NCBI RefSeq assembly: GCF_009659535.1
Contig: NZ_VJZZ01000023.1
Location: forward strand, 1 to 64,000
Reading direction: 5' to 3'
DNA length: 64,000 nt
From: Aggregicoccus sp. 17bor-14
GTDB taxonomy: Bacteria > Myxococcota > Myxococcia > Myxococcales > Myxococcaceae
The translations under genes and the position numbers were made by a program. Positions 1 to 64,000 of this stretch are shown here, in pieces; the stretch's first letter is position 1; each line of letters starts with the position of its first letter. Below the pieces are notes generated by a model. The model was not told the origin of the DNA. It searched no databases and saw only the letters and a program-made list of their open reading frames with translations.

Positions 1-119
1 GGCGACGAATGGGTGTTTGGCGACTCCATCCGTAGCCTTCGGCGGTGTGGCTCGCTGCGCTCAACCCGCCGGCCCCTCGTCAGACCGACGGCCCCCCTTC
101 AAAACTGCGAAACTCGAAC
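1..119. other. Left flank, no gene identified
   Basis: Short stretch left of the IS5-family element. Frames 1 and 2 on the plus strand are open but match nothing I recognise. It may be the remains of the gene interrupted by the insertion. No start, stop or motif supports a call. Confidence 0.3.
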
Positions 120-139
120 TAAGAGCTCCTTTCAAAAAT
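120..139. repeat. IS5-family target duplication and left inverted repeat
   Basis: TAA at 120-122 is the target-site duplication. Bases 123-139 form the left terminal inverted repeat, matching the right end at 15 of 17 positions. Confidence 0.88.
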
Positions 140-195
140 AGTCCCCGCCACGCTCGGCGGTGCGTTCGCCTCTGAGCGTGCGCACCGTCTGGGGC

Positions 196-451
196 ATGAG
201 GCGGGAACTGGTCACCGATGCCCTCTGGAAGCGCGTGGAGCCGCTGCTGCCGCGCAAGCGGCGCAAGTCGCGGCGCGGCCGCCCGCGGTGCGATGACCGG
301 GCGGCGCTGCGCGGCATTCTCTTCGTGCTCAAGACGGGCATCGCCTGGGAGGACTTGCCGGCGGAGGTCTTCGCGGTGAGTGGCATCACTTGCTGGCGCC
401 GGCTGGATGCGTGGACGCGGGCACACGTCTTCGAGCGACTGCACGAGAAGC
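196..451 (+). pseudogene. IS5-family transposase, N-terminal fragment
   Basis: ATG at 196 opens a frame reading MRRELVTDALWKRVEPLLP, the typical N-terminal helical domain (DUF4096) of IS5/IS427 transposases. It continues with the GILFVLKTGIAWEDLP motif. The frame is cut at 451 by the IS66 insertion. Joining base 451 to base 2804 restores frame exactly, giving an uninterrupted run through the junction FERLHEK-LLDELGARGRIDW. This proves that the two fragments were one gene. Confidence 0.93.
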
Positions 452-464
452 GTAACCGCCCGAT
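444..464. repeat. IS66 target duplication and left inverted repeat
   Basis: CGAGAAGC at 444-451 is the left copy of the 8-bp target duplication, the size characteristic of IS66-family insertion. GTAACCGCCCGAT at 452-464 is the left inverted repeat and starts with the GTAA typical of IS66 termini. Confidence 0.96.
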
Positions 465-508
465 TGCCGGCGTCCTGAGGCGGGGCGTGCGCGTGCGTTC
501 TTGGGCGC

Positions 509-850
509 ATGCGACGACCTGGACCTGAGGAGTGGATGCAGCTGGTGGCCGAGTTTGCGGCAAGTGGCCTCGAGCAGAAGGAATTCGTGGCCAAGCACGA
601 TGTCTCGCTCGGCACCTTCCAATACTGGCTGTACGAGAAGTCCAAACGCGCCTCGGTGCAGCTGTCCAATTCGGAAGCCACGTCGCGGCCCGCCTTTCTG
701 CCGCTGGAAGTCGTAGCGTCGCCCGCGCCGAAGGCGCGGGAGGAGATGGCGGGCCTCCTCGAGGCGCGCTGCGCGAGTGGCCTCGCGGTGCGCTTCGCCG
801 TGGGCACCGACGTGGGCTACGTCGCGGCGCTGCTGCGGGCCCTCGCCTGA
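509..850 (+). CDS. tnpA: IS66 TnpA accessory protein
   Basis: This 113-residue protein is first in the IS66 element. Its N-terminus, WMQLVAEFAASGLEQKEFVA followed by SLGTFQYWLYEK, matches the small TnpA helix-turn-helix protein of IS66 elements, which binds DNA and is needed for efficient transposition. The stop overlaps the start of tnpB as ATGA at 850, indicating translational coupling. The C-terminal half (about residues 65-113) contains the usual short conserved strand region ending in VAALLRALA. Confidence 0.92.
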   Translation: MRRPGPEEWMQLVAEFAASGLEQKEFVAKHDVSLGTFQYWLYEKSKRASVQLSNSEATSRPAFLPLEVVASPAPKAREEMAGLLEARCASGLAVRFAVGTDVGYVAALLRALA

Positions 851-1401
851 TGCTGCTGGGCCTCTCCTCGGGCGTGCGCATCCTGCTCGCGCGCGAGCCC
901 ATCGACATGCGCAATTCGATTGATGGGCTCGCCGCCATTGTCCGCAACGGCTGGCAGGAGGACCTCTACGCGGGCCACCTCTTCGTCTTCGTGTCGCGCC
1001 GCGGAGACCGGCTGAAAATCCTCACCTGGGACGCGGGCGGCTTCGTCCTCACCTACAAGCGCCTGGAGAGGGGGCGCTTCCGCATGCCGCAGCTGAAGGA
1101 AGGCGTGCTGGGGGCGCAGCTGGACGCGACCCAGCTCGCGCTACTGCTGGACGGCATCGACCTCTCGCACGTGCGTCGGCCGAGCAAGTGGAGCCCACCG
1201 GACGCCCCGGCAGCGCCGCCGCACGGCGGCCTGTTGAAAGGGCAATGGCAGCGCTCCCCGAAGACCACACGTGCCCCTGGCGCGAAGAAGCCGAGAAGCT
1301 CAAAGACGAGCTCGGCGAGCTCCGCGCTCAGCTCGAGCAACTGCGCCGTCATGTCTTCGGGCGCAAGAGCGAGAAGATGCCGCCCATCTCGGAGGAACTG
1401 A
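850..1401 (+). CDS. tnpB: IS66 TnpB accessory protein
   Basis: The ATG at 850 overlaps the tnpA stop. Residues 1-115 have the full TnpB signature: a strand with RILLAREPIDMRNSIDGLAA, then LFVFVSRRGDRLKILTWDAGGF and YKRLERGRF (PF05717, the IS66 Orf2 family). The conserved part ends near VRRPSKW at about 1190. The frame then runs on for some 65 low-complexity residues and overlaps the start of tnpC, so this copy is longer than the usual 115-120 residues. The role of TnpB in transposition is not well defined. Confidence 0.9.
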   Translation: MLLGLSSGVRILLAREPIDMRNSIDGLAAIVRNGWQEDLYAGHLFVFVSRRGDRLKILTWDAGGFVLTYKRLERGRFRMPQLKEGVLGAQLDATQLALLLDGIDLSHVRRPSKWSPPDAPAAPPHGGLLKGQWQRSPKTTRAPGAKKPRSSKTSSASSALSSSNCAVMSSGARARRCRPSRRN

Positions 1402-2687
1402 GGAAGGAGCGCCCCGCACCCTCGCCCGAGGCGGTGAAGAAGACGCGGGCGGTTGCGCGCGAGGCCCTGGCCCAGAGTGCCATCACCGAGGTGGTGCACC
1501 ACCGGGTGCCCGAGGAGGAGCGGCGCTGCCCGGCGTGCGGAGGCCGGGACTTGAAGCCGCTGGGCGAGGGCAAGAAGACTGTCGTGTACGAGTACGTGCC
1601 GGCGCGCCTGGTGAAGCAGGTGCACGTGCAGGAGACGCTCGCGTGCAGGTGTGGCGCGGGCGTCGTCACGGCCGCAGGCGCCCCCAAGGCCGTGGAGGGT
1701 GGCCACTATGGCCCGGGCCTCATCGCCCACGTCGTCACCGCCAAGGTGGCCGACAGCATCCCGGTGTACCGCCAGGCGAAGGCGCTGCGCCGCGCCGGAA
1801 TTCCTCTGCACCGCAACACGCTGGGCGACTTGCTGCACACGGCCGCGCGTCAGCTCGCGCCTCTCTCCGCGCGGCTGCTGAAGCTGATTGCCCGCGAGGA
1901 CGTGGTGCGCGCGGATGAGACGTACGGGCGCGTCCTCGCCGAGGGCAAGACGCGCCGCGGCTTCCTCTGGACGTTTCGCACGAGGTGGCTCGTGGGCTTT
2001 CGCTTCAGCCCCACGCGCAGCGGCGAGACGCCGCGCGAGGTGCTGGGCGAGACGAAGGGCTACCTCGTGGTGGATGGCTTTACCGGCTACAACGCCGTCA
2101 CCCTGCCCGAGGGGCGCGTGCGCGTCGCGTGCTGGGCCCATGCGCGCCGCAAATTCTTCGACGCGCGTACCACCGCGCCGGCCGAGGTGGACGCGATGCT
2201 TGCCCTCATCCGCGCGCTGTACCGCGTCGAGCAGGAGGCGAAGGAGGCCGGCGTCAGCGGCACGCCCGTGCACCTGCAGATGCGCCTGCACCAGAGCGCC
2301 GCGGTGCTGCGCGACATCGACGCGTGGCTTGCCCGCGAGGCGCCGCTGCACCCGCCCAAGAGTCCCCTGGGCGAGGCCATCCGCTACACGCGCGGCCAGT
2401 GGAGGGCGCTTTGCCGCTTCCTCGAGCGCGCGGACTTGCCCCTCGACAACAACGAGTCCGAGCGCGCGCTGCGGCCCGCGGCCCTCGGGCGCAAGAACTA
2501 CCTCTTCTTCGGCAACGACGAAGCTGGAGAGCACCTCGCCGACCTCTACGCCCTGGTGGCCACCTGCGAGGCGAACGGCGTGGACCCCCAGCGCTACCTC
2601 ACCGACGTGCTGGTGCGCATCGGCACCACGCGCGCCTCGCGAATCGACTCGCTGCTGCCGCACCGCTGGTCGCCGAACACCTCGTAA
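1245..2687 (+). CDS. tnpC: IS66 transposase TnpC
   Basis: This is the DDE transposase of the IS66 element. It has an N-terminal leucine-rich coiled coil with LRRHVFGRKSEK, a zinc-binding segment (CPACGG with a downstream CRCG), the catalytic core with Asp in VRADETYG and Asp in VVDGFTGYNAV, and Glu in DNNESERALRP. All three catalytic positions are present. ATG at 1245 is preferred. An in-frame GTG at 1188 would add 19 residues overlapping tnpB. The first Asp motif ends in TY, whereas most relatives have TP. The protein appears intact. Confidence 0.95.
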   Translation: MAALPEDHTCPWREEAEKLKDELGELRAQLEQLRRHVFGRKSEKMPPISEELRKERPAPSPEAVKKTRAVAREALAQSAITEVVHHRVPEEERRCPACGGRDLKPLGEGKKTVVYEYVPARLVKQVHVQETLACRCGAGVVTAAGAPKAVEGGHYGPGLIAHVVTAKVADSIPVYRQAKALRRAGIPLHRNTLGDLLHTAARQLAPLSARLLKLIAREDVVRADETYGRVLAEGKTRRGFLWTFRTRWLVGFRFSPTRSGETPREVLGETKGYLVVDGFTGYNAVTLPEGRVRVACWAHARRKFFDARTTAPAEVDAMLALIRALYRVEQEAKEAGVSGTPVHLQMRLHQSAAVLRDIDAWLAREAPLHPPKSPLGEAIRYTRGQWRALCRFLERADLPLDNNESERALRPAALGRKNYLFFGNDEAGEHLADLYALVATCEANGVDPQRYLTDVLVRIGTTRASRIDSLLPHRWSPNTS

Positions 2688-2782
2688 CTCGCGCCAAGCC
2701 CCCACCCGACTCCAAATCTCACGCATCTGGCCGAGCTGCTGCTCAGGTCGCGGCAGAGGAATGCGCGAAGGTCACGTCAGAG

Positions 2783-2803
2783 ATCGGGCGGTTACCGAGA
2801 AGC
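2783..2803. repeat. IS66 right inverted repeat and target duplication
   Basis: ATCGGGCGGTTAC at 2783-2795 is the exact reverse complement of the left end. CGAGAAGC at 2796-2803 is the second copy of the target duplication. Confidence 0.96.
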
Positions 2804-3353
2804 TGCTCGACGAGTTGGGGGCACGCGGCCGCATCGACTGGAAGCGCGCAGCGTTCGACTCGGGCAGCGTCCGGGCGAAAAAGGGGGGCCCGAAACCGGG
2901 AAGAATCCCACCGACAGAGGGAAGAAGGGCTCCAAGCACCACGTCGTGACGGACCGCAAGGGCAGCCCGCTGGCCGTGCTCCTGTCGGCCGCCAACGTGC
3001 ACGACATGAAGCGGGCGCTGCCTCTGCTCGACGCGATCTCGCCCGTCCATACCGGGCGCCGCGGGCGGCCGCGCAGGCGCCCCACGAAGGCGCACGGCGA
3101 CAAGGGCTACGACTTTCCCATCATCCGCCGCGAGCTGCGCAGGCGCCGCATCATCCCGCGCATCGCCCGGCGCGGAGTCGAGTCCAGCCAGAAGCTGGGA
3201 CGCCACCGCTGGGTGGTGGAGCGCACCCTCTCCTGGCTTCACAACCTCAAGCGCCTGCGCATCCGCGAGGAGCGCCGCGCCGACATCCACCTCTCGCTGA
3301 TGCACCTTGGTTGCAGCCTCATCCTGCTGAGGCGGCTTACCAGGCATTATTGA
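2804..3353 (+). pseudogene. IS5-family transposase, C-terminal fragment
   Basis: Continuation of the transposase from 196-451. Frame 1 runs through the first catalytic region (RIDWKRAAFDSGSVRAKKGG). The rest of the catalytic domain is in the -1 frame from about 2880: KGSKHHVVTDRKGSPL, the DKGYD motif with the second Asp, and VVERTLSWLHNLKRLRI with the Glu. The frame change sits on an A-rich slippery stretch at 2878-2883, the site of programmed -1 frameshifting in IS427-group elements, so it is probably natural. The gene is broken because the N-terminal part lies beyond the IS66 insertion. The stop at 3351-3353 lies inside the right inverted repeat. Confidence 0.9.
2877..2889 (+). other. Candidate programmed -1 frameshift site
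   Basis: The sequence GAAAAAGGGGGGC lies where the IS5-family transposase must move from frame 1 to frame 3. Slipping back one base on the AAA-AAG codons keeps the conserved AKKGG peptide and continues into the catalytic domain. IS427-group elements are known to use -1 slippage on A-rich tracts. Confidence 0.7.
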
Positions 3354-3365
3354 AAGGAGTTCTAA
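3346..3365. repeat. IS5-family right inverted repeat and target duplication
   Basis: Right terminal inverted repeat at 3346-3362, followed by the TAA target duplication at 3363-3365. Confidence 0.88.
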
Positions 3366-3490
3366 GCCGCTGGGATCCACGGAGGGCCTGCGCACGCTCC
3401 TTCGCGGCGTGGCGGGCCCTTCGCGCTTCGTCCGGCGGCCTCCACCCAGGTGGGCGCCTAGAAGCGTGCAGCCTGCCAACCTTGTTCCGC

Positions 3491-3769
3491 GTGACCAGAA
3501 TCCGCCGCACCGAGTATTTCGACGTCTGGGCCGGAGAGATGCCCTCCGCCGCTGAGTGCTGCGCACGGCGCGCACACCTGCGCGCCATGGGATGGCGGAT
3601 CGTGGACGTTTCCGAGAGCTGGCCAGCATTCGAAAGCTGCGGCGCAAGAACACCACTCAAGACGAACATCGGCATCTACCTCAATCACGTCTTCGACTTC
3701 ATCGAACTCGGTGACGTGCTCTGGGTTGGTGACCTCCTCACCGTGTGCCAGACACAGAAGTGCGCATGA
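3491..3769 (+). CDS. Small hypothetical protein
   Basis: The GTG at 3491 opens a 92-residue frame beginning VTRIRRTEYFDVWAGEMPS. Its amino-acid mix is normal (Trp, Tyr, Ile, Asn) and unlike the Arg/Ala-rich shadows of high-GC DNA. The stop overlaps the ATG of the following recombinase as ATGA at 3766-3769, which favours a real, co-translated gene. There is no clear ribosome-binding site, and I recognise no family. It could be an accessory protein of the recombinase or a relic of an element. Confidence 0.45.
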   Translation: MTRIRRTEYFDVWAGEMPSAAECCARRAHLRAMGWRIVDVSESWPAFESCGARTPLKTNIGIYLNHVFDFIELGDVLWVGDLLTVCQTQKCA

Positions 3770-4369
3770 GCGCGCCCTCTGTGAACGCGATCTACATCCG
3801 CACCTCAACGGCGGACCAAGATGGCGCCGCTCAGATTCACGCTCTGCGGCGGGCTTCTAAGGCTCGTGGATGGACGGCTCCGCGCGAATTCATCGACCTC
3901 GGGCACTCTGGGGCGAAGGCCAGCCGCCCGGCCCTCGATGCCCTCAAGCGGGCGGCACGCGCTGGGGAGGTGCGTCAGGTGATGGTCTTCGGGCTCGACC
4001 GGCTCGGACGCAGCCTGAGGGACCTACTCGTGCTCCTCGACGAGCTGGCGGCAGTCGGCTGCGCCGTCTCAGCCTGCGCGAGAGCATCGACCTCACCACG
4101 CCCACGGCCGGCTGCTGGTCCACATGATTGCAGCCCTCGCGGAGTTCGAGCGCGAGCTGATTCGTGAGCGCGTGCGCTCGGGCATCGCCCGGGTGAAGGC
4201 GACAGGTCGCACGCGGAGCGGCAAGGCGGTGGGCAGGCCGAGGCGCGAGGTAGACCTTGCCGCTGTTCACCTCCTCCGTGAGCAGGGGCGCTCGTGGCGG
4301 GAGATCGCCATCGCCCTCAAGGTGCCGAGCCGAACGCTCCGCAGGGCGTGCGGCTCCGCTGGGGCATAA
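3766..4369 (+). pseudogene. Serine recombinase (resolvase/invertase family), frameshifted
   Basis: The N-terminal part has the catalytic motif IYIRTSTADQ (Tyr-x-Arg-x-Ser), then GHSGAKASRPALD and VFGLDRLGRSLRDLLVLLDE, as in DNA-invertase/resolvase-type serine recombinases. After VGCAV the family sequence continues in another frame (SLRESIDLTTPT) and then in a third (HMIAALAEFERELIRERVRS, followed by a C-terminal helix-turn-helix). Two single-base losses, near 4066-4071 and near 4104-4108, explain this. The protein is therefore split into three frames and probably inactive, unless these are sequencing errors. Confidence 0.85.
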
Positions 4370-4448
4370 CCTGAACCTTTCGCCTCACCTACCTGCTCCG
4401 AAGGAGAAGCGAGCGCGAAATCGGACCAGGGTTTTGCCCCGGTACCGC

Positions 4449-5372
4449 CTACCCGCGACCTGCGGCACGACCCGGTGTTCTCTCCTGCTCGCGGAGGATC
4501 TCGACCGCCGAAAGGAACGGCTCGCCCGCTAGATTGAGCCGGCTCACCTTCGCGTCGAGCAGCGCAGGCAAGGTCAGCTCACCACTCAGGACAGTCCGAA
4601 GGTCCATCCCGTCAACGAGCACAATTGTCTTGTCAGGGTTCTGCTTGAGCACCGGAACGACGTTCTGGGTCCATCCCTCCATCGACAGGAAGAGGCCCAT
4701 CGTCTGCCGCCCGGATCGGTTCACCTGCCCGAGGAGTCCATCGAGGTCCCGACCATCCGCCGGTGTCTGCCGCCAGCGGCACTCCACCAGGTAGAACCAG
4801 CCCTTGTAGTCGAAGGCGCCGTCGATCTGCTCCGCCCCATCGTTTCTCGTGAAGCTCTTGGTGGGACGGACCTCGTAGAGCGCTAGCAAGTCCGCTAGGA
4901 GCGTTTGCAGCTCGTAACCGCGCCTCTGACGGTCGGCCGAGGTGGCCATTTGGTCGAACCGAGTGAGGAGCCCTTCGCGCTGACGCTCGAATTCGCGGCG
5001 CCGGGCTCGCTCCTGCTCAACGCGCCGCTCCTCTGCTCCTGAGTCCGAGACTGCCGGCCGGGCGACTTCAAAGCCCGCTCGTCGCAGGGCATCGTCAAGC
5101 TGTGCGCAGAGATCGGCCTTGTTGTGCGCGAGCTGGTGCAGGAAGAGCCGTACCCGTTCGGTCCTGACGGCAGGAGCCATCTCCTCGCGACCAACGGAGC
5201 AGAGCCAGTCGTAGATCCTCCGCGCCCGCGCAGAGCTGATGGACTCCACCGGAAATGAGTCCACGCGAATGCCCAGGACCGCATTTCCGTAGCGCTCGAT
5301 CTCCTTGAGAACCGTTTCATACTTGAGCAGGTCCCCACTCTCGACTGCGAGGAGCCGGATGTTGGGCGGCAT
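4449..5372 (-). CDS. Restriction-endonuclease-like (Mrr-type fold) protein
   Basis: This 307-residue protein starts at MPPNIRLLAVESGD. Residues about 1-105 form an unrecognised alpha-rich domain, and 115-150 is a charged helix rich in Arg and Glu. Residues about 150-240 look like a PD-(D/E)XK nuclease: Glu154 in GYELQTLLADLL, Asp184 in EQIDGAFDYKG, and Glu197 in LVECRW, where Arg stands in for the usual Lys. This arrangement resembles Mrr/type IV-like endonuclease domains that cleave foreign or modified DNA. It lies between two broken recombinases on the opposite strand, consistent with a defence cargo gene. Target specificity cannot be read from the sequence. Confidence 0.65.
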   Translation of the reverse strand: MPPNIRLLAVESGDLLKYETVLKEIERYGNAVLGIRVDSFPVESISSARARRIYDWLCSVGREEMAPAVRTERVRLFLHQLAHNKADLCAQLDDALRRAGFEVARPAVSDSGAEERRVEQERARRREFERQREGLLTRFDQMATSADRQRRGYELQTLLADLLALYEVRPTKSFTRNDGAEQIDGAFDYKGWFYLVECRWRQTPADGRDLDGLLGQVNRSGRQTMGLFLSMEGWTQNVVPVLKQNPDKTIVLVDGMDLRTVLSGELTLPALLDAKVSRLNLAGEPFLSAVEILREQERTPGRAAGRG

Positions 5373-5446
5373 GAGATGCGGACTCCTCAGCAGTTGGGTG
5401 GCGGAGCACACGGCTGCAACGCCGCACAGTCTAGCTCCACCACTCC

Positions 5447-5896
5447 ATGCCTGGCGCCATCAACACCGTGCTCGGACTGGACCGCCTCGGCGTGCCGGTG
5501 GTGTCCGTGCGCGAGCCCTGGCTGGACAACACGGGGCCTGTGCGCTCGCTGCTGGTGGCGATCTTCGGCTGGGTCGCGGAGCAGGAGCGCAGCCGGCTCA
5601 TCGAGCGCACCCGGGCAGGGCTCGCCCGAGCACGTGCACAGGGCAAGCGGCTGGGGCGTCCACGGGCGTCGCAGTTCGCGCTCGCGAGCGCGGCGGATCT
5701 CGTCACCCCAAAGGAGTGGTCCGCCCGCGCGCTGAAGGTGCCCCACGGCAGGTGGGAGCGTACCGCCCTGCGTTCAACCCTCCAGCCGCTTAGGGTTGAA
5801 CAGGGTTTTGGAGCATTGGCATCCCACACACACAAAGTTGAAGCGCTCTACGGAGTGCGTGCGCAATGGAATCCCTGCGGGCCAGGGTCGCCATGA
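5447..5896 (+). pseudogene. Serine recombinase, 5'-truncated remnant
   Basis: The frame begins inside the catalytic domain: LDRLGVPVVSVREPWLDNTG, then LVAIFGWVAEQERSRLIERT and GKRLGRPR, clear resolvase-family segments. The N-terminal portion with the catalytic Tyr-x-Arg-x-Ser is missing, and an in-frame TAG lies at 5432, only 15 bases upstream of the first ATG. After about 5690 the C-terminal helix-turn-helix is no longer recognisable and the frame drifts. The sequence differs from the recombinase at 3766, so the two are remnants of different genes. Confidence 0.8.
5772..5801. terminator. Inverted repeat, candidate terminator of the Rhs operon
   Basis: GTTCAACCCT at 5772-5781 and AGGGTTGAAC at 5792-5801 are perfect 10-bp arms separated by 10 bases. 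The hairpin lies about 47 bases past the last stop of the minus-strand Rhs operon and inside the tail of the recombinase remnant. No long T-run follows on the minus strand; a TTTT lies just to the right for plus-strand reading. Confidence 0.45.
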
Positions 5897-6147
5897 ATGC
5901 AACTATAACCATCTGCACATCCACCGACTCCCGGACCGCACCGTTTGGCGCAAACCGTAACTGCCGCGGGCATTCCGCCTCGCGTGGTCGCACCATGCGA
6001 CCATAAGCACGATTCACCATCGGCGCATCCAAAACTGAAGGCGCAAGCTAGTCGCACAATCCCAATGGCCCACAGGGAACCAACCAAGGCGACAATTAGC
6101 AATAACGCCGCAATCCAAGCCCGCTCCCAAGGGCGACGCCTACCCAC
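5848..6147 (-). CDS. Small Cys-rich membrane protein, candidate immunity or accessory factor
   Basis: A 99-residue product from a GTG at 6147 that overlaps the Rhs stop by 8 bases (an in-frame ATG at 6177 is an alternative). Residues 1-10 are basic, residues 11-31 form one hydrophobic segment (WIAALLLIVALVGSLWAIGI), and the rest is a Cys-rich exported tail. The last five cysteines have spacing x3-x6-x5-x11. The lipoprotein at 12241-12720 ends with almost the same spacing (x3-x5-x5-x11). Position directly after a toxin-like C-terminus is where immunity genes usually sit, but no known immunity family is recognisable. A surface or periplasmic adaptor is the main alternative. Confidence 0.6.
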   Translation of the reverse strand: MGRRRPWERAWIAALLLIVALVGSLWAIGIVRLACAFSFGCADGESCLWSHGATTRGGMPAAVTVCAKRCGPGVGGCADGYSCIHGDPGPQGFHCARTP

Positions 6148-9100
6148 CAAAGCACTCGCTCGTAAGCCGTTCAGCATTGTTGCTCCAAACTGGCCACCAG
6201 TTGTCAGTCATCCACTGAGGGAAGCTGTCCGAAAACGGATCTGCGGCATACAACTTGTAAGCATGAAACGACTCATGGAGAATCGACTTTGCGAGCGTTT
6301 GGACCGCTAGGTCGCTTCCGCCCCAGCAAGCGTCGTCTCGGACTTCTATCCACGCGATGATTGGTCCCGCCGCGTACTGTCCAGGTGGCCCCAAGGGAGT
6401 CTGGGCGAAAGTATAGCCCCAGTGAACACCATTCTCGGTCGGCCGGGCCGTTGGGAACGGATTGCCGTTTGACTGATTTGTAGACAGGCCCGGATCCTTG
6501 ACAATGAGGATTGGCAAGCCATCTCTGTCCCTCATAATCTCACACACTTTTTCCGGCACCTTCCCAGGGCACCCGCATTTTCTGAAGCCGCCTACGGCAC
6601 ATCCCGCGGCCTCCTTCGCTCGCTGAAGTGCCTTTGGCCAGTTAGGACACACTTCCTCTGGCGGACCTTGCAGCGTGTGACGCCCATTCGGGTCAGTATT
6701 TCTTAATGGGTTGTTTTTACCGTATCCATATACTGGCAGTGCGGCTGCCCTTGCTGCCGTCATAGCCAACGGCTCCGGCTGCAGGTACCGCCCGATGCTC
6801 GGGTCGTAGTAGCGGTTCCAGTTCTCGAAGAGGTCGGTCTCGGCGTCGTGGTACTGGCCGGGGAAACGAATGGGCGTGAAGAGAGGCTGCGCCCCCGTCT
6901 GGTATCGCCGGTACTCGTAGGCAGAGAACGCTGCGCCCATCCCCTTGCGGTCAGGCCCGCGTGCGTTGGCATCGCAAGAGCACGAGCAGGCACCAGGCTG
7001 CACTCCACAGCCACCCAGGCTCTTCAGGTAGAGGGAGACGCCGGAAGTGCCCGGCGTAACCCATGACGTCCATCCGTGTCGCTGGCGGGCCCCCAAAGAA
7101 GTCAGGACACCATTGGTTGCCGCATCACGCACCTCGATCGCGTCCGAGGGCGCGCCGGAGCACGCCTCTTTGGCGCAGCCGGCCTCGCAGTCGGTAGCGA
7201 GTTCCACCGCTTCGTAAAGCAGGCGCATTTGCAGTTGCGTTGCGGGCGTGCTCGCCACGGTGGGCTGCTTCAGGGTTCCACCGAAGGCGCCGCGGAACGT
7301 TCCATAGGGATGAGGGGTCTCGGCGCTGATCGCCACACGATTCACATGACCAAAAGCGTCGTGCTCGCCCACGCCAGTCACCCGCGCATTGGAATCAAGT
7401 GCGAGGACAGGCTTCCCCATCCAATCAGTGGCAAGCGCGTAGATTCCGCATGCCGCTCCTTCGCCAAGTCGAACACAGTCGGTCGTAGCGTCGGACTGAC
7501 GGGCGTAGGAGCTATCGAGCAGGCCCCGAACAAGCGCGATCGGACGTCCACTCAGCCAGACGTACTCATCGGTAGGATGATTGGTCGCGCCAACGGCCGA
7601 GGTATTGCCAACATCCACGAGTAGGTCGTGCACGGTGTCGTAGAAGAACTCGTCGACCGCGCCGCTCGGATACACCTTTGCGCGTCGACGATTTTGCGCA
7701 TCGTAATAGTAGCTGTATGCAGCTCCACCAATGGACGCCGTGCGGAACACGGTGTCCGATCCGCCGTTAGCGAGGTTGCCAGAATTGTTGAAGCTCAGGT
7801 CATTGAAGGGAATGCCCTGGCTATCGCGCGGACCGCCGATCCCGCTGAGGCGTCCATCCGCGTCGTAACTGTACTGGTAGTTGAGCCAGCCACTGCTCTG
7901 CGGGGCGCGAGCCGTGAGCCAATCAGGGTGGCTGACATCCGAACGCGACAGGGTCCAGGAGCGGGACTCCCCGCTCTCTGAAGTGCGGTTGCCACGTGCG
8001 TCGTAGGAATACGCTCGACTGCCGAACGAACCGCCAGCAGCCGACAGGGTACCGGTCGCTGCAGTCAAACGGAGCAACTTGTCGTAACTGTATGTCTCGG
8101 TCCGCGGAGTGGTCGCTCCGAGCAGGTGCGTGTCGGAGCGCACCACCTGGTCCGCCGTCCACGTGTAAAACTGGCGAAGGATATTGCCACTCCCCGAGCC
8201 CGGCACAAATGTCCCACCGACCCCAAGGTTGGTGACCCAGAGCGCCCGGGTGCGGCCGGTCGTGTCGGGCACCAACTGGCTCGCATCTGAGAGGGCCGTA
8301 TAGGCCGGAGGCGTGTTCCCCGCCTGGCCGAGGGCGTACTCAACCCCGAGGACGTTGGTGCCCAGGTGGAGCTGGTAGCCGCGCAGGTCGCCGTAGGGCT
8401 CCCAAGCGAGGTGGCTGATGACGGTCACCGTTGAGGTGGCTCCGGCAGCGCCAAACGTCGTCATGCGGACCGCCTGTACTCGGTTGAAGAGCTCAGGGTT
8501 GGCACCGTAGTCGTAATTCACAACACGCCCGTACGGGTACTCGATGGACAACAAGTTCCCGTTGACGTCGTAGGCATAGCTCGTGTTCGGATTGTTGTAC
8601 GCCGACGCGGAAGACCCAACCACGCTGCACCCAGACATCGCACCGGTCCGGATGCGAACCTCCCTCGTTGTACGTCCAGAAGCGTCGTAGCTGTACCAAG
8701 TGCGCCCGAAAGAGTCGTCTCTCCAGAGGAGGCGTCCCTTCGTATTCTCAAGCACGCCGCAGCCTGCAGGCATCGTCGCGGACGCGTCGTACGCCTGAGC
8801 GTAGAGAACTTCGCCGCCAGTTGTGAGGTTGGGATTCCGGTGCGTAAGCGCCGTAAGGCGGCCGAGAGAATCGTAGCCATACTCGAGGTAGTCTCGCGCC
8901 GACGTCGCCGCCATCGTGGGCGTCTGCTTGATGGTCGTGTTCCCCGCGGCGTCGTGAGCGTAGTTGACGGCCCCGCCACTTCCCCCAGGGATGCCCATGG
9001 CGGGGCTGGTCACCTTCACCAGCCCACCGAAGTCATCGAACTGATAGGCCGTGCTCGGCTGCGTGCAACTGGCGTAGGTATCGCTTCCACTGCAGCCGAC

Positions 9101-12100
9101 CTTGACGCCAGACACGTTTCCTTGAGCGTCATACGCGAATAGGGTGCGCTGCGTGGGTACCTTATCCGACGGATACTCCTCGACTTGGACGAGTCGGTCC
9201 GCGCGGTCATACAACATCGCAGTGCAGTTGCCGCCTACCGCGGGCTGACCATTGGGGCCCGTCACCGCACACCACGAGGGGGGTGAATTGAAAGACGCAC
9301 CGATGGCCGAGAGATTGTCGGCCGCGTCATAGCCCTTCTTGGCCGAGTAGGCCCCACTGCCCTCGCCCCATCCCTCGAGCGTCCGTCGACGGTGAGCATC
9401 GGCAGCGTAGGTGCGGACGCGACGCACCTCCCCATTCGACGCGATAAAGCTCTCCTTCTGCAGGGTGCCGTCTGGCCAGTACGCATACAGCACCTTCTCG
9501 CTGAACTGGGCACCCGCGGCGTCTGCTGCACGGGCCCGCCACTGCACCTTGTCGGTGAGCGTGCCCCCCACGCAACCCCAATTGTCGGTACCGGCTCGGT
9601 AGCACGTCACCTCGAAGTCGCCCTTAGGATGCTTCTCGGCTTCGATGTGCCCAGCGCTGTCGTAACTGTAAACGGTAAAGAGGGATGGAGCTCCTACCTG
9701 CGGGAATGGCTCACTCCTCCGCAGCAGCCGTCCGTTGGCCACGTAGCTGCTCACGCTCTGGCCATTCGGATCCGTCGTGGTCGTGACCTCCTCACCATTC
9801 GCGCTCGAATACGCATAGGCGGTGATGAGTGGGGACGGGAGATCCGTTCCGCCCACAGCGACGGACTGCAGCTTACCAGCGGAGGGCCATCCCGCGCTGT
9901 CAGGGAAATATGTATAGAGAGTCTTAGCGAAAGGCGCGGCCGTGCAGTCCGTATCCGCAGTGCTACCGACCCAGCATGGACCATGCATTTCGAGCGTTCG
10001 CCCATGAGGATCGTCTGTCCCACCAGGCAGCTGGCGCTTGAAATAGAAGGTGGCTCGCACCTTGGGAACCACGCTCCAAACGCCGCTGGTCGGGTCGAAC
10101 GTCTGGGAGAAACCTGAATCGTACCTGGCCGCCAAGCGCCCATCCGCGTCGTATCGGTAGGTCGTGGCAGCATCGCCGCCAGGGACCAGGACACTATTCC
10201 GTGCGGCGCTCGAGACCTGCTGTGTGGTCTCCGGCGCATACACATATTGGTAACGGGTTTCCTCGAGCGCCGAGCCCCCGTCGGCATCCAGCGCGCCGCG
10301 CTTCTCACTGCGACGTTCCAGGGTCTGAACGCCCCCGTCCAGCGTCACCGCGACGTAGTCATAGGTCGTCCAACTGTTCCGTTTGTCCTTCTCAGCTACT
10401 ACCGCGACCGAACCGGCATCCGCGAGTCGGGCGTACTCGTACCGTTGGGTGCCCGGACTACACGCGCCGGACGAAAGGCAGGAGTCCGTCACCTGATACA
10501 ATTGACCGGATTCACCGCTACTGGCGAGCACATCGTACTCATGTGTCAGCTGCGCTTGTTGCGGATTGCCATTGCCAACACCCGCAATCAGGTCCGTCAC
10601 GGTGTGCCGGACCACGCCACTGCCCGCACAAGTCCCGGGCACAGCACACGGAACATAACTCGGTGCGCTGATGGTGACGTTTTCCCCAGGGCCTGTGACG
10701 CTGGTCACATCTCCGCTGGACGAGTCGGTTCCATGACTTACAACTGGGAGCCCGCCCAGCTTCACGTCGATGCCGGCATTGCTGGCACCTCCATTGGTTG
10801 GGTAGCTGTACTCCTCGGAGCGACCGTCCGAATACGCTACAGTCAGGAGTCGGCCCGGGCGCTCAGAGCCCTGTTCCACCGTGTAGGAATAAGTGGCCAG
10901 CGGAGTGGACTCGACACCGCCTGCGTTAGGCATCCGCTTCAGGGCCCGCAGGACGCACTCCGGGCCCGAACCATCCAGACGGTCTAGCTGAACGTAATCA
11001 AAGCCAAGCGACTCGCCGAGAGGCAAGTCCACTCGCGAGAGGAAGGGGGCGACTGCACCGCCCGTGGAGCCAGCACCGCAACTCACGGAGGGAGGAGTGG
11101 CGGGGGGAGGAGTAGCATACGAAAGGGTGGCCAATTGCGCCCCCTTCGAGGACTTGATGCGCGTGAGGAAATACGCCGCTCCGGTCTTCCACTGAGCTGC
11201 ATATTCGCGCTGCTCCCCGTTGGACAGGATGGCACGGAAGCCCTGGTTACCGAGGTATTGCAGGCGAACACGTTCGCTCAGGGCGGGCCCGCTGGCGACC
11301 GCCCAGCAGTTGACCGTCGAGCAGGGCCCGAAGGTCCATTCCGAGCCGCTCCCGAGCCGCAGTCGCCACGAGCCCGTCGCGACTTCGACGCGCTCGTACA
11401 AGCTGTGCGTCCACGCAGCTACCGTGCTGTTTCGCGGGTCCGAACCAAAGGGCTTCGGCATCAGCGCAGCGTTGGTGCTCTTGTCTGCAGGCAACTGCGA
11501 ATGATACGTGCGGCTGAAGACGACCGACCCCTGCGCCATCGACGCTGTGTAATCGTCACGCCACACCACGCTTTTGCCGCTCGCCAAGTCAACGGGATCC
11601 CCATAGATCCCCCGCGGGCTGCCGTTCACTAAGCACTTATTGGCAGGACGCTCACGCTTGCAATCATCCTTCGGCTTGCAATAATTTTGCGGCGATCCGG
11701 TCTGGTACAAATGCCACATGTTATCAGCTTCAAACTTCGAATAAGTGCCGTAGGCACCCCTTTGCCAGACTCCTGGGCAGCCATCCGCCGTAAAACAATC
11801 ACCGCCCTCAGGGGACGACGCATTGCAGAGGTCTCTACTGATGCCCGGATTGACAATTCTACAATATTGGTTATCAGGGTTGTTCCCGCAAAGAAAGACA
11901 CCGCCGTTGCACTCTGACCCATCGCAGGGGCAGCTCCAAAAAAAGTACCTGCTCCCAATCTTTGGCCCAGTCGACGGGGATTTGCTTCCAATCGTCGGGT
12001 CGACGCTGGTCAGGTTTTTGTCGTAGTAGCAATCGTCATACCGGACTGCACACCACTCCGTTTGTGCGTGGGCGGCCCCCCCGGACAGTGCTACCAACGC

Positions 12101-12244
12101 CAGCGCGCAACGGAAGATCGGGGCAGCGAAATCAAAAAGTCTTTTGAGCGAGCGCACGCGAGACCCATCTTGATGTGAAGGCGAAGGAACCATCGAGGTG
12201 TCGGTTGGACGCGAAAACTTTTCGAGCAGGCTGGGCCGTGTCAC
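6140..12244 (-). CDS. Secreted Rhs/YD-repeat protein with HExxH C-terminal tip
   Basis: About 2,034 residues from a GTG at 12244 whose first bases overlap the preceding stop (GTGA), with AGGGGG 6 bases upstream. An ATG at 12193 is the alternative start. A signal peptide ends near residue 60 (LALVALSGGAAHA). Then come a Cys-rich N-terminal region of about 170 residues, a GDPVDLASGKSV entry motif, and a long YD-repeat body with many YxYDxxGR units. The Rhs core end is LYENWNRYYDPSIGRYLQPE-like (here FENWNRYYDPSIGRYL) followed by DPNG. The roughly 180-residue tip after the core contains HESFHAY at 6257-6277, a zinc-peptidase HExxH, with a Glu in NNAERLTSE some 30 residues on. The tip DNA is visibly more AT-rich than the flanks. 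The inferred role is an exported polymorphic toxin or adhesin. Confidence 0.9.
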   Translation of the reverse strand: MTRPSLLEKFSRPTDTSMVPSPSHQDGSRVRSLKRLFDFAAPIFRCALALVALSGGAAHAQTEWCAVRYDDCYYDKNLTSVDPTIGSKSPSTGPKIGSRYFFWSCPCDGSECNGGVFLCGNNPDNQYCRIVNPGISRDLCNASSPEGGDCFTADGCPGVWQRGAYGTYSKFEADNMWHLYQTGSPQNYCKPKDDCKRERPANKCLVNGSPRGIYGDPVDLASGKSVVWRDDYTASMAQGSVVFSRTYHSQLPADKSTNAALMPKPFGSDPRNSTVAAWTHSLYERVEVATGSWRLRLGSGSEWTFGPCSTVNCWAVASGPALSERVRLQYLGNQGFRAILSNGEQREYAAQWKTGAAYFLTRIKSSKGAQLATLSYATPPPATPPSVSCGAGSTGGAVAPFLSRVDLPLGESLGFDYVQLDRLDGSGPECVLRALKRMPNAGGVESTPLATYSYTVEQGSERPGRLLTVAYSDGRSEEYSYPTNGGASNAGIDVKLGGLPVVSHGTDSSSGDVTSVTGPGENVTISAPSYVPCAVPGTCAGSGVVRHTVTDLIAGVGNGNPQQAQLTHEYDVLASSGESGQLYQVTDSCLSSGACSPGTQRYEYARLADAGSVAVVAEKDKRNSWTTYDYVAVTLDGGVQTLERRSEKRGALDADGGSALEETRYQYVYAPETTQQVSSAARNSVLVPGGDAATTYRYDADGRLAARYDSGFSQTFDPTSGVWSVVPKVRATFYFKRQLPGGTDDPHGRTLEMHGPCWVGSTADTDCTAAPFAKTLYTYFPDSAGWPSAGKLQSVAVGGTDLPSPLITAYAYSSANGEEVTTTTDPNGQSVSSYVANGRLLRRSEPFPQVGAPSLFTVYSYDSAGHIEAEKHPKGDFEVTCYRAGTDNWGCVGGTLTDKVQWRARAADAAGAQFSEKVLYAYWPDGTLQKESFIASNGEVRRVRTYAADAHRRRTLEGWGEGSGAYSAKKGYDAADNLSAIGASFNSPPSWCAVTGPNGQPAVGGNCTAMLYDRADRLVQVEEYPSDKVPTQRTLFAYDAQGNVSGVKVGCSGSDTYASCTQPSTAYQFDDFGGLVKVTSPAMGIPGGSGGAVNYAHDAAGNTTIKQTPTMAATSARDYLEYGYDSLGRLTALTHRNPNLTTGGEVLYAQAYDASATMPAGCGVLENTKGRLLWRDDSFGRTWYSYDASGRTTREVRIRTGAMSGCSVVGSSASAYNNPNTSYAYDVNGNLLSIEYPYGRVVNYDYGANPELFNRVQAVRMTTFGAAGATSTVTVISHLAWEPYGDLRGYQLHLGTNVLGVEYALGQAGNTPPAYTALSDASQLVPDTTGRTRALWVTNLGVGGTFVPGSGSGNILRQFYTWTADQVVRSDTHLLGATTPRTETYSYDKLLRLTAATGTLSAAGGSFGSRAYSYDARGNRTSESGESRSWTLSRSDVSHPDWLTARAPQSSGWLNYQYSYDADGRLSGIGGPRDSQGIPFNDLSFNNSGNLANGGSDTVFRTASIGGAAYSYYYDAQNRRRAKVYPSGAVDEFFYDTVHDLLVDVGNTSAVGATNHPTDEYVWLSGRPIALVRGLLDSSYARQSDATTDCVRLGEGAACGIYALATDWMGKPVLALDSNARVTGVGEHDAFGHVNRVAISAETPHPYGTFRGAFGGTLKQPTVASTPATQLQMRLLYEAVELATDCEAGCAKEACSGAPSDAIEVRDAATNGVLTSLGARQRHGWTSWVTPGTSGVSLYLKSLGGCGVQPGACSCSCDANARGPDRKGMGAAFSAYEYRRYQTGAQPLFTPIRFPGQYHDAETDLFENWNRYYDPSIGRYLQPEPLAMTAARAAALPVYGYGKNNPLRNTDPNGRHTLQGPPEEVCPNWPKALQRAKEAAGCAVGGFRKCGCPGKVPEKVCEIMRDRDGLPILIVKDPGLSTNQSNGNPFPTARPTENGVHWGYTFAQTPLGPPGQYAAGPIIAWIEVRDDACWGGSDLAVQTLAKSILHESFHAYKLYAADPFSDSFPQWMTDNWWPVWSNNAERLTSECFGG

Positions 12245-12720
12245 TTTGCGCCCCCTGTCGTCGGTGTGCGCCAGGTGGCGGGGCGGGGCTGCCAGGATTG
12301 AGGCGGTACGCAGAGGCTGCCTCCCTCCCCCGGCACGACCTGCACACAGGTCCAGTCGTCGGCGCAGTCGCGAGGGAATTGACACCGCGCGCTACAGACA
12401 TACCCTCCAGCGCGTCCAGGCGCGGCGCCAACAGCATTAGGCGTCTGAAGACAGACGCCTGAGGCGCAATCGCTCTCGCCTCCTGAAGAACATTCCTCCC
12501 CCATCTGCCGGGCGCGGCTTCCCGCCTTCAGCTCACGAACCTCAGAGACCACGGGGTGCAGGTGCTCTTCTCCTGTCGACCCAAGAGTGGACGACCCAAC
12601 ATTTGAGGTGCCCGAGCCACAGGCGATAAATGCACCCGCCAGCAGGCTCCCACAAATGATTGCACCAGTGCGGCTCAGGCGGCGGATGAGACTCTTCCTC
12701 TGAACTTGTCCGGACATCAT
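12241..12720 (-). CDS. Cys-rich lipoprotein of the Rhs operon
   Basis: The 159-residue product starts at 12720 (MMSGQVQRKSLIRRLSR); the second ATG at 12717 is equally possible. A basic n-region and hydrophobic stretch lead to a lipobox AFIAC with the lipid-anchored Cys at residue 34. The mature part has eight cysteines after a Ser/Gly linker; the last five (109, 113, 119, 125, 137) are spaced like those of the small membrane protein at the end of the operon. The stop of the upstream gene lies inside its ribosome-binding region (GTGAGG at 12727-12732), and its own stop overlaps the Rhs GTG, so it is translationally linked on both sides. Confidence 0.8.
   Translation of the reverse strand: MMSGQVQRKSLIRRLSRTGAIICGSLLAGAFIACGSGTSNVGSSTLGSTGEEHLHPVVSEVRELKAGSRARQMGEECSSGGESDCASGVCLQTPNAVGAAPGRAGGYVCSARCQFPRDCADDWTCVQVVPGEGGSLCVPPQSWQPRPATWRTPTTGGAK
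12251..12256 (-). promoter_or_regulatory. Ribosome-binding site supporting the GTG start of the Rhs gene
   Basis: AGGGGG on the minus strand lies 6 bases before GTG at 12244. The downstream ATG at 12193 has no comparable site. This favours the coupled GTG start. Confidence 0.5.
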
Positions 12721-12728
12721 CGCGGGCC

Positions 12729-13559
12729 TCACTGACAGGGCTTGCATGACAGACCCTCGTCTGCCGCACCGTTGTTGTTGTCATCACAGCCGTTGCACAC
12801 TTCGGCGGATGTGCAGACGTTGGTCGTCGGCTGGCAGCTGCTGTTGCAGGCCAGGGTCGAGGGCACTCCGCACGAGGTGGTGCAGGCGATGGTCCCACTG
12901 CACCCTGCACAAGCGCTCCACTGGCCTGCGCCGCAGGTCTGGCTTCCTGCTCCGCTGCAGCCGTTGCTGCAAACCTGGGTCAGCGTATTGGGCGCTCCAT
13001 TCCCAGGTGCGTTATCGACGACACCGTCCCCATTGTCGTCGCAGTTGTTGCAAACCTCAGCGCCCGTATTGCAGCCGCTAAGAGTTCCTGCGCTACAAAC
13101 CTGGGTACCGCCCTTGCCGCATGCACTGCAGCTCTGGATGAAGCTGTAGGGAACATTGCTGCCGGACGCGTTGTCGACGACGCCGTCGCCGTTGTCGTCG
13201 CAGTTGTTGCACACCTCGGGTCCGGCGTTGCACGTCCCCAGCACGCCTGCCTTACAGGCCATCGCGCCGGTCTTGCCGCAGGCGCTGCAACTCACTGTGA
13301 GGCTGTAGGCGACGTTGCTGCCCGAGGCGTTGTCAACGACGCCGTCGGCGTCGTCATCACAGTTATTGCAGGTCTCTGGGACGGGATTGCAACTGCAGCT
13401 GCTGATGTATTTCCTCAGCTCCGGGTCGAAGACCCGGGTGCAGACCTGAGTTCCCTGGCAGCCATTGCTTTGCGTACAGCTCGCCGCTTCTGCGACGGAG
13501 CTCGCGAACATGGCAGATAAGACGACGGCCCAAAGGGCGCTCCACAAGCCACGGCTCAT
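12729..13559 (-). CDS. Secreted Cys-rich protein with MopE-like Asp/Cys repeats
   Basis: The 276-residue product starts at MSRGLWSALW, 5 bases after a GGAG site, and has a signal peptide ending VAEA-A near residue 25. It holds four repeats of the form (E)xCNxCDDxxDGxxDN, a calcium-loop-like pattern known from MopE-type and myxococcal surface proteins. These are separated by blocks such as SCSACGKxG and CNxGxEVC. It is first in the minus-strand operon with the lipoprotein and the Rhs protein. The function is inferred as a secreted, disulfide-rich, metal-binding partner. No enzymatic motif is present. Confidence 0.82.
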   Translation of the reverse strand: MSRGLWSALWAVVLSAMFASSVAEAASCTQSNGCQGTQVCTRVFDPELRKYISSCSCNPVPETCNNCDDDADGVVDNASGSNVAYSLTVSCSACGKTGAMACKAGVLGTCNAGPEVCNNCDDNGDGVVDNASGSNVPYSFIQSCSACGKGGTQVCSAGTLSGCNTGAEVCNNCDDNGDGVVDNAPGNGAPNTLTQVCSNGCSGAGSQTCGAGQWSACAGCSGTIACTTSCGVPSTLACNSSCQPTTNVCTSAEVCNGCDDNNNGAADEGLSCKPCQ

Positions 13560-13900
13560 TCGTGCTCCGTGCAGCGACGGCCACGCGGGCACGCAAGGCC
13601 GCTCGCACATCGAGCGGGCGGTCGCTGGCGTCGGGAAGCTGACATGGAGAAACTGCGCAGGTCAAGCAAGACTGGATAGTCCAGAAACACGGACTAGGCC
13701 GTTATTGATGGAAAAAATTCGTACCGCTGCACTCGGAACCGCTTCTGGTCCCGCGGGGCGCAGGTCCGCGCTGCGCGCAGGCGTGCTCGCGGCGCGAAGT
13801 TCCACTGGCGGCCGGCCAGAGAGGGGTTCCCGCGCGACGGAAGGGACGGAGTAGCCGTTCGCCCCGCGGCTGATGCTTCTGCATCCTCGTTGCGAGGAGC
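13560..13900. other. Intergenic region upstream of the Rhs operon
   Basis: A 341-bp gap between the Rhs operon head and the stop of the Kef-type antiporter. It must contain the promoter for the Rhs operon, reading leftwards. It holds an AT-rich patch around 13700-13727 and the inverted repeat TAGTCC/GGACTA (13677-13682 and 13691-13696, 8-base spacer), which could be an operator. I see no convincing sigma-70 hexamer pair and no small gene. Confidence 0.45.
13677..13696. promoter_or_regulatory. Possible operator upstream of the Rhs operon
   Basis: Arms TAGTCC (13677-13682) and GGACTA (13691-13696) form a 6-bp inverted repeat about 120 bases upstream of the first gene of the operon. This is weak evidence, based on symmetry and position only. 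Confidence 0.25.
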
Positions 13901-15703
13901 TCAGCTGCTCTTGCGCCGCTCGGCCTCGTCCGCGGCGAAGAGCTGCTCGAGCTCCTGGCGGCCGCGCTGTGAGATCTCGGCGAGCTTCTTCTCATCCCCC
14001 TGGTGGCGGTAGGCGCGCAGCAGCATCGCCTCGTCCAGCTCGCGGAAGCGCTCGATGGACTCGCGCGCCTCGGAGTAGCCCATCGTGAGCTCCTCGAGCA
14101 CCTCCTGCGTCATCTCCAGGCTCGCCGCGAAGGTCTCGCGCATCACGTGCACCACCCCCAGGTCCAAGAGTGCGTAGGCGTGCTGGCGGTTGCGCGCCCG
14201 GGCGATGATGGTCAGCTGCGGGAAGTGCTGCTTCGCCGTCTGCACGATGTGCACGCTGGCCTGCGCGTCGTCCACCGCCACCACCAGCACCTTCGCCTTG
14301 TCCGCGCGCGCCGCGCGCAGCAGGTCGAGGCGCGCCGCGTCCCCGTAGAACACCTTGGTGGTGCCGAAGCGGCGCAGGAAGTCGATGTGCTCGGAGTTGA
14401 TGTCCATGGCGGTGAAGCCGATGCGCTTGGCCGCGAGCACGCGCGCCACCACCTGCCCCACCCGACCCATGCCGGCGATGATGACCGGGTTGTCCTCGGT
14501 GGCCGCCACGTCGAAGTCGCGCTTCTGCTGCCGGCGCGCGCGCAGGCGCGGCCGCACGAGCCGCTCGTGCACCAGGTAGAGCAGCGGCGTCACGCCCATG
14601 GAGAGGCTCACCACCACCACCAGCAGGTCCGCGAGCGCGCGGTCCATCACGCGCTGGGCCACCGCGAGGCTGAAGAGCACGAAGGCGAACTCTCCGCCCT
14701 GGCTGATGACCACCGCGAGATCCAGCCCGGACTCCTTGCTCCGCAGGCTCCAGCGCCCCAGCCCGTAGAGCACCACCCCCTTGAGCAGCACCAGCAGCAG
14801 CACCAGCGCGGCCACCCCCAGCGGCCGCGCGGCGATGAGCCCGAGGTTCACGCTCATCCCCACCGAGAGGAAGAAGAGCCCGAGCAAGAGCCCCTTGAAG
14901 GGCTCGATGTCCGCCTCCAGCTCGTGCTTGAACTCGCTGTTGGCCAGCAGCACGCCGGCGAGGAAGGCGCCCAGCGCCGGGGACAGGCCCACCTGGCTCA
15001 CCCCCACCGCCGTGCCCAGCACCACCAGCAGCGCCGTCGCGGTGAACAGCTCCTGGCTGTGCGTGTTCGCCACGATCTTGAAGAGCGGCCGCACCACGAA
15101 GGGCGCCCCCAGCACCACCGCCGCGAGCACCCCCACCACCTTGAGCCCCACCACCCAGCCCGGCGCGCTGCTGGGCGCCGCGGCCCCCGCGCCGCCGTCC
15201 GCGAGGAAGGGCAGCAGCGCCAGGATGGGGATGACCGCGAGGTCCTGGAACAGCAGGATGCCGAAGGCCGCGCGCCCGTGGTCCTGGGTGAGCTCGTTCT
15301 TCTCCGCGAGCAACTGCAGCGCGAACGCGGTGGAGGAGAGCGAGAGCCCCAGCCCCGCCACCAGTGCCGGGCGCCAGGAGAGCCCCAGCGCCATGCCCAC
15401 TGCGCCCAGGAGCAGCGCGCTCAGCAGCACCTGCGCGCCGCCCAGCCCGAACACCCCGCGGCGCAGCTCCCACAGGCGCGAGGGCTGCAGCTCCAGCCCG
15501 ATGAGGAAGAGCAGCAGCACCACCCCGAACTCGGAGATGTGCATCACCGCCTCCACCTCGCCGATGAGGCGCAGGCCCCAGGGGCCGATGACCGCGCCGG
15601 CCGCGAGGTAGCCGAGCACCGAGCCCAGCCCGAGCCGCTTGAAGAGGGGCACGGACACCACGGTGGCCGCGAGGAAGATGAGCGCCTGCTGGAGCCAGGA
15701 CAT
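13901..15703 (-). CDS. Kef-type K+/H+ antiporter with RCK (TrkA-N) domain
   Basis: The 600-residue product starts at MSWLQQALIFLAATVVSVPL, past an upstream in-frame ATG that lacks support. Residues about 1-385 form a CPA2-type sodium/proton exchanger membrane domain with some 12 helices, including LGYLAAGAVIGPWGL, GVVLLLFLIGLELQP, LSLSSTAFALQLL and GAFLAGVLLANSEFK. Residues about 405-525 are a TrkA-N nucleotide-binding domain with IIAGMGRVGQVVARVL. A charged helical tail follows. The order matches KefB/KefC potassium efflux systems, which exchange K+ for protons. The Gly-rich nucleotide loop is intact. I cannot tell whether it is glutathione-gated. Confidence 0.9.
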   Translation of the reverse strand: MSWLQQALIFLAATVVSVPLFKRLGLGSVLGYLAAGAVIGPWGLRLIGEVEAVMHISEFGVVLLLFLIGLELQPSRLWELRRGVFGLGGAQVLLSALLLGAVGMALGLSWRPALVAGLGLSLSSTAFALQLLAEKNELTQDHGRAAFGILLFQDLAVIPILALLPFLADGGAGAAAPSSAPGWVVGLKVVGVLAAVVLGAPFVVRPLFKIVANTHSQELFTATALLVVLGTAVGVSQVGLSPALGAFLAGVLLANSEFKHELEADIEPFKGLLLGLFFLSVGMSVNLGLIAARPLGVAALVLLLVLLKGVVLYGLGRWSLRSKESGLDLAVVISQGGEFAFVLFSLAVAQRVMDRALADLLVVVVSLSMGVTPLLYLVHERLVRPRLRARRQQKRDFDVAATEDNPVIIAGMGRVGQVVARVLAAKRIGFTAMDINSEHIDFLRRFGTTKVFYGDAARLDLLRAARADKAKVLVVAVDDAQASVHIVQTAKQHFPQLTIIARARNRQHAYALLDLGVVHVMRETFAASLEMTQEVLEELTMGYSEARESIERFRELDEAMLLRAYRHQGDEKKLAEISQRGRQELEQLFAADEAERRKSS

Positions 15704-15755
15704 GCCGCCCTCATTGCACGCCCGGCCCCGCGGCCACAACGCTCGCGCGGCGCGC

Positions 15756-16280
15756 CTAGAGCGTGAGCACCAGGGTCGCGCGCTCCTCGCCGCCCTCCCG
15801 CGTGCACTGCAGCACGGGCTGACCGAGCCGGCGCACCCAGTCCGCCCAGTAGGGCTCCTGCAGCAGCGGGTCGTCCGCGAACACCGCCTGCAGCCGCCGC
15901 TCCGGGAGCCCCGGGGCCTGGATGTCCAGGTGCACGTGCGCGGGGATGTGGCGCGCCTGGCCTCCCAGGGTCACGGTCCACGGATAGCGGCCGGGATGGA
16001 TGGTGCGCAGGACGAAGGCTCCCTGGGCATCCGAGCGCAGCCAGGCGGAGAGGCGCGCGTGGGGTTCGTCCATGGGGCGCTCGCGCGTGTAGTGCCCCTG
16101 CGCGTCGGTCTGGTAGGCGTGCACCTGCGCGCCCGCCACCGGCCGTCCGTCGCGCGTCCTCAGGCGCACGGTCAGCTCGAGCCGCACGCCGGGCTCCGTG
16201 GCCGGAGCGAGCTGCACGGGCGCAGGCGCGCGCGCCGCCGCGAGCAGCAGCGCGCCGAGCAGCAGGACGGGGCTGGACAT
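15756..16280 (-). CDS. Secreted intradiol ring-cleavage dioxygenase-like protein
   Basis: The 174-residue product has an N-terminal signal (MSSPVLLLGALLLAAARA). The mature part resembles the beta-sandwich of intradiol dioxygenases: RDGRPVAGAQVHAYQTDAQG with a following Tyr, FVLRTIHPGRYPW, and RHIPAHVHLDIQAPG. In the family, two Tyr and two His bind Fe(III), and Tyr in HYTRE, Tyr in GRYPW and both His of HVH are present. The protein is short and exported, unlike cytoplasmic catechol or protocatechuate enzymes, so the substrate is unknown. It is divergent from the gene at 16340. Confidence 0.75.
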   Translation of the reverse strand: MSSPVLLLGALLLAAARAPAPVQLAPATEPGVRLELTVRLRTRDGRPVAGAQVHAYQTDAQGHYTRERPMDEPHARLSAWLRSDAQGAFVLRTIHPGRYPWTVTLGGQARHIPAHVHLDIQAPGLPERRLQAVFADDPLLQEPYWADWVRRLGQPVLQCTREGGEERATLVLTL

Positions 16281-16339
16281 GGGGCGACCCTCCTGGGGAG
16301 ACGTAGGAGCGTAGCGCGAGTGCAGGTACGCTCGGGCGC

Positions 16340-16756
16340 GTGAACGTCACGCCCTCCCGCCCCTACTCCCTGTCCCGCGGCCGCGCCGTGTGGATGGGCC
16401 TGCTCGCCTTCCTGCCCCTGGCCTTCCTCGGGCTTTTCTTCGTGGCCTTCTTCGGGATGGCGCTGAGCGACTTCGCGCGCGCCCAGGGACACGGCGGCCC
16501 GCAGCCCGAGCTGCCGCTCTTCTTCCTCCTCGTGTTCTTCCCGCTGCAGTGCGTGTTCATGGTGGCCTGGGTCACGAGCATCGTGCTCTACGTGCTCGAC
16601 CTCTTCCGCAACCCGCACGTGCCCGACAACCTGCGGCCGGTGTGGGCCATCCTCTTCTTCTTCATGGGCATGCTCACCCTGCCCGTGTACTGGTTCCTCT
16701 ACCTGTGGCAGCCCTCGGGCCGGCCGCCGCTCGTGCCCGGACCGGAGGCGGTTTGA
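16340..16756 (+). CDS. Small integral membrane protein
   Basis: The 138-residue product starts with GTG at 16340. Hydrophobic segments lie at about residues 18-42 (VWMGLLAFLPLAFLGLFFVA), 58-86 (a Phe-rich stretch) and 102-123 (WAILFFFMGMLTLPVYWFLY), suggesting three or four membrane spans. A short polar loop with RNPHVPDNLRPVWA precedes the last span, a pattern seen in PLD-nuclease-type N-terminal and similar small membrane proteins. The function is unknown. It is followed closely by the NTF2-like gene at 16779 and may share its transcript. Confidence 0.75.
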   Translation: MNVTPSRPYSLSRGRAVWMGLLAFLPLAFLGLFFVAFFGMALSDFARAQGHGGPQPELPLFFLLVFFPLQCVFMVAWVTSIVLYVLDLFRNPHVPDNLRPVWAILFFFMGMLTLPVYWFLYLWQPSGRPPLVPGPEAV

Positions 16757-16778
16757 TGCTCGACCGGAGGTAGTCCCG

Positions 16779-17165
16779 ATGGACGCGAACCTGCAGCTCA
16801 TCCAGGAGGCCTACGCGGCGTACGCGCGGGGCGACGTCGCGGCGGTGTTCTCGCTGCTGCACCCGGACGTGGAGATCCACCAGACGCCCCTGCTTCCCTG
16901 GGGCGGAGACCACCGCGGGCACGCAGGCGCGCGCACCTTCTTCCAGCGGCTGGGCGAGCACACCCAGGCCGTGCCCCAGCCCGAGCAGTACCTCGCGGCC
17001 GGCGACGACGTGGTGGCGGTGGGCCGCCTGCGCGGGCGGGCGCGCGCCTCGGGCCGCCCCATCGACCTGGCCATCGTGCACGTGTGGACCGTGCGCGAGG
17101 GGCGCATCGTGCGCTTCACCGCGTACATCGACACGCCGGCGATGCTGCAGGCGCTCGCCCCCTGA
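16779..17165 (+). CDS. NTF2/SnoaL-like protein
   Basis: The 128-residue product begins MDANLQLIQEAYAAYARGDV, the standard opening helix of SnoaL-like proteins. It continues with FSLLHPDVEIHQTPLLPWGG, then a beta-sheet region ending DLAIVHVWTVREGRIVRFTA and a closing helix. Length and pattern fit the cone-shaped NTF2-like fold (ketosteroid-isomerase type). Some members are isomerases or hydrolases, many only bind ligands. His/Asp pairs are present, but no specific activity can be assigned. It starts 22 bases after the membrane protein gene. Confidence 0.82.
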   Translation: MDANLQLIQEAYAAYARGDVAAVFSLLHPDVEIHQTPLLPWGGDHRGHAGARTFFQRLGEHTQAVPQPEQYLAAGDDVVAVGRLRGRARASGRPIDLAIVHVWTVREGRIVRFTAYIDTPAMLQALAP

Positions 17166-19028
17166 CTAGGGGCGCCTCGGAGGCAGAGGGGGATCAGCCG
17201 TCTCGAGCGCCCGCTCTGCGACTTCGTGGATACCCAGCGCCCGTTCATAGGTATCCGGCCCCTGAGCGCCCCCCGTCGATGTGGCTCCCCCTACGAGGTC
17301 CACTCGCATCCGCTGGCCGCAGCCGTAGGAAGTGAACTCGGCGCGGGTGCGCTGCGGGGTTCCGTTGGGACACGACCACTCCAGCACCGCGGAGTAGCCA
17401 GTCGTGGACTGGCAATCCGAAGGCACCTCGGGTCGGGTCGACGCAGCGACGAGCTCGCGCATCAGCGCCTCGCCCTCGGCGCGAGTGAGCTGGCGCTTCA
17501 CTTCGACCGGGCCATCGCCCACATCCCGCTTGCCGTGCAGTGCGGCACCATCCGGGGCAAGCTCGAGGACGAGCGAGCTCTGCGTTCCGCCGAAGCAGCC
17601 CTGGATCCCGAAGTCCACCTTCACCGAGGCCCTGGGCGAGGAGACCGCGCAGTCGAAGGGCGTCTCCCAGTGCGTCTGCGTGCTCTCGCTCCCACCTCCG
17701 GGACGCCGCCCCGAGGCGACGGTGAAGTCATACGCTTCGAGGGCGTCGGTGGTGGGCTCCCAGCGATGCCCTGCGTCTCGCGAGCGAAGCAGGCCTCCGC
17801 CGGTCAGCTCGGCGAAAACCCTCCCGTCCGCGAGGAAGACGATGTCGCGTACTGGAGTGCGCGGGAGGCGTCCCACCCGGTACCAGGTGCGGCCTCCATC
17901 CTGGGTGGCGGCGACCTGGTCTCCTGCCCAGCCGAGCCAGCTCTGCGGCGTGCGCTGCGCGAGTCCTTCCAGTTGCGTCAGCGTGCCGCGAGGGCGCGTC
18001 AGGAGCGGCCCCGCTCGCGTCACCTTCCCCGTCACTTCGAGCTGCAGTCCTTCTGGATGCGGGCTGGCGATGACGTCGGGTCCCACGATCCAGGCGTCCG
18101 CAAACGATGGAAGCCAAGCCGCGAGCGGAAGGCCTGCGGCACTTGAGGTCACCACTTGACGGCCATCCGGCCTCGTCGAGACGTATCGCCCGCTCTCCTG
18201 CTGCCTCCCGATTGGCTGCCATGTCTTGCCGCCATCGTCGGTGCGGAAGAGACCATCCGAGCCGCCAACCCAGCCGATGCTCCGCGTGAGGCGCAGGACG
18301 TGACGCAGCTCGGGAGGCAAGCCCGGCGTGCCGGCAAAGAGTACCCGCGGCGCCTGCTTCGGCGGCGTGAGCGCCGCCCAGGTCTCACCACCATCCTCCG
18401 TCTTCCAGAGCGTTCCTTGCATGCCCGCGGCCCAGCCGCTGTCCGGCGTGAGGAACGAGAGAGACATGCATCGGTCCTCCCCGTTGAAGGGCGACGCCTT
18501 CAGCTCAGCCCACCGAGCTCCCGCGTCATCGCTCCGGTAGATGCGCCCCGAGGAGCCACACACCCAGGTCCGCGCTCCGCTTCGCTCCAATGAGTAGACC
18601 CAGAGGGGCTCGGGCAGGGGCACCGCCTTCCAGGTCCGCCCAGCGTCGACGGTGCGAAGCACGCGCGCCCCGATGTAGCCGGCAGCAACCCCCACATCCG
18701 GCGAGTACCAGGCGAGGAAATCCAACGTGCGCAAGGTCTCCCCCTCGGCCTCCAGCGCCTTGCCGAGAGCAGCCTGCAGCTCGGTGGCGGGTTGCCAGGA
18801 GTGGCCCGAATCCTCACTGCGCAACACCTGCACGACGGACCCCTCAGCAGAGCCCGTTTCCGGATCGATGCGCCGCGGTGCCAATGCCCACCAGTCCTGC
18901 GGAAGGCGAGCGCTGACCAGTCGGGGGCGGACGTGGAGCTCCGCGACGCTGAAGTCGACCTTGGGCAAGGGGGGCGGTGAAGCTGCGGTCAGGAGAGCAG
19001 CCACTGCAGCGGCGCAGGCGAACGTCAT
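17166..19028 (-). CDS. Exported Asp-box (BNR) beta-propeller protein
   Basis: The 620-residue product starts at MTFACAAAVAALLTAASP, chosen because GGAGG lies 8 bases upstream; longer in-frame starts lack a site. A signal peptide is followed by a propeller with seven Asp-box motifs of the form (S/T)xDxGxxW: RSEDSGHSW, RTVDAGRTW, RSDDAGARW, KTEDGGETW, RTDDGGKTW, ATQDGGRTW and RSRDAGHRW. These are typical of sortilin/Ycf48/sialidase-like propellers. The C-terminal 130 residues form a separate domain with several Cys (DFGIQGCFGG, SDCQSTTGY, SYGCGQRM). No sialidase arginine triad is evident, so a binding role is likely. Confidence 0.85.
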   Translation of the reverse strand: MTFACAAAVAALLTAASPPPLPKVDFSVAELHVRPRLVSARLPQDWWALAPRRIDPETGSAEGSVVQVLRSEDSGHSWQPATELQAALGKALEAEGETLRTLDFLAWYSPDVGVAAGYIGARVLRTVDAGRTWKAVPLPEPLWVYSLERSGARTWVCGSSGRIYRSDDAGARWAELKASPFNGEDRCMSLSFLTPDSGWAAGMQGTLWKTEDGGETWAALTPPKQAPRVLFAGTPGLPPELRHVLRLTRSIGWVGGSDGLFRTDDGGKTWQPIGRQQESGRYVSTRPDGRQVVTSSAAGLPLAAWLPSFADAWIVGPDVIASPHPEGLQLEVTGKVTRAGPLLTRPRGTLTQLEGLAQRTPQSWLGWAGDQVAATQDGGRTWYRVGRLPRTPVRDIVFLADGRVFAELTGGGLLRSRDAGHRWEPTTDALEAYDFTVASGRRPGGGSESTQTHWETPFDCAVSSPRASVKVDFGIQGCFGGTQSSLVLELAPDGAALHGKRDVGDGPVEVKRQLTRAEGEALMRELVAASTRPEVPSDCQSTTGYSAVLEWSCPNGTPQRTRAEFTSYGCGQRMRVDLVGGATSTGGAQGPDTYERALGIHEVAERALETADPPLPPRRP

Positions 19029-19036
19029 GGGTGAAG

Positions 19037-19041
19037 CCTCC
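19037..19041 (-). promoter_or_regulatory. Ribosome-binding site fixing the propeller gene start
   Basis: A perfect GGAGG on the minus strand, 8 bases from ATG at 19028, decides between three candidate starts. Confidence 0.75.
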
Positions 19042-19281
19042 GTGGTCGCCATCCTCGCTGGCCCTCCGTGGAGATTCTTCACCGTGTCTTCATGGCTCCC
19101 ACATTCGTTCGGCAGCAAGCGATGCCCTGCGCCGTACAGAGGGCCCCACGTGTCGGCCCGGAGGCCCCGCCTGCTCTCCGCACGTGCAGACGCAATCGGG
19201 TTGCACATACATCCCCCCACCTATCTGGGCGCGGGGGCGGTCGGGTAAAGGGGCGCGGCCCCTTCCCTCCCGAGGTCTCCC

Positions 19282-21426
19282 GTGTCGCACCTCCGTCCCC
19301 TGCGCCACTGCGCCCTGCTCGCGCTGCTGCTCCTGCCCCTGCTCGCCTGCTCCGGTACCGAGGACGCACAGGCCCCGGCGCGCTGCGGCGACGCGAAGGT
19401 GGACAGCGGGGAGCGCTGCGACGACGGGAACACCCAGGGGGGCGACGGCTGCAGCGCGGACTGCCGCTCGCTCGAGCGCTGCGGGGACGGGGTGCTCGAG
19501 ACGGCGCGCGGCGAGGTCTGCGACGACGGCAACACGGTGGCCGGCGACGGCTGCAGCTCGGACTGCCACTCGAACGAGTCCTGCGGCAACGGCACGGTGG
19601 ACACGGCGGCCGGCGAGGCCTGTGACGACGGCAACACCGTGGGCGGCGACGGCTGCAGCGCGGACTGCCGCACCCGCGAGGGCTGCGGGAACGGGGTGAA
19701 GGACGTGGGCGAGGTCTGCGACGACGGCAACGCGAGCAACGAGGACGACTGCCTCACGGCCTGCGTGCTCGCGCGCTGCGGCGACGGCCAGGTGGACCGC
19801 GCGGAGCCGGGCGTGGAGGCCTGCGACGACGGCAACACCGAGACCGAGACCGAGTGCCCCTACGGCACCGACCACTGCACCCGCTGCGATGCCACCTGCG
19901 GCGCGAAGCTCGAGCTCACCGGCAACGTGTGCGGCGATGGCGTGACCGCCCCCGGCCACGAGGCCTGCGACGATGGCAACACCACCACCGAGACCGCCTG
20001 CCCCGATGGCGTGGCCAACTGCACCGCGTGCGACGCGTCCTGCGGCACCGTGCTCCACCTGACGGGCTCCGTGTGCGGTGACGGCCAGGTGAGCGGCGGC
20101 GAGGCCTGCGACGACGGCAACACCGTGAGCGAGGCGCAGTGTCCCTACGGCGAAACGCAGTGCAGCGCCTGCAACGCCAACTGCAGCGCCGTGCTTCAGC
20201 TGACGGGCAACTTCTGCGGCGACGCCAAGGTGACCGACAGCGAGCGCTGCGACGACGGCAACACCGTTACAGAGACCGAGTGCGCCTATGGGACGCGCAC
20301 CTGCACCACCTGCAACGCGACCTGCAGCACTGCCCTGCAGCTCACCGGCCGCTTCTGCGGCGACGGCGCGAAGAACGATGCCTCGGAGGTCTGCGACGAC
20401 GGCAACACCGTCACGGAGACCGAGTGCCCCTATGGCGTCCCTCGCTGCGACGCCTGCAGCGCCACCTGCGGCGCCGTGCTCAGCCTCACCGGCCGCTACT
20501 GCGGGGACGGCGCGAAGAACGACCCCCGGGAGCTGTGCGACGACGGCAACAATATCGACGAGACCGAGTGCCCCTACGGCACGCGCACCTGCACCACCTG
20601 CAACAGCACCTGTTCCGGCGTGCGCTCGCTCACCGGCGGCGTCTGCGGCGACGGCGTGAAGAACGGCCCGGAGGAGTGCGACGACGGCAACACCGTGAAC
20701 GGGGACGGCTGCAGCTCCGGCTGCACCATCGAGCACACCTGCGGCAACGGCATCCTCGAGAAGGGCGAGGCCTGCGACGACGGCAACACGGTGACCGAGA
20801 CCTCCTGCCCCTACGGCACCGCGAGCTGCACCGCCTGCAACGCCACCTGCACGGGCACGGTGAGCCTCACCGGCCCGGTGTGCGGCGACGGCGTGAAGAA
20901 CGGCCCCGAGGCCTGCGACGACGGCAACACGCTCGCCTGCGGCACCTGCAGCGCGAACTGCCTCATCGTGCAGCTGGCCCCGGCGACCGGGAGCATCGTG
21001 ACCGTGGCAGGCAGCAGCGTGCTCGACGGGGAGACCGTCACCCTCGTCGACGGGTTCCTCGGCGGCGCGCGCGTCTTCGAGTTCGACCGCAACGGCTCGG
21101 TGACGCAGGGCCGCGTGGGCGTGAGCGTCACCACGACCTTCACGGCAGACCAGGTGGCAGCCTCGCTCGCCGCGGCCATCAACGCCCAGACCGGGGACTT
21201 CCGCATCGGCGCCACGGCCTCCGGGACCACGGTGACGGTGACCCAGAAGCAGGACGGCAGCCTCGGCAACCGCGCCATCACCGAGACGGTCGGGGCGGCC
21301 GGCTTCAAGGCAACGGGCCTGAGCGGCGGCGCCGGCTACGACTGCACCGCCGGCACCCGCTGCACCCGCAGCGAGGATTGCGACTTGTCGCTCGTGTGCT
21401 CGGGCGGCACCTGCACGTCGCCCTGA
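19282..21426 (+). CDS. DUF4215 myxococcal Cys-rich repeat lipoprotein
   Basis: The 714-residue product starts with GTG at 19282. Its signal peptide ends in a lipobox LLPLLAC, so the protein is a lipoprotein. Residues about 35-555 consist of 13 repeats centred on (E)xCDDGN, alternating two types: CDDGNTxxGDGCSxxC, and a longer one with ETECPYGTxxCxxCxATC. This is the DUF4215/TIGR02232 myxococcus Cys-rich repeat. The last 160 residues are different: a Gly/Thr-rich beta domain with SLAAAINAQTGDFRIGA, then a final Cys-rich RCTRSEDCDLSLVC. The role is inferred as a cell-surface structural or adhesive protein. Confidence 0.9.
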   Translation: MSHLRPLRHCALLALLLLPLLACSGTEDAQAPARCGDAKVDSGERCDDGNTQGGDGCSADCRSLERCGDGVLETARGEVCDDGNTVAGDGCSSDCHSNESCGNGTVDTAAGEACDDGNTVGGDGCSADCRTREGCGNGVKDVGEVCDDGNASNEDDCLTACVLARCGDGQVDRAEPGVEACDDGNTETETECPYGTDHCTRCDATCGAKLELTGNVCGDGVTAPGHEACDDGNTTTETACPDGVANCTACDASCGTVLHLTGSVCGDGQVSGGEACDDGNTVSEAQCPYGETQCSACNANCSAVLQLTGNFCGDAKVTDSERCDDGNTVTETECAYGTRTCTTCNATCSTALQLTGRFCGDGAKNDASEVCDDGNTVTETECPYGVPRCDACSATCGAVLSLTGRYCGDGAKNDPRELCDDGNNIDETECPYGTRTCTTCNSTCSGVRSLTGGVCGDGVKNGPEECDDGNTVNGDGCSSGCTIEHTCGNGILEKGEACDDGNTVTETSCPYGTASCTACNATCTGTVSLTGPVCGDGVKNGPEACDDGNTLACGTCSANCLIVQLAPATGSIVTVAGSSVLDGETVTLVDGFLGGARVFEFDRNGSVTQGRVGVSVTTTFTADQVAASLAAAINAQTGDFRIGATASGTTVTVTQKQDGSLGNRAITETVGAAGFKATGLSGGAGYDCTAGTRCTRSEDCDLSLVCSGGTCTSP

Positions 21427-21452
21427 GCCGGGGCGTCTATCCCTCACCCCGA

Positions 21453-21473
21453 CCCTCTCCCAAAGGGAGAGGG
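21453..21473. terminator. CCCTCTCCC hairpin after the DUF4215 gene
   Basis: CCCTCTCCC (21453-21461), AAA, GGGAGAGGG (21465-21473) is a perfect 9-bp stem with a 3-base loop, 26 bases after the stop. The same stem occurs at 38887-38907, so it is probably a dispersed palindromic repeat used as a terminator. There is no T-run. Confidence 0.6.
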
Positions 21474-21575
21474 GACATTGGCGCAGCGCAGCACGCGTCC
21501 TGAAAGGTGAATCACCGTTCATGTTTTTTCGGGCTGCGCTTGCCTCCTGCGGGCGGAGGGCGTTTCATCCGCGCC

Positions 21576-22841
21576 ATGAAGTTCCTGCGCGACCTCCGCT
21601 CGGTGCTGACGCTCACGGTCCTGGTGGCCGGGCTCGGCTACTTCGTCGACCTCTTCGACATCACGCTCTTCGGCGTGGTGCGCACCGCGTCCCTGCACGA
21701 CCTTGGCATCACCGACCCCCGCGAGGTGCTGGACTCGGGCGCCTTCATCTACAACTGCCAGATGGTGGGCCTGATGCTGGGCGGCCTGCTGTGGGGTGTG
21801 CTCGGCGACAAGCGCGGGCGCCTCTCGGTGATGTTCGGCTCCATCCTGCTCTACTCCTTCGCGAACCTGGCCAACGCCTTCGCCTGGAACGTGACGAGCT
21901 ACGGAGCCTGCCGCTTCCTCGGCGGCGTGGGGCTCGCGGGGGAGCTGGGCGCGGCCATCACGCTGGTGGCCGAGAGCCTGCCCAAGGACAAGCGCGGCCT
22001 GGGCACCACGCTGGTGGCCACCCTGGGCATGCTGGGGATCGTGGCGGCGGCGCTGCTGGGCCAGCACCTGCCCTGGAAGGCGGCCTACGTCACCGGCGGC
22101 CTGATGGGGCTCGCGCTGCTCTTCGCCCGCTTCAAGGTGAGCGAGAGCGAGCTGTTCAAGAAGCACCCGGGCGCAGCCGCTCGCGCGAACCCGCTGCTGC
22201 TGCTGCAGGGCGGACGCTTCCTCAAGTACCTCAGCTGCATCCTCATCGGCGTGCCCATCTACTTCACCACCGGCGTGCTCTTCACCTTCGCGCCCGAGCT
22301 CACGCGGGGCCTCAACGTGCAGGGGACGGTGACGGCCGGTGACGCCATCCTCTACGGCTCCATCGGCCTCACGCTGGGAGACCTGCTCGCCGGCCTCTTC
22401 AGCCAGGCGCTCAAGAGCCGCAAGCGCGCGGTGGGGCTCAACCTGGTGGCGGGCTTCGGCCTCATGCTGGTGTACGGGCTGGTGCCGGGCCTGACGAGCA
22501 CCGCCATCTACGTGCTCAGCTTCTTCATCGGCATCACCGTGGGCTACTGGGCGGTGCTGGTGACGATGGCGGCCGAGCAGTTCGGCACCAACATCCGCGC
22601 CACGGTGGCCACCACGGTGCCCAACTTCGTGCGCGGCTCGGCCGTGTTCGCGGTGATGGGCTTCAAGGCGCTCAAGGACCACATGCCGGTCTCCAGCGCG
22701 GCGCTGCTGGTGGGCAGCATCTGCTTCGGGCTCGCGCTGCTCGCGCTCACCCGCATCCAGGAGACGTTCCACCACAGCCTCGACTACGAGGAGAGCGCCG
22801 CCGAGCCGCACGCGGCCCGCAGCAGCACCCGCGCCGGCTGA
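21576..22841 (+). CDS. MFS transporter
   Basis: The 421-residue product starts at MKFLRDLRSVLTLTVLVAG; the upstream in-frame GTG at 21507 would add 23 unlikely residues. About 12 hydrophobic segments are visible. The motif A-like loop GVLGDKRGRLSV lies between spans 2 and 3, and the second span group includes GACRFLGGVGLAGELGAAIT, as in sugar/metabolite-type major facilitator members. The region after span 6 (KVSESELFKKHPGAAARAN) is the central cytoplasmic loop. The substrate cannot be predicted. The 3' end lies 3 bases from the end of the convergent hydrolase gene. Confidence 0.88.
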   Translation: MKFLRDLRSVLTLTVLVAGLGYFVDLFDITLFGVVRTASLHDLGITDPREVLDSGAFIYNCQMVGLMLGGLLWGVLGDKRGRLSVMFGSILLYSFANLANAFAWNVTSYGACRFLGGVGLAGELGAAITLVAESLPKDKRGLGTTLVATLGMLGIVAAALLGQHLPWKAAYVTGGLMGLALLFARFKVSESELFKKHPGAAARANPLLLLQGGRFLKYLSCILIGVPIYFTTGVLFTFAPELTRGLNVQGTVTAGDAILYGSIGLTLGDLLAGLFSQALKSRKRAVGLNLVAGFGLMLVYGLVPGLTSTAIYVLSFFIGITVGYWAVLVTMAAEQFGTNIRATVATTVPNFVRGSAVFAVMGFKALKDHMPVSSAALLVGSICFGLALLALTRIQETFHHSLDYEESAAEPHAARSSTRAG

Positions 22842-22844
22842 GCC

Positions 22845-23690
22845 CTACGGCGCGAACAGCGCCTCGAGGGCGGCGAGCGAGCCCTCGTGGGTCATCACCC
22901 CGAAGTGGTTCGCCTCCACGTCCACGCGCCGGGCGTGGGGCACCTCGCGCCCGAAGCGCTCGTAGTCCTCCGCGCGGATGACGAAGCCGCCGGGGCCCAT
23001 GCCCTGCGCCGCGCGCAGCACCAGCGCAGGCGTCTCCTTGCGCAGGCTGCCCCAGTGGCTGCGCGCATCGTGCGCCTTGCCGTACTCGAGGTCCTCCTTC
23101 ACCACGGCCATGTCGGTGCGCGCGCGCACGCCGCCCTCGGGAGCGCGGGTGAGCTCGTAGCGGTAGTGCCGCTCCCACACCTCGTTCCAGGGCGCGACCA
23201 CGCCGGCGTCTCGCACGGCCGCCACGTACGCGTCCTCGGAGGGGAAGGTGAGCCCGAGCCGGCGCAGCCCGTCTCCGATGGGGCCCAGCGCCGCGGCCTC
23301 CGGCGGGCCCAGCGCGTCGATGAGCGCCACGCGGCTCACGCGCGCCGCATCGAGCGAGAGCAGGGCGAGGCTCACGAAGGCGCCCATCGAGTGGCCGATG
23401 AGGCCGAAGCGCTCGGCGCCCAGGGCGCTCGCGGCATCCAGCACGTCCTGTGCGTGGTTCGGCCAGCCGTGGCTGCCGGGGGCGCCGGAGGGGCTCTGGC
23501 CGCGTCCGCGCAGGTCCAGCGCCACCACCTGCAGCCCTCGCGCGGCGAGGCGCGGCGCGATGGCACCGAAGCTCAGCGCGTTGGCCGAGAGGCCCGGGAC
23601 ACAGAGCACCAGCGGGGCGCCGGCCACACCGTAGCGGTGGGCGTGCAGCGGGCCGCGGGGCAGGGAGAGGTCGAAGGCGGAGGGCGTCAT
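22845..23690 (-). CDS. Alpha/beta-fold hydrolase
   Basis: The 281-residue product starts at MTPSAFDLSLPRGPLHAHRY. Family landmarks in order are the oxyanion region LVLCVPGLSAN, the strand VVALDLRGRGQS, the nucleophile elbow GLIGHSMGAF with Ser101, and a C-terminal His in EANHFGVM. This is a complete hydrolase of the size of lipases, epoxide hydrolases and haloperoxidase-like esterases. The acid residue of the triad is probably an Asp or Glu before the final His, but I cannot fix it. Substrate unknown. It is divergent from the gene starting at 23815. Confidence 0.87.
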   Translation of the reverse strand: MTPSAFDLSLPRGPLHAHRYGVAGAPLVLCVPGLSANALSFGAIAPRLAARGLQVVALDLRGRGQSPSGAPGSHGWPNHAQDVLDAASALGAERFGLIGHSMGAFVSLALLSLDAARVSRVALIDALGPPEAAALGPIGDGLRRLGLTFPSEDAYVAAVRDAGVVAPWNEVWERHYRYELTRAPEGGVRARTDMAVVKEDLEYGKAHDARSHWGSLRKETPALVLRAAQGMGPGGFVIRAEDYERFGREVPHARRVDVEANHFGVMTHEGSLAALEALFAP

Positions 23691-23814
23691 GCGTGCGTGC
23701 CCGCAAGAGGACCACGCCTCCCCCTCTGCTTCCACGCCTCTCTCCAGAAAAGTGCGCAGGGTGGACGGGGGGCCCCTTGCCGCGCTGCGCGAAGGTCCTC
23801 TCAGATGGGCGCCC

Positions 23815-25116
23815 ATGCACGCGTCCGCCGCTCCGCTCGCCGAGGCCCCCACCCTGCCCGCTGCGTCCGCCGCCGTTCCGTGGACGCGCCTGCACCGGGT
23901 GGGCTTCCGCTTCACCTTCAGCTACCTGCTGCTCTACCTGGCGCCCTCGCCGGTGGACATGGTTCCCGGCCTGGGGCCCCTGTTCGAGGCATACGGGCAC
24001 CTGTGGGAGTGGGGGGTGCAGCGCGTGGGCGTGGGCCTGCTGCACCTTCCCGCCCCCATCCCCAACACCCCCAGCGGCAGCGGAGACCGGCTCTTCGACT
24101 GGGTGTGGAACCTCAGCGTGCTGCTGCTCGCGCTGCTCGCGACGCTCGCGTGGTCGCTGGTGGACGAGCGGCGAAGGGACGCGCCGCGCGCCTACCCCCG
24201 CGCGGCGGCCTTCCTGCGCGTGTACCTGCGCTACGCGCTCGCCACCATCCTGCTCGGCTACGGGCTGGTGAAGGTGTTCGCGCTCCAGATGCCCGCGCCG
24301 GACGTGGCGCGCCTCACGTCCACCTATGGCGAGAGCTCGCCCATGGGGCTCTTGTGGACCTTCATCGGCGCCTCCACCGGCTACCAGATGTTCTGCGGCG
24401 CGGCGGAGACGCTCGCGGGGCTGCTGCTCCTCTTCCGGCGCACCACGCTGCTGGGCGCGCTGCTCGCGGCGGGCGCCATGGCCAACGTGGTGGCGCTCAA
24501 CTACTTCTACGACGTGCCGGTGAAGCTGTACTCCTCGAACCTGCTGCTCTTCTCGCTGCTGCTGGTGCTGCCGGACCTGCGGCGGCTCGTGGACGTGCTG
24601 CTGCTGCAGCGCGCGGTGGCGGCGCCGCCGCCCCTGCGCACCCCCTTCGCGGACTGTCGCGTGGAGTGGGCCTCGCGCGGGCTCAAGGCGCTGGTGGTGG
24701 GCGGGCTGCTGGTGCTGATGGTGAAGGGCAACGTGGAGCGCCGCGCGACCCAGGGCGCGGTGACGCCGGAGCTCGCGCCGCTGCAAGGGCTGTGGAAGGT
24801 GCAGGCCTTCGAGGCCTCCGGCGTCGAGGCGGCCACCCCGCCCTGGGGTGAGCTCGCGGTGGGCCCCTACCGCACGGGCCTGCGCGCGGCGGACGGGACG
24901 TACTGGCGCTACGGCATGAAGGTCGAGAAGGGCACGCTCACGCTCGCGAGCGCTCTCGCACCGAAGCAGGCGCCGCTCACCTGGGCGCAGCCGGACCCGG
25001 AGCACCTGGTGCTCGAGCGGCCGGGCCTGCGCGTGCGGCTCGAGCGCCAGTCCCCGCAGTTCCTGCTCACCACGCGCGGCTTTCACTGGGTGAGCGAGGT
25101 CCCCTACAACCGCTGA
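23815..25116 (+). CDS. DoxX-like integral membrane protein with C-terminal domain
   Basis: The 433-residue product starts at MHASAAPLAEAPTLPAA. Hydrophobic spans include FRFTFSYLLLYLAP, a segment with NLSVLLLALLATLAW, YALATILLGYGLVKVFALQM, GAAETLAGLLLLFRRTTLLG and LLLFSLLLVLPDL. The YGLVKVFALQ and AAETLAGLLLLFRR segments resemble DoxX/SURF4-type membrane proteins. After the last span (GLKALVVGGLLVLMVKGN) a soluble C-terminal domain of about 120 residues follows. It is mostly beta and ends FHWVSEVPYNR. The function of this type is not established. An oxidoreductase-associated membrane role is only a family-level hint. Confidence 0.75.
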   Translation: MHASAAPLAEAPTLPAASAAVPWTRLHRVGFRFTFSYLLLYLAPSPVDMVPGLGPLFEAYGHLWEWGVQRVGVGLLHLPAPIPNTPSGSGDRLFDWVWNLSVLLLALLATLAWSLVDERRRDAPRAYPRAAAFLRVYLRYALATILLGYGLVKVFALQMPAPDVARLTSTYGESSPMGLLWTFIGASTGYQMFCGAAETLAGLLLLFRRTTLLGALLAAGAMANVVALNYFYDVPVKLYSSNLLLFSLLLVLPDLRRLVDVLLLQRAVAAPPPLRTPFADCRVEWASRGLKALVVGGLLVLMVKGNVERRATQGAVTPELAPLQGLWKVQAFEASGVEAATPPWGELAVGPYRTGLRAADGTYWRYGMKVEKGTLTLASALAPKQAPLTWAQPDPEHLVLERPGLRVRLERQSPQFLLTTRGFHWVSEVPYNR

Positions 25117-25172
25117 GGGCGCTCGCGCCAAGACCGTTGCGGCCTCCCCCCCGGCCGGGGCAGAACCGGGGC

Positions 25173-26060
25173 ATGCAGACGCTCTACTTCATGTCCCCTC
25201 CGGGCCCGACCTGGGCCCTGCGCGGCCGCGCGAACTTCCGCTCGCGCGAGGCGGCGCCCGCGGACGCAGCGGGCGCGCGCGCCGAGTGGCTGCGGCTCGC
25301 GCGGGCCATCGAGGCGCGCGGCGGCACCGTGGTCGCGCTGCCCAGCCCCGACGCCGCCCTCACCGGCCTGCCCTACGCCGCGGAGTGCGGGCACGCGCTC
25401 GCACGCCCGGGCCAGTCGCCCCTCTTCCTCCTGCCGCGCATGAAGGGCGCGCACCGCCAGCCGGAGCGCGAGCACTGGGCGCCGCTCGCGCGCGCGATGG
25501 GCTTCGAGGTGGTGGACCCGGGCGCGGGCGTCTGGGAGGCGCAAGGCGACGTGGCCGAGTTCGACGGCTGCACGCTGCTGTTCTGGGGCGGGCGCACGGA
25601 CCGCGAGGGGCACGAGGCCGCGCGCCGCCACTTCCCCGGCGAGGTGCTGGAGCTGCAGATCCGCGAGCCCGCCTTCCACGGCAACATGGCGCTCCTGCCC
25701 CTGCCCGCAGTGGACCGGCTGCTGGTGTGCCCGGAGGTCATCGTGCCGCAGGACTACGCGGCGCTGGAGCGGCGCTTCGGCCGCGAGCGACTGCTGCCGG
25801 TGAGCGAGGAGGAGATCCGCAGCTACGCGACGAACGGGCTGCCGGTGGGCAAGGACTGGCTCGCCCCCAGCGTGGTGCCCGAGCGGGTGCGCGCGCTCGT
25901 CGCGGCGAGCGGCATGCAGGTGGTGCCCCTGCCGATGGTGAACCTCTGCGAGAAGGGCGGCGGGGCCAGCCGCTGCCTCGTGATGGTGGCGCGCGTGGAC
26001 GGGGTGCAGGTGCCCGAGGCGAACCGCCTCGCCACGGTCGCGCGCGAGCTCGAGGCATGA
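25173..26060 (+). CDS. Dimethylarginine dimethylaminohydrolase / amidinotransferase-family protein
   Basis: The 295-residue product starts at MQTLYFMSPPGPTWALRGR. It has the guanidino-group-modifying enzyme pattern: the N-terminal substrate segment, VWEAQGDVAEFDG followed by LFWGGRTDREGHEAAR, then PAFHGNMALLPLP carrying the catalytic His. The nucleophilic Cys lies near the end in GGGASRCLVMVAR. Length and order fit DDAH-like hydrolases that act on arginine derivatives, with arginine deiminases and amidinotransferases as relatives. The last base of its stop overlaps the next start (ATGA), so the two genes are translationally coupled. Confidence 0.82.
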   Translation: MQTLYFMSPPGPTWALRGRANFRSREAAPADAAGARAEWLRLARAIEARGGTVVALPSPDAALTGLPYAAECGHALARPGQSPLFLLPRMKGAHRQPEREHWAPLARAMGFEVVDPGAGVWEAQGDVAEFDGCTLLFWGGRTDREGHEAARRHFPGEVLELQIREPAFHGNMALLPLPAVDRLLVCPEVIVPQDYAALERRFGRERLLPVSEEEIRSYATNGLPVGKDWLAPSVVPERVRALVAASGMQVVPLPMVNLCEKGGGASRCLVMVARVDGVQVPEANRLATVARELEA

Positions 26061-26845
26061 GCGCGCTCGCCCACGCGGCGGAGGAGTTCTTCGCGCGGGA
26101 GCCCGAGCTCTCGCTCGCGGCGCTCGGCTCGCGCGAGAGCCGGGGCGCGCTGGACCTCTTGCCCTGCGGGCGCGGCGTGGAGTTCCTCGCGGCCGAGGAG
26201 CACGGCGCGTGGGCGCAGCAGTACCTCACCCTGAACCAGCACGCCTTCGGGCCGCTGGGGCTGCCGCGCTGGGTACTCAGCGACCTGTACCTGCTGCCCT
26301 CTGTCGTGGGGCTGGTGCGCGCGCCCTCGCGGCTCCTGCGCGAGGACGTGCAGCAGAAGCTCGCGCTGCCCCCCGAGTCGCTCGCCATCGCCGCGGCCTA
26401 CGTGGCGGTGCCCGCGCTCACGCCGGGGCTCTTCGCGGGCGTGTCGCTCTTGAGCTTCCTTCCCGGCGCGAAGGCGAGCGCGTGGGTGAAGACGCTCACG
26501 CTCAAGATGCTGGGAGCGCAGCGGCTGCGCGGCGTCACGCAGTGGGACAGCAGCGCAGTGCGCGTGCACACGCGGCTGGGGCCGATGCGGCTGGTGGGGC
26601 GCGCGCCGGGGAGCCACGAGTACGCCGAGCGCACCTTCGTGTACGAGACCGACCTGCGCACGGAGGACACCTGGGCGCGCTGCATGCGCCGCGAGCTGCA
26701 GCTGCCCCACACCCGGCGCGTGCGCACCGACGATGCGTCCACGCTCGCGGCGCTGCTGGACCGCGCGCAAGGGGGAGAGCCGCTCTACCTCGTGCCCCCG
26801 GGCCTCGACGACGGCCACGTCCTCGTCCACGAGGGCGCGCTGTAG
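26057..26845 (+). CDS. Hypothetical protein coupled to the DDAH-like gene
   Basis: The 262-residue product starts with ATG at 26057, overlapping the upstream stop. No signal peptide is evident. Landmarks are ALDLLPCGRGVEFLAAEE, VLSDLYLLPSVVGLVRAPS, a proline-rich hydrophobic stretch FLPGAKASAWVKTLTLKMLG, and a C-terminal YLVPPGLDDGHVLVHE. I do not recognise a family. The tight coupling to a guanidino-modifying enzyme suggests a shared pathway, but this is context only. Confidence 0.75.
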   Translation: MSALAHAAEEFFAREPELSLAALGSRESRGALDLLPCGRGVEFLAAEEHGAWAQQYLTLNQHAFGPLGLPRWVLSDLYLLPSVVGLVRAPSRLLREDVQQKLALPPESLAIAAAYVAVPALTPGLFAGVSLLSFLPGAKASAWVKTLTLKMLGAQRLRGVTQWDSSAVRVHTRLGPMRLVGRAPGSHEYAERTFVYETDLRTEDTWARCMRRELQLPHTRRVRTDDASTLAALLDRAQGGEPLYLVPPGLDDGHVLVHEGAL

Positions 26846-26860
26846 CGGTCGCAGCGGAGC

Positions 26861-27577
26861 TCAGCGGCTCGCCTGCTCGGCACGCGGGCCCTCGCGCAGG
26901 AGCCCGAGCGCCTCGTGGGCGAGGGCGGGCGGCACGGTGTGCGGGCCGTCGAACTCGACGTAGCGCACGTCGTAGCCCTCGTGCTCGAGGCGCGGCACGA
27001 GCCGGCGGCTGCAGGCGCCGATGGGCAGCACCGCGTCGCGCGTGCCGTGGCTCACGTAGATGCGCGGGTGGCCGCGGCGGGCGGCGGGCGCCATGAAGCC
27101 CGGCGAGAAGGCGAGCACGTGGGTGAAGAGCGTGCCGTTGGTCAGCCCCAGCGAGAGCGCGTAGGAGGCCCCGTCGGAGAAGCCCGCGATGGCGAGGCGC
27201 TCCGGGTCCACGCTGCAGCGCGCGAAGACCTGCGCGAGCGCGCGCTCGAGGAAGGCCACGTCGGCGCCGAAGTCGTCGAGGATGAGATCCCAGGTGGGGC
27301 CGCGCGAGTCGGGCGCGAGCACCAGCAGCCCGGCCTCGTCCGCCCACGCCCGCAGCACCGAGAGCCCCTGGGCCGCGTCGCCTCCGGCGCCGTGCAGCAT
27401 CAGCGCGAGGGGGGCGGGGCGCTCGGGCCGGTAGCCCACCGGTACGTAGAGCAGGCCGTCGCGCGGGGAGCCGAGCCCGAGCGACTGCACGCCCGCGGGG
27501 AGCGGCTCGAAGGGGCCGGGGTGGCGCGCGGGGCGGACGGAGAGCCGGCCCTCGCCCTGCGCCTCGGTGTTGGTCAT
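26861..27577 (-). CDS. Phospholipase/carboxylesterase-type alpha/beta hydrolase
   Basis: The 238-residue product starts at MTNTEAQGEGRLSVRPARHP. Motifs are YVPVGYRPERPAPLALMLHG (oxyanion strand), LVLAPDSRGPTWD, the nucleophile elbow AIAGFSDGASYAL with Ser134, HGTRDAVLP with the Asp, and FDGPHTVPP with the His. This order matches the LpqC/polyhydroxybutyrate-depolymerase-like and carboxylesterase 2 families. There is no signal peptide in the chosen frame, so it is probably cytoplasmic. The gene converges on the preceding one (16-base gap). Confidence 0.85.
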   Translation of the reverse strand: MTNTEAQGEGRLSVRPARHPGPFEPLPAGVQSLGLGSPRDGLLYVPVGYRPERPAPLALMLHGAGGDAAQGLSVLRAWADEAGLLVLAPDSRGPTWDLILDDFGADVAFLERALAQVFARCSVDPERLAIAGFSDGASYALSLGLTNGTLFTHVLAFSPGFMAPAARRGHPRIYVSHGTRDAVLPIGACSRRLVPRLEHEGYDVRYVEFDGPHTVPPALAHEALGLLREGPRAEQASR

Positions 27578-27703
27578 GCGGGGCACCTCTGTGCTCTTGA
27601 ACCCCGCCGCGGGGGCCGGCCTCTTCCGCGACCCGCGGGGCCCGGCTGCCCGCACGCTCTCGTGACGGACACGCGGCGCGGGGGCGCGCTATACCGCCGG
27701 CCC

Positions 27704-28939
27704 ATGGCGCCAGAGGAGCTCGAGACAGAGGACGCAGAGGCGGTGCGCGTACCCCACGAGCCGCTGCTGCGCCTCTTCCTGCGCTTCTTGCGCTTCGGCC
27801 TGCTCGCCTGGGGTGGACCGGTGGCGCAGATCGCCATGGTGCGCCAGGAGCTGGTGGAGGAGGAGCGCTGGGTGAGCCGCGCCCACTTCAACCGCGCGCT
27901 CGCGCTCTACCAGGTGCTGCCCGGCCCCGAGGCGCACGAGCTGTGCGTGTACTTCGGCATGCTCTCGCGCGGGCGCGTGGGCGGGCTGCTCGCAGGGCTC
28001 GGCTTCATGCTGCCCGGCTTCCTGCTGATGCTGCTGCTCAGCTGGCTCTACGTGCGCGCGGGGCTGGAGAGCGCGTGGGTGAAGGCGGCGTTCGCCTGCG
28101 TGGCGGCGGCCGTGGCGGCGCTCATCGTGCGCGCGGTGCACCGCATCGGGCAGCACGCGGTGACGAGCCGGCCCCTGTTCGTGCTCGCGCTCGTCGCCTT
28201 CGCGGGGCAGCTCGCGGGGCTGCCCTTCCTCCTCACGCTGGGCTGGGCGGGCGCGGCGGCGGCGGCGCTGATGGCGAGCGGGCGGCGCGGGACGCTCACG
28301 CTCGTCACGCTCGGGGCGGCGGTGGCCGGCGCGGCGTGGCTGCTGTGGGAGGGCGGCGTCCGGGTGCCCCAGGAGAGCGTTCACGCCGCCGCCGCGAGCG
28401 CCCCGAGCGCGTGGCGGCTCCTGGGCAGCGGGCTTCGCACCGGGCTGCTCACCTTCGGCGGCGCGTACACGGCGATCCCCTTCCTGCGCCGCGACGCGGT
28501 GGTGACGGGCGGGTGGATGACGGACGCGCAGTTCCTGGACGGCATCGCGCTGGGCGGCGTGCTGCCCGCGCCGCTGATCATCTTCGGCACCTTCGTGGGC
28601 TACGTGTCGGGGGGCCTCTGGGGCGCGCTGGCCATCACGGCGGGCATCTTCGCGCCGGCCTTCGGCGTCACGCTGCTCGCGCACGACGCGATGGAGCGGC
28701 TGCTGCACCGCGCCGGCGCTCGCCACTTCCTGGACGGCGTCACGGCCGGCGTGGTGGGCCTCATCGCCGCCACCGCGCTGCTGCTCCTTCCGGGGACGCT
28801 CCAGAGCCCGCTCACGGTGGGCGTGTTCGTGCTCGCGCTCGCGGCGCTGTTCCTGCTCAAGCACAAGCTCGCGCCGCTCGCCGTGCTGGGGTGCGCAGCG
28901 CTGGTGGGGCTCGCGGCGCATGCGCTGGGCACCGGGTGA
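27704..28939 (+). CDS. chrA: Chromate transporter, two-domain
   Basis: The 411-residue product starts at MAPEELETEDAEAVRVPHEP. It contains two homologous membrane halves. The first opens RFGLLAWGGPVAQIAMVRQELV and the second TGLLTFGGAYTAIPFLRRDAV, the duplicated CHR signature (FGGP-like) of ChrA proteins. The first half has QVLPGPEAHELCVYFGML, another family hallmark. About 10-12 hydrophobic segments are seen. ChrA proteins export chromate using the proton gradient, but many homologues have not been tested, so chromate resistance is inference. It is divergent from the esterase at 26861-27577. Confidence 0.92.
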   Translation: MAPEELETEDAEAVRVPHEPLLRLFLRFLRFGLLAWGGPVAQIAMVRQELVEEERWVSRAHFNRALALYQVLPGPEAHELCVYFGMLSRGRVGGLLAGLGFMLPGFLLMLLLSWLYVRAGLESAWVKAAFACVAAAVAALIVRAVHRIGQHAVTSRPLFVLALVAFAGQLAGLPFLLTLGWAGAAAAALMASGRRGTLTLVTLGAAVAGAAWLLWEGGVRVPQESVHAAAASAPSAWRLLGSGLRTGLLTFGGAYTAIPFLRRDAVVTGGWMTDAQFLDGIALGGVLPAPLIIFGTFVGYVSGGLWGALAITAGIFAPAFGVTLLAHDAMERLLHRAGARHFLDGVTAGVVGLIAATALLLLPGTLQSPLTVGVFVLALAALFLLKHKLAPLAVLGCAALVGLAAHALGTG

Positions 28940-28995
28940 GGAGGGCGCCCACCTTGTCGCGGCCTCGCGCGGCTCGATAGCCTCTCCGCGCTTCC

Positions 28996-29613
28996 ATGGA
29001 TTCACAGCTCCCCTCCCCCTTCGCCTCCGCGTCGCACTGCAGTGCTCACCCCGACGTGCCGGCCCTCGCCATGTGCGTGCGCTGCCAGACCCTGCTGTGT
29101 GGGGCCTGCCGCCGCCTCGATGGCACGTGCCGCTCGCACTGCGCCACGTGCCTCCCCGCGGCGACGGAGCTGGCCGACGTGGGGACGCGCTTCGTCGCCA
29201 ACCTCGTGGACAGCTTCTGGGTGGGGGGCGCCGTGATCGCCGGGCTCGTCGTCGACTTCATCCTGAACCATGAGACGCTGGCGGAGGAGCGGGCGTGGTT
29301 CCCGTGGTGGATGCTGCTCGCCACGGTGGTCGCCGTGGGCGTGCAGCTCGCGGTGATGCACCGCACGGGGCAGAGCATCGGCAAGCGGCTGCTGAGGATC
29401 CGCGTGATGCGCATGGACGGAAGCCCCGTGTCCCTCGCGCGCCTCGTGTTCGTGCGCAACCTGCCCTTCTTCGTGGTGAACCAGCTGTGTGGCGGCATCC
29501 TGGGCCTCGTGGATGCGCTCTGCATCTTCGGCGAGCAGCGCCGCTGCCTCCACGACCTGTTCGCCGACACCCAGGTCGTGGTCGTGCCTCCGCCGACTCC
29601 TCCGAGCGTGTAG
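28996..29613 (+). CDS. RDD-family membrane protein with N-terminal B-box-like zinc finger
   Basis: The 205-residue product starts at MDSQLPSPFASASHCSAHPD. Residues about 14-52 carry a Cys/His cluster (CSAHPD, CVRCQTLLCGACRR, CRSHCATC) of the B-box type found before membrane domains in myxobacteria. From residue 60 an RDD domain follows: GTRFVANLVDSFWVGGAVIA, a second span, GQSIGKRLLRIRVMRMDG, and FVRNLPFFVVNQLCGGILG. RDD proteins are poorly characterised, and some act as Na+/H+ antiporters. The gene starts a plus-strand cluster with the two that follow. Confidence 0.82.
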   Translation: MDSQLPSPFASASHCSAHPDVPALAMCVRCQTLLCGACRRLDGTCRSHCATCLPAATELADVGTRFVANLVDSFWVGGAVIAGLVVDFILNHETLAEERAWFPWWMLLATVVAVGVQLAVMHRTGQSIGKRLLRIRVMRMDGSPVSLARLVFVRNLPFFVVNQLCGGILGLVDALCIFGEQRRCLHDLFADTQVVVVPPPTPPSV

Positions 29614-29636
29614 GGCGCTCTGCTCATGGCCCTTCG

Positions 29637-30098
29637 ATGACCGCGCCGCGCGAGTACCGCTTCTCCGTCACCCGGGACGACGAGGTCGCCATCTCGACCT
29701 CGCCGGACCATGTCCCGTGGTCGCTGCGCCCGGCAGCGTCGGGGGACGCGCTGCTCCTCGACGAAGGGGGAAAGGCTCGGCTGGCAGTCCGACGCCTGCG
29801 GCGCTTCCCGCGCCTTCGCTACGTGCTGCTCGCGAGGGATGAAGAACTCGGAACCATCGAAGGCCTGGACATCCTGCGCACGCGCTACCTGCTGCGCTTC
29901 AAGAACGCACCGGACCGTGAGCTCCACACGCCGATGTTCTCCGCGCGTTTCGGCGTCTTCGCGGGCGATGTCACGCGTGCCCGCATCGTGATGCTCCGCG
30001 AGCACCTGTGGGCCATCCTCTTCGAGGAAGATGAGGACCGCCCCGAGCTGATCGCTGCGCTGGCCCGACTGCTCTACGCGCGGTGGCACTCCGAGTAG
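29637..30098 (+). CDS. Hypothetical protein
   Basis: The 153-residue product starts at MTAPREYRFSVTRDDEVAIS, 23 bases after the RDD gene stop. The composition is normal for a soluble cytoplasmic protein, alternating beta-rich segments (RYVLLARDEELGTIEGLDIL, RTRYLLRFKNAPDRELHTPM) with a C-terminal helix ending LLYARWHSE. No signal, membrane segment or known motif is visible. It lies between an RDD protein and a DUF1444 protein in the same direction and may share their transcript. Confidence 0.72.
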   Translation: MTAPREYRFSVTRDDEVAISTSPDHVPWSLRPAASGDALLLDEGGKARLAVRRLRRFPRLRYVLLARDEELGTIEGLDILRTRYLLRFKNAPDRELHTPMFSARFGVFAGDVTRARIVMLREHLWAILFEEDEDRPELIAALARLLYARWHSE

Positions 30099-30124
30099 CC
30101 GGGCCGGGGTACGCTCGCGCCTGT

Positions 30125-31408
30125 ATGGGACTCCTGAGCAAGCTCTTCGCCCGCAAGCCCACCCCGTCGCTTCCCGCTGCGCCCTCCCCTGCTTCCGATC
30201 CGCGCGCTCTGTTCCGCGCCCACGTGGAGGCGGTGCTCGGCCGCGAGCCCGGCGTCGACCGCGTGGCGCCCCACCGCGAGCACGCGGGGCTCGTGGTCGA
30301 GCATGGTGGCCAGGAGCACGTGCTCTTCCTCGACAACCTCTTCGCCGAGACGCGCGAGCTGTCTCCCGAGGAGCGTGACGCGGCCATCCGCCACTTCCTC
30401 GCGGCGATGCTCAGCGGCAGCGAGGTCGACAGCGAGGACTGGGAGGAGGCCGCCCCGCGGCTGCTGCCGGTGCTGCGCCCCGCCTCCTACGGCGTGAGCC
30501 TCGAGGTGCCCGAGCCCGGCCGCGAGCTGCTCGCGCGCCCCGCGCTCGACGGCCTCATCGAGGCGCTCGTCGTGGACCTGCCGCGCAGCGTGGCCTACAC
30601 GCAGCGGCGGCACCTCGAGGCCTGGGCGGTGGAGGGGCCGCGCGCCTTCGAGGTGGCGCGCCGCAACCTGGAGCGCCTGCGCGACGTGGGCATCGAGCTC
30701 TACGAGCAGCGCCCCAGCCCGCTGTGGCACGTGGCCTCGGGCGACACTCACGAGAGCTCGCGGCTGCTGCTGCCCGGCTTCCTCGCCTCCTTCGCGGGGC
30801 GCGTGGAGGGCAGGCCGCTGGCCATCGTGCCGGAGCGCGCCACGCTGCTCATCGGCGGAGACGCACGCCCCGAGACCGTGCGGCGCCTGTGCGAGATGGC
30901 CGAGCGCGAGTACACGGCGTCCTCGCGCAGCATCTCGCCCGCCGTGTACACCGTGGACGCCGCCGGCCGGTTGGTGCCCTACCTGCGCGCTGGCGACGAC
31001 GCGCTCGCCCAGCGCGTGCGCACGGGCCACGCGCAGCTCGCGCTCGCGGAGTACGCGGCGCAGAAGGCGACGCTCGAGAAGCAGCTCGCGAAGAGGGAGG
31101 TGGACCTCTTCGTGGCCAGCTTCAAGGTCCTCGAGCGCAAGAGCGACGGCCGCCCCGTGAGCTACTGCGTCTGGCCCGAGCACGTGCATGGGCTGCTGCC
31201 GCGCGCCGAGCTCGTCGCGATGACGCCTCAGGGTGAGAAGCTGCGCTTCGTGCCGTGGAGCGCCGTGCAGCAGCTCGCCGCCGCGAGCCTCGAGCCCGTG
31301 CCCGGGCTGTGGCCGCCGCGCTTCCGCATCCGCGCCTGGCCCCCGCCGGACGTGCTCGCGCAGTTGCTCGCCCGCGCCGTCGCGCTGGAGGACTACGCGG
31401 GAGAGTGA
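30125..31408 (+). CDS. DUF1444-like protein
   Basis: The 427-residue product starts at MGLLSKLFARKPTPSLPAAP; the longer in-frame start at 30083 would overlap the upstream gene. The pattern LARPALDGLIEALVVDLPRS, then YEQRPSPLWHVASGDTHESS, LLPGFLASFAGRVEGRPLAI and VPERATLLIGGDARPETVRR resembles the DUF1444 (YtpQ-like) family of unknown function. The C-terminal third adds a helical segment and YCVWPEHVHGLLPRAELVAM. There are no membrane segments. The gene's end overlaps the end of the convergent hydrolase by 16 bases. Confidence 0.75.
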   Translation: MGLLSKLFARKPTPSLPAAPSPASDPRALFRAHVEAVLGREPGVDRVAPHREHAGLVVEHGGQEHVLFLDNLFAETRELSPEERDAAIRHFLAAMLSGSEVDSEDWEEAAPRLLPVLRPASYGVSLEVPEPGRELLARPALDGLIEALVVDLPRSVAYTQRRHLEAWAVEGPRAFEVARRNLERLRDVGIELYEQRPSPLWHVASGDTHESSRLLLPGFLASFAGRVEGRPLAIVPERATLLIGGDARPETVRRLCEMAEREYTASSRSISPAVYTVDAAGRLVPYLRAGDDALAQRVRTGHAQLALAEYAAQKATLEKQLAKREVDLFVASFKVLERKSDGRPVSYCVWPEHVHGLLPRAELVAMTPQGEKLRFVPWSAVQQLAAASLEPVPGLWPPRFRIRAWPPPDVLAQLLARAVALEDYAGE

Positions 31409-32274
31409 GCCGCCTCGAGCCACTGCGCGGCCTCGGCCCACAGGCTGTCGCGCGCCTTGTCGCGAAAGAAGCCGAAGTGGCCCAGCTTGCGCAGCCCCGC
31501 CTCAGCCGGTGACACGCTGCGCACCTCGGCGCGTGCGTTCGGATAGCGCGAGACGAGCCACTGCACGCCGGTGAGGGGGGCGTATGCGTCGTCGGTGACG
31601 GCGTAGCTGCGCAAGGGGGCGCGCAGGCGCGCGTAGCCGGGCGCACTGCGCACCTCCTCGTCCGCGAGGAAGTAGCCCGGGTGCCGGCCCCAGCGCGCCC
31701 ACTGCTTCGCCACGCCCGCCGGCAGGTCCTCGCCCTGCCCGAAGCGGCGCATGGGGAGGTAGCCCAGCAGCGCCGTCATCCCGGGGATGAGCGCGTACCA
31801 GGTGAAGAGCATCACCCCGCGCCCCGCGCCCCGCCACATCCCCCAGTAGCCGCCCTGGCTCGCCACCAGCAGCACGCCCGCGAGGCGCTCGAGGCGCTCG
31901 GGCGGCGCGAGCCCCAGCACCTGCCCGCCGACGCTGTGGCCCACCACGCGCTGGGGCACCTCCGGGTGGCGCTCCGCCATCCACGCGAGCGCGGCCGCGA
32001 GGTCCTGCGTCCCCCACTGCGCCATCGTGGCCTCGTAGCCGCGCAGCCGCTCGGGCGCGGACTCGCCCACGCCGCGGTAGTCGAAGGTGAGCACCGCGTG
32101 GCCCCGGCCCGCGAGGTACGCAGCGAAGGGCGCATAGAAGCGGCGAGGCACCCCGGTGGCCGAGGCCAGCACCACGGCTCCGCGAGCGGGCCCCTCCGGC
32201 AGGAAGTGCGTGGCCGCGAGCACCTGGCCGTCGGCGGCGCGCAGGTGCACCGGCTCGGACGTGTGGGACTGCAT
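31393..32274 (-). CDS. Alpha/beta hydrolase (COG4757-like)
   Basis: The 293-residue product starts at MQSHTSEPVHLRAADGQVLA. Landmarks are AVVLASATGVPRRFYAPFA, VLTFDYRGVGESAPERL, the nucleophile elbow VVGHSVGGQVLG with Ser114, and a C-terminal KLGHFGFFRDKARDSLW with the likely His. The middle WGMWRGAGRGVMLFTWYALI is a lid-like hydrophobic insert typical of the COG4757 predicted hydrolases. Substrate unknown. It is divergently arranged with the CpaF-like gene. Confidence 0.85.
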   Translation of the reverse strand: MQSHTSEPVHLRAADGQVLAATHFLPEGPARGAVVLASATGVPRRFYAPFAAYLAGRGHAVLTFDYRGVGESAPERLRGYEATMAQWGTQDLAAALAWMAERHPEVPQRVVGHSVGGQVLGLAPPERLERLAGVLLVASQGGYWGMWRGAGRGVMLFTWYALIPGMTALLGYLPMRRFGQGEDLPAGVAKQWARWGRHPGYFLADEEVRSAPGYARLRAPLRSYAVTDDAYAPLTGVQWLVSRYPNARAEVRSVSPAEAGLRKLGHFGFFRDKARDSLWAEAAQWLEAAHSPA

Positions 32275-32380
32275 CGTCGCGCTCCCTCTCCTCGTGGCTG
32301 GCATGCCGCGGCGCGGCGCGCCATCGGTCATCGGGCGGTTGGCCAGCGGCACGCGCCCCCGCCTAGCCTCCCGCTTCACC

Positions 32381-34474
32381 ATGACGATGTACACCGAGTC
32401 GCTGCGGGCCTTCCTCAAGCCGGTGCTCCCCTATCTCGACGACGCCTCGGTGTCCGAGATCATGATCAACGGCCCCGAGGACGTGTGGATCGAGCGCAAG
32501 GGCAAGCTCACCCGCACGGACGCGCGCTTCACCGCGGAGGGCCTGGACGGCGCCGCGCGCAACATGGCGCAGTTCGTGGGCCGCGTGCTCAACGAGGAGC
32601 GCCCGCGCCTGGACGCGCGCCTACCGGACGGCAGCCGCATCCACGTGGTGCTCGCGCCCGTCGCGCGCAAGGGCACCACCATCTCCATCCGCAAGTTCTT
32701 CAAGGACAAGCTCACCATCGACGCGCTGCTGAAGTTCAAGTCGATGACGGCGCAGATGGCCCGGCTCATCGAGGCGGGCATCGCCACGAAGCTGAACATG
32801 GTGGTGGCCGGCGGCACCGGCTCGGGCAAGACGACGCTGCTCAACATCGTCTCCAGCCTCATCCCGGACGACGAGCGCATCCTCACCATCGAGGACTCGG
32901 CGGAGCTGCAGCTCAACCAGACGCACCTGGTGCCCTTCGAGAGCCGCCCGCCCGACAAGTTCGGCAAGGGCGGCGTGGACATGGGCGACCTGCTCGCCAG
33001 CGCGCTGCGCCTGCGCCCGGACCGCATCGTGGTGGGCGAGGTGCGCGGCGGCGAGGCCTTCCACCTGATGCAGGCGATGAACACCGGCCACGGCGGCTCG
33101 CTCGCCACCACGCACGCGAACACGCCCACGGACACCCTGCGCCGGCTCGAGAGCCTGTGCCTCATGTCCGGCGTGGACCTGCCCATGGTGGCCGTGCGCG
33201 CGCAGGTGGCCAGCGCCATCAACCTGGTCATCTGCTGCGAGCGCCTGCACGACGGCAGCCGCAAGACGACGCACATCTCCGAGGTGCTGCCGCTCAACGA
33301 CAAGGGCGACTACCGCACCCAGGACCTCTTCGTCTTCACGCCCGTGGCGAAGGACGCCGAGGGCCACGTGCTCGGCTACCACGCGCCCACCGGCATCCTG
33401 CCCACCTTCCTCGCGCGCGCCCGCGCCTACGGCTTCACCGACCTGGACGAGGCCTTCTTCGACCCCGCCACCTACGGCCTGCCGCCGCCGCCCGTCTTCC
33501 ACGCCGGCGCCGCACACCAGGTCCGCTGGGCTCCCTCGCTGCGCCACCGCGAGCAGGGCCGCCCCGACCCCGAGCACTTCCAGGACGCCTGGCGCGAGCT
33601 CGAGCAGCGCCTGCAGGCCGAGGCGCGCGGCGAGGAGATCCCGGCCCCGCGAGCCCAGGTGCAGGTGGCCCCTTCGTTCCGCCAGGACGCGCAGGCCGCG
33701 GCCTCGCCCCCTGCCCCGAGCGCTCCGCCGGTTCCCGTCCATGCCGACGCGGTGGGGGCTTCCTCGCCGAAGGCGAGCGGGGCCCCGCGGGGGTCGGCGC
33801 CGGCGCCCATGGTGAGCGAGGCCGGGGCGATGGCAGCCGCGCCTTTCCGTGCAGTCGAGACCGAGCGCATGTCGGCACCGCCCGTCGCGGTGAGTGAGCC
33901 CGTCCCCGCCTTCACGCGCAGGGAGACCCCGCAGGACGTGGCGCCGCCGGTCGCCGGGACTGCGCCCGGCCTCACGCGCGGACCGACGCCGCAGGAGTCT
34001 TCGCTTCCCGTCGCGGCGAGTGCAGATGCCCGAGCGCCCGTGGCGGCGAGCGATGCCGCGAGGCCCTCGCCGCCCGTCGCCGTGAGTGCGGATGCGCAGG
34101 TCGCCGCCCCTCGCGTCCCTCCGAGCAGCCCTGCGCGTGAGGCCGCGCCGCCCTCGGAGAAGACGGAGATCCGCCCCGCGCCAGTGCGCCGCGCCGCGCC
34201 GCGCGTGCCGGACGACATGGACGACGACCGCACGCCGATGCCCACGCCCAATCCGCTGCTCGCGGGCGCGGCCGAGGAGAGCACGGTGCAGCTCGCGGAC
34301 GAGCTGCTGGACACGCGTCCGGCCGCACCCGCGCCGCCGCGCCCGAGCCTCCCGCCCCGCCGTCCGCCTCCCGCCCGCGGGGTGACGCCGGTGTTCGAGG
34401 ACTCGCCCTCGCTACAATCGGAAGATCCGGAGAAGACCGCGATTCGCCCGGCCCCTCAGCGCCCGCGGCGTTGA
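32381..34474 (+). CDS. cpaF: CpaF/TadA-type secretion ATPase with long disordered C-terminal tail
   Basis: The 697-residue product starts at MTMYTESLRAFLKPVLPYLD. Residues 1-395 are a type II/IV secretion ATPase of the CpaF/TadA kind: SVSEIMINGPEDVWIERKGK, the Walker A box GGTGSGKTT near residue 145, LTIEDSAELQL (Asp box), LRLRPDRIVVGEVRGGEAF (Walker B) and GHGGSLATTHANTPTDTLRR (His box). CpaF ATPases power assembly of Tad/Flp pili. Residues about 400-697 are unusual: an Ala/Pro-rich, poorly structured tail with two copies of EKTxIRPAP. No other Tad genes are adjacent, so a stand-alone motor or signalling role is possible. Confidence 0.9.
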   Translation: MTMYTESLRAFLKPVLPYLDDASVSEIMINGPEDVWIERKGKLTRTDARFTAEGLDGAARNMAQFVGRVLNEERPRLDARLPDGSRIHVVLAPVARKGTTISIRKFFKDKLTIDALLKFKSMTAQMARLIEAGIATKLNMVVAGGTGSGKTTLLNIVSSLIPDDERILTIEDSAELQLNQTHLVPFESRPPDKFGKGGVDMGDLLASALRLRPDRIVVGEVRGGEAFHLMQAMNTGHGGSLATTHANTPTDTLRRLESLCLMSGVDLPMVAVRAQVASAINLVICCERLHDGSRKTTHISEVLPLNDKGDYRTQDLFVFTPVAKDAEGHVLGYHAPTGILPTFLARARAYGFTDLDEAFFDPATYGLPPPPVFHAGAAHQVRWAPSLRHREQGRPDPEHFQDAWRELEQRLQAEARGEEIPAPRAQVQVAPSFRQDAQAAASPPAPSAPPVPVHADAVGASSPKASGAPRGSAPAPMVSEAGAMAAAPFRAVETERMSAPPVAVSEPVPAFTRRETPQDVAPPVAGTAPGLTRGPTPQESSLPVAASADARAPVAASDAARPSPPVAVSADAQVAAPRVPPSSPAREAAPPSEKTEIRPAPVRRAAPRVPDDMDDDRTPMPTPNPLLAGAAEESTVQLADELLDTRPAAPAPPRPSLPPRRPPPARGVTPVFEDSPSLQSEDPEKTAIRPAPQRPRR

Positions 34475-34580
34475 GGAGCGCTGCGCATTTGCACTCCGAG
34501 AGGAACCGAACTGCGACCAGCGGTGGACGTCGTGCAGCCGTCTTCGCGGCACTTCGAGGAGGAGCGGCTACAGTGGGCGC

Positions 34581-35372
34581 GTGCTCGCACCCGTGCTCGT
34601 GACGCTCGCCCTCCTCGCACAGGCTCCGGCCGCGGCTCCACAGGCTGCGCAGCCCGCCATCACCCTTCACGTCCTCGCGCTCGAGGCGGCGGGGGTGCCG
34701 GCGCACGTGGTGGAGTTCTGCCAGGAGCACCTCTACGGCGAGCTGCAGCGCCAGGGCTTCACGGTGCTGCGCGCGGACGCGAGCGGCGCCGAGCGGGCGC
34801 GGGCGCGGGCAGTCGTGGTCGGCGAGCTGGTGCTCTTCCCGAGCGGCTTTCGCGTGACGGCGCGGGCGCGCGCGGCGGATGACGGGCGCGTGCTCGCGGA
34901 GCACGTGACGCAGAACGTCCCCGAGCAGCGCCTGCTGGACGCGCTCACCGAGGCCGTGAACGCGCTCGCGCCGCAGCTGCGTACGCGGCTCGCGCCCGCC
35001 CCGGTGCCGCTCGTGGCCCCGGCGCCGCAGGCCGAGCGCCCGCTGCGCAAGTGGGCATGGATTCCCGCGGCAGGCGGCGCGGTGCTGCTGGGCACGGGCA
35101 CGGCCTTCCTCTTCCAGGCGCGCTCGAAGCAGCGCGAGCTGGAGGCCCCGCAGGGGAGCGGCGAGCCCGTGGACGGCGCCGCGGTGGCGAGCGCGGGCGA
35201 GCGCGCACAGACGCTGAGCCGGGTGAGCTACGGGCTGGGAGGCGCGCTGGTGGCCGCAGGCGCCGCGCTCTACTTCCTGCCCGTGGAGCGGCTGTGGGGC
35301 GGCGGCGTGAGCGGGCCGGTGCGCCTGCAGGTGGCGCCCGGGGGCGTCGCGCTCAGCGGGGTGCTGCCGTGA
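34581..35372 (+). CDS. Exported or membrane-anchored hypothetical protein
   Basis: The 263-residue product starts with GTG at 34581. A signal peptide (MLAPVLVTLALLAQAPAAAP) is followed by an alpha/beta domain (ITLHVLALEAAGVPAHVVEF through DALTEAVNALAPQLR). Then come a proline-rich linker, a hydrophobic span WAWIPAAGGAVLLGTGTAF, a charged loop and a second span GLGGALVAAGAALYFLPV. The domain before the linker resembles the periplasmic TolB/adventurous-type sensor modules common in myxobacterial surface proteins, but the match is loose. Its stop overlaps the next GTG (GTGA), so the two genes are coupled. Confidence 0.72.
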   Translation: MLAPVLVTLALLAQAPAAAPQAAQPAITLHVLALEAAGVPAHVVEFCQEHLYGELQRQGFTVLRADASGAERARARAVVVGELVLFPSGFRVTARARAADDGRVLAEHVTQNVPEQRLLDALTEAVNALAPQLRTRLAPAPVPLVAPAPQAERPLRKWAWIPAAGGAVLLGTGTAFLFQARSKQRELEAPQGSGEPVDGAAVASAGERAQTLSRVSYGLGGALVAAGAALYFLPVERLWGGGVSGPVRLQVAPGGVALSGVLP

Positions 35373-37006
35373 GGCTGCCGGTGAGGATGCTGCTCGTGGC
35401 CTCAGGTGCTGGCGCGGCGCTCGCGCTCGCCTGCTACGACTTCGACGCGAGCCGCGCCCGCTGCGAGGCGCCCGGCGGCGCGTGCGTCGAGCCGCCCGTC
35501 ATCACCGTGGACCCGAACTGCACGCCCACCGGTCCGGATGTCCCGGACGACGAGTTCGTGGACAGCGACTGCGACGGCGTGGACGGCGTGGCGGACGCGG
35601 GGCTCTTCGTGGACCCGGTGGGCGGCGACGACCTCGCGGCCGGAACTCCCGAAGCGCCCATGCGCACGCTCGCCGCGGCGCTGCAGCGCGCCCAGGGCGC
35701 GGGCAAGGGCGTGCTCTACCTGGGCGCAGGCGCCTTCAACGAGGGCGAGCTCGCGCTCGCGCAGCCCGTGGCGCTCTACGGCAGCTACGCGGGGCGCGCG
35801 GGCCACTGGGTGCGCGCCGGCAGCAACGTGAGCCACCTGGACGGCGGCGCCACTGCGCTCACCGTGCGGGACGTGGACGGCGGCGTGACGCTCGACCACC
35901 TGCTGCTCAGCTCCGCCAACGCGCAGCTTCCCGGCCAGCCCTCCATCGCGCTGCGCGTGCTGCGCGCGGGTGCAGTGACGGTGCACCAGAGCGAGCTGTC
36001 CGCGGGCGCGGGGGCCGCGGGCGCTACGGGCGCACGGGGCGCCGACGGACCACCGGGCGGCGCGGGCGCAGATGGCGGCAGCGCCACTGGCTCGAACTTC
36101 GGCGGACCTGGCACGGGCGCACGCTTCGGCTGCGGGCTCGATGCGCCCTCGGGCGGCGGCGGTGGACTCGGCGGCTCACAGGCGCCCGGGAGCCGGGGAA
36201 GCCAGGGACGGCTTGCCTCGGGCAACCAGGTCACCCCTGGCGGCGATGGCGGAACGACGGGCTCGGTGAATTGCCTGATCCTTAGCCCCAAGTGCGACTG
36301 CACCGGGAACCCGGGAGGCCTCGGTGCTTCCGGTGCTCCCGGCACGCCCGGAGCTGCTGCGCCAGGCGGCAGCGGGCTCGGTGAGCTCACGAGTGACACT
36401 TGGCTCGCCTCGAATGCTCCGCTCGGCGACCCCGGCGGCCCGGGAGCGGGCGGAGGCGGAGGCGGAGGCGGAGGCAGCTGCGACATCAGTCCTGCGGTGG
36501 CAGCAGCCGGTGGAACAGGTGGTGGTGGTGGTGCAGGCGGCTGCGGCGGCGCGGGCGGCAATGGCGGACAGGGCGGCGGGGCGTCCATCGCGTTGCTCGT
36601 GCTGGACAGCCACGTGACCCTTGAGTCCGCCACGCTGCGAACCAGCACGGGTGGCGCAGGCGGAGCCGGAGGCTTGGGTGGCGATGGCGGCACGCCGGGT
36701 CCAGGTGGTTTCGGAGGCGCAGGAGGACACATCGACGACGCGCCCAACTCGGACAACAACCGCTCGTACACGACGACGGGCGGCGCGGGCGGAGTCGGCG
36801 GCCGCGGCGGACAGGGCGGCGTGGGCGGCCCGGGCGGCGGCGGCGCCGGTGGCCCCTCGGTGGGCGCCTGGTGCAACGCGGGCGCGAGCCTCACGACCCG
36901 AGGCAAGAGCGTGGTGCAGCGGGGCGCGGGCGGCGCAGGTGGCGCTGGGCCCGGCAACCCCGGTGACGCGGGCGTCTCGGTAGATGCGGTCGGGTGCTCG
37001 CTCTAG
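35369..37006 (+). CDS. Glycine-rich lipoprotein with collagen-like tracts
   Basis: The 545-residue product starts at GTG 35369, coupled to the preceding stop. The lipobox ALALAC puts the anchored Cys at residue 22. An Asp/Cys segment (DEFVDSDCDGVDGVADAG) of the calcium-loop type follows. Residues about 80-210 show a parallel beta-helix pattern (GVLYLGAGAFNEGELALAQP). From residue about 215 the protein is glycine-rich: near-regular Gly-X-Y triplets (GATGARGADGPPGGAG, GASGAPGTPGAA) mix with Gly-Gly-X repeats and scattered short hydrophobic blocks. This looks like a surface-exposed matrix or adhesin lipoprotein. Confidence 0.82.
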   Translation: MRLPVRMLLVASGAGAALALACYDFDASRARCEAPGGACVEPPVITVDPNCTPTGPDVPDDEFVDSDCDGVDGVADAGLFVDPVGGDDLAAGTPEAPMRTLAAALQRAQGAGKGVLYLGAGAFNEGELALAQPVALYGSYAGRAGHWVRAGSNVSHLDGGATALTVRDVDGGVTLDHLLLSSANAQLPGQPSIALRVLRAGAVTVHQSELSAGAGAAGATGARGADGPPGGAGADGGSATGSNFGGPGTGARFGCGLDAPSGGGGGLGGSQAPGSRGSQGRLASGNQVTPGGDGGTTGSVNCLILSPKCDCTGNPGGLGASGAPGTPGAAAPGGSGLGELTSDTWLASNAPLGDPGGPGAGGGGGGGGGSCDISPAVAAAGGTGGGGGAGGCGGAGGNGGQGGGASIALLVLDSHVTLESATLRTSTGGAGGAGGLGGDGGTPGPGGFGGAGGHIDDAPNSDNNRSYTTTGGAGGVGGRGGQGGVGGPGGGGAGGPSVGAWCNAGASLTTRGKSVVQRGAGGAGGAGPGNPGDAGVSVDAVGCSL

Positions 37007-37126
37007 CCCCGTCCCCCACTGTCCGGCCTCTGACAGGCGGGGCAGTGACGGGCGGGGGCGCCCGGCCGCCTGCCTGCTTGGCTTGGCCCGCGTAAACGCG
37101 CGAGAGTGGCCCCTTCTCTCCCCCGG

Positions 37127-38878
37127 ATGACTCCCCTTCCCTCCTGCCTGCGCTGTGGCACCGCCCTCTCCGGGGCTGCCTGCGCGTGCATCGAGATGGG
37201 CGCCGACATGGGCGCCGCGGTGCCGTGGGAGCCCATCCCGCCCGCGTCCTCCGCAGGCCCCACGCAGGTGCGTCCGCGCGAGGACCTGGAGCAGCTCGCG
37301 GTCCTCTCCCTGCAGCAGCCGCTCGTCCTGCACGACCCACTCGTGGGGCTGATGCTGGGCGACTACGAGCTGCAGCGCTGCGTGGGCACCGGCGGCATGG
37401 GGCTGGTGTACGAGGGGCTGCAGCCGCTGATCGGCAAGCGCGTGGCGGTGAAGGTGCTGCGCCCCGAGCTCGCCAACGACGCCGAGCAGGTGGCGCGGCT
37501 GCTCGCCGAGGCCCGCGCCGTCAACGCCATCCGCCATCGCGGCATCATCGACATCTTTGGCTTCGGGCGCCTTCCGGACGGCCGGCAGTACATCGTCATG
37601 GAGTTCCTCGAGGGCAAGGCGCTCGACGCCCGGCTCGCCGAGGCGGGGCGCCTGCCGCTGGAGGAGGCGCTGGGCATCGTGGACGAGGTGCTGGCGGCGC
37701 TCGGCGCGGCGCACGACGCGGGCGTGGTGCACCGCGACCTCAAGCCGAGCAACATCTTCCTCGTGGAGCAGCCGGACGGCAGCCGCTACGTGAAGCTGCT
37801 GGACTTCGGGCTCGCCAAGCGCGGCGAGGTCCCGCGCGGCATGACGCCGCAGACGCGCATGGACATGGTGGTGGGCACGCCGGAGTACATGGCGCCGGAG
37901 CAGGCCCGCGGCCAGGCCGTGGGCCCGATGACCGACCTGTACGCGCTCGGGGTGCTCACCTTCGAGCTCGTCACCGGCCAGCTGCCCTTCAGCGGCGCCT
38001 CCGCGGTGGACCTGCTGCTGCAGCACGTGGACGCCCCTCCGCCGCGCCCCTCCTCGCTCGTGCCCGAGCTCACGCCCGCGCTCGATGCCTTCGTGCTGCA
38101 GATGCTCACGAAGGACCCGCAGCAGCGCCCCGCCTCCGCGCACGCCCTGCGCGAGCAATTGCAGCGGGTGCGCCTCGGCGCCGAGCAGCCCACCTCCACG
38201 GTCCATGCCGTCAGCGCGGTCCCGCAGGCGCCGCGTGCCGGACGCCGCACCCGGGTCTTGGTGGGTGCTGCGGCAGCAGTGCTCGCAGTGGGCGCGGTCG
38301 GACTCGGGCTCGCGTGGCGCGCGCAGGGAGCTCCTGCACCTGCCGTCGCTGCTGCACCGAGCACACGCGCGATGGCTGCAGGCGAAGGCACCGCGAGCGC
38401 ACAGCACCTGCGCACTGCACCTGCGTCAGACGACAACACCGCGAAGGCCGCTGGCCCGAGCGCTGCGACGCCCCCGGGCGCAGGCGCTGCGGACCCGCGG
38501 CCTGCCACTGCCTCGAACGCTGCGGGCCTGCAGCCGGCTTCGACCGGGGGCTCTGTGAAGCGCACGCGCCCTGCAGCGGCCGAGGTCATCGCGCAGGCGC
38601 CCGCAGCACGCGCCGCTCCCGCGCAGCGCAGCGTCCCGCGGGCCCCTGCGCCCAAGCCCGAAGCGGGCCCCAGCTTCAGCACCCTGCTCGCGCGCGTGGA
38701 GGGGCTCGAGCGAGACCTCGCGGCGCGCGCCGGCAGCGGCGAGCCGCTCTCGCCCGCCGCCGGCACCACGCTCGCGCGCCTGCGCCGCGAGGTGGAGCTC
38801 GCCCGCGAGCCCTCCGTGCGCCAGGAGCTCGCGGGGAAGCTCGGGGACTGGGAGCGGCTCTTCCTCGGACGGCACTGA
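37127..38878 (+). CDS. Hanks-type Ser/Thr protein kinase, membrane-anchored
   Basis: The 583-residue product starts at MTPLPSCLRCGTALSG; a GTG at 37106 is an alternative. Residues 7-21 carry four Cys (CLRC and CAC) of a small zinc-ribbon type. The kinase domain covers about 78-350: GTGGMG loop (87-92), VAVKVL with Lys109, VHRDLKPSN (Asp204), LDFGLAK and YMAPEQARG. All catalytic residues are present. A single membrane span follows at about 377-397 (VLVGAAAAVLAVGAVGLGL), then an Ala/Pro-rich exported segment and a C-terminal helical region. It is a complete receptor-type kinase of the kind abundant in myxobacteria. Confidence 0.95.
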   Translation: MTPLPSCLRCGTALSGAACACIEMGADMGAAVPWEPIPPASSAGPTQVRPREDLEQLAVLSLQQPLVLHDPLVGLMLGDYELQRCVGTGGMGLVYEGLQPLIGKRVAVKVLRPELANDAEQVARLLAEARAVNAIRHRGIIDIFGFGRLPDGRQYIVMEFLEGKALDARLAEAGRLPLEEALGIVDEVLAALGAAHDAGVVHRDLKPSNIFLVEQPDGSRYVKLLDFGLAKRGEVPRGMTPQTRMDMVVGTPEYMAPEQARGQAVGPMTDLYALGVLTFELVTGQLPFSGASAVDLLLQHVDAPPPRPSSLVPELTPALDAFVLQMLTKDPQQRPASAHALREQLQRVRLGAEQPTSTVHAVSAVPQAPRAGRRTRVLVGAAAAVLAVGAVGLGLAWRAQGAPAPAVAAAPSTRAMAAGEGTASAQHLRTAPASDDNTAKAAGPSAATPPGAGAADPRPATASNAAGLQPASTGGSVKRTRPAAAEVIAQAPAARAAPAQRSVPRAPAPKPEAGPSFSTLLARVEGLERDLAARAGSGEPLSPAAGTTLARLRREVELAREPSVRQELAGKLGDWERLFLGRH

Positions 38879-38886
38879 GGGGCGCC

Positions 38887-38907
38887 CCCTCTCCCAGAGG
38901 GAGAGGG
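38887..38907. terminator. CCCTCTCCC hairpin between convergent genes
   Basis: CCCTCTCCC (38887-38895), AGA, GGGAGAGGG (38899-38907). It is identical in stem to the hairpin at 21453-21473 and lies between the convergent kinase and YciI genes, so it can terminate both. Confidence 0.65.
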
Positions 38908-38919
38908 AGGACACGGTGG

Positions 38920-39351
38920 CTAGCGGCGCTTCTCGCTGAGGGCGCGCAGCTCGGCCTCCTTCGCGCGGTGCTCGCCCGTGGGGTCGGACGGGGCGAAGTC
39001 CTCGGCGTCGAACACGCGGCGGATCTCGATCTCCGCGTCCTCGCCGGGCATCGGGTCCGGGCAGCGCTTCACCCACTCGATCGCCTCGTCCATCGACTTC
39101 ACCTGCCACAGCCAGAAGCCGGCGATGAGCTCCTTCGTCTCCGAGAAGGGGCCGTCGATGACCTTCTTCTGGCCGCCGGAGAGGCGCACGCGCACGCCCT
39201 TGGAGCTCGGGTGCAGCCCCTCGCCCGCGAGCATGACGCCGGCCTTCACCAGCTCCTCGTTGAACTTGCCCATCGCGGCCAGCAGCTTCTCTTCCGGGAG
39301 CACGCCCGCCTCGGAGTTCTTCGTCGCCTTGATCAGCACCATGACTCGCAT
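38920..39351 (-). CDS. YciI-related (DGPF) protein
   Basis: The 143-residue product starts at MRVMVLIKATKNSEAGVLPE, 8 bases after a GGAGA site. It has the YCII-related/DGPF pattern: KFNEELVKAGVMLAGEGLHP, the signature VIDGPFSETKELIAGFWLWQ, and VKRCPDPMPGEDAEIEIRRV. Proteins of this family adopt a ferredoxin-like fold and are often linked to ECF sigma factors in other genomes, but no sigma factor is adjacent here. The function is unassigned. The gene lies divergent to the reductase-like gene at 39567. Confidence 0.9.
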   Translation of the reverse strand: MRVMVLIKATKNSEAGVLPEEKLLAAMGKFNEELVKAGVMLAGEGLHPSSKGVRVRLSGGQKKVIDGPFSETKELIAGFWLWQVKSMDEAIEWVKRCPDPMPGEDAEIEIRRVFDAEDFAPSDPTGEHRAKEAELRALSEKRR

Positions 39352-39566
39352 TGCCGTATCTCCTCTGAGGTCCGACCGTCCGTCCTCTGCCAGGACGACG
39401 TGCGAGCGTGAGCGGGATCGACACGGCCCGCGACTATTTTTCCCGGCCGGCCTGCGCACCGCGTCTGCCCCCCGGGGGAGCGGGCAGCGACCGGGAGGGA
39501 CGGTTGCACGCGGGTGGCCGCCCGCGGCGCGCGACGGGGAGGGGCGAGCGGGTTAAAAGCCCCGGC

Positions 39567-40274
39567 GTGGACACCGCCTGGCATACCGTCACCGTCGCCG
39601 CGCTCTTCCCCGCCGCCGACGGGCTCACCGAGCTGGTGCTGGACCTGCGCGGCACGCCCCTGGTGGGCACCCACCGCACGCCGGGGCAGTACGTGAGGCT
39701 CGCGCTGCCGGGCGTGGGCGAGTCGCACTTCGCCATCGCGAGCGCCCCGGTGCCGGGCGGCAGCCGCTGGGACTTCCTGCTCAAGGGCGGCAGCAGCGTG
39801 CCGGACGCGCTGGTGCAGTTGCCGCTGGGCTCGGCGGTGCGCGCGCGCGCGCCCGAGGGCGAGGGCTTCCCGCTGGAGGCCGCGCGCGGGCACGACCTGC
39901 TGCTCTTCGCCACGGGCTCGGGCATCAGCTCCATCCGCTCGGTCATCGACAGCGTGCGCCGCGAGCGCGCGGCCTTCGGCCGGGTGACGCTGTACTTCGG
40001 CGTGCGCACCCCCAGCGCCTTCGCCTACACGAACGAGCTGCACGAGTGGGAGGCCGCCGGCATCCGCGTGGTGCGCACCGTGAGCCAGGCGGGCGCGAGC
40101 GGGTGGCAGGGCCTCACCGGCTACGTGCAGGCGCACCTCGCCAACGAGGACTTCGAAGAGCGCGTCGAGAGCGCGGTGGCCTTCGTGTGCGGACAGGCCT
40201 CCATGGTGGAGGGCGTCACCGGCGCGCTCGAGGCGCGGGGGCTCGCGCGCGAGCGCATCCACCTGAACTACTGA
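39567..40274 (+). CDS. FAD/NAD-binding oxidoreductase (ferredoxin reductase-like)
   Basis: The 235-residue product starts with GTG at 39567 (VDTAWHTVTVAALFP). An N-terminal FAD-binding beta-barrel shows THRTPGQYVRLALPGVGESH (RxYS/T-like flavin motif replaced by GQYVRL plus HFAIAS). It is followed by an NAD-binding part with LLLFATGSGISSIRSVIDSV and ends in VAFVCGQASMVEGVTGALEA and a final Tyr-containing tail. This is the ferredoxin-NADP reductase fold, as in PyrK and phenol hydroxylase reductases, without an iron-sulfur domain. The electron partner is unknown. Its end overlaps the convergent WD40 gene by 7 bases. Confidence 0.85.
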   Translation: MDTAWHTVTVAALFPAADGLTELVLDLRGTPLVGTHRTPGQYVRLALPGVGESHFAIASAPVPGGSRWDFLLKGGSSVPDALVQLPLGSAVRARAPEGEGFPLEAARGHDLLLFATGSGISSIRSVIDSVRRERAAFGRVTLYFGVRTPSAFAYTNELHEWEAAGIRVVRTVSQAGASGWQGLTGYVQAHLANEDFEERVESAVAFVCGQASMVEGVTGALEARGLARERIHLNY

Positions 40275-41866
40275 GCGAGCGCCGGCGCGCGGTACGCGAC
40301 GTCGTAGAGCACCGCCGCGGGGTCGCTCTCCTGCGTCACCGTCTGCGGCGTCCACGCGGCCACGCCCAGCCTGCGCCCGTCCGGGCTGAAGCGCACCTGG
40401 CGCACGCTGAAGCCGAAGGTCTCTTCCGCGCGCGGCGCCTGCGCTCCTTCGGTGAAGACGAAGAGCCGCTTGTCCCACCCGCCGCTCGCCACGCTGCGCC
40501 CGTCCGGAGAGATGCCCGCGGTGGAGACGACGCCCGCGTGGCGCGCCCAGCGCTGCAGCACACGGCCGCTCCTCGCCTCCACGAGCAGCGCGGCATTGCG
40601 CGCATCGGGCGGCTCGACGAGCCCCGCGCGCTCGCGCTGGTACACCTCCACGGTGCGCTGTGCGCGCGTCGCCGAGAGCGCCACCCCGAGCCGCTCTCCG
40701 CGTGCATCCACGCTCAGGTCGTTCACCGGGCCCTCCAGCGCCACGTCCCCGCGCGCGCGCAGCCGCAGCCCGCGCGAGGGCGCCTGCGCAGGGGCCCCGC
40801 GCAGCGCGAGCTGCACCTGGCGCGCGGCCTCGTCCACCTGCATCTCCACCCGCTCGGCGAAAGGGGCGCCCAGCACGCCCTGCGCGCCCGCGGGCACGCA
40901 CGCGTCACACACCACCACCTCGAGCCCCTCGAGCCGCAGGCCCTTGAAGCGCAAGCCCAGCCCACGCGCCACGCGCACCTGCGTGCTGCCCAGCGGCGTG
41001 GGCAGCACCCGCGTCTCCGCGAGCGCTCCCACGTCCAGCCCCGCCGCGCCCGCGGCCTCCGCCGTGACGAAGAGCGCCGGGGCACGCAGGTCCACGGCAA
41101 AGGGCAAGCTCACGCGCCCCTGCAGCACGCCGCGCACCTGGAGGTAGCCCCCCGCGCGCTCGAAGGCGAGCCGCGCGCGCGCTCCCTCCAGCGCGCCCTC
41201 CTGCGCCTCCCAGCTGCGCAGGTGCCCGTCCCACCCGCCCGAGTACAGCGTGCCGTCCGGCGCGAAGTCCAGGCCGCGCACCTCGTCCGCGTGGCCCTGC
41301 ACCTCGTCCACGAAGGCGAGCCCCGGCACCTCCAGCACCGTGAGCTGCCCCGCCGCGCTGCCCACGACGAGGGCGCGGCCCTGCGGGTGGAAGGCGACCG
41401 AGACCAGCGGCCCGTCCAGCAGCGCGCGCGAACGCTCCTCGCCGCTCTCGGCGTCGTACAGGTGCACCTGCCCGTCGCGCCCCACCGCCGCGAGCAGGCG
41501 CCCGTCCGGCGCGTACGCGAGCCCCTCCACCTCGAAGTCCACCGGGCCCACGCTGCGCTCGCGCGCGCGCTGCGGCGCGCGGTCCTCCCCGAGCGCCCAC
41601 TGCGAGAGCCGGAAGTCCTGCGCCGCGAGGTGGCTGAAGGCGACGCGGGCCGAGCCCGGGGCCCACGCGAGCGCATAGGTGAAGTCGCTGCGGTCGAGCA
41701 CCGCGGGGCGCGAGAGCCCGGCCACCTCGCCGGTGACGAAGTGGCCCGGGCCCGCGGCGGCGAGCGCGCGGGTGAGCTGCGGGGAGAGCGCGGGCGGCGC
41801 GTGGGCGCAGCCCGCGAGGAAGGCGAGGAGGAGCAGCAGCGCGGCGCCGGGGCCGCGCTCCCTCAC
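40268..41866 (-). CDS. WD40-like propeller lipoprotein with an inserted degenerate retropepsin-like segment
   Basis: The 532-residue product starts with GTG at 41866 that overlaps the upstream stop (GTGA). A signal peptide ends in lipobox LAFLAGC. WD40-like blades (YDAESGEERSRALLDGPLVS, VQGHADEVRGLDFAPDGTLY, RHAGVVSTAGISPDGRSVAS) flank a different segment at about 40795-41150. That segment reads VRGVLQGRVSLPFAVDLRAP, then AEAAGAAGLDV and later GVLGAPFAERVEMQVD. This is the outline of a retropepsin-like aspartic protease domain, except that the catalytic Asp-Thr-Gly is changed to Asp-Leu-Arg. It is therefore probably a non-catalytic binding module. Confidence 0.82.
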   Translation of the reverse strand: MRERGPGAALLLLLAFLAGCAHAPPALSPQLTRALAAAGPGHFVTGEVAGLSRPAVLDRSDFTYALAWAPGSARVAFSHLAAQDFRLSQWALGEDRAPQRARERSVGPVDFEVEGLAYAPDGRLLAAVGRDGQVHLYDAESGEERSRALLDGPLVSVAFHPQGRALVVGSAAGQLTVLEVPGLAFVDEVQGHADEVRGLDFAPDGTLYSGGWDGHLRSWEAQEGALEGARARLAFERAGGYLQVRGVLQGRVSLPFAVDLRAPALFVTAEAAGAAGLDVGALAETRVLPTPLGSTQVRVARGLGLRFKGLRLEGLEVVVCDACVPAGAQGVLGAPFAERVEMQVDEAARQVQLALRGAPAQAPSRGLRLRARGDVALEGPVNDLSVDARGERLGVALSATRAQRTVEVYQRERAGLVEPPDARNAALLVEARSGRVLQRWARHAGVVSTAGISPDGRSVASGGWDKRLFVFTEGAQAPRAEETFGFSVRQVRFSPDGRRLGVAAWTPQTVTQESDPAAVLYDVAYRAPALAQ

Positions 41867-44052
41867 GAGCCGCTCGCCGAGGCGTGCGGCGCGGGCGACT
41901 CCAGCTCCGTCACGCCCTTGCTGTCGATGCCGATGAGGAACAGCGGCTTCTGCGCCTCGCGCTTCGCATCGAAGGTGGTCTTCCCGGTGGCGCCGTCGAA
42001 GTCCTTGAGCGCGGCGAGGTCGTCGCGCAGCGCCTCGCGGGTGGCCGGGTGCTGCTTCTCGATGACCTGGCGCAGCATGCGGCCCGCGTCGTAGCCCACC
42101 GCCTCGAGCAGGCCGGGGTCGCGCCCGTCGTTGGCCTTGCGGAAGGCGGCGACGAAGCGCTGCGTGGCCGGCCGCGCGCTGTCCACGAAGAAGCCGTCCA
42201 CGAACACCGAGCAGGTGACGAACTTGCCGCCGCGCTCCAGCAGCTCGGGCAGGCCGCTGCGGCCCTTGGGGCTGCTCCACTGGTTGGTGCCGAAGAGCGT
42301 GACGGTCTTGAGGTCCTCGCGGCCGGTGGTCTTGCGGATGCGCTCCAGCTCGCGCGGGTCGCAGGCGTTGGTGACGATGTCCTCCACCGCGAGCGCGGGG
42401 GCCACCAGGCTCACGCGGCGCCAGTCGTCCGGGATGAGGATGCCCTCGAAGTCGATGACCGGCGGCAGGTTGCCCTTGAGCTTCTCGATGGCCTTGCGGC
42501 GGCGGAACGCGTCCTGCGCGCCCTCGACCGCGTCGCGCACGCCCTCCACGTAGTCGGTGCGGTCCTCGAGGTAGTAGCGGCCCACCAGCTTCTTCGCCTC
42601 GGTGGTGAAGGTGGTCTGGTCGAAGCCGTAGCTCTCCGCGCCGCGGATCTGCCCGCCGCGCTGCACCACCTCGTCCCAGAAGTCGTTCGCCAGCTCCACG
42701 CCGTAGGGGATGTTCGGGTAGAGCACCGCGAAGCTCTTCATCCCCTTCTGGCCCATGGCGTAGTCGGCGATGGCGCGCGCCTGGGCGGTGTTGGTGAGCA
42801 TGTTGCGGAACACGTGCGGCCCGATGTCCGTGATGCCCTCCTGGCGGGTGAGGGTGAGGATGGGCAGCTGCAGCTCCTCGGCGACGATGGCGGCGCGCTT
42901 CGCGTCGTCGCTGAGCAGCGGGCCCACCGCGGCGATGGCGCCCTCGTCGAAGGCGAGCTGCTCCACGGCCTGGCCGGCGAGGTTCGCCTCGCCCTGCGTG
43001 TCCTTCACCACCAGCTCCACGTTGCTGCCCTGCAGCGCGAGCTGCATGCCCTTGAGCACCGCCTCGCCGAAGGGCTTGTAGCGGCCCGTCATGGGCAGCA
43101 GCACGCCCACCGTGTTGGGGCGCACCTCCACGCGGCGGGTGGCGCGCGCGAGCAGCTCGCGGGCCTGCGGCGCGTAGGGGCTCTGCGGCGCCTCCTGCAG
43201 GAAGCGGTTGAGCGTGCTCTCGAGGTTGTTCCAGTCGCGCAGGTGGTTGTAGATGCGCGCGAGCTTGAAGGTGAGCACCGGCCACGCGGGATTCTTCGGC
43301 GACAGCCCGTCCGCCACCTTGGCGATGTCCAGGAAGTCCGCGCGGCCCTCCACCAGCTGCTCCACGCGGGCGACGGCGGCGTCGCGCTCCGGGCCGTCCT
43401 TCGCCTCGCCCGCCTGCTGCACGGCGAGCGTGAGCGCGGCGGTGTAGAGGCCCGCGCCCTCGGCGGCGCGCATGGCCTGCTCGGTGAGCTGCTTCTTCTC
43501 CGGGCCTTCCGCGCGCTCGGCGAGGCTCGCGAGCGTCTGGTACGCATCCCGGTAGGCGCCGCTCTCCAGCGCCGCCTGGCCGAGCCGGCGCTTCGCGTCC
43601 TGCGCCTGCGGGAAGAGCGGGTTCTCGAAGAGCAGCTCGTTGAAGCTCTTGCGCGCGTTGACGTAGTCCTGCGAGTCGTAGAACAGCACGCCGGCGCGGT
43701 AGAGCGCCTCCTGGCCCGCGGTGGTGGCCGGGTAGGCCTTGCGCACCGAGAGGAAGAGCTGCGCGGCCTGCTTCGGCGGCGCCGTCTCCGCGCTCGCCAC
43801 CGCCTGCTGCAGCGCGGCGTCCGCGGCGGGGTCCTTGCGCGCCTGCACGCTGGGGCGGTCCGGGAAGGGGCTCGCGGGTGGGCGCGTCTGGTCCTCCGAC
43901 CCGGGCGCGCTCGCGCCTGGCTTCGACGCGGTGTTGCTCGCCGGCCGCGGACAGGCGGGCAGGAGCAGCGCGAGGGCAGCGACAAGGCTGGCGCTGAGCG
44001 TGGTGCGGAGGGTGCGGCGCAGCGGGGCGGTGGGGTCCACGTGGGCTTCCAT
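41863..44052 (-). CDS. LpoA-like periplasmic-binding lipoprotein with TPR-like N-terminus
   Basis: The 729-residue product starts at MEAHVDPTAPLRRTLRTTLS; an ATG at 44067 is also possible. The lipobox is ALLLPAC. Residues about 70-330 are helical repeats of TPR type (AAQLFLSVRKAYPATTAGQE, SGAYRDAYQTLASLAER, ARIYNHLRDWNNLESTLNRF). From about residue 335 a Leu/Ile/Val-binding-protein fold follows: TVGVLLPMTGRYKPFGEAVL, GAIAAVGPLLSDDAKRAAIV and SFAVLYPNIPYGVELANDFW. This two-part design is that of LpoA-type activators of penicillin-binding proteins, although an ABC-uptake role cannot be excluded. It is translationally coupled to the WD40 lipoprotein. Confidence 0.87.
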   Translation of the reverse strand: MEAHVDPTAPLRRTLRTTLSASLVAALALLLPACPRPASNTASKPGASAPGSEDQTRPPASPFPDRPSVQARKDPAADAALQQAVASAETAPPKQAAQLFLSVRKAYPATTAGQEALYRAGVLFYDSQDYVNARKSFNELLFENPLFPQAQDAKRRLGQAALESGAYRDAYQTLASLAERAEGPEKKQLTEQAMRAAEGAGLYTAALTLAVQQAGEAKDGPERDAAVARVEQLVEGRADFLDIAKVADGLSPKNPAWPVLTFKLARIYNHLRDWNNLESTLNRFLQEAPQSPYAPQARELLARATRRVEVRPNTVGVLLPMTGRYKPFGEAVLKGMQLALQGSNVELVVKDTQGEANLAGQAVEQLAFDEGAIAAVGPLLSDDAKRAAIVAEELQLPILTLTRQEGITDIGPHVFRNMLTNTAQARAIADYAMGQKGMKSFAVLYPNIPYGVELANDFWDEVVQRGGQIRGAESYGFDQTTFTTEAKKLVGRYYLEDRTDYVEGVRDAVEGAQDAFRRRKAIEKLKGNLPPVIDFEGILIPDDWRRVSLVAPALAVEDIVTNACDPRELERIRKTTGREDLKTVTLFGTNQWSSPKGRSGLPELLERGGKFVTCSVFVDGFFVDSARPATQRFVAAFRKANDGRDPGLLEAVGYDAGRMLRQVIEKQHPATREALRDDLAALKDFDGATGKTTFDAKREAQKPLFLIGIDSKGVTELESPAPHASASGS

Positions 44053-44289
44053 GGTGGCGGGTGGCATAGCAGCGGGGGCGCCGCCGCGTCGACAATCGCG
44101 CGGGGCCCCCACGCCTGCGCTGTCCGCCGCAGGCATTTGCAGCGCCCGTGCCGCACGCCGCTGCGGCCCTCCGGACACGGCCCCCGCCTGCCGCAGGGCA
44201 TCCGGGCAGGCGGGCGCTCCCTGACGGACGTCCCCGCTCGCCGTGCCTACCGTTCAGGCTTCGGGGGAGCTTCGGAGAGGGTGGCCCGG

Positions 44290-45177
44290 GTGATCCGCTT
44301 TGGACCAGCAGGCTGGAGCTACAAGGACTGGGACGGGGTCGTGTACCCCAAGCCCAAGCCGCGCGGCTTCGACCCGCTCGCCTTCCTTGCGGAGCACTTC
44401 GACGCGCTGGAGGTGAACAGCACCTTCTACCACCCGGCGAGCGTGAAGAGCGCCGAGGCCTGGCTCGAGCGCGTGGAGGGGCGGCCGGACTTCCGCTTCA
44501 CCGCGAAGCTGTGGAAGCGCTTCACCCACGAGCGCGACCAGGCGTGGACCACGGGCGAGGTGCGCCAGGCGCGCCACGCGCTGGACGTGCTGCACGAGGG
44601 CGGGCGGCTCGGCGCGGTGCTGGTGCAGTTCCCCTGGTCCTTCCGCCGCAACGACGCGAACCGCGACTGGCTGGACAACGTGCTCACCACCTTCGGCGAC
44701 CTGCCGCTGGTGCTCGAGGTGCGCCACGCCTCGTGGGCCGCGGCGGACTACTACGCGGAGCTCATCGAGCGCGGCATCGGCTTCGTGAACATCGACCAGC
44801 CGCTGTTCAGGAACTCCCTCGCGCCGAGCGCGCGCGCCACCTCGGCGGTGGGCTACGTGCGCGTGCACGGGCGCAACTACAAGGACTGGTTCCGCGAGAA
44901 GGCGAGCCCCGTGGAGCGCTACGACTACCTGTACAGCGCCGCGGAGCTGCTGCCCTGGGCGGAGCGCACGCGGGAGATCGCGAGCCACCCGCGCACCGAG
45001 GACGTGTACGTCATCACCAACAACCACTTCCGCGGCAAGGGCGTGGCGAACGCGATGATGCTGCAGTCGATGGTGACCGGGCAGCCCGCGCACCCGCCCG
45101 CCACGCTGCTGCGCGAGTACACCGCCGCGCTCGCGCCCTTCACGCAGCGCGGCGAGAGCGCCCCGGCCCTCAGCTGA
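44290..45177 (+). CDS. DUF72 (YecE-like) protein
   Basis: The 295-residue product starts with GTG at 44290 (VIRFGPAGWSYKDWDGVVYP). GGAGAG lies about 10 bases upstream, which favours it over the GTG at 44281. The family signature is complete: GPAGWSYKDW, EVNSTFYHPASVKSAEAW, FRFTAKLWKRFTHER, VLVQFPWSFRRN and VYVITNNHFRGKGVANAMML. These TIM-barrel proteins are widespread and conserved, but no biochemical activity is firmly known. The gene is divergent from the LpoA-like lipoprotein. Confidence 0.93.
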   Translation: MIRFGPAGWSYKDWDGVVYPKPKPRGFDPLAFLAEHFDALEVNSTFYHPASVKSAEAWLERVEGRPDFRFTAKLWKRFTHERDQAWTTGEVRQARHALDVLHEGGRLGAVLVQFPWSFRRNDANRDWLDNVLTTFGDLPLVLEVRHASWAAADYYAELIERGIGFVNIDQPLFRNSLAPSARATSAVGYVRVHGRNYKDWFREKASPVERYDYLYSAAELLPWAERTREIASHPRTEDVYVITNNHFRGKGVANAMMLQSMVTGQPAHPPATLLREYTAALAPFTQRGESAPALS

Positions 45178-45281
45178 CGCGCCGCGCCCATGCGGGCAGG
45201 CAGGCATCCGAGAGGTAGGACGCGTGCGCCCAAGGAACCACCGCGCGACGGGCGCGGGGCTTCCGGTAGTCTGCAGGTCCA

Positions 45282-48200
45282 ATGGCCGAAAAGCTGGGCG
45301 CGCTCCTGGTGCGCAAAGGACTCGTCTCCCCGAAACAGATCGAAGAGGCGCTGCAGGTGCAGCGCATCTACGGCGGACGGATCGGCACCAACCTCGTCGA
45401 GCTCGGCTACCTGTCGATCGAGGCGCTCGCGCAGGCCCTCGCGGAGCAGAGCCGCTACCCCAGCGCGAGCGAGGCGGACTTCGAGGCCGCGACCCCCGCC
45501 TGCACCGGCCTCATCACGGCGGAGCAGAGCGAGAAGCACGGCGCCTTCCCCATCGCGCTGGACGGGCGGCGCCTGCGCGTCGCGCTGCTGAGCCCCGACA
45601 TCGAGCACCTGGACGCGCTGGGCTTCATCACCGGGATGCGCATCATCCCGATGGTCGCGCCCGAGCTGCGCCTCTTCTTCCACCAGGAGCGCCGCTACGG
45701 CGTGTCGCGCGCCGCGCGCTACATCCGGCTCGCACCCGAGGCCGGCCACCCCCCCGCGCAGCACGTCGCGCCCGCGGCTCCTGCCGCGTCTGCCTCGAGC
45801 TCGGTGTTCGGCCAGCTCGGCGCGCACGAGTTCCTGAGCAGCGACGGCGAGGAGGATCCCTTCGCCCCGGCGCAGCCCAGCGCGCCGCCGCCGCCCCCGC
45901 CGCCGCGTCCGACGGGCGTGCACGCCGCCACCCCCGCGCCGTCGGCGCCGCGGCCCGCCGCGCCGCCTCCGCCCGCTGCAGCGCCGCCGCCTGCCGCGGC
46001 GCGGCCGCCGCCCTCGCTCACGCCGCAGGCGCCTCCCGTGCTCGCGCCGCAGTCGCCTCCGGTGCTGGGGGCTCCGCCTGCGCCGCAGCCGCCAGGCCCG
46101 CGGCCCACGGGCGTGCACGCCGCCATCCCGGCACTCGCGCCGCAGCCCCCGCCTGGCGCCGCCCCCCAGCGGCCCCCGCAGCCCGGCGCCGCGCCACCGC
46201 CGCTCGCGCCTCAGGGCCCTGCGCCGCGGCCGGGAAGCGCATCGCCGCCGGTCGCGCAGGGAGCCGCTCCGGCACAGGGCCCTGCAGCGCAGCACGGCCT
46301 CACGCCGCCGCACGGTGTGGCAGTGCCGCAGGGCCTCACGCCACAGCCGGGTGTTGCAGCACCGCACGGCTTCACGCCGCCGCACGGTGTCCCCGTACCG
46401 CAGGGCATCGTGCCCCCGCGCAGTCCTGCGCCGCAGCCGGGCCCTGCTGGGCAGCAGGGCGCCATGCCGCCGCCGGGCGCTGCACCGCAGCTGCGCCCCA
46501 CCCCGCCGCCAGGCGCCACGCCTCCGCCGGGCTTCGCACCCGCGACTGCGGGCACTCCGCCGCGCGCTGCTGCACCCCAGGGCGTCGCGCCCACGCCGGG
46601 CGCCGCACCGCAGCCTCCGCCGGGCGTGGCACCGCCCCCGGGCGCAGCGCCGCGTCCGCCGCAAGGGCCCGCGGTGGCGCAACCTCCGCCGGGCTCCGTG
46701 CCGCCGGGCGCCCAGCGGCCGCCCCCTCCCGGCCCCACCGCGCCGCAGCGCCCGGGGCCTCCCACGGGTGCGCCTGCAGCACCGGGCGCAGGTGCGATGC
46801 AGCCTCCGCGCAGCGGAGCACCCGCACCGATGGCCGCAGGTGCGCCTCCCGCGCCCATGCCGGGGACGGCTCAGCCTCCGTTGGCCCCTGCGGGTCCCGC
46901 GCGTGCAGCAGCGCCTGCGTCGCAGCCTTCGCCAGGTGCAGCGCCGCTCGGCCCGCCCGGCGCTCCGGCCGGAGCGCCGCCCCGCACCTCCACGGGTGAG
47001 CGGCCCGCCGCGGCCGGGGCCCCCACAGCTCCGCCCAGCGAGCCGTCCGGTGCGCCGCGCGTCTCCGGCGCCGCGAGCCCCGCTGTACCCGCAGCCACTG
47101 CGAAGGCACCCGCGGCCCCGCTCGCTTCGCCGGCGGGACAGGAGCGGGCCACCGGGGCCGCGTCCTCCGCTGCGCCGCCGAACGACCCGGGTGCAGGCGC
47201 GCCCGCCGCTCGCGCCAGTGCGCCCTCTGCTGCGGGAGCTGACGCCAGCGCCCCGCCGGCGCAGCCCCCCAGCGCATCGCTCCCCACCGCGGCAGCGCCG
47301 AGCAGCGCAGCGCCGCTCGCGGCCGAGCCCTCCACGCCGTCCGGCGCATCGCCTGCACCGCCGACCGCAGCGCCGGCCCCGTCTGCGCAGCCCCCTGCTG
47401 CGACCGCGCGCGGCGAGCAGGCGCCGTCCTCGACGCCTGCGTCCAACTCCGCGAGCGCCGCTCCGGCACCCCGCGAGACGCCTGCACCGGCCGCGAGCGC
47501 TGGGCCGCCCGAGGCTCCTGCACGCCCCACCTCGAACACCGCGACGACCGGGCCCGAGCTGCCCGCAGTCACGGCTGCGAGCACCGGGGCGACGGCGTCT
47601 GCGTCGCCTGCCGCCGCCACGGGTGAGGGTGCGCCGAGGCCCGAGGCGCCTTCCCCTGCCGCAACGAGCGCGGGGCCGGCGCCGTCGGAGTCGCCTGCAC
47701 CCGCCGCGGTGGGCGCAGCGCAGACGCAGACGGAGTCGGCTGCCTCCGCGGCCGCGAGCGCGGAGCCGATGGCGTCCTCGACGCCTGCCCCGGCGCTCGC
47801 GAGCGCCGGGTCGACGGCCTCCGAGGCGCCCGTCCCCGGGGGGACGCGCGCAGAGCCGACGGCGTCCGAGCTGCCCGCCGCCGTGGCGAGCGCAGCGCAG
47901 ACCTCGTCCGAGGCGCCCGCCGCGGTCCTGAGCGCCGCGCAGACCCTGTCGGAGCCGCCTGACGCCGCGGTGGCGCCCCTCGAGCCGATGGCGCGCGAGA
48001 CCGCTGCCTCGAGCGTGGTGCCAGCGCCTGGGGCACACGCCGCTGCCGCCTCCGCACCCGATGCGCCGGCGACGTCCGGGTCGAGCACCGCGAGCGAGCC
48101 CCCGCCCGCGCAGCCTGCGGAGGCCGTCGCGAGCACCGAGGCTGCGGCCTCCGCACAGCCTGCGCCCACCGCGGTGAGCGAGCCCGAGCGGCCCGCACGC

Positions 48201-49136
48201 GCGGGTGCACTGAGCCCGGAGCCCTCGGCGGTCGCATCCGGCACCACGCCCTCCCCCGCCCTGCCCTCCTCCGGCGCGCCCCCCTCCGCGCAGGGCACGG
48301 CCACGCGCGCCTCGAGCAGCACGCCCCCACGCCCGGCCGCGCAGACGGGCACGTCGGCACCGGCGAGCGCCACCTGGTCCGTGGCGGTGACGTGGAGCAG
48401 CGAGCGCAGTGCGCCGCCCGCGCCCGTGCCTCCGACTGCTTCCACGGTGGTGGTCGCGGTGCCGCTGCCGAGCGCGCCCAAGAGCCCGCCGCCCGCAGCA
48501 GCACCGCCTGCGCCCGCGCCGGCCACCGAGGAGCGCATTCCGCTCGCGGAGCCATGGGAGATGGCCCAGTGGCAGCCGGTGAGCGAGCCTGCAGCCCCCG
48601 GGGGCGCGGAGCCGCCGCTCGAGCTCGCCGAGGATCGCTGGCAGCTCGCCTCGGAGCCCGCGGCAGAGGGCGCCGCCTCGGCGCCCGGGCTGGAGCACGA
48701 CGACGCGCCGGTGCCCGTGGCCGCGGCGTGGGAGTTCATCCAGTGGCAGCAGCCCACGGCCGAGACACCGGCTCCTGCCGAGGAGCCCCTGGCGCTCGCG
48801 CAGCCGTGGGAGTACGCCGGCTGGCAGGCGCCGCCGGAGCCGCCGCCTCCCGAGGAGCAGGCCGCCGTGCTCGCGCAGCCGCTCGCGGAGGGCCCCTACG
48901 AGTCGCTCGCAGAGCCGCTCCCCACCGGAGCAGAGACCGCGCCGACCGAAGCCGCGCCGACCGAAGCCGCGCCGGCCGGAGTGGCCGCTGCCGAAGCCGC
49001 CGCACCGGACGCCGCGGCGGCCTCGAGCGAGGGCGCCTCGGACACCTCGCCCTACGGCCTGCGCACGCTGAGCGTGGAGGACGCGAAGGCGGAGCTCACG
49101 GGCGAGGAGCCTCCGAAGGACCCCGAGCCGTCCTGA
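45282..49136 (+). CDS. MshEN-like domain protein with giant proline/alanine-rich region
   Basis: This 1,284-residue protein starts at MAEKLGALLVRKGLVSPKQI. Residues 1-150 match the MshEN/GspE N-terminal domain (LGALLVRKGLVSPKQIEEAL, IGTNLVELGYLSIEALAQAL, FPIALDGRRLRVALL), which binds c-di-GMP in some ATPases, although no ATPase domain follows. Residues about 160-1085 are low-complexity Ala/Pro/Ser. Near the end, at 48544-48830, short repeats recur: LAEPWEMAQWQPV, VAAAWEFIQWQQP, LAQPWEYAGWQAP, and a weaker EDRWQLA. The last 50 residues are Ala/Glu-rich. A scaffold for secretion or motility machinery is a reasonable guess. Confidence 0.82.
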   Translation: MAEKLGALLVRKGLVSPKQIEEALQVQRIYGGRIGTNLVELGYLSIEALAQALAEQSRYPSASEADFEAATPACTGLITAEQSEKHGAFPIALDGRRLRVALLSPDIEHLDALGFITGMRIIPMVAPELRLFFHQERRYGVSRAARYIRLAPEAGHPPAQHVAPAAPAASASSSVFGQLGAHEFLSSDGEEDPFAPAQPSAPPPPPPPRPTGVHAATPAPSAPRPAAPPPPAAAPPPAAARPPPSLTPQAPPVLAPQSPPVLGAPPAPQPPGPRPTGVHAAIPALAPQPPPGAAPQRPPQPGAAPPPLAPQGPAPRPGSASPPVAQGAAPAQGPAAQHGLTPPHGVAVPQGLTPQPGVAAPHGFTPPHGVPVPQGIVPPRSPAPQPGPAGQQGAMPPPGAAPQLRPTPPPGATPPPGFAPATAGTPPRAAAPQGVAPTPGAAPQPPPGVAPPPGAAPRPPQGPAVAQPPPGSVPPGAQRPPPPGPTAPQRPGPPTGAPAAPGAGAMQPPRSGAPAPMAAGAPPAPMPGTAQPPLAPAGPARAAAPASQPSPGAAPLGPPGAPAGAPPRTSTGERPAAAGAPTAPPSEPSGAPRVSGAASPAVPAATAKAPAAPLASPAGQERATGAASSAAPPNDPGAGAPAARASAPSAAGADASAPPAQPPSASLPTAAAPSSAAPLAAEPSTPSGASPAPPTAAPAPSAQPPAATARGEQAPSSTPASNSASAAPAPRETPAPAASAGPPEAPARPTSNTATTGPELPAVTAASTGATASASPAAATGEGAPRPEAPSPAATSAGPAPSESPAPAAVGAAQTQTESAASAAASAEPMASSTPAPALASAGSTASEAPVPGGTRAEPTASELPAAVASAAQTSSEAPAAVLSAAQTLSEPPDAAVAPLEPMARETAASSVVPAPGAHAAAASAPDAPATSGSSTASEPPPAQPAEAVASTEAAASAQPAPTAVSEPERPARAGALSPEPSAVASGTTPSPALPSSGAPPSAQGTATRASSSTPPRPAAQTGTSAPASATWSVAVTWSSERSAPPAPVPPTASTVVVAVPLPSAPKSPPPAAAPPAPAPATEERIPLAEPWEMAQWQPVSEPAAPGGAEPPLELAEDRWQLASEPAAEGAASAPGLEHDDAPVPVAAAWEFIQWQQPTAETPAPAEEPLALAQPWEYAGWQAPPEPPPPEEQAAVLAQPLAEGPYESLAEPLPTGAETAPTEAAPTEAAPAGVAAAEAAAPDAAAASSEGASDTSPYGLRTLSVEDAKAELTGEEPPKDPEPS

Positions 49137-49169
49137 GCGCGGCGGACGGCCGGGGCCCGCAGGCCGGGC

Positions 49170-52103
49170 TCAGGCCTTGCCGATGACCTTCTTGAGGAAG
49201 CCCCAGAAGCGCCCGCCGCGCTCCTTGAGCTCCTCGGCGCGCTTGTTCTCGGCGGCCGTCACCGCCTCGCCGCTGAACTTCAGCTGCTTCTGCAGCTCCT
49301 CGGGGCTGTAGCGCGTGGCGAGGCTGGCCTTCACCTCCTTGCGCGTGGACAGCTCGCGCGCCTCCACGTGCAGCACGCACTCCGAGTCCAGCTTGAGGGT
49401 GACGGCGACCTTCACGGTGCCGCGCGGCGCGCGCGGCAGGCCCTCCATGCGCACGGTGCCCAGGTACTCGTTGCCGGCGACGTGCGTGTCCTCGCCCTGG
49501 AAGACGGAGAACTCGAGCACGGTCTCGTCGTCCACCTGGGTGGCGATGGAGAAGGAGCGCTGGGCGGGCAGCGGGGTGTTGCGCTCGATGACGCGCTTGA
49601 AGCCGCCGCCGGGCAGGCCCACGCCCACGGTCATGGGCAGCACGTCGATGAGCACCACGCTGCTCACCTTGTCCACGCTGCCCGAGTAGAGCGCGGCGCC
49701 CAGCGCCACGGCCTCGTCCGCGTTCACGCTGGCCTGCGGGCTCTTGCCGAACACCGTCTTGAGGGCCTCGCGCACCATGAGCATGCGGCTCATGCCGCCC
49801 ACCAGGATGACGTCGTCGATCTCCGAGGGCTTGAGCTTCGCGTCCAGCAGCACGTCGCGCACCACGTCCAGCGAGCGGGCGACGAGGCCGCGGCACACCT
49901 CGTTGAGCTCCTCGCGGGTGACGGTGCAGCGCAGGTCGCGCGGGGCGCCGCCGGCGGGGTCCATCATCAGCATGGGGATGTGCACGTCCGTGCTGGTGCG
50001 CTCGCTGAGCGCCATCTTCGCGCGCTCGGCGGCGTCGGTGACGCGGCTGAGCGCGATGCTGTCGCCCTGGAAGGGGACCTTCTGGTCCTGCTCGAAGCGC
50101 TTGAGCAGGTAGTCGACGATGAGGTTGTCGAAGTCCACGCCGCCCAGGAAGGTGTCGCCGCCGGTGGCGAGCACCTCGAAGACGTTCTGCTCGATGCGCA
50201 GCACCGTGGCGTCGAAGGTACCGCCGCCCAGGTCGTAGACGAGCACCTTCTTGGAGAGCTCGCGGTTGAGGCCGTAGGCGAGCGCGGCCGCAGTGGGCTC
50301 GTTGAGGATGCGCTCCACCTTGAGGCCGGCGAGCGCGCCCGCCTTGCGCACCGCCTCGCGCTGCGGCTCGGAGTAGTAGGCGGGCACGGTGACCACCGCG
50401 CGCTCCACCTTCTGGTTGAGGTGCTGCTCGGCCATCTCCTTGCACTCGCGCAGGATGAGGCCCTGCACCTCCTCGAGGCTGAGCACGTGCTGGCGCAGCC
50501 GCACGGCGGCGCGGCCGCTCGCGTCCGGGCAGATCTCGTAGTGGAAGCGCTCGCGCACCTCCTTCACCGTGGCGCTCTCGTACGGGCGGCCCACCAGGCG
50601 CTTCGCGCCGTGGATGGTGTGGTTCGGGTTGAGCAGCAGCTGGCTCTTGGCGCGGTGGCTCACCATCAGCTTGCCCTGCGCGGTGAGGCTCACCACCGAG
50701 GGGATGGTGTTGTAGCCGTCCTTCGAGCGCAGCACCGTGGGGCGGCCGCCGCCGAGGATGGCCACGCACGAGTTGGTGGTGCCCAGGTCGATGCCGATGA
50801 CCGGCCCCACCCCGGCGATGCTCGCGGGCGGCTGCAGGAACACCGTGGGCACGCTGCCGTCCGCGCGCAGCGGGGGCGGCGGCGCAGGGGCCGGGGCGGG
50901 CGCCGCGGGCGCGAGCACCGTGGGGGCCACGGTGGGCACCGCGGAGGCGCCGGGGCGCGGCGCCTCGCGGCGGATGGAGGGCAGCGCGCCGGCCGCACCC
51001 GGCGCAGGCGTGGCGCGATGGGGGCGCGCGGGCGGCGGCGGGGGCGGAGCGCGCTTGCCGGGGCGCTCGTCGAGGTCCAGCTCCAGCGGGGCGTCCTCGT
51101 TGAGGCCGTCGAGGTCGAACTCCACCAGCCCGCTGGGGCCCGCCTTGGCCGCGGGCGCTGCGGCGGGCGCGCCGGCTCCCGCGAGCTCCAGCTCCAGGGC
51201 GCTCTCGGCGTCGGGCTCGGCATCGGGCTCCAGATTGAAGTCCGGCAGCGGCACCTCGGCGCCGCTCAGGTCCAGCTCCAGCTCCAGCGGGCCGCTCTCT
51301 GCCAGCTCGTCGTGCGGGGCGGCGGACGGGGGCGGCGTGGAGGCGATCAGCTCCTCGAGCGGGATGTCCACCGTGTTGGGCGAAGCAGGCGCGAAGTCCT
51401 CGAGCTCGAAGGCCGGCGCGCTCGGCGCGGGCGGCGGGCTCGCGAACAGGTCCTCCTCGCCGAAGAGGTCCGCGAGCTCCGCGTCCGGCTTCGGCGTGGG
51501 CGGCGGCGCGGGGCGCAGCGCGGCGGCGGCCGGACGCGCCGGGGCCTTCACCGGAGCCACGGCCGGAGCGACGACCGGAGCTACGGCAGGAGCCACCCCG
51601 GGAGCCGCGAGGGGCGTGAGCGGCGCGATGCCCGGCAGCGGCGCGATGCCGGGCACGCGCGGCGGCGGCGTGGGGGTGGCGCTGGAGGAGGCGGCAGGCG
51701 CGCCGTAGCGCGCCTTGAGCTCGGCCTCGAGCGAGGCGGCGTCGAGGGGTTCGGGCTCGAGCTCGCTCTCGGAGCGCTGCGCGAGCATGCGATCGATGAG
51801 CGTGCGCGTGGCGTCGTCCACCTCGGTGAACTGCACGCCCATGCCGGGCGCGCCCGCGAGGTCGCCCACCTGGCGCGTCCAGCGCACCACCGCCAGGCCG
51901 CGCATCACGCGCACGCCGCCGGCGATCTGCACCTCGAAGCGCACCGGCGTGCCCACCGGCTGCGGCTGCCGCGAGCGGATGAACATGCCGCCGGGGCTCA
52001 GGTTGACGGCGAACTCCTGCGCAAAGGTGCCCACGTCCGGGTGCTTCAGCTGGACGAGGAGGCCAACGGCTTTGCGGTCTGTCTTGCGGTTGCCTGGATC
52101 CAC
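49170..52103 (-). CDS. PilZ-Hsp70 fusion protein
   Basis: The 977-residue product starts with GTG at 52103 (VDPGNRKTDRKAVGLLVQLK); upstream in-frame starts exist but extend into atypical sequence. Residues 1-110 form a PilZ-type domain (RKTDRKAV, FAVNLSPGGMFIRSRQPQPV, GMGVQFTEVD). Residues about 110-430 are an acidic, Pro/Ala-rich linker with ELEDF- and DLDL-like patches. From about 434 a full Hsp70 follows: VIGIDLGTTNSCVAILGGG, KRLVGRPYES, VVTVPAYYSEPQREAVRKAG, LVYDLGGGTFDATVL and ILVGGMSRMLMVREAL, then a substrate-binding domain of about 175 residues. The final helical lid is short. A c-di-GMP-responsive chaperone is an attractive inference. Confidence 0.92.
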   Translation of the reverse strand: MDPGNRKTDRKAVGLLVQLKHPDVGTFAQEFAVNLSPGGMFIRSRQPQPVGTPVRFEVQIAGGVRVMRGLAVVRWTRQVGDLAGAPGMGVQFTEVDDATRTLIDRMLAQRSESELEPEPLDAASLEAELKARYGAPAASSSATPTPPPRVPGIAPLPGIAPLTPLAAPGVAPAVAPVVAPAVAPVKAPARPAAAALRPAPPPTPKPDAELADLFGEEDLFASPPPAPSAPAFELEDFAPASPNTVDIPLEELIASTPPPSAAPHDELAESGPLELELDLSGAEVPLPDFNLEPDAEPDAESALELELAGAGAPAAAPAAKAGPSGLVEFDLDGLNEDAPLELDLDERPGKRAPPPPPPARPHRATPAPGAAGALPSIRREAPRPGASAVPTVAPTVLAPAAPAPAPAPPPPLRADGSVPTVFLQPPASIAGVGPVIGIDLGTTNSCVAILGGGRPTVLRSKDGYNTIPSVVSLTAQGKLMVSHRAKSQLLLNPNHTIHGAKRLVGRPYESATVKEVRERFHYEICPDASGRAAVRLRQHVLSLEEVQGLILRECKEMAEQHLNQKVERAVVTVPAYYSEPQREAVRKAGALAGLKVERILNEPTAAALAYGLNRELSKKVLVYDLGGGTFDATVLRIEQNVFEVLATGGDTFLGGVDFDNLIVDYLLKRFEQDQKVPFQGDSIALSRVTDAAERAKMALSERTSTDVHIPMLMMDPAGGAPRDLRCTVTREELNEVCRGLVARSLDVVRDVLLDAKLKPSEIDDVILVGGMSRMLMVREALKTVFGKSPQASVNADEAVALGAALYSGSVDKVSSVVLIDVLPMTVGVGLPGGGFKRVIERNTPLPAQRSFSIATQVDDETVLEFSVFQGEDTHVAGNEYLGTVRMEGLPRAPRGTVKVAVTLKLDSECVLHVEARELSTRKEVKASLATRYSPEELQKQLKFSGEAVTAAENKRAEELKERGGRFWGFLKKVIGKA

Positions 52104-52225
52104 GGCGCTGGAACTTATCCGGCTTGGCGCACGAAGACCCGCCCCGATTCTCGGGCCCCACTGCCTGCACGGCAGGCGGGCGCGCCACACCTACACGCTG
52201 CCACCCGGGCGCCCCGCGGCGCGGC

Positions 52226-52774
52226 TCAAGACCGCGGCTTGAAGAGGGTGTCGCGGTAGTGCGCGAGCTCGGCGAGCCCCGCGCGCAGGTCGCTCAGGGC
52301 GGTGTGGGCGGCGGGGGCCTTGCGCGGCTCGGGGGTGCCGGGGAACCACGCGCGCTGCAGCACCTTGAGGCTGGAGACGTCCAGCTGGCGGTAGTGCAGG
52401 TAGCGGTCCACCGCGGGCATGTGGCGCACGAGGAAGGCGCGGTCGGTGTGGATGGAGTTGCCGGTGAGGATGCCCTCGCCCGGCGCGCAGTGGCGCGCGA
52501 GCAGGGTGAGCACGTCGCGCTCGGCGTTGGCGAGCGACACGTCCGAGGCGCGCACGCGCTCGAGCAGGCCGTTCTCGGTGTGCATGCGCCGCACCACCGG
52601 CTCCATGCGCGCGAGCACCTCCTCGGGCTGCCACACCACGCGCTCCAGCTCCGCCACCGGCTGCAGGTCCCCGCCGGTGAGGATGACGCCCACCTCGATG
52701 ATGGCGCAGCTGTTCGGGTCGAGCCCGGTCATCTCGAGGTCGAGCCACACGAGGCAGGGGGAGAGCGAGGGCAT
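52226..52774 (-). CDS. orn: Oligoribonuclease
   Basis: This 182-residue protein begins MPSLSPCLVWLDLEMTGLDP, with the DEDDh exonuclease residues Asp12 and Glu14. It continues through ILTGNSIHTDRAFLVRHMPA (third Asp), the substrate-contact motif YRQLDVSSLKVL, and HTALSDLRAGLAEL with the catalytic His and final Asp. Size and motifs match Orn, the 3'-5' exoribonuclease that degrades short RNAs and the pGpG product of c-di-GMP breakdown. It sits beside a PilZ-containing gene in the same direction. This is an ordinary, complete housekeeping gene. Confidence 0.96.
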   Translation of the reverse strand: MPSLSPCLVWLDLEMTGLDPNSCAIIEVGVILTGGDLQPVAELERVVWQPEEVLARMEPVVRRMHTENGLLERVRASDVSLANAERDVLTLLARHCAPGEGILTGNSIHTDRAFLVRHMPAVDRYLHYRQLDVSSLKVLQRAWFPGTPEPRKAPAAHTALSDLRAGLAELAHYRDTLFKPRS

Positions 52775-52810
52775 GGGAGGTCCGGGGAAGGCGGGGAGAG
52801 GGCCGGTGTA

Positions 52811-53992
52811 TCAGCGCTGCGGCGCGGATGCGACGAGCGCGGCCTGCGCGGCGGCCACGCCCGCGCCGGGCGCTGCGCCCTTGTAGCCCACGCGCGCGAG
52901 CGCCCGCTCCACCGCGCCCACCGTGGCGAGCACGTCCGAGGCGTTCACCGCGTTCATGTGGCCCACGCGGAAGTAGCGCGTCTTGAGCTCCGGGTGCAGG
53001 CCGCCCGCGAGCACCACGCCCTCGGCGCGCGCCGCGGCCACCAGGCCCGCGTCCACCCCTTCCGGGTAGTAGAGCGCGCTGAGCGTGTTCGCCTGCAGCG
53101 GCTCGCGCGCGGGCAGGGCTTTCAACCCCAGCGCGCTCCAGCCGGCGCGGAAGGCGCGCGCCATGCGCACGTGACGCGCGAAGCGGGCCTCCATCCCCTC
53201 GGCGAGCAGCTGCCCGAGGCTCACGTCCAGCGCGCAGACGAGGTTCACCGCGGGGGTGGCGAAGTACGAGGCCTTGTTGCCCTCGTAGGCCTCCATGATG
53301 GGCAGCCACTCGGCCCAGTCCGCGTACACTGAGGCCACTGGCCGGCGCCGCGCACGCCACGCCGCCAGCGCGCGCGGGGACGCGGTGAGCAGCGCGAGCC
53401 CGGGCGGCACGCCCACCGCCTTCTGGCTCGCGGTGAAGTACACGTCCGCGCCCCACGCGTCCTGGTGGAAGGTCTCGCCCGCGGTGGCGCACACCCCGTC
53501 CACCACGCTCAGCACTCCGTGCGCGTGCGCGAGCCGCACCAGCGGCTCCACCGGCGCGAGCACGCCCGTGGAGGTGTCCACGTGCGTCACCGTCAGCACC
53601 TTGAAGCGGCCCGAGGCGAGCGCGCGCTCCACCTCGGACACGTCGGGCGCGTCGCCGGGCGCCGCGCGCACCTGCACCACCTCTGCGCCGTGGCGCTCGA
53701 GGATGCGCGCGAGCCGGTCGCTGAAGTAGCCCGTGTTCACCACCAGCGCGCGCTCGCCGGGCTCCACCAGGTTCGCCGCCGCCATCTCCATGGCCAGCGT
53801 GCCGCTGCCGGCCACCACGAAGGGCTGCGCGCTCGGGGCGAGGCAGACCTCGCGCAGCCGCGCGAGCGCCCGGCCGAAGATCTGGATGAACTCGGGCGCC
53901 ACGTGGCTCAGCGTGCGCCGCGCGAGCGCGCGCATCACCTCCGGGTCGAACTCCACCGGACCGGGGATCATCAGCAGCTCTCGTTCCGACAC
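52811..53992 (-). CDS. Class V aminotransferase (alanine-glyoxylate / serine-pyruvate type)
   Basis: The 393-residue product starts at MSERELLMIPGPVEFDPEVM. Landmarks of the PLP-dependent class V family are the N-terminal MIPGPVEFDPEVMRALA, VVAGSGTLAMEMAAANLV, VTHVDTSTGVLAPVEPL, VVDGVCATAGETF with the pyridine-binding Asp165, and FTASQKAVGVPPGLAL with the Schiff-base Lys191. The C-terminal YFRVGHMNAVNASDVLATVG is also typical. It probably transfers amino groups between alanine or serine and glyoxylate or pyruvate. It lies upstream of orn in the same direction. Confidence 0.92.
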   Translation of the reverse strand: MSERELLMIPGPVEFDPEVMRALARRTLSHVAPEFIQIFGRALARLREVCLAPSAQPFVVAGSGTLAMEMAAANLVEPGERALVVNTGYFSDRLARILERHGAEVVQVRAAPGDAPDVSEVERALASGRFKVLTVTHVDTSTGVLAPVEPLVRLAHAHGVLSVVDGVCATAGETFHQDAWGADVYFTASQKAVGVPPGLALLTASPRALAAWRARRRPVASVYADWAEWLPIMEAYEGNKASYFATPAVNLVCALDVSLGQLLAEGMEARFARHVRMARAFRAGWSALGLKALPAREPLQANTLSALYYPEGVDAGLVAAARAEGVVLAGGLHPELKTRYFRVGHMNAVNASDVLATVGAVERALARVGYKGAAPGAGVAAAQAALVASAPQR

Positions 53993-54240
53993 GGGCAGGC
54001 CTCCTGGGCAGACGCAGGGATGGAGGAGGGCAATCTATGCCCTCGCCCCCCGGGGTCCACTGAAGTCCACGCCTGGGTGACGCGCAGCGTTGCTGGGCGG
54101 CACCGGGCGCACCGCCCTCCAGGCGCCCTCCCGGCTGCTCCCCCGGCGCGGGAGGGAGCTCGGGAGGCGGTCCGGGTTGGCCCGCTGTCCGCGAGTGCAC
54201 ACGTCAGGAGTCCACCCCGCTTCGTGAGCCTGGAGGCCCC

Positions 54241-55203
54241 ATGCGCGTGCACCACCTCAACTGCATCTCGGAGTGCCCGCTCGGCGGCGCGCTGATGGAC
54301 GGCCACAGCCACGGCCTGCGCGCGCGGCTCTCGGTGCACTGCCTTGCCCTGGAGACGCGCGAGGGCCTCGTGCTGGTGGACACGGGCTTCGGGCTGGGGG
54401 ACGTGTACCACCCGAAGAAGCGCCTGAGCCGCGTGTTCCTCGCGATCAACGCGCCCGAGTTCCGCGAGGAGATGACGGCGCTGCGGCAGCTGGAGCGGCT
54501 CGGCTTTCGCGCGAGCGACGTGCGCCACATCGTGATGACGCACATGGACTTCGACCACGCGGGCGGTATCGAGGACTTCCCCTACGCCCGGGTGCACCTG
54601 CTCGAGCGTGAGCGCGCGGAGGCGCTGCGCCGCCGCACGCTGCTGGACCGCATGCGCTACCGCCCGCAGCAGTGGGCGCACACCCAGCGGCGCTGGACGA
54701 CGTACAGCGCGGGCGAGGGGGACACCTGGTTCGGCTTCGACGCGGTGCGCGCGCTGGAGGGCGTGTCGCCGGACGTGGCGGACGAGCTCCTGATGGTGCC
54801 GCTCGTCGGCCACACGCTGGGCCACACGGGCGTCGCCGTGCGCAGCAGCGAGCGCGGCTGGCTGCTGCTCACCGGAGACGCCTACTTCTGGCACGACGAG
54901 CAGGACCCGCGGCGCCCGCGCTGCACGCCGGGGCTCGCCGCCTACCAGTGGGTGATGGACAAGGACCACCGCGCGCGGCGCTGGAACCAGCGGCGGCTGC
55001 GCGAGCTCACCGCGCGCCACGGCCACGAGGTGCGCGTGTTCTGCTCGCACGACCCCTACGAGTTCGAGGCCCTCTCGGGCCGGCCGCTCGGCACGCCGCT
55101 GGGCGCAGGGCCCCGGCGCGGCGCGCTGCCGCCGCGCGCGCCCGCCCCCGTGCGCATCCCGTACGTCCCGCGCGCGCCCGCCCCCGACGCACCGCACGCC
55201 TGA
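54241..55203 (+). CDS. MBL-fold metallo-hydrolase (AHL lactonase-like)
   Basis: This 320-residue protein starts at MRVHHLNCISECPLGGALMD. Zinc-ligand motifs are LVLVDTGFGLGD, the hallmark HIVMTHMDFDHAGGIEDFPY with His101, Asp103, Asp105 and His106, PLVGHTLGHTGVAV with a further His, LLTGDAYFWHDEQ with Asp, and FCSHDPYEFEAL. The order resembles lactonase-type members of the family. A proline/arginine-rich tail of about 45 residues follows. Natural substrates of such proteins vary widely, so quorum quenching is only one option. Confidence 0.9.
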   Translation: MRVHHLNCISECPLGGALMDGHSHGLRARLSVHCLALETREGLVLVDTGFGLGDVYHPKKRLSRVFLAINAPEFREEMTALRQLERLGFRASDVRHIVMTHMDFDHAGGIEDFPYARVHLLERERAEALRRRTLLDRMRYRPQQWAHTQRRWTTYSAGEGDTWFGFDAVRALEGVSPDVADELLMVPLVGHTLGHTGVAVRSSERGWLLLTGDAYFWHDEQDPRRPRCTPGLAAYQWVMDKDHRARRWNQRRLRELTARHGHEVRVFCSHDPYEFEALSGRPLGTPLGAGPRRGALPPRAPAPVRIPYVPRAPAPDAPHA

Positions 55204-55212
55204 GCGCGGCGC

Positions 55213-55656
55213 TCAGGGCCCGAGGCGCGCTGCCGCCTCGGGCGGGCGCAGGATGAGGAAGGGCAGGCTCTTCCAACCGCGCAGCTGCAGCAGCTGCTTG
55301 TCCTTGCTCACCAGCCACCGGGCGCCCGCGCGCGCCGCGAGCTCGAGGAACTTCTGGTCGTCGCGGTCCGCGCAGCGCGGCAGCTCCCCACGTGCACCCT
55401 GCTCGGGGCCCATCGGCGGCGCCACGCGCACCAGCGCCCCGTAGCGCGCGAGGAGGGCCGCCTGGGCGGCGGCGTCCAATCCGAAGGAGGCGTAGCCCAG
55501 CACCTGGCGCAGCTCCTCGAGCGTGCGTGCGTCCGCCCACGCCTCGAGCGCTCCCTCCTGCAGGGCCGTGAGGAGCGGCCGGGCCTGCGCGTCGTCGAAG
55601 ACGAGCAGGTCCAGCACGACGTTGGTGTCCAGCACCACGGCGAGCCGCTCGGGCAT
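55213..55656 (-). CDS. PIN-domain ribonuclease-like protein
   Basis: The 147-residue product starts at MPERLAVVLDTNVVLDLLVF, the canonical PIN opening with the first catalytic Asp in DTNV. It then has LEELRQVLGYASFGLD and CADRDDQKFLELAARAGARW with the acidic cluster, followed by LVSKDKQLLQL. This resembles PIN proteins annotated as putative toxins of type II systems. The start lies 13 bases after the stop of the upstream gene (55670-56047), so the two are probably one transcript. A toxin role would need that partner to be an antitoxin, which is not obvious from its sequence. Confidence 0.85.
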   Translation of the reverse strand: MPERLAVVLDTNVVLDLLVFDDAQARPLLTALQEGALEAWADARTLEELRQVLGYASFGLDAAAQAALLARYGALVRVAPPMGPEQGARGELPRCADRDDQKFLELAARAGARWLVSKDKQLLQLRGWKSLPFLILRPPEAAARLGP

Positions 55657-55669
55657 TGCGCGCGCGGGC

Positions 55670-56047
55670 CTACCAGCGGCGGTACGGCGGGGCGACCGGC
55701 TCGGGAGGGGCCGGCACGGGCTCCATCATGCCCAGCGCGAGCAGCCGCTCCACCGCGGCCTTCACCTCCTTCGCCGTGGTGCCGCAGCCCTCGAGGCTGC
55801 GGGCAGCCTCGGCGAGCGTGCGCTCTCCGTCGGCGAAGTCGGCGAGGAAGAGTCCGTCCTCGGCCTGCAGCCCCAGCGCGGCGCCCCAGCCGCTGCGGGC
55901 CGCGTCGAACTGGGCACGCCCGCTGCCCGAGCGCGCCTGCTGGATCATCTCTGCGTACGCGGCCGCGGCCTCGGCGCCGCGAGCGGAGAGGCGGAACTTC
56001 TGGGCCCTGCCGAAGCGCACGCGCTCCGGCTTGTCGTCGTCCTGCAC
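55670..56047 (-). CDS. Hypothetical protein upstream of the PIN gene
   Basis: The 125-residue product starts with GTG at 56047 (VQDDDKPERVRFGRAQKFRL), supported by GGGAGG 6 bases upstream. Landmarks are RLSARGAEAAAAYAEMIQQA, LGLQAEDGLFLADFADGERT and a C-terminal helix LLALGMMEPVPAPPEP. The central part resembles winged-helix-like dimer regions of small regulatory proteins, but no clear family is recognised. Its coupling to a PIN gene makes an antitoxin or regulator worth testing. Confidence 0.65.
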   Translation of the reverse strand: MQDDDKPERVRFGRAQKFRLSARGAEAAAAYAEMIQQARSGSGRAQFDAARSGWGAALGLQAEDGLFLADFADGERTLAEAARSLEGCGTTAKEVKAAVERLLALGMMEPVPAPPEPVAPPYRRW

Positions 56048-56053
56048 ACCACA

Positions 56054-56059
56054 CCTCCC
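56054..56059 (-). promoter_or_regulatory. Ribosome-binding site deciding a GTG start
   Basis: GGGAGG on the minus strand, 6 bases before GTG at 56047, supports this start over the upstream ATG at 56089. Confidence 0.7.
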
Positions 56060-56190
56060 GCACGCCGTCGAAGCGTCCACCTGTGTCATGCGCAGAGGGC
56101 GCGAGCAAGGGGGGCCGCGCCGTGCGCCTTGTGCGCCTGCCCTGCGCGCTGCTCTAGTCGAGCGCCTCCCCACACCCCGGATGCCTGCGA

Positions 56191-57882
56191 ATGAAGAAGC
56201 CGACCTCTCCCGGTGACGCCTCGCTCCCCTCGCTCAGCCGCCGCACGCTGCTGGGCGCCACCGCCGCTGCCGGCGCGCTCGCCGCGCTGGACGTGCGGGC
56301 CCAGACGCCGGCGCCGCAGCCTGCGGCTCCCGCAGCTCCGGCACCTGCGGCCGCCGCCGCGCGCTTCGAGCTCGAGGAGGTGACGGTCGCCGAGCTGCAG
56401 GCGCGCATGCAGGCGGGGCGCGAGAGCGCGCGCTCGCTCACCGAGAAGTACCTCGCGCGCATCCGGGCGCTGGACCGCACCGGCCCGCAGCCCCTGTGCT
56501 CGGTCATCGAGCTCAACCCGGACGCGCTCGCGCTCGCCGAGCAGCTGGACGCGGAGCGCAAGGCGGGCAAGGTGCGCGGGCCGCTGCACGGCATCCCCGT
56601 GCTCATCAAGGACAACATCGCCACGCTGGACAAGATGCAGACCACCGCGGGCTCGCTCGCGCTGGTGGACGCGAAGCCGCTGCGCGATGCGCACGTGGCC
56701 GAGCGCCTGCGCGCCGCCGGCGCCGTGCTGCTGGGCAAGACGAACCTGAGCGAGTGGGCGAACTTCCGCTCCACGCACTCCTCCAGCGGCTGGAGCGGAC
56801 GCGGCGGGCAGTGCCGCAACCCGTATGCGCTGGACCGCACCCCGTCCGGCTCCAGCTCCGGCTCGGGCGCGGCCGCCGCCGCGAACTTCTGCGCCGTCGC
56901 CGTGGGCACCGAGACGGACGGCTCCATCGTCTCGCCCTCCGCCGCCAACTCGCTGGTGGGGCTCAAGCCCACCGTGGGCCTGGTGAGCCGCGCGGGCATC
57001 ATCCCCATCTCGCACACGCAGGACACCGCGGGGCCCATGGCGCGCTGCGTGGCGGACGCCGCGGCGCTGCTCTCGGTGCTCGCGGGCGTGGACCCGCGCG
57101 ACAAGGCCACCGCCGCGAGCGCGGGCAAGGCGCACCCGGACTACACGAAGTTCCTCGACCCCAAGGGGCTCGAGGGCGCGCGCATCGGCGTGCCGCGCGA
57201 GCGCTTCTTCGGCTACCACCCGGACACCGATGCGCGGGCGAACGAGGCGCTCGCGGTGATGAAGGCTCACGGGGCGGTCATCGTGGAGCTCAAAGAGCTG
57301 CCCAACGCCGCGAAGCTCGACGACGCCGAGTTCGAGGTGCTGCTCTTCGAGTTCAAGGCGGACCTCGAGGCCTACCTCGCCGAGCTGGGCCCGCAGTCGC
57401 CCGTGCGCACGCTCGCGGACCTCATCACCTTCAACGACAAGAACCGCGCGAAGGAGATGCCCTTCTTCGGGCAGGAGCTGTTCGAGCAGGCGCAGAAGAA
57501 GGGCCCGCTCAGCGACCCCAGGTACAAGAAGGCGCTCGAGACCTGCCGCCGCAACGCGCGCATGCTGGGCCTGGACGCGGTGCTGAAGAAGCACCGGCTG
57601 GATGCGCTCGTCACGCCCACCCAGGCGCCTCCGGGCCCCATCGACCTGGTGCTCGGCGACCACTGGCTGGGCAGCAGCTCCACGCCGGCCGCCGTCGCGG
57701 GCTACCCGAGCATCACCGTGCCTGCGGGCTACGTGCACGGGCTGCCGGTGGGTGTGTCCTTCTTCGGCGCCGCCTGGAGCGAGCCCACGCTGCTCAAGCT
57801 CGCCTATGCGTACGAGCAGGCCTCGCGTCTTCGCCGCGCGCCCACCTTCGCCGCGAGCGCGCAGCTGCAGCCGGGCGCGTAG
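56191..57882 (+). CDS. Tat-exported amidase-signature hydrolase
   Basis: The 563-residue product starts at MKKPTSPGDASLPSLSRRTL. The SRRTLLGATAA motif (Arg17, Arg18) is a twin-arginine signal, with cleavage near AQT (residue 38). The amidase signature follows: GIPVLIKDNIATLDKMQTTA with the catalytic Lys, PSGSSSGSGAAAAANFCAVA with the Ser nucleophile region, and GTETDGSIVSPSAANSLVGL with the cis-Ser. The Ser-Ser-Lys triad is complete. A C-terminal segment with DHWLGSSSTPAAVAGYPSIT is typical of the family. The substrate is unknown; periplasmic amide or ester cleavage is expected. Confidence 0.93.
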   Translation: MKKPTSPGDASLPSLSRRTLLGATAAAGALAALDVRAQTPAPQPAAPAAPAPAAAAARFELEEVTVAELQARMQAGRESARSLTEKYLARIRALDRTGPQPLCSVIELNPDALALAEQLDAERKAGKVRGPLHGIPVLIKDNIATLDKMQTTAGSLALVDAKPLRDAHVAERLRAAGAVLLGKTNLSEWANFRSTHSSSGWSGRGGQCRNPYALDRTPSGSSSGSGAAAAANFCAVAVGTETDGSIVSPSAANSLVGLKPTVGLVSRAGIIPISHTQDTAGPMARCVADAAALLSVLAGVDPRDKATAASAGKAHPDYTKFLDPKGLEGARIGVPRERFFGYHPDTDARANEALAVMKAHGAVIVELKELPNAAKLDDAEFEVLLFEFKADLEAYLAELGPQSPVRTLADLITFNDKNRAKEMPFFGQELFEQAQKKGPLSDPRYKKALETCRRNARMLGLDAVLKKHRLDALVTPTQAPPGPIDLVLGDHWLGSSSTPAAVAGYPSITVPAGYVHGLPVGVSFFGAAWSEPTLLKLAYAYEQASRLRRAPTFAASAQLQPGA

Positions 57883-58075
57883 CGGGCGCCCCGCGTGTCG
57901 TCGCGCCGACAGGTGCCCGGTTCACTGTCGGCTGCGCAGCGCGCGCGCCGTCCCCCACCCGACATCCCGCCCATCCTTCGGGCGGCCCGTGAATCGCCCG
58001 CACGAGCCTGCGTCGGGGCGAGTGCACACATGCCCTGGTCAGGGCCGGCGGGGCGTCTAGGGGAAGGGGATCGGC

Positions 58076-59257
58076 ATGCGGATCGGAATCGCTGGGATGC
58101 TGGGGCTGCTCGCGCTGGGCAGCGGCTGCGCCTCCACGAAGGTGCTGCAGCGCGACGGATGCTGGGTGCGCGAGACGAAGCGCTTTCCCGGACAGCTGAA
58201 GGAGGAGGTGGGCCCCTGCGCCCGCCCCGCGCCCACCTGGAGCGAGGACCGGCTCACCCGGCTCGTGCAGGAGTGCGTGGCGCAGGACGACTACCGCTGG
58301 CAGTCGCGCGCGCTCGCCGCGTGGGGCCGCGGAGAGCCCGCGCCCGAGCGCGCCTCGGACAAGGAGGTGCTCGAGGCCTGCATGACCCAGGCGACGCTCG
58401 CGCTCAACGCCGAGAAGGACGCCGTGGCGCAGAAGCTCGCCGAGGCCCAGTCGCAGCTGTCCACGGTCTCGCAGCAGCGCGACGCGCTGCAGGCGCGGCT
58501 CGAGAGCGAGCACCAGACGGCCGAGGCCCGGCGCGAGCAGGAGCGCGTGGCCGCCGAGGCGCGGCTCGAGCAGGAGCGGCAGGCGGCCGAGGCGCGGCTG
58601 GAGAAGGAGCGCCAGGCGCAGGTCGCGCAGCTGGTGCAGGAACGCGAGTACCTGCGCGCGAGCGCCGACAAGGACCGCGAGGGCTCGGAGAAGGAGCGTG
58701 AGGCGCTGCGCGCGAGCGCCGAGCGCGACCGCGCCCAGCTGCTCGAGAACGGCAAGCTGCTCGCCACGCAGTTGGGCGAGAACGGCAAGGAGATGGCCAA
58801 GGCGCTCGGCGAGTCCGCGAAGCGCCCCGGCCCCACTGCCACCGCCACGGCGACCGCCACGAGCACCGGCACGGGCCGCTCGCTGACGGACAGCAACCTG
58901 CGCGGCAGCCTCAAGGGAGACCTGAAGTCCCCCGCGAGCACTGCGCCCTCGGGCCACACCGACGTGGTGCCCGTCTACCCGCCGGTGATGTACGCGCCTC
59001 CGGCGGGCGCGGCGCCCGTCGCTGCCGCTTCGCCCAAGGTGAAGCGCACCACCGTGGCAGCGGCAGCGCCCGCCTGCACGCCTCCGGCCGCGAAGCTCAA
59101 GGGCGCGCTCGCCGAGGCCTCCGGCAAGGGAGGCTCCGGCTCCGGCGAGTGCGCGCCCGAGCCGGTGAAGGCCGCGGCGCCGGCGGACCTGTCCACGCTC
59201 GTCACGCCGACCGCAGCGCCGGCGCCGGACGCGTCCACTCCGACGCCCGCTCCGTGA
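58076..59257 (+). CDS. Coiled-coil lipoprotein
   Basis: The 393-residue product starts at MRIGIAGMLGLLALGSGCAS, with lipobox ALGSGC at residue 18. The mature part first contains a small domain with Cys (LQRDGCWVRETKRFPG). Residues about 120-250 are a long charged coiled coil with repeated EARxEQER units (QTAEARREQERVAAEARLEQ). A Thr/Ala-rich linker (TATATATATSTGTG) and a Pro/Ala-rich tail follow. No enzymatic motif is visible. It is probably an envelope-spanning structural or adaptor lipoprotein. Confidence 0.78.
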   Translation: MRIGIAGMLGLLALGSGCASTKVLQRDGCWVRETKRFPGQLKEEVGPCARPAPTWSEDRLTRLVQECVAQDDYRWQSRALAAWGRGEPAPERASDKEVLEACMTQATLALNAEKDAVAQKLAEAQSQLSTVSQQRDALQARLESEHQTAEARREQERVAAEARLEQERQAAEARLEKERQAQVAQLVQEREYLRASADKDREGSEKEREALRASAERDRAQLLENGKLLATQLGENGKEMAKALGESAKRPGPTATATATATSTGTGRSLTDSNLRGSLKGDLKSPASTAPSGHTDVVPVYPPVMYAPPAGAAPVAAASPKVKRTTVAAAAPACTPPAAKLKGALAEASGKGGSGSGECAPEPVKAAAPADLSTLVTPTAAPAPDASTPTPAP

Positions 59258-59432
59258 CGCATCGCGGGGCTCGCGCTGCCGGTAGCGAGCGCGGGCCCGC
59301 TGCGGCCTGAGGGGGCGTCAAGACGGGAAGGGTGGCGGAGCGCTGAGGCCGCTCGCGGAGGGGCGTCGCCGGCTCCGCGGCGCTCAGGGGTGACACGCGG
59401 GTGTCCACGCCCTCGCGCCGTCCTGCTCACGC

Positions 59433-59505
59433 CTGGAATGAAGCTGCCTTCCACGTCCGCCCCGCGCCGCTCGGGCCTTCGCGTGGAGTGAAAGCTCTGC
59501 TCCAC
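59433..59505. repeat. Two imperfect stem-loops sharing a motif
   Basis: TGGAA-TGAAGCTGCC-TTCCA (about 59433-59451) and GTGGAG-TGAAAGCTCTG-CTCCAC (about 59483-59505) are two stem-loops with similar stems and loops. A related GCTTCACTC stretch follows near 59532. They look like degenerate copies of one palindromic unit. Confidence 0.45.
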
Positions 59506-59579
59506 GCACGAAGCGCTCGCCCGCCGAGCCTCGCTTCACTCTGCGTGCGTGCCCCCTCGGGAGCCGAAGGCTGCGCGGC

Positions 59580-59612
59580 GCAAAAACGTAAAATAGGATT
59601 TTACGTTTTTGC
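59580..59612. repeat. Perfect 15-bp AT-rich palindrome
   Basis: Arms GCAAAAACGTAAAAT (59580-59594) and ATTTTACGTTTTTGC (59598-59612), with a 3-base loop AGG. The composition is strikingly AT-rich in a GC-rich genome. It lies between two convergent genes. The T-rich arms could work as a bidirectional rho-independent terminator, although the stem is AT-rich rather than GC-rich; a protein-binding or replication-related site is possible. Confidence 0.85.
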
Positions 59613-59884
59613 ATCGCGCGCCCGTCCGCGCCCGGGAGGGGCGTCTCCTTTCGGGACGGGAGTCCACGCGTCGTGGACGGCTTCACCCACCCGGAGAAGC
59701 CCCGTCCCCTCCCGGCCTCTCCTGCTCGAGGCCGTGCCCCTCGCGCCACTCTCTCGCACCCGTTCGGCGGCGACATCCCGAAGCTTGCGGATGCGCACGA
59801 GGACTGCCGCGCCGTTGCGAGGACACGCGGCAATCGACAGCGGCATTGCAGCAGTCCGAGCGCGAGGCCTGTGCGTCGCGCGAC

Positions 59885-61051
59885 TCAGCGCGCCGCGCTC
59901 TCCACGTACTCGCCGCTGTCCACCGCGGTGAGCACGGGGGGAGCGGCGACGGCGCCCTGCACGCGGCGCACGTCGCCGAAGCGCGCGGGCAGGCCCTCCA
60001 CGGCCTCGCTGCCGAAGCTCGCCGCGGGGCCATCGCGCAGCTCGTAGTGCACGTGGGGGATGTACGCATCGCCGCTCATCCCCACGCGGCCCACGGGCTG
60101 CCCCGCCTTCACGCGCTCGCCCACCTTCACGCGCACGCTGCCCTGCTGCAGGTGCGCGAGCAGGCTGAACTCGCCGTGCCCGTGGTCGATGACCACCACG
60201 TTGCCCGCGTTGTCCCAGGGGTGCGCCTTGAGCTGCTCGAGGTCCGGGTTGTAGGGCGGCCCGCCCACGCGGTTGTCCGGCCGGTCGCCGGACGCGTACA
60301 CCACCGTGCCCGCGCCGGGCGCGTACAGCGGCGCGCCCCAGCCGAGCCAGTCCTCGTTCGCGCGCCCCTCGCCGCGGAAGATGCGCCCGGCCGCGTCCGC
60401 CGCGCACAGGTCCAGCGCGTAGCGGCCGCTGTTGGTGGTGACGCCGAGCACGCCCAGCACCGGGTGGCCGAGGTCGCGGCGCCGGTGGTGCGCGAGGTAG
60501 TCGTGGCCCGAGTGCACGAACATCCGCCCGCGCAGCGGCAGCTGCAGGCGGGTGGCCTGGGCGAAGAGGCGCGGGTGCACGGTGAGCTCCGCCGTCACCT
60601 CGTGCTCCTCGCCCGCGTCCGCGAGCGTGAAGCGGTAGTGCAGCGCCGAGAGCGCGAGCCGCGGCGGCAGGGTGTGGAAGGGGTTGAAGAGGAAGACGCG
60701 GCCCTTCGCGGGCAGCTCCTTCACCGCAGCCACCGCGAGGCTGGGGCTGAAGCCGTTGGACTCGAGGCGCCGGCTCCAGCGCACGGCGCCCCCGGCGTCC
60801 CGCACGTCCATCTCCACCTTCACCACGTGCAGGGGCACGGGGGCGCGGCCCTGCAGCGCGACGTCGAAGTTGAGGTGCTGCGTGCCGTCCGAGCCCTGCT
60901 CCACCCAGGGCCGCTCGGGCACCGCGGACGCCTGCACCATCCCGGGCGTGAGCGAGACGGCGGCCGGCGTGCTGCCTGCGTCCGGAGCAGGCCCAGCGGA
61001 CGGTGGAGCGCTCAGGAGCAGCGCGAGGGCGAGAGCAGCAGGCAGCGGCAT
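59885..61051 (-). CDS. Exported M23-family peptidase-like protein
   Basis: The 388-residue product starts at MPLPAALALALLLSAPPSAG; an ATG at 61063 adds 4 residues. The signal peptide is followed by an N-terminal beta-rich domain of about 180 residues. Then comes an M23 (lysostaphin-like) domain: NSGRYALDLCAADAAGRIFR, GAGTVVYASGDRPDN, VVVIDHGHGEFSLLAHLQQG, VKAGQPVGRVGMSGDAYIPH and VHYELRDG. The zinc Asp and the HxH pair are present, but the first canonical His (HxGxD) is replaced by Arg in RYALD. Relatives with this variant exist, so activity is uncertain. It probably binds or trims peptidoglycan. Confidence 0.87.
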   Translation of the reverse strand: MPLPAALALALLLSAPPSAGPAPDAGSTPAAVSLTPGMVQASAVPERPWVEQGSDGTQHLNFDVALQGRAPVPLHVVKVEMDVRDAGGAVRWSRRLESNGFSPSLAVAAVKELPAKGRVFLFNPFHTLPPRLALSALHYRFTLADAGEEHEVTAELTVHPRLFAQATRLQLPLRGRMFVHSGHDYLAHHRRRDLGHPVLGVLGVTTNSGRYALDLCAADAAGRIFRGEGRANEDWLGWGAPLYAPGAGTVVYASGDRPDNRVGGPPYNPDLEQLKAHPWDNAGNVVVIDHGHGEFSLLAHLQQGSVRVKVGERVKAGQPVGRVGMSGDAYIPHVHYELRDGPAASFGSEAVEGLPARFGDVRRVQGAVAAPPVLTAVDSGEYVESAAR

Positions 61052-61151
61052 GGCGGGCTCCACGAAAGGGAAGAGGGGACGCGGGCCCTCTCCTGACTGG
61101 AGCCGGCCTGCCGTCCCCTCCCCTACGCGCGCGCCGCGCGGGCCATTGCCG

Positions 61152-62279
61152 CTAGCCGAACAGCTCGCGCACCTTGTCGAAGAAGGTCTTGGAGTGCGGG
61201 TGCGTGTCCTCGCCGGACAGCTCGGCGAACTTCTCGAGCAGCTCGCGCTGCTTGCCGGTGAGCTCGGTGGGGGTCTCCACCACCACGCGCACGTGCTGGT
61301 CGCCGCGCTGCTGGCTGTGCAGGTGCGGGATGCCCTTGCCCTTGAGGCGGAACACCTTGCCCGTCTGGGTGCCGGCCGGCACGGTCATCTTCACCTTGCC
61401 GTCCAGGGTGGGCACGTCGATCTTCGCGCCCAGCGCCGCCTGCGCGAAGGAGACGGGCACCTCGCAGAACACCTCGTACTCCTCGCGCTGGAAGAGCGGG
61501 TGCTCGCGCACGATGACCGTCACGTAGAGGTCTCCCGGGGGGCCGCCGCGCTCGCCCGGCTCCCCCTGCCCGGAGAGGCGCACGCGGGTGCCGTTGTCCA
61601 CGCCGGCGGGGATCTGCACCTCGAGCACCTCCTCGCCCGCCACCTTGCCCGCCCCGCGGCACACCTTGCAGGGGTCGGCCACCATGCTGCCCGTGCCGTG
61701 GCAGTCCGTGCAGGGCCGGCTCACCGCGAAGAAGCCCTGGGTGAAGCGCAGCTCGCCCGAGCCGCCGCAGGTGCTGCAGGTCTTGGGGGCCGCCTGGCTC
61801 TTGCTGCCGGTGCCCTTGCAGGTCTCGCAGCTCTTGGGCCGCGGGATGGGGACCTTGGGACGGCAGCCGAAGGCCGCCTCCTCGAAGGAGATCTCCAGGT
61901 TGTAGCGCAGGTCCGCGCCGCGGTTGGTCGCCCGGCGGCCGCCGCCGCGCTGCTGACCGAAGATCTCTCCGAAGATGTCCCCGAAGATGTCGTTGATGTT
62001 GACGCCGTGGAAGCCGCCGGCGCCGCCCATGTCACCGAAGGGGTTGCCCGCGTGGCCGAAGCGGTCGTACTTCGCGCGGCGGTCCGGGTCGCTCAGGACC
62101 TCGTACGCCTCGCTCGCCTCCTTGAACTTCTCCTCGGCCTCTGGATTCCCCGGGTTGCGGTCCGGGTGGTACTGCAGCGCCACCTTGCGGAAGGCGCTCT
62201 TGAGCTCCTGGGCTGCACAGGTCCGCTGGACGCCCAGCACCTCGTAGTAGTCGCGCTTCTGTCCTGCCGCTGCTGGCAT
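61152..62279 (-). CDS. dnaJ: Chaperone DnaJ
   Basis: This 375-residue protein begins MPAAAGQKRDYYEVLGVQRT, with the J-domain HPD at residues 38-40. A Gly/Phe-rich region (GHAGNPFGDMGGAGGFHGVN) follows, then four zinc-finger modules (CETCKGTG, CSTCGGSG, CTDCHGTG, CKVCRGAG) and the C-terminal substrate-binding domains. This is a full-length type I DnaJ, co-chaperone of DnaK. The PilZ-Hsp70 fusion is in the same window but about 9 kb away, so it is not an operon partner. Confidence 0.96.
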   Translation of the reverse strand: MPAAAGQKRDYYEVLGVQRTCAAQELKSAFRKVALQYHPDRNPGNPEAEEKFKEASEAYEVLSDPDRRAKYDRFGHAGNPFGDMGGAGGFHGVNINDIFGDIFGEIFGQQRGGGRRATNRGADLRYNLEISFEEAAFGCRPKVPIPRPKSCETCKGTGSKSQAAPKTCSTCGGSGELRFTQGFFAVSRPCTDCHGTGSMVADPCKVCRGAGKVAGEEVLEVQIPAGVDNGTRVRLSGQGEPGERGGPPGDLYVTVIVREHPLFQREEYEVFCEVPVSFAQAALGAKIDVPTLDGKVKMTVPAGTQTGKVFRLKGKGIPHLHSQQRGDQHVRVVVETPTELTGKQRELLEKFAELSGEDTHPHSKTFFDKVRELFG

Positions 62280-62316
62280 TCCCTCAAACCCCTGGATTCT
62301 CTCAGCTTTTTCGCTG

Positions 62317-62340
62317 GTTATAGGCCTGGGTCACTATAAC
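62317..62340. promoter_or_regulatory. Inverted repeat GTTATAG/CTATAAC upstream of dnaJ
   Basis: GTTATAG at 62317-62323 and CTATAAC at 62334-62340, 10-base spacer, about 38 bases upstream of the dnaJ start. Each arm resembles a -10 box on the minus strand (TATAAC). It is an AT-rich island and may be a promoter or operator. It is not the CIRCE sequence. Confidence 0.45.
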
Positions 62341-62382
62341 GCAGGGAAATCGCGGGGCAATCCAGAGGGTGCAGCCCGCCTG

Positions 62383-62823
62383 CTAGACCGTCCAGACGCG
62401 GTTGGGGGTCAGCTCCATGCGGGCGAGCCGGCGCTTGAGCACCGGGTCCACCGCGCCGCTGGAGGCCCACTTGGGGACCACGAAGTGCAGCTCGGCGTTG
62501 TAGAGCTTCGCGGCGCTGGACAGGAGGCTCCAGCGGTTCTCGGCCGCCGGGTCCTCCACCATCTCCGGGGTGACGATCTCCAGGATGATGGGGGTGCGGG
62601 CGGTGTCCGACTGGCGGCAGGTGAAGTCGGGGCGGTGGTCCTCGATGGTGCCGGAGAGCACGGGCGGAGGCATGAAGCCCGGGAGGCGCGCCTTGATGTC
62701 CGTGTAGCCGACGGTGCGGAAGTACTCCGCCATCAGCCACAGCAAGCGGCGCCGCTCCTCGTCCTCGACGACGGGCTCGCAGCCTGCGCTGAAGAGTGCC
62801 TCTTTTTCGTTGTTGGTCTCCAT
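62383..62823 (-). CDS. Hypothetical protein with PD-(D/E)XK-like core
   Basis: The 146-residue product starts at METNNEKEALFSAGCEPVVE; longer starts lead into Arg/Pro-rich sequence. Residues 25-50 are helical. Then come DHRPDFTCRQSD with Asp66 and TPIILEIVTPEMVEDP with Glu82, a spacing like the PD-ExV/K core of restriction-endonuclease-fold proteins, followed by a helix and AELHFVVPKWASSG. The usual Lys after the Glu is absent (EIV). I am not certain of the family. It lies upstream of dnaJ in the same direction but is separated by about 100 bases. Confidence 0.65.
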   Translation of the reverse strand: METNNEKEALFSAGCEPVVEDEERRRLLWLMAEYFRTVGYTDIKARLPGFMPPPVLSGTIEDHRPDFTCRQSDTARTPIILEIVTPEMVEDPAAENRWSLLSSAAKLYNAELHFVVPKWASSGAVDPVLKRRLARMELTPNRVWTV

Positions 62824-62965
62824 GGCACCTGAAAAGTGAGTGCAGGAGCTGGGCCGGACAATGAACGTCGCCTGGAACGAGGTGGGCGGTTCGAGGGGCA
62901 GCCAGGTGAGCTCCCGCGACTGTCCACCCGCACGGAGGGCGCCTTGCACTGCTCGATGTGAGAAA

Positions 62966-64000
62966 GTGCGCGCCGCCGTGGCCCCCCGTCCCCGCCCCTC
63001 CCCCCAGGTCTACCGCCGGCTCCTGCGCCACGTGTGGCCCTACCGCCGGCTCCTGCTCGGCGGCACGCTCGCCGCGCTCGCCGTGGCGGCCGCCGCCAGC
63101 GCCTACGCCTACCTGGTGGGCCCCCTGCTCAAGGCGGTGCTCACGGATCAGCCGGTGAGCGTGGCGGGGATGCACATGCAGGGGCGCGCGCTGCTGCGCG
63201 TGCTGCCGCTGCTGCTGGTGGGCGTGGCGGCGGTGAAGGCGCTCGCGCAGTTCCTGCAGGGGGGCCTCATGCAGCGGCTCGGCCAGCGGGTGATGGCGGA
63301 CCTGCGCGAGGACCTCTACCAGCGCCTGCTCGCGCAGCCCCCCGCCTTCTTCGAGCAGCGCCACTCCGGCGAGCTGCTGCACCGCTTCACCGGCGACGTG
63401 CCCCTGGTGGAGTTCGCCGTCACCCAGGCGCTCGGCTCGTACCTGAAGGACGGCCTCCAGGTCCTCTCGCTGCTCGTCACCTGCCTGGTCATTGACGCGA
63501 AGCTGTTCCTGCTCACCTTCATCGTGGTGCCCTTCACGGTGCTGCCCATCACCCGCTTCGCGAAGTCGCTGAAGAAGGTGGCGCACCGCTCGCAGTCGAG
63601 CCTCGGCCACCTCACCCGCCTCACCGCCGAGCAACTGCAGAACCTCACCGTGGTGCAGGCCTACGGGGGCCAGGCGCGCGCGCTCGCCGCCTACGACGCC
63701 GAGAGCGAGCACTACCTGCGCGCGATGCGCCGCTCGCTCTTCATCCGCGGCATCACCAGCCCCACGCTCGAGGTGCTGGGGGTGGGCGGCGTGGCGCTCG
63801 CCATCAGCTACGGCACGCGCGCCGTCGCGCACGACCCCGAGCTCGCCGGGCGCCTGCTCTCCTTCCTCGCCGCGGTGCTGCTGCTCTACGGGCCGGTGAA
63901 GGCGCTGAGCGCCACCGCGAACCACGTGCTCTCGGGCCTGGTCGCCGCCGAGCGCCTCTTCTCGCTCGTGGACGCCGAGAGCCCTCCGGACGTGGGCGCC
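62966..64000 (+). CDS. ABC transporter, MsbA-like exporter (5' part)
   Basis: The gene starts with GTG at 62966 (alternative GTG at 62978) and runs past the window end, so only the first 345 residues are seen. The visible part is the membrane domain of an ABC half-exporter: YRRLLLGGTLAALAVAAAAS, QGGLMQRLGQRVMADLREDL, YQRLLAQPPAFFEQRHSGEL, TFIVVPFTVLPITRFAKSLK and LSGLVAAERLFSLVDAE, which leads into the nucleotide-binding domain. The six-helix layout matches lipid A/lipid flippases of the MsbA type. The ATPase domain is outside the window. Confidence 0.9.
   Translation, partial: MRAAVAPRPRPSPQVYRRLLRHVWPYRRLLLGGTLAALAVAAAASAYAYLVGPLLKAVLTDQPVSVAGMHMQGRALLRVLPLLLVGVAAVKALAQFLQGGLMQRLGQRVMADLREDLYQRLLAQPPAFFEQRHSGELLHRFTGDVPLVEFAVTQALGSYLKDGLQVLSLLVTCLVIDAKLFLLTFIVVPFTVLPITRFAKSLKKVAHRSQSSLGHLTRLTAEQLQNLTVVQAYGGQARALAAYDAESEHYLRAMRRSLFIRGITSPTLEVLGVGGVALAISYGTRAVAHDPELAGRLLSFLAAVLLLYGPVKALSATANHVLSGLVAAERLFSLVDAESPPDVGA

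Follow-up and report, generated by a model that had tools for sequence, protein, structure and literature searches.

The gene at 45282..49136 (+) of the window, the 64,000-nucleotide stretch of Aggregicoccus sp. 17bor-14 DNA analysed here, encodes a protein of 1284 aa from an ATG start codon that is conserved in orthologues. Its upstream neighbour on the same strand encodes a DUF72 protein (44287..45177, +), and a convergent gene (49170..52190, −) encodes a protein in which domain profiles recognise a PilZ domain (TIGR02266), a linker and an HSP70/DnaK-like region. Long antisense open reading frames over the gene (e.g. 44925-48698, −) were dismissed as by-products of high GC content, because the conserved domain and motifs sit in the + frame; scans for promoter and terminator consensus sequences gave no match, and are uninformative in sequence of 72% GC. 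The head of the protein carries the MshEN domain claimed for it in a sequence-only reading of this DNA: the Pfam family (PF05157) matches aa 59-142 of this frame (45456..45707, +; 40.2 bits, cut-off 23.1), the C-terminal subdomain in the structure model, while NCBIfam NF053729 'c-di-GMP_motif' matches aa 4-56 (59.9 bits, cut-off 38). An AlphaFold2 model of the head (pLDDT 91) displays the expected four-helix N-subdomain and alpha/beta C-subdomain, with V. cholerae MshE bound to c-di-GMP (PDB 5htl) as its top PDB match and complexes of PilF GSPII-B with c-di-GMP also among its fold matches. MshEN is the sole domain found by Pfam profiles over the 1284 aa, a T2SSE ATPase domain with Walker motifs being absent, and no membrane span is evident in the protein (the highest hydropathy over 19 residues, 1.18, falls within the head).

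The published c-di-GMP-binding motif, RLGxx(L/V/I)(L/V/I)xxG(L/V/I)(L/V/I)xxxxLxxxLxxQ, occurs in two copies separated by a 5-residue spacer (PMC5013675), and both copies are present in the window protein. Motif I, KLGALLVRKGLVSPKQIEEALQVQ (aa 4-27; 45291..45362, +), identified by NF053729, the residue table and the published motif definition, is followed by the spacer RIYGG (aa 28-32) and by motif II, RIGTNLVELGYLSIEALAQALAEQ (aa 33-56; 45378..45449, +), identified on the same three grounds. The key residues are K4 (position 1 of the motif), G6, G13 and Q27 in the first copy and R33, G35, G42 and Q56 in the second; the deviations from the motif are K4 and the replacement of Leu by I20 and I34. 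Lysine at motif position 1 falls within the extended R/K/L consensus, and MshEN domains featuring it have KD values of 13.5 and 53 nM (PMC11731258); since K4 is thus an accepted, high-affinity variant, the head is predicted, with good support from its residues, to bind c-di-GMP. The residue opening motif II, here arginine, is critical in a reconstructed PilF GSPII-A domain, where serine in its place abolished binding (PMC12002112).

Of 96 Myxococcaceae genomes searched with the head, about 60 contain a member of the family. The orthologous heads are 47-62% identical to the window head and stand clearly above the runner-up in each genome; a second, paralogous head match at 37-45% identity occurs in most genomes. 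Most orthologues end in a domain of ~150 aa that is weakly matched by Pfam GAF models, and for which a confident fold model matches solved GAF domains. Among 19 full-length orthologues, each taken from a different genome, 16 carry this domain; the proteins without it are those of loci L044, L052 and L053 and the window protein, in which an acidic tail (aa 1191-1284; 48852..49133, +) occupies the site of the C-terminal GAF domain of most orthologues. Relative to its orthologues, the part that the window protein misses is therefore the GAF domain and not an ATPase. A GAF profile search of the window genome, run without an internal positive control, gave no match to a detached GAF domain. In the tree of class II ribonucleotide reductase (RNR), the product of a gene neighbouring the family in relatives, the window genome is placed with 98/97 support beside the GAF-bearing Archangium group and apart from the GAF-less Hyalangium group, which points to two independent losses of the domain.

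Across orthologues the ligand residues undergo stepwise erosion. The residue table places methionine at the ligand contact Gln56 in the M. xanthus group and leucine in the Corallococcus group, and in the Archangium group and its relatives K4, R33 and Q56 are all changed; the c-di-GMP residues predicted for the protein thus hold for the window head but vary within the family, so that c-di-GMP binding cannot be an essential function family-wide. Ligand residues are better retained in the window head than in many relatives.

The giant Pro/Ala-rich segment read from the sequence was borne out as a low-complexity body of ~880 aa (aa 201-1080; 45882..48521, +), comprising 55% Ala+Pro and 80% A/P/G/S/T with four aromatic residues in 880, and is presumed from this composition to form a disordered tether. 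Orthologues also keep the frame open, with conserved sequence on either side, which argues that the body is genuinely coding. Total length, which it had been proposed to compare in relatives, ranges from 594 to 2492 aa among orthologues, making the low-complexity body the variable part of the family. Between head and body lies a short conserved peptide, MFGGLAPGQFLSDD in most orthologues and VFGQLGAHEFLSSDGEED in the window protein (FGxL...FLSSD; aa 175-192, 45804..45857, +), which was not found among Archangium group orthologues.

Three to four short repeats with a Trp-Glu...Trp-Gln core had also been described, and W-E-x-x-x-W-Q occurs in three full copies, IPLAEPWEMAQWQP (aa 1086-1099; 48537..48578, +; W1092), VPVAAAWEFIQWQQP (aa 1144-1158; 48711..48755, +; W1150) and PLALAQPWEYAGWQAP (aa 1169-1184; 48786..48833, +; W1176), with one partial copy, PLELAEDRWQLASEP (aa 1112-1126; 48615..48659, +; W1120), between the first two. 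When the whole protein was shuffled 20,000 times, not even two copies ever arose, and shuffles of the C-terminal 265 aa gave two copies in 1 of 20,000 and three in none of 20,000. Conservation of the repeats in orthologues, on which the sequence-only reading had made its case depend, was found: the family motif near the C-terminus, LAxxW(E/D)(F/Y/M)xxWQ, is present in the window protein and conserved in 14 of the 16 orthologues aligned, whose alignment columns run in the order LASTWEFVGWQG, ETTWADRxVDL, LASAWDFIQQPWQP. This conservation is visible only after aligning extracted orthologues; as a protein query against 60 relatives, the C-terminal 214 aa matched itself only, being too diverged and of low complexity. 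The stretch is modelled in orthologues with pLDDT below 50, and a conserved Trp motif within a region of such low model confidence is the signature expected of a short linear motif. In the Archangium group, where the ligand residues are lost, Trp motif 1 is degraded as well; the window copy features an enlarged set of motifs and no erosion.

Occurrence of the WE/WQ repeat in other proteins, a further suggestion of that reading, was addressed by scanning 92 genomes with a DNA pattern that encodes WE(F/Y)xxWQ and constrains one more residue; it gave 44 matches, never more than one per genome. Thirty-five lie in this gene, ≤8 kb downstream of the orthologue's head and in line with it, five on other contigs of fragmented assemblies with the head elsewhere or missing, and four are unrelated. 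With 35 of 44 matches in this gene, the repeat is not common to other proteins of these genomes; it is essentially private, which sets it apart from a general docking peptide.

In relatives with enough flanking sequence, genes for a glycosyltransferase, a sugar transferase and the present protein follow one another on the same strand, and are met by a convergent class II RNR gene; the distance behind the transferase is 60-225 bp in many genomes and 0.6-2.9 kb in others. The sugar transferase combines PF13727 and PF02397 and is of the WcaJ/WbaP type, with TIGR03023 (WcaJ-type) above its cut-off for the protein of a Myxococcus relative. Upstream, the locus of the relatives contains genes for O-antigen ligase and LptF/G and, in a Myxococcus, a gene for a sigma-region-4-like protein that we take to be AsgB. 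Published gene numbers are MXAN_2913 for asgB and MXAN_2922 for sgmK (PMC4320627). Combined with gene order and the AsgB-like neighbour, these numbers suggest that the transferase of the locus is MXAN_2922, presumably the WbaP of O-antigen synthesis. Conservation of this neighbourhood is confined to one bacterial family and may reflect inertia.

On contig C1 of the window genome the genes for the transferase (75% identical) and RNR (84%) persist, separated by 2 kb in which a membrane glycosyltransferase-like gene and an acetyltransferase gene are found but an MshEN gene is not; the window copy thus lies outside the usual locus. Its own neighbours (LppC, DUF72, PilZ-HSP70) showed no synteny in about 40 orthologue loci, and neither DUF72 nor LppC was seen around PilZ-HSP70 in two relatives, so a clean empty site for the new position was not found. 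In the gene tree the window head occupies a long, unresolved branch (length 0.57, the median being 0.051), which, with the displacement from the locus, allows for a loss or change of function.

Given the ligand residues and the conserved Trp motif, the c-di-GMP-responsive scaffold proposed from sequence alone is still the best interpretation, and survives in modified form: we tentatively favour, as a plausible account, a c-di-GMP-responsive tethered adaptor ancestrally tied to surface polysaccharide. The MshEN head would bind one c-di-GMP through its two 24-residue motifs, the long flexible Pro/Ala tether would set this sensor apart from the Trp-motif cluster and provide reach, and the Trp motifs would dock on a partner protein in trans. 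The ancestral gene would have resided in the locus for surface polysaccharide, together with the WcaJ/WbaP-type priming transferase, O-antigen ligase and LptF/G, and would have encoded a C-terminal GAF domain, which would make the tuning of an early polysaccharide (probably O-antigen) assembly step, by c-di-GMP and a GAF-sensed signal, its likeliest role. The window copy would have left this locus and lost the GAF domain, keeping the head, the FGxL...FLSSD peptide and an enlarged Trp set, and its target may have changed. Control of polysaccharide is suggested by the gene order of relatives and by analogy with two precedents. E. coli NfrB, a c-di-GMP-controlled glycosyltransferase with an MshEN domain (PMC8669469), likewise puts MshEN to use in making a polysaccharide and not in a pilus or secretion ATPase; however, NfrB unites MshEN and glycosyltransferase in one protein, whereas in relatives of the window protein the transferase is encoded by its own, neighbouring gene, and no transferase gene adjoins the window copy. 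M. xanthus EpsW, which activates the priming transferase EpsZ (PMC12802240), offers a similar case, in that the regulator is cytoplasmic and its gene lies near that of a priming transferase belonging to the same enzyme family; EpsW, however, is a single receiver domain, and a comparable interaction in the present family is putative.

Docking in trans has to be weighed against a latch in cis, whereby the Trp motifs would fold onto the protein's own MshEN domain, or onto the GAF domain of relatives, in an autoinhibitory state released by ligand. Such an arrangement would suit the position of the relatives' motifs directly before the GAF domain, and the loss of ligand residues together with the degradation of motif 1 in the Archangium group, one correlated event; however, the window protein keeps its motifs without a GAF domain, which argues that their role goes beyond docking GAF in cis, and the M. 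xanthus and Corallococcus groups keep theirs with Gln56 changed, so that docking would be independent of full ligand binding, leaving a latch distinctly improbable. A sticker-and-spacer scaffold, in which the motifs would stick to one another or to multiple copies of one partner and c-di-GMP would tune the resulting clusters or condensates, is unlikely: the near absence of aromatic residues from the body (4 in 880), the gathering of aromatic stickers at one end and the enormous variation in body length (594-2492 aa in all) between preserved ends are in its favour, but the stickers number only three to four, and conservation of the motifs in sequence, and not in composition alone, fits specific docking better.

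The history of the window copy raises the further prospect that it is a decaying relic, relocated, functionless and drifting, as its missing GAF domain, its place off the conserved locus and its long branch might indicate. This is quite unlikely for a frame that stays open over 1284 codons, with a head that keeps its ligand residues better than many relatives, a preserved FGxL...FLSSD peptide and Trp motifs that have increased instead of eroding. Pairing of the head with the adjacent PilZ-HSP70 protein in this genome, after the manner of the PilB N-terminal domain and PilZ in Xanthomonas, is hardly probable at all, since the two genes are convergent and not co-transcribed and are not adjacent in the relatives examined, even though the neighbour carries a PilZ domain and PilB-PilZ complexes figure among the structural matches of the head (7lko).

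As a tethered adaptor, the protein may tie a c-di-GMP signal to the cell surface. A bolder form of this proposal, which we consider unlikely, is that the family comprises undescribed, Myxococcaceae-specific c-di-GMP effectors in which MshEN on a disordered tether of ~1000 residues docks through the private Trp motifs on the initiation machinery of O-antigen or a related surface polysaccharide, with the window lineage re-targeted. If true, this would represent direct post-translational control by c-di-GMP of the initiation of such polysaccharides, with re-targeting of the effector in the window lineage after the gene had moved and the GAF domain had been lost. Because this is a defined family, whose motif is conserved and private and whose genomic setting links it to a probable O-antigen locus, direct c-di-GMP action on myxobacterial surface-polysaccharide initiation becomes testable, as does the role of giant low-complexity tethers.

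The sequence-only reading further held that the ATPase normally following MshEN was missing and replaced; its absence is confirmed by Pfam, but this is no oddity, as 8 of the 11 MshEN proteins of the window genome are without a T2SSE ATPase and three have one. In others of this genome, MshEN is combined with a protein kinase or with HEAT repeats, or stands without a recognised partner domain, and the joining of MshEN to many partner domains is already published (PMC5013675). M. xanthus has been credited with 17 (PMC8844925) or up to 22 (PMC5013675) MshEN proteins; no published role for a non-ATPase member of this set was found in the literature, and whether even PilB and MXAN_7500 bind c-di-GMP has, according to PMC8844925, yet to be established. 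The receptors MshE, PilF GSPII-B and PilB have the domain, the two 24-residue motifs and the predicted fold in common with the window protein, which differs from MshE, PilF and PilB in having no ATPase and in bearing its head on a long low-complexity tether with Trp motifs. A paralogue on contig C8 of the same genome, composed of MshEN, a short Pro/Ala linker and a GAF-like domain, follows the domain order of the orthologues, and over its C-terminal part shares 27% identity with the GAF domain of an orthologue (E 5e-9); in contrast to the window protein's family, its linker is only about 130 aa long and free of Trp motifs, and it is spread over more genera.

On the reverse strand of the window, 49170-52190 encodes a PilZ–HSP70/DnaK-like protein, a single fusion in which a PilZ domain of the TIGR02266 type is followed by an acidic Pro/Ala-rich linker and then the HSP70/DnaK-like domain; its PilZ sequence includes RKTDR and NLSPGG, which resemble the ligand motifs RxxxR and (D/N)xSxxG, respectively. 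Counterparts of the PilZ and HSP70/DnaK-like parts adjoin each other at loci L139 and L140.

The slot occupied in relatives by the MshEN-GAF gene, between a priming sugar transferase and a class II RNR, holds in the window's genome (L131, 5203-7213) a GNAT acetyltransferase and a 484-aa membrane glycosyltransferase-like ORF, the latter with a weak PMT_2 match. Among the orthologues, the GAF-less ones of the Hyalangium group (L052 and L053) carry within the C-terminal 250 aa several (T/S)(T/G)xKYG(I/T) peptides in place of the GAF domain, with ∼12 acidic tandem repeats of the APELSVEEVSAD type also present in this region of the L052 protein. The body of the L062 orthologue (G059:C1) lies in another frame than the start of the head, with the frame changing within the head; this means that the gene is broken or that the sequence contains an error.

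The window's genome encodes further MshEN proteins that lack the ATPase, among them a ∼940-aa protein with HEAT-like repeats close to the C-terminus (L072, 1631-4456, reverse strand), and one featuring a Ser/Thr kinase domain preceding MshEN (L067, 2231-4891, forward strand).
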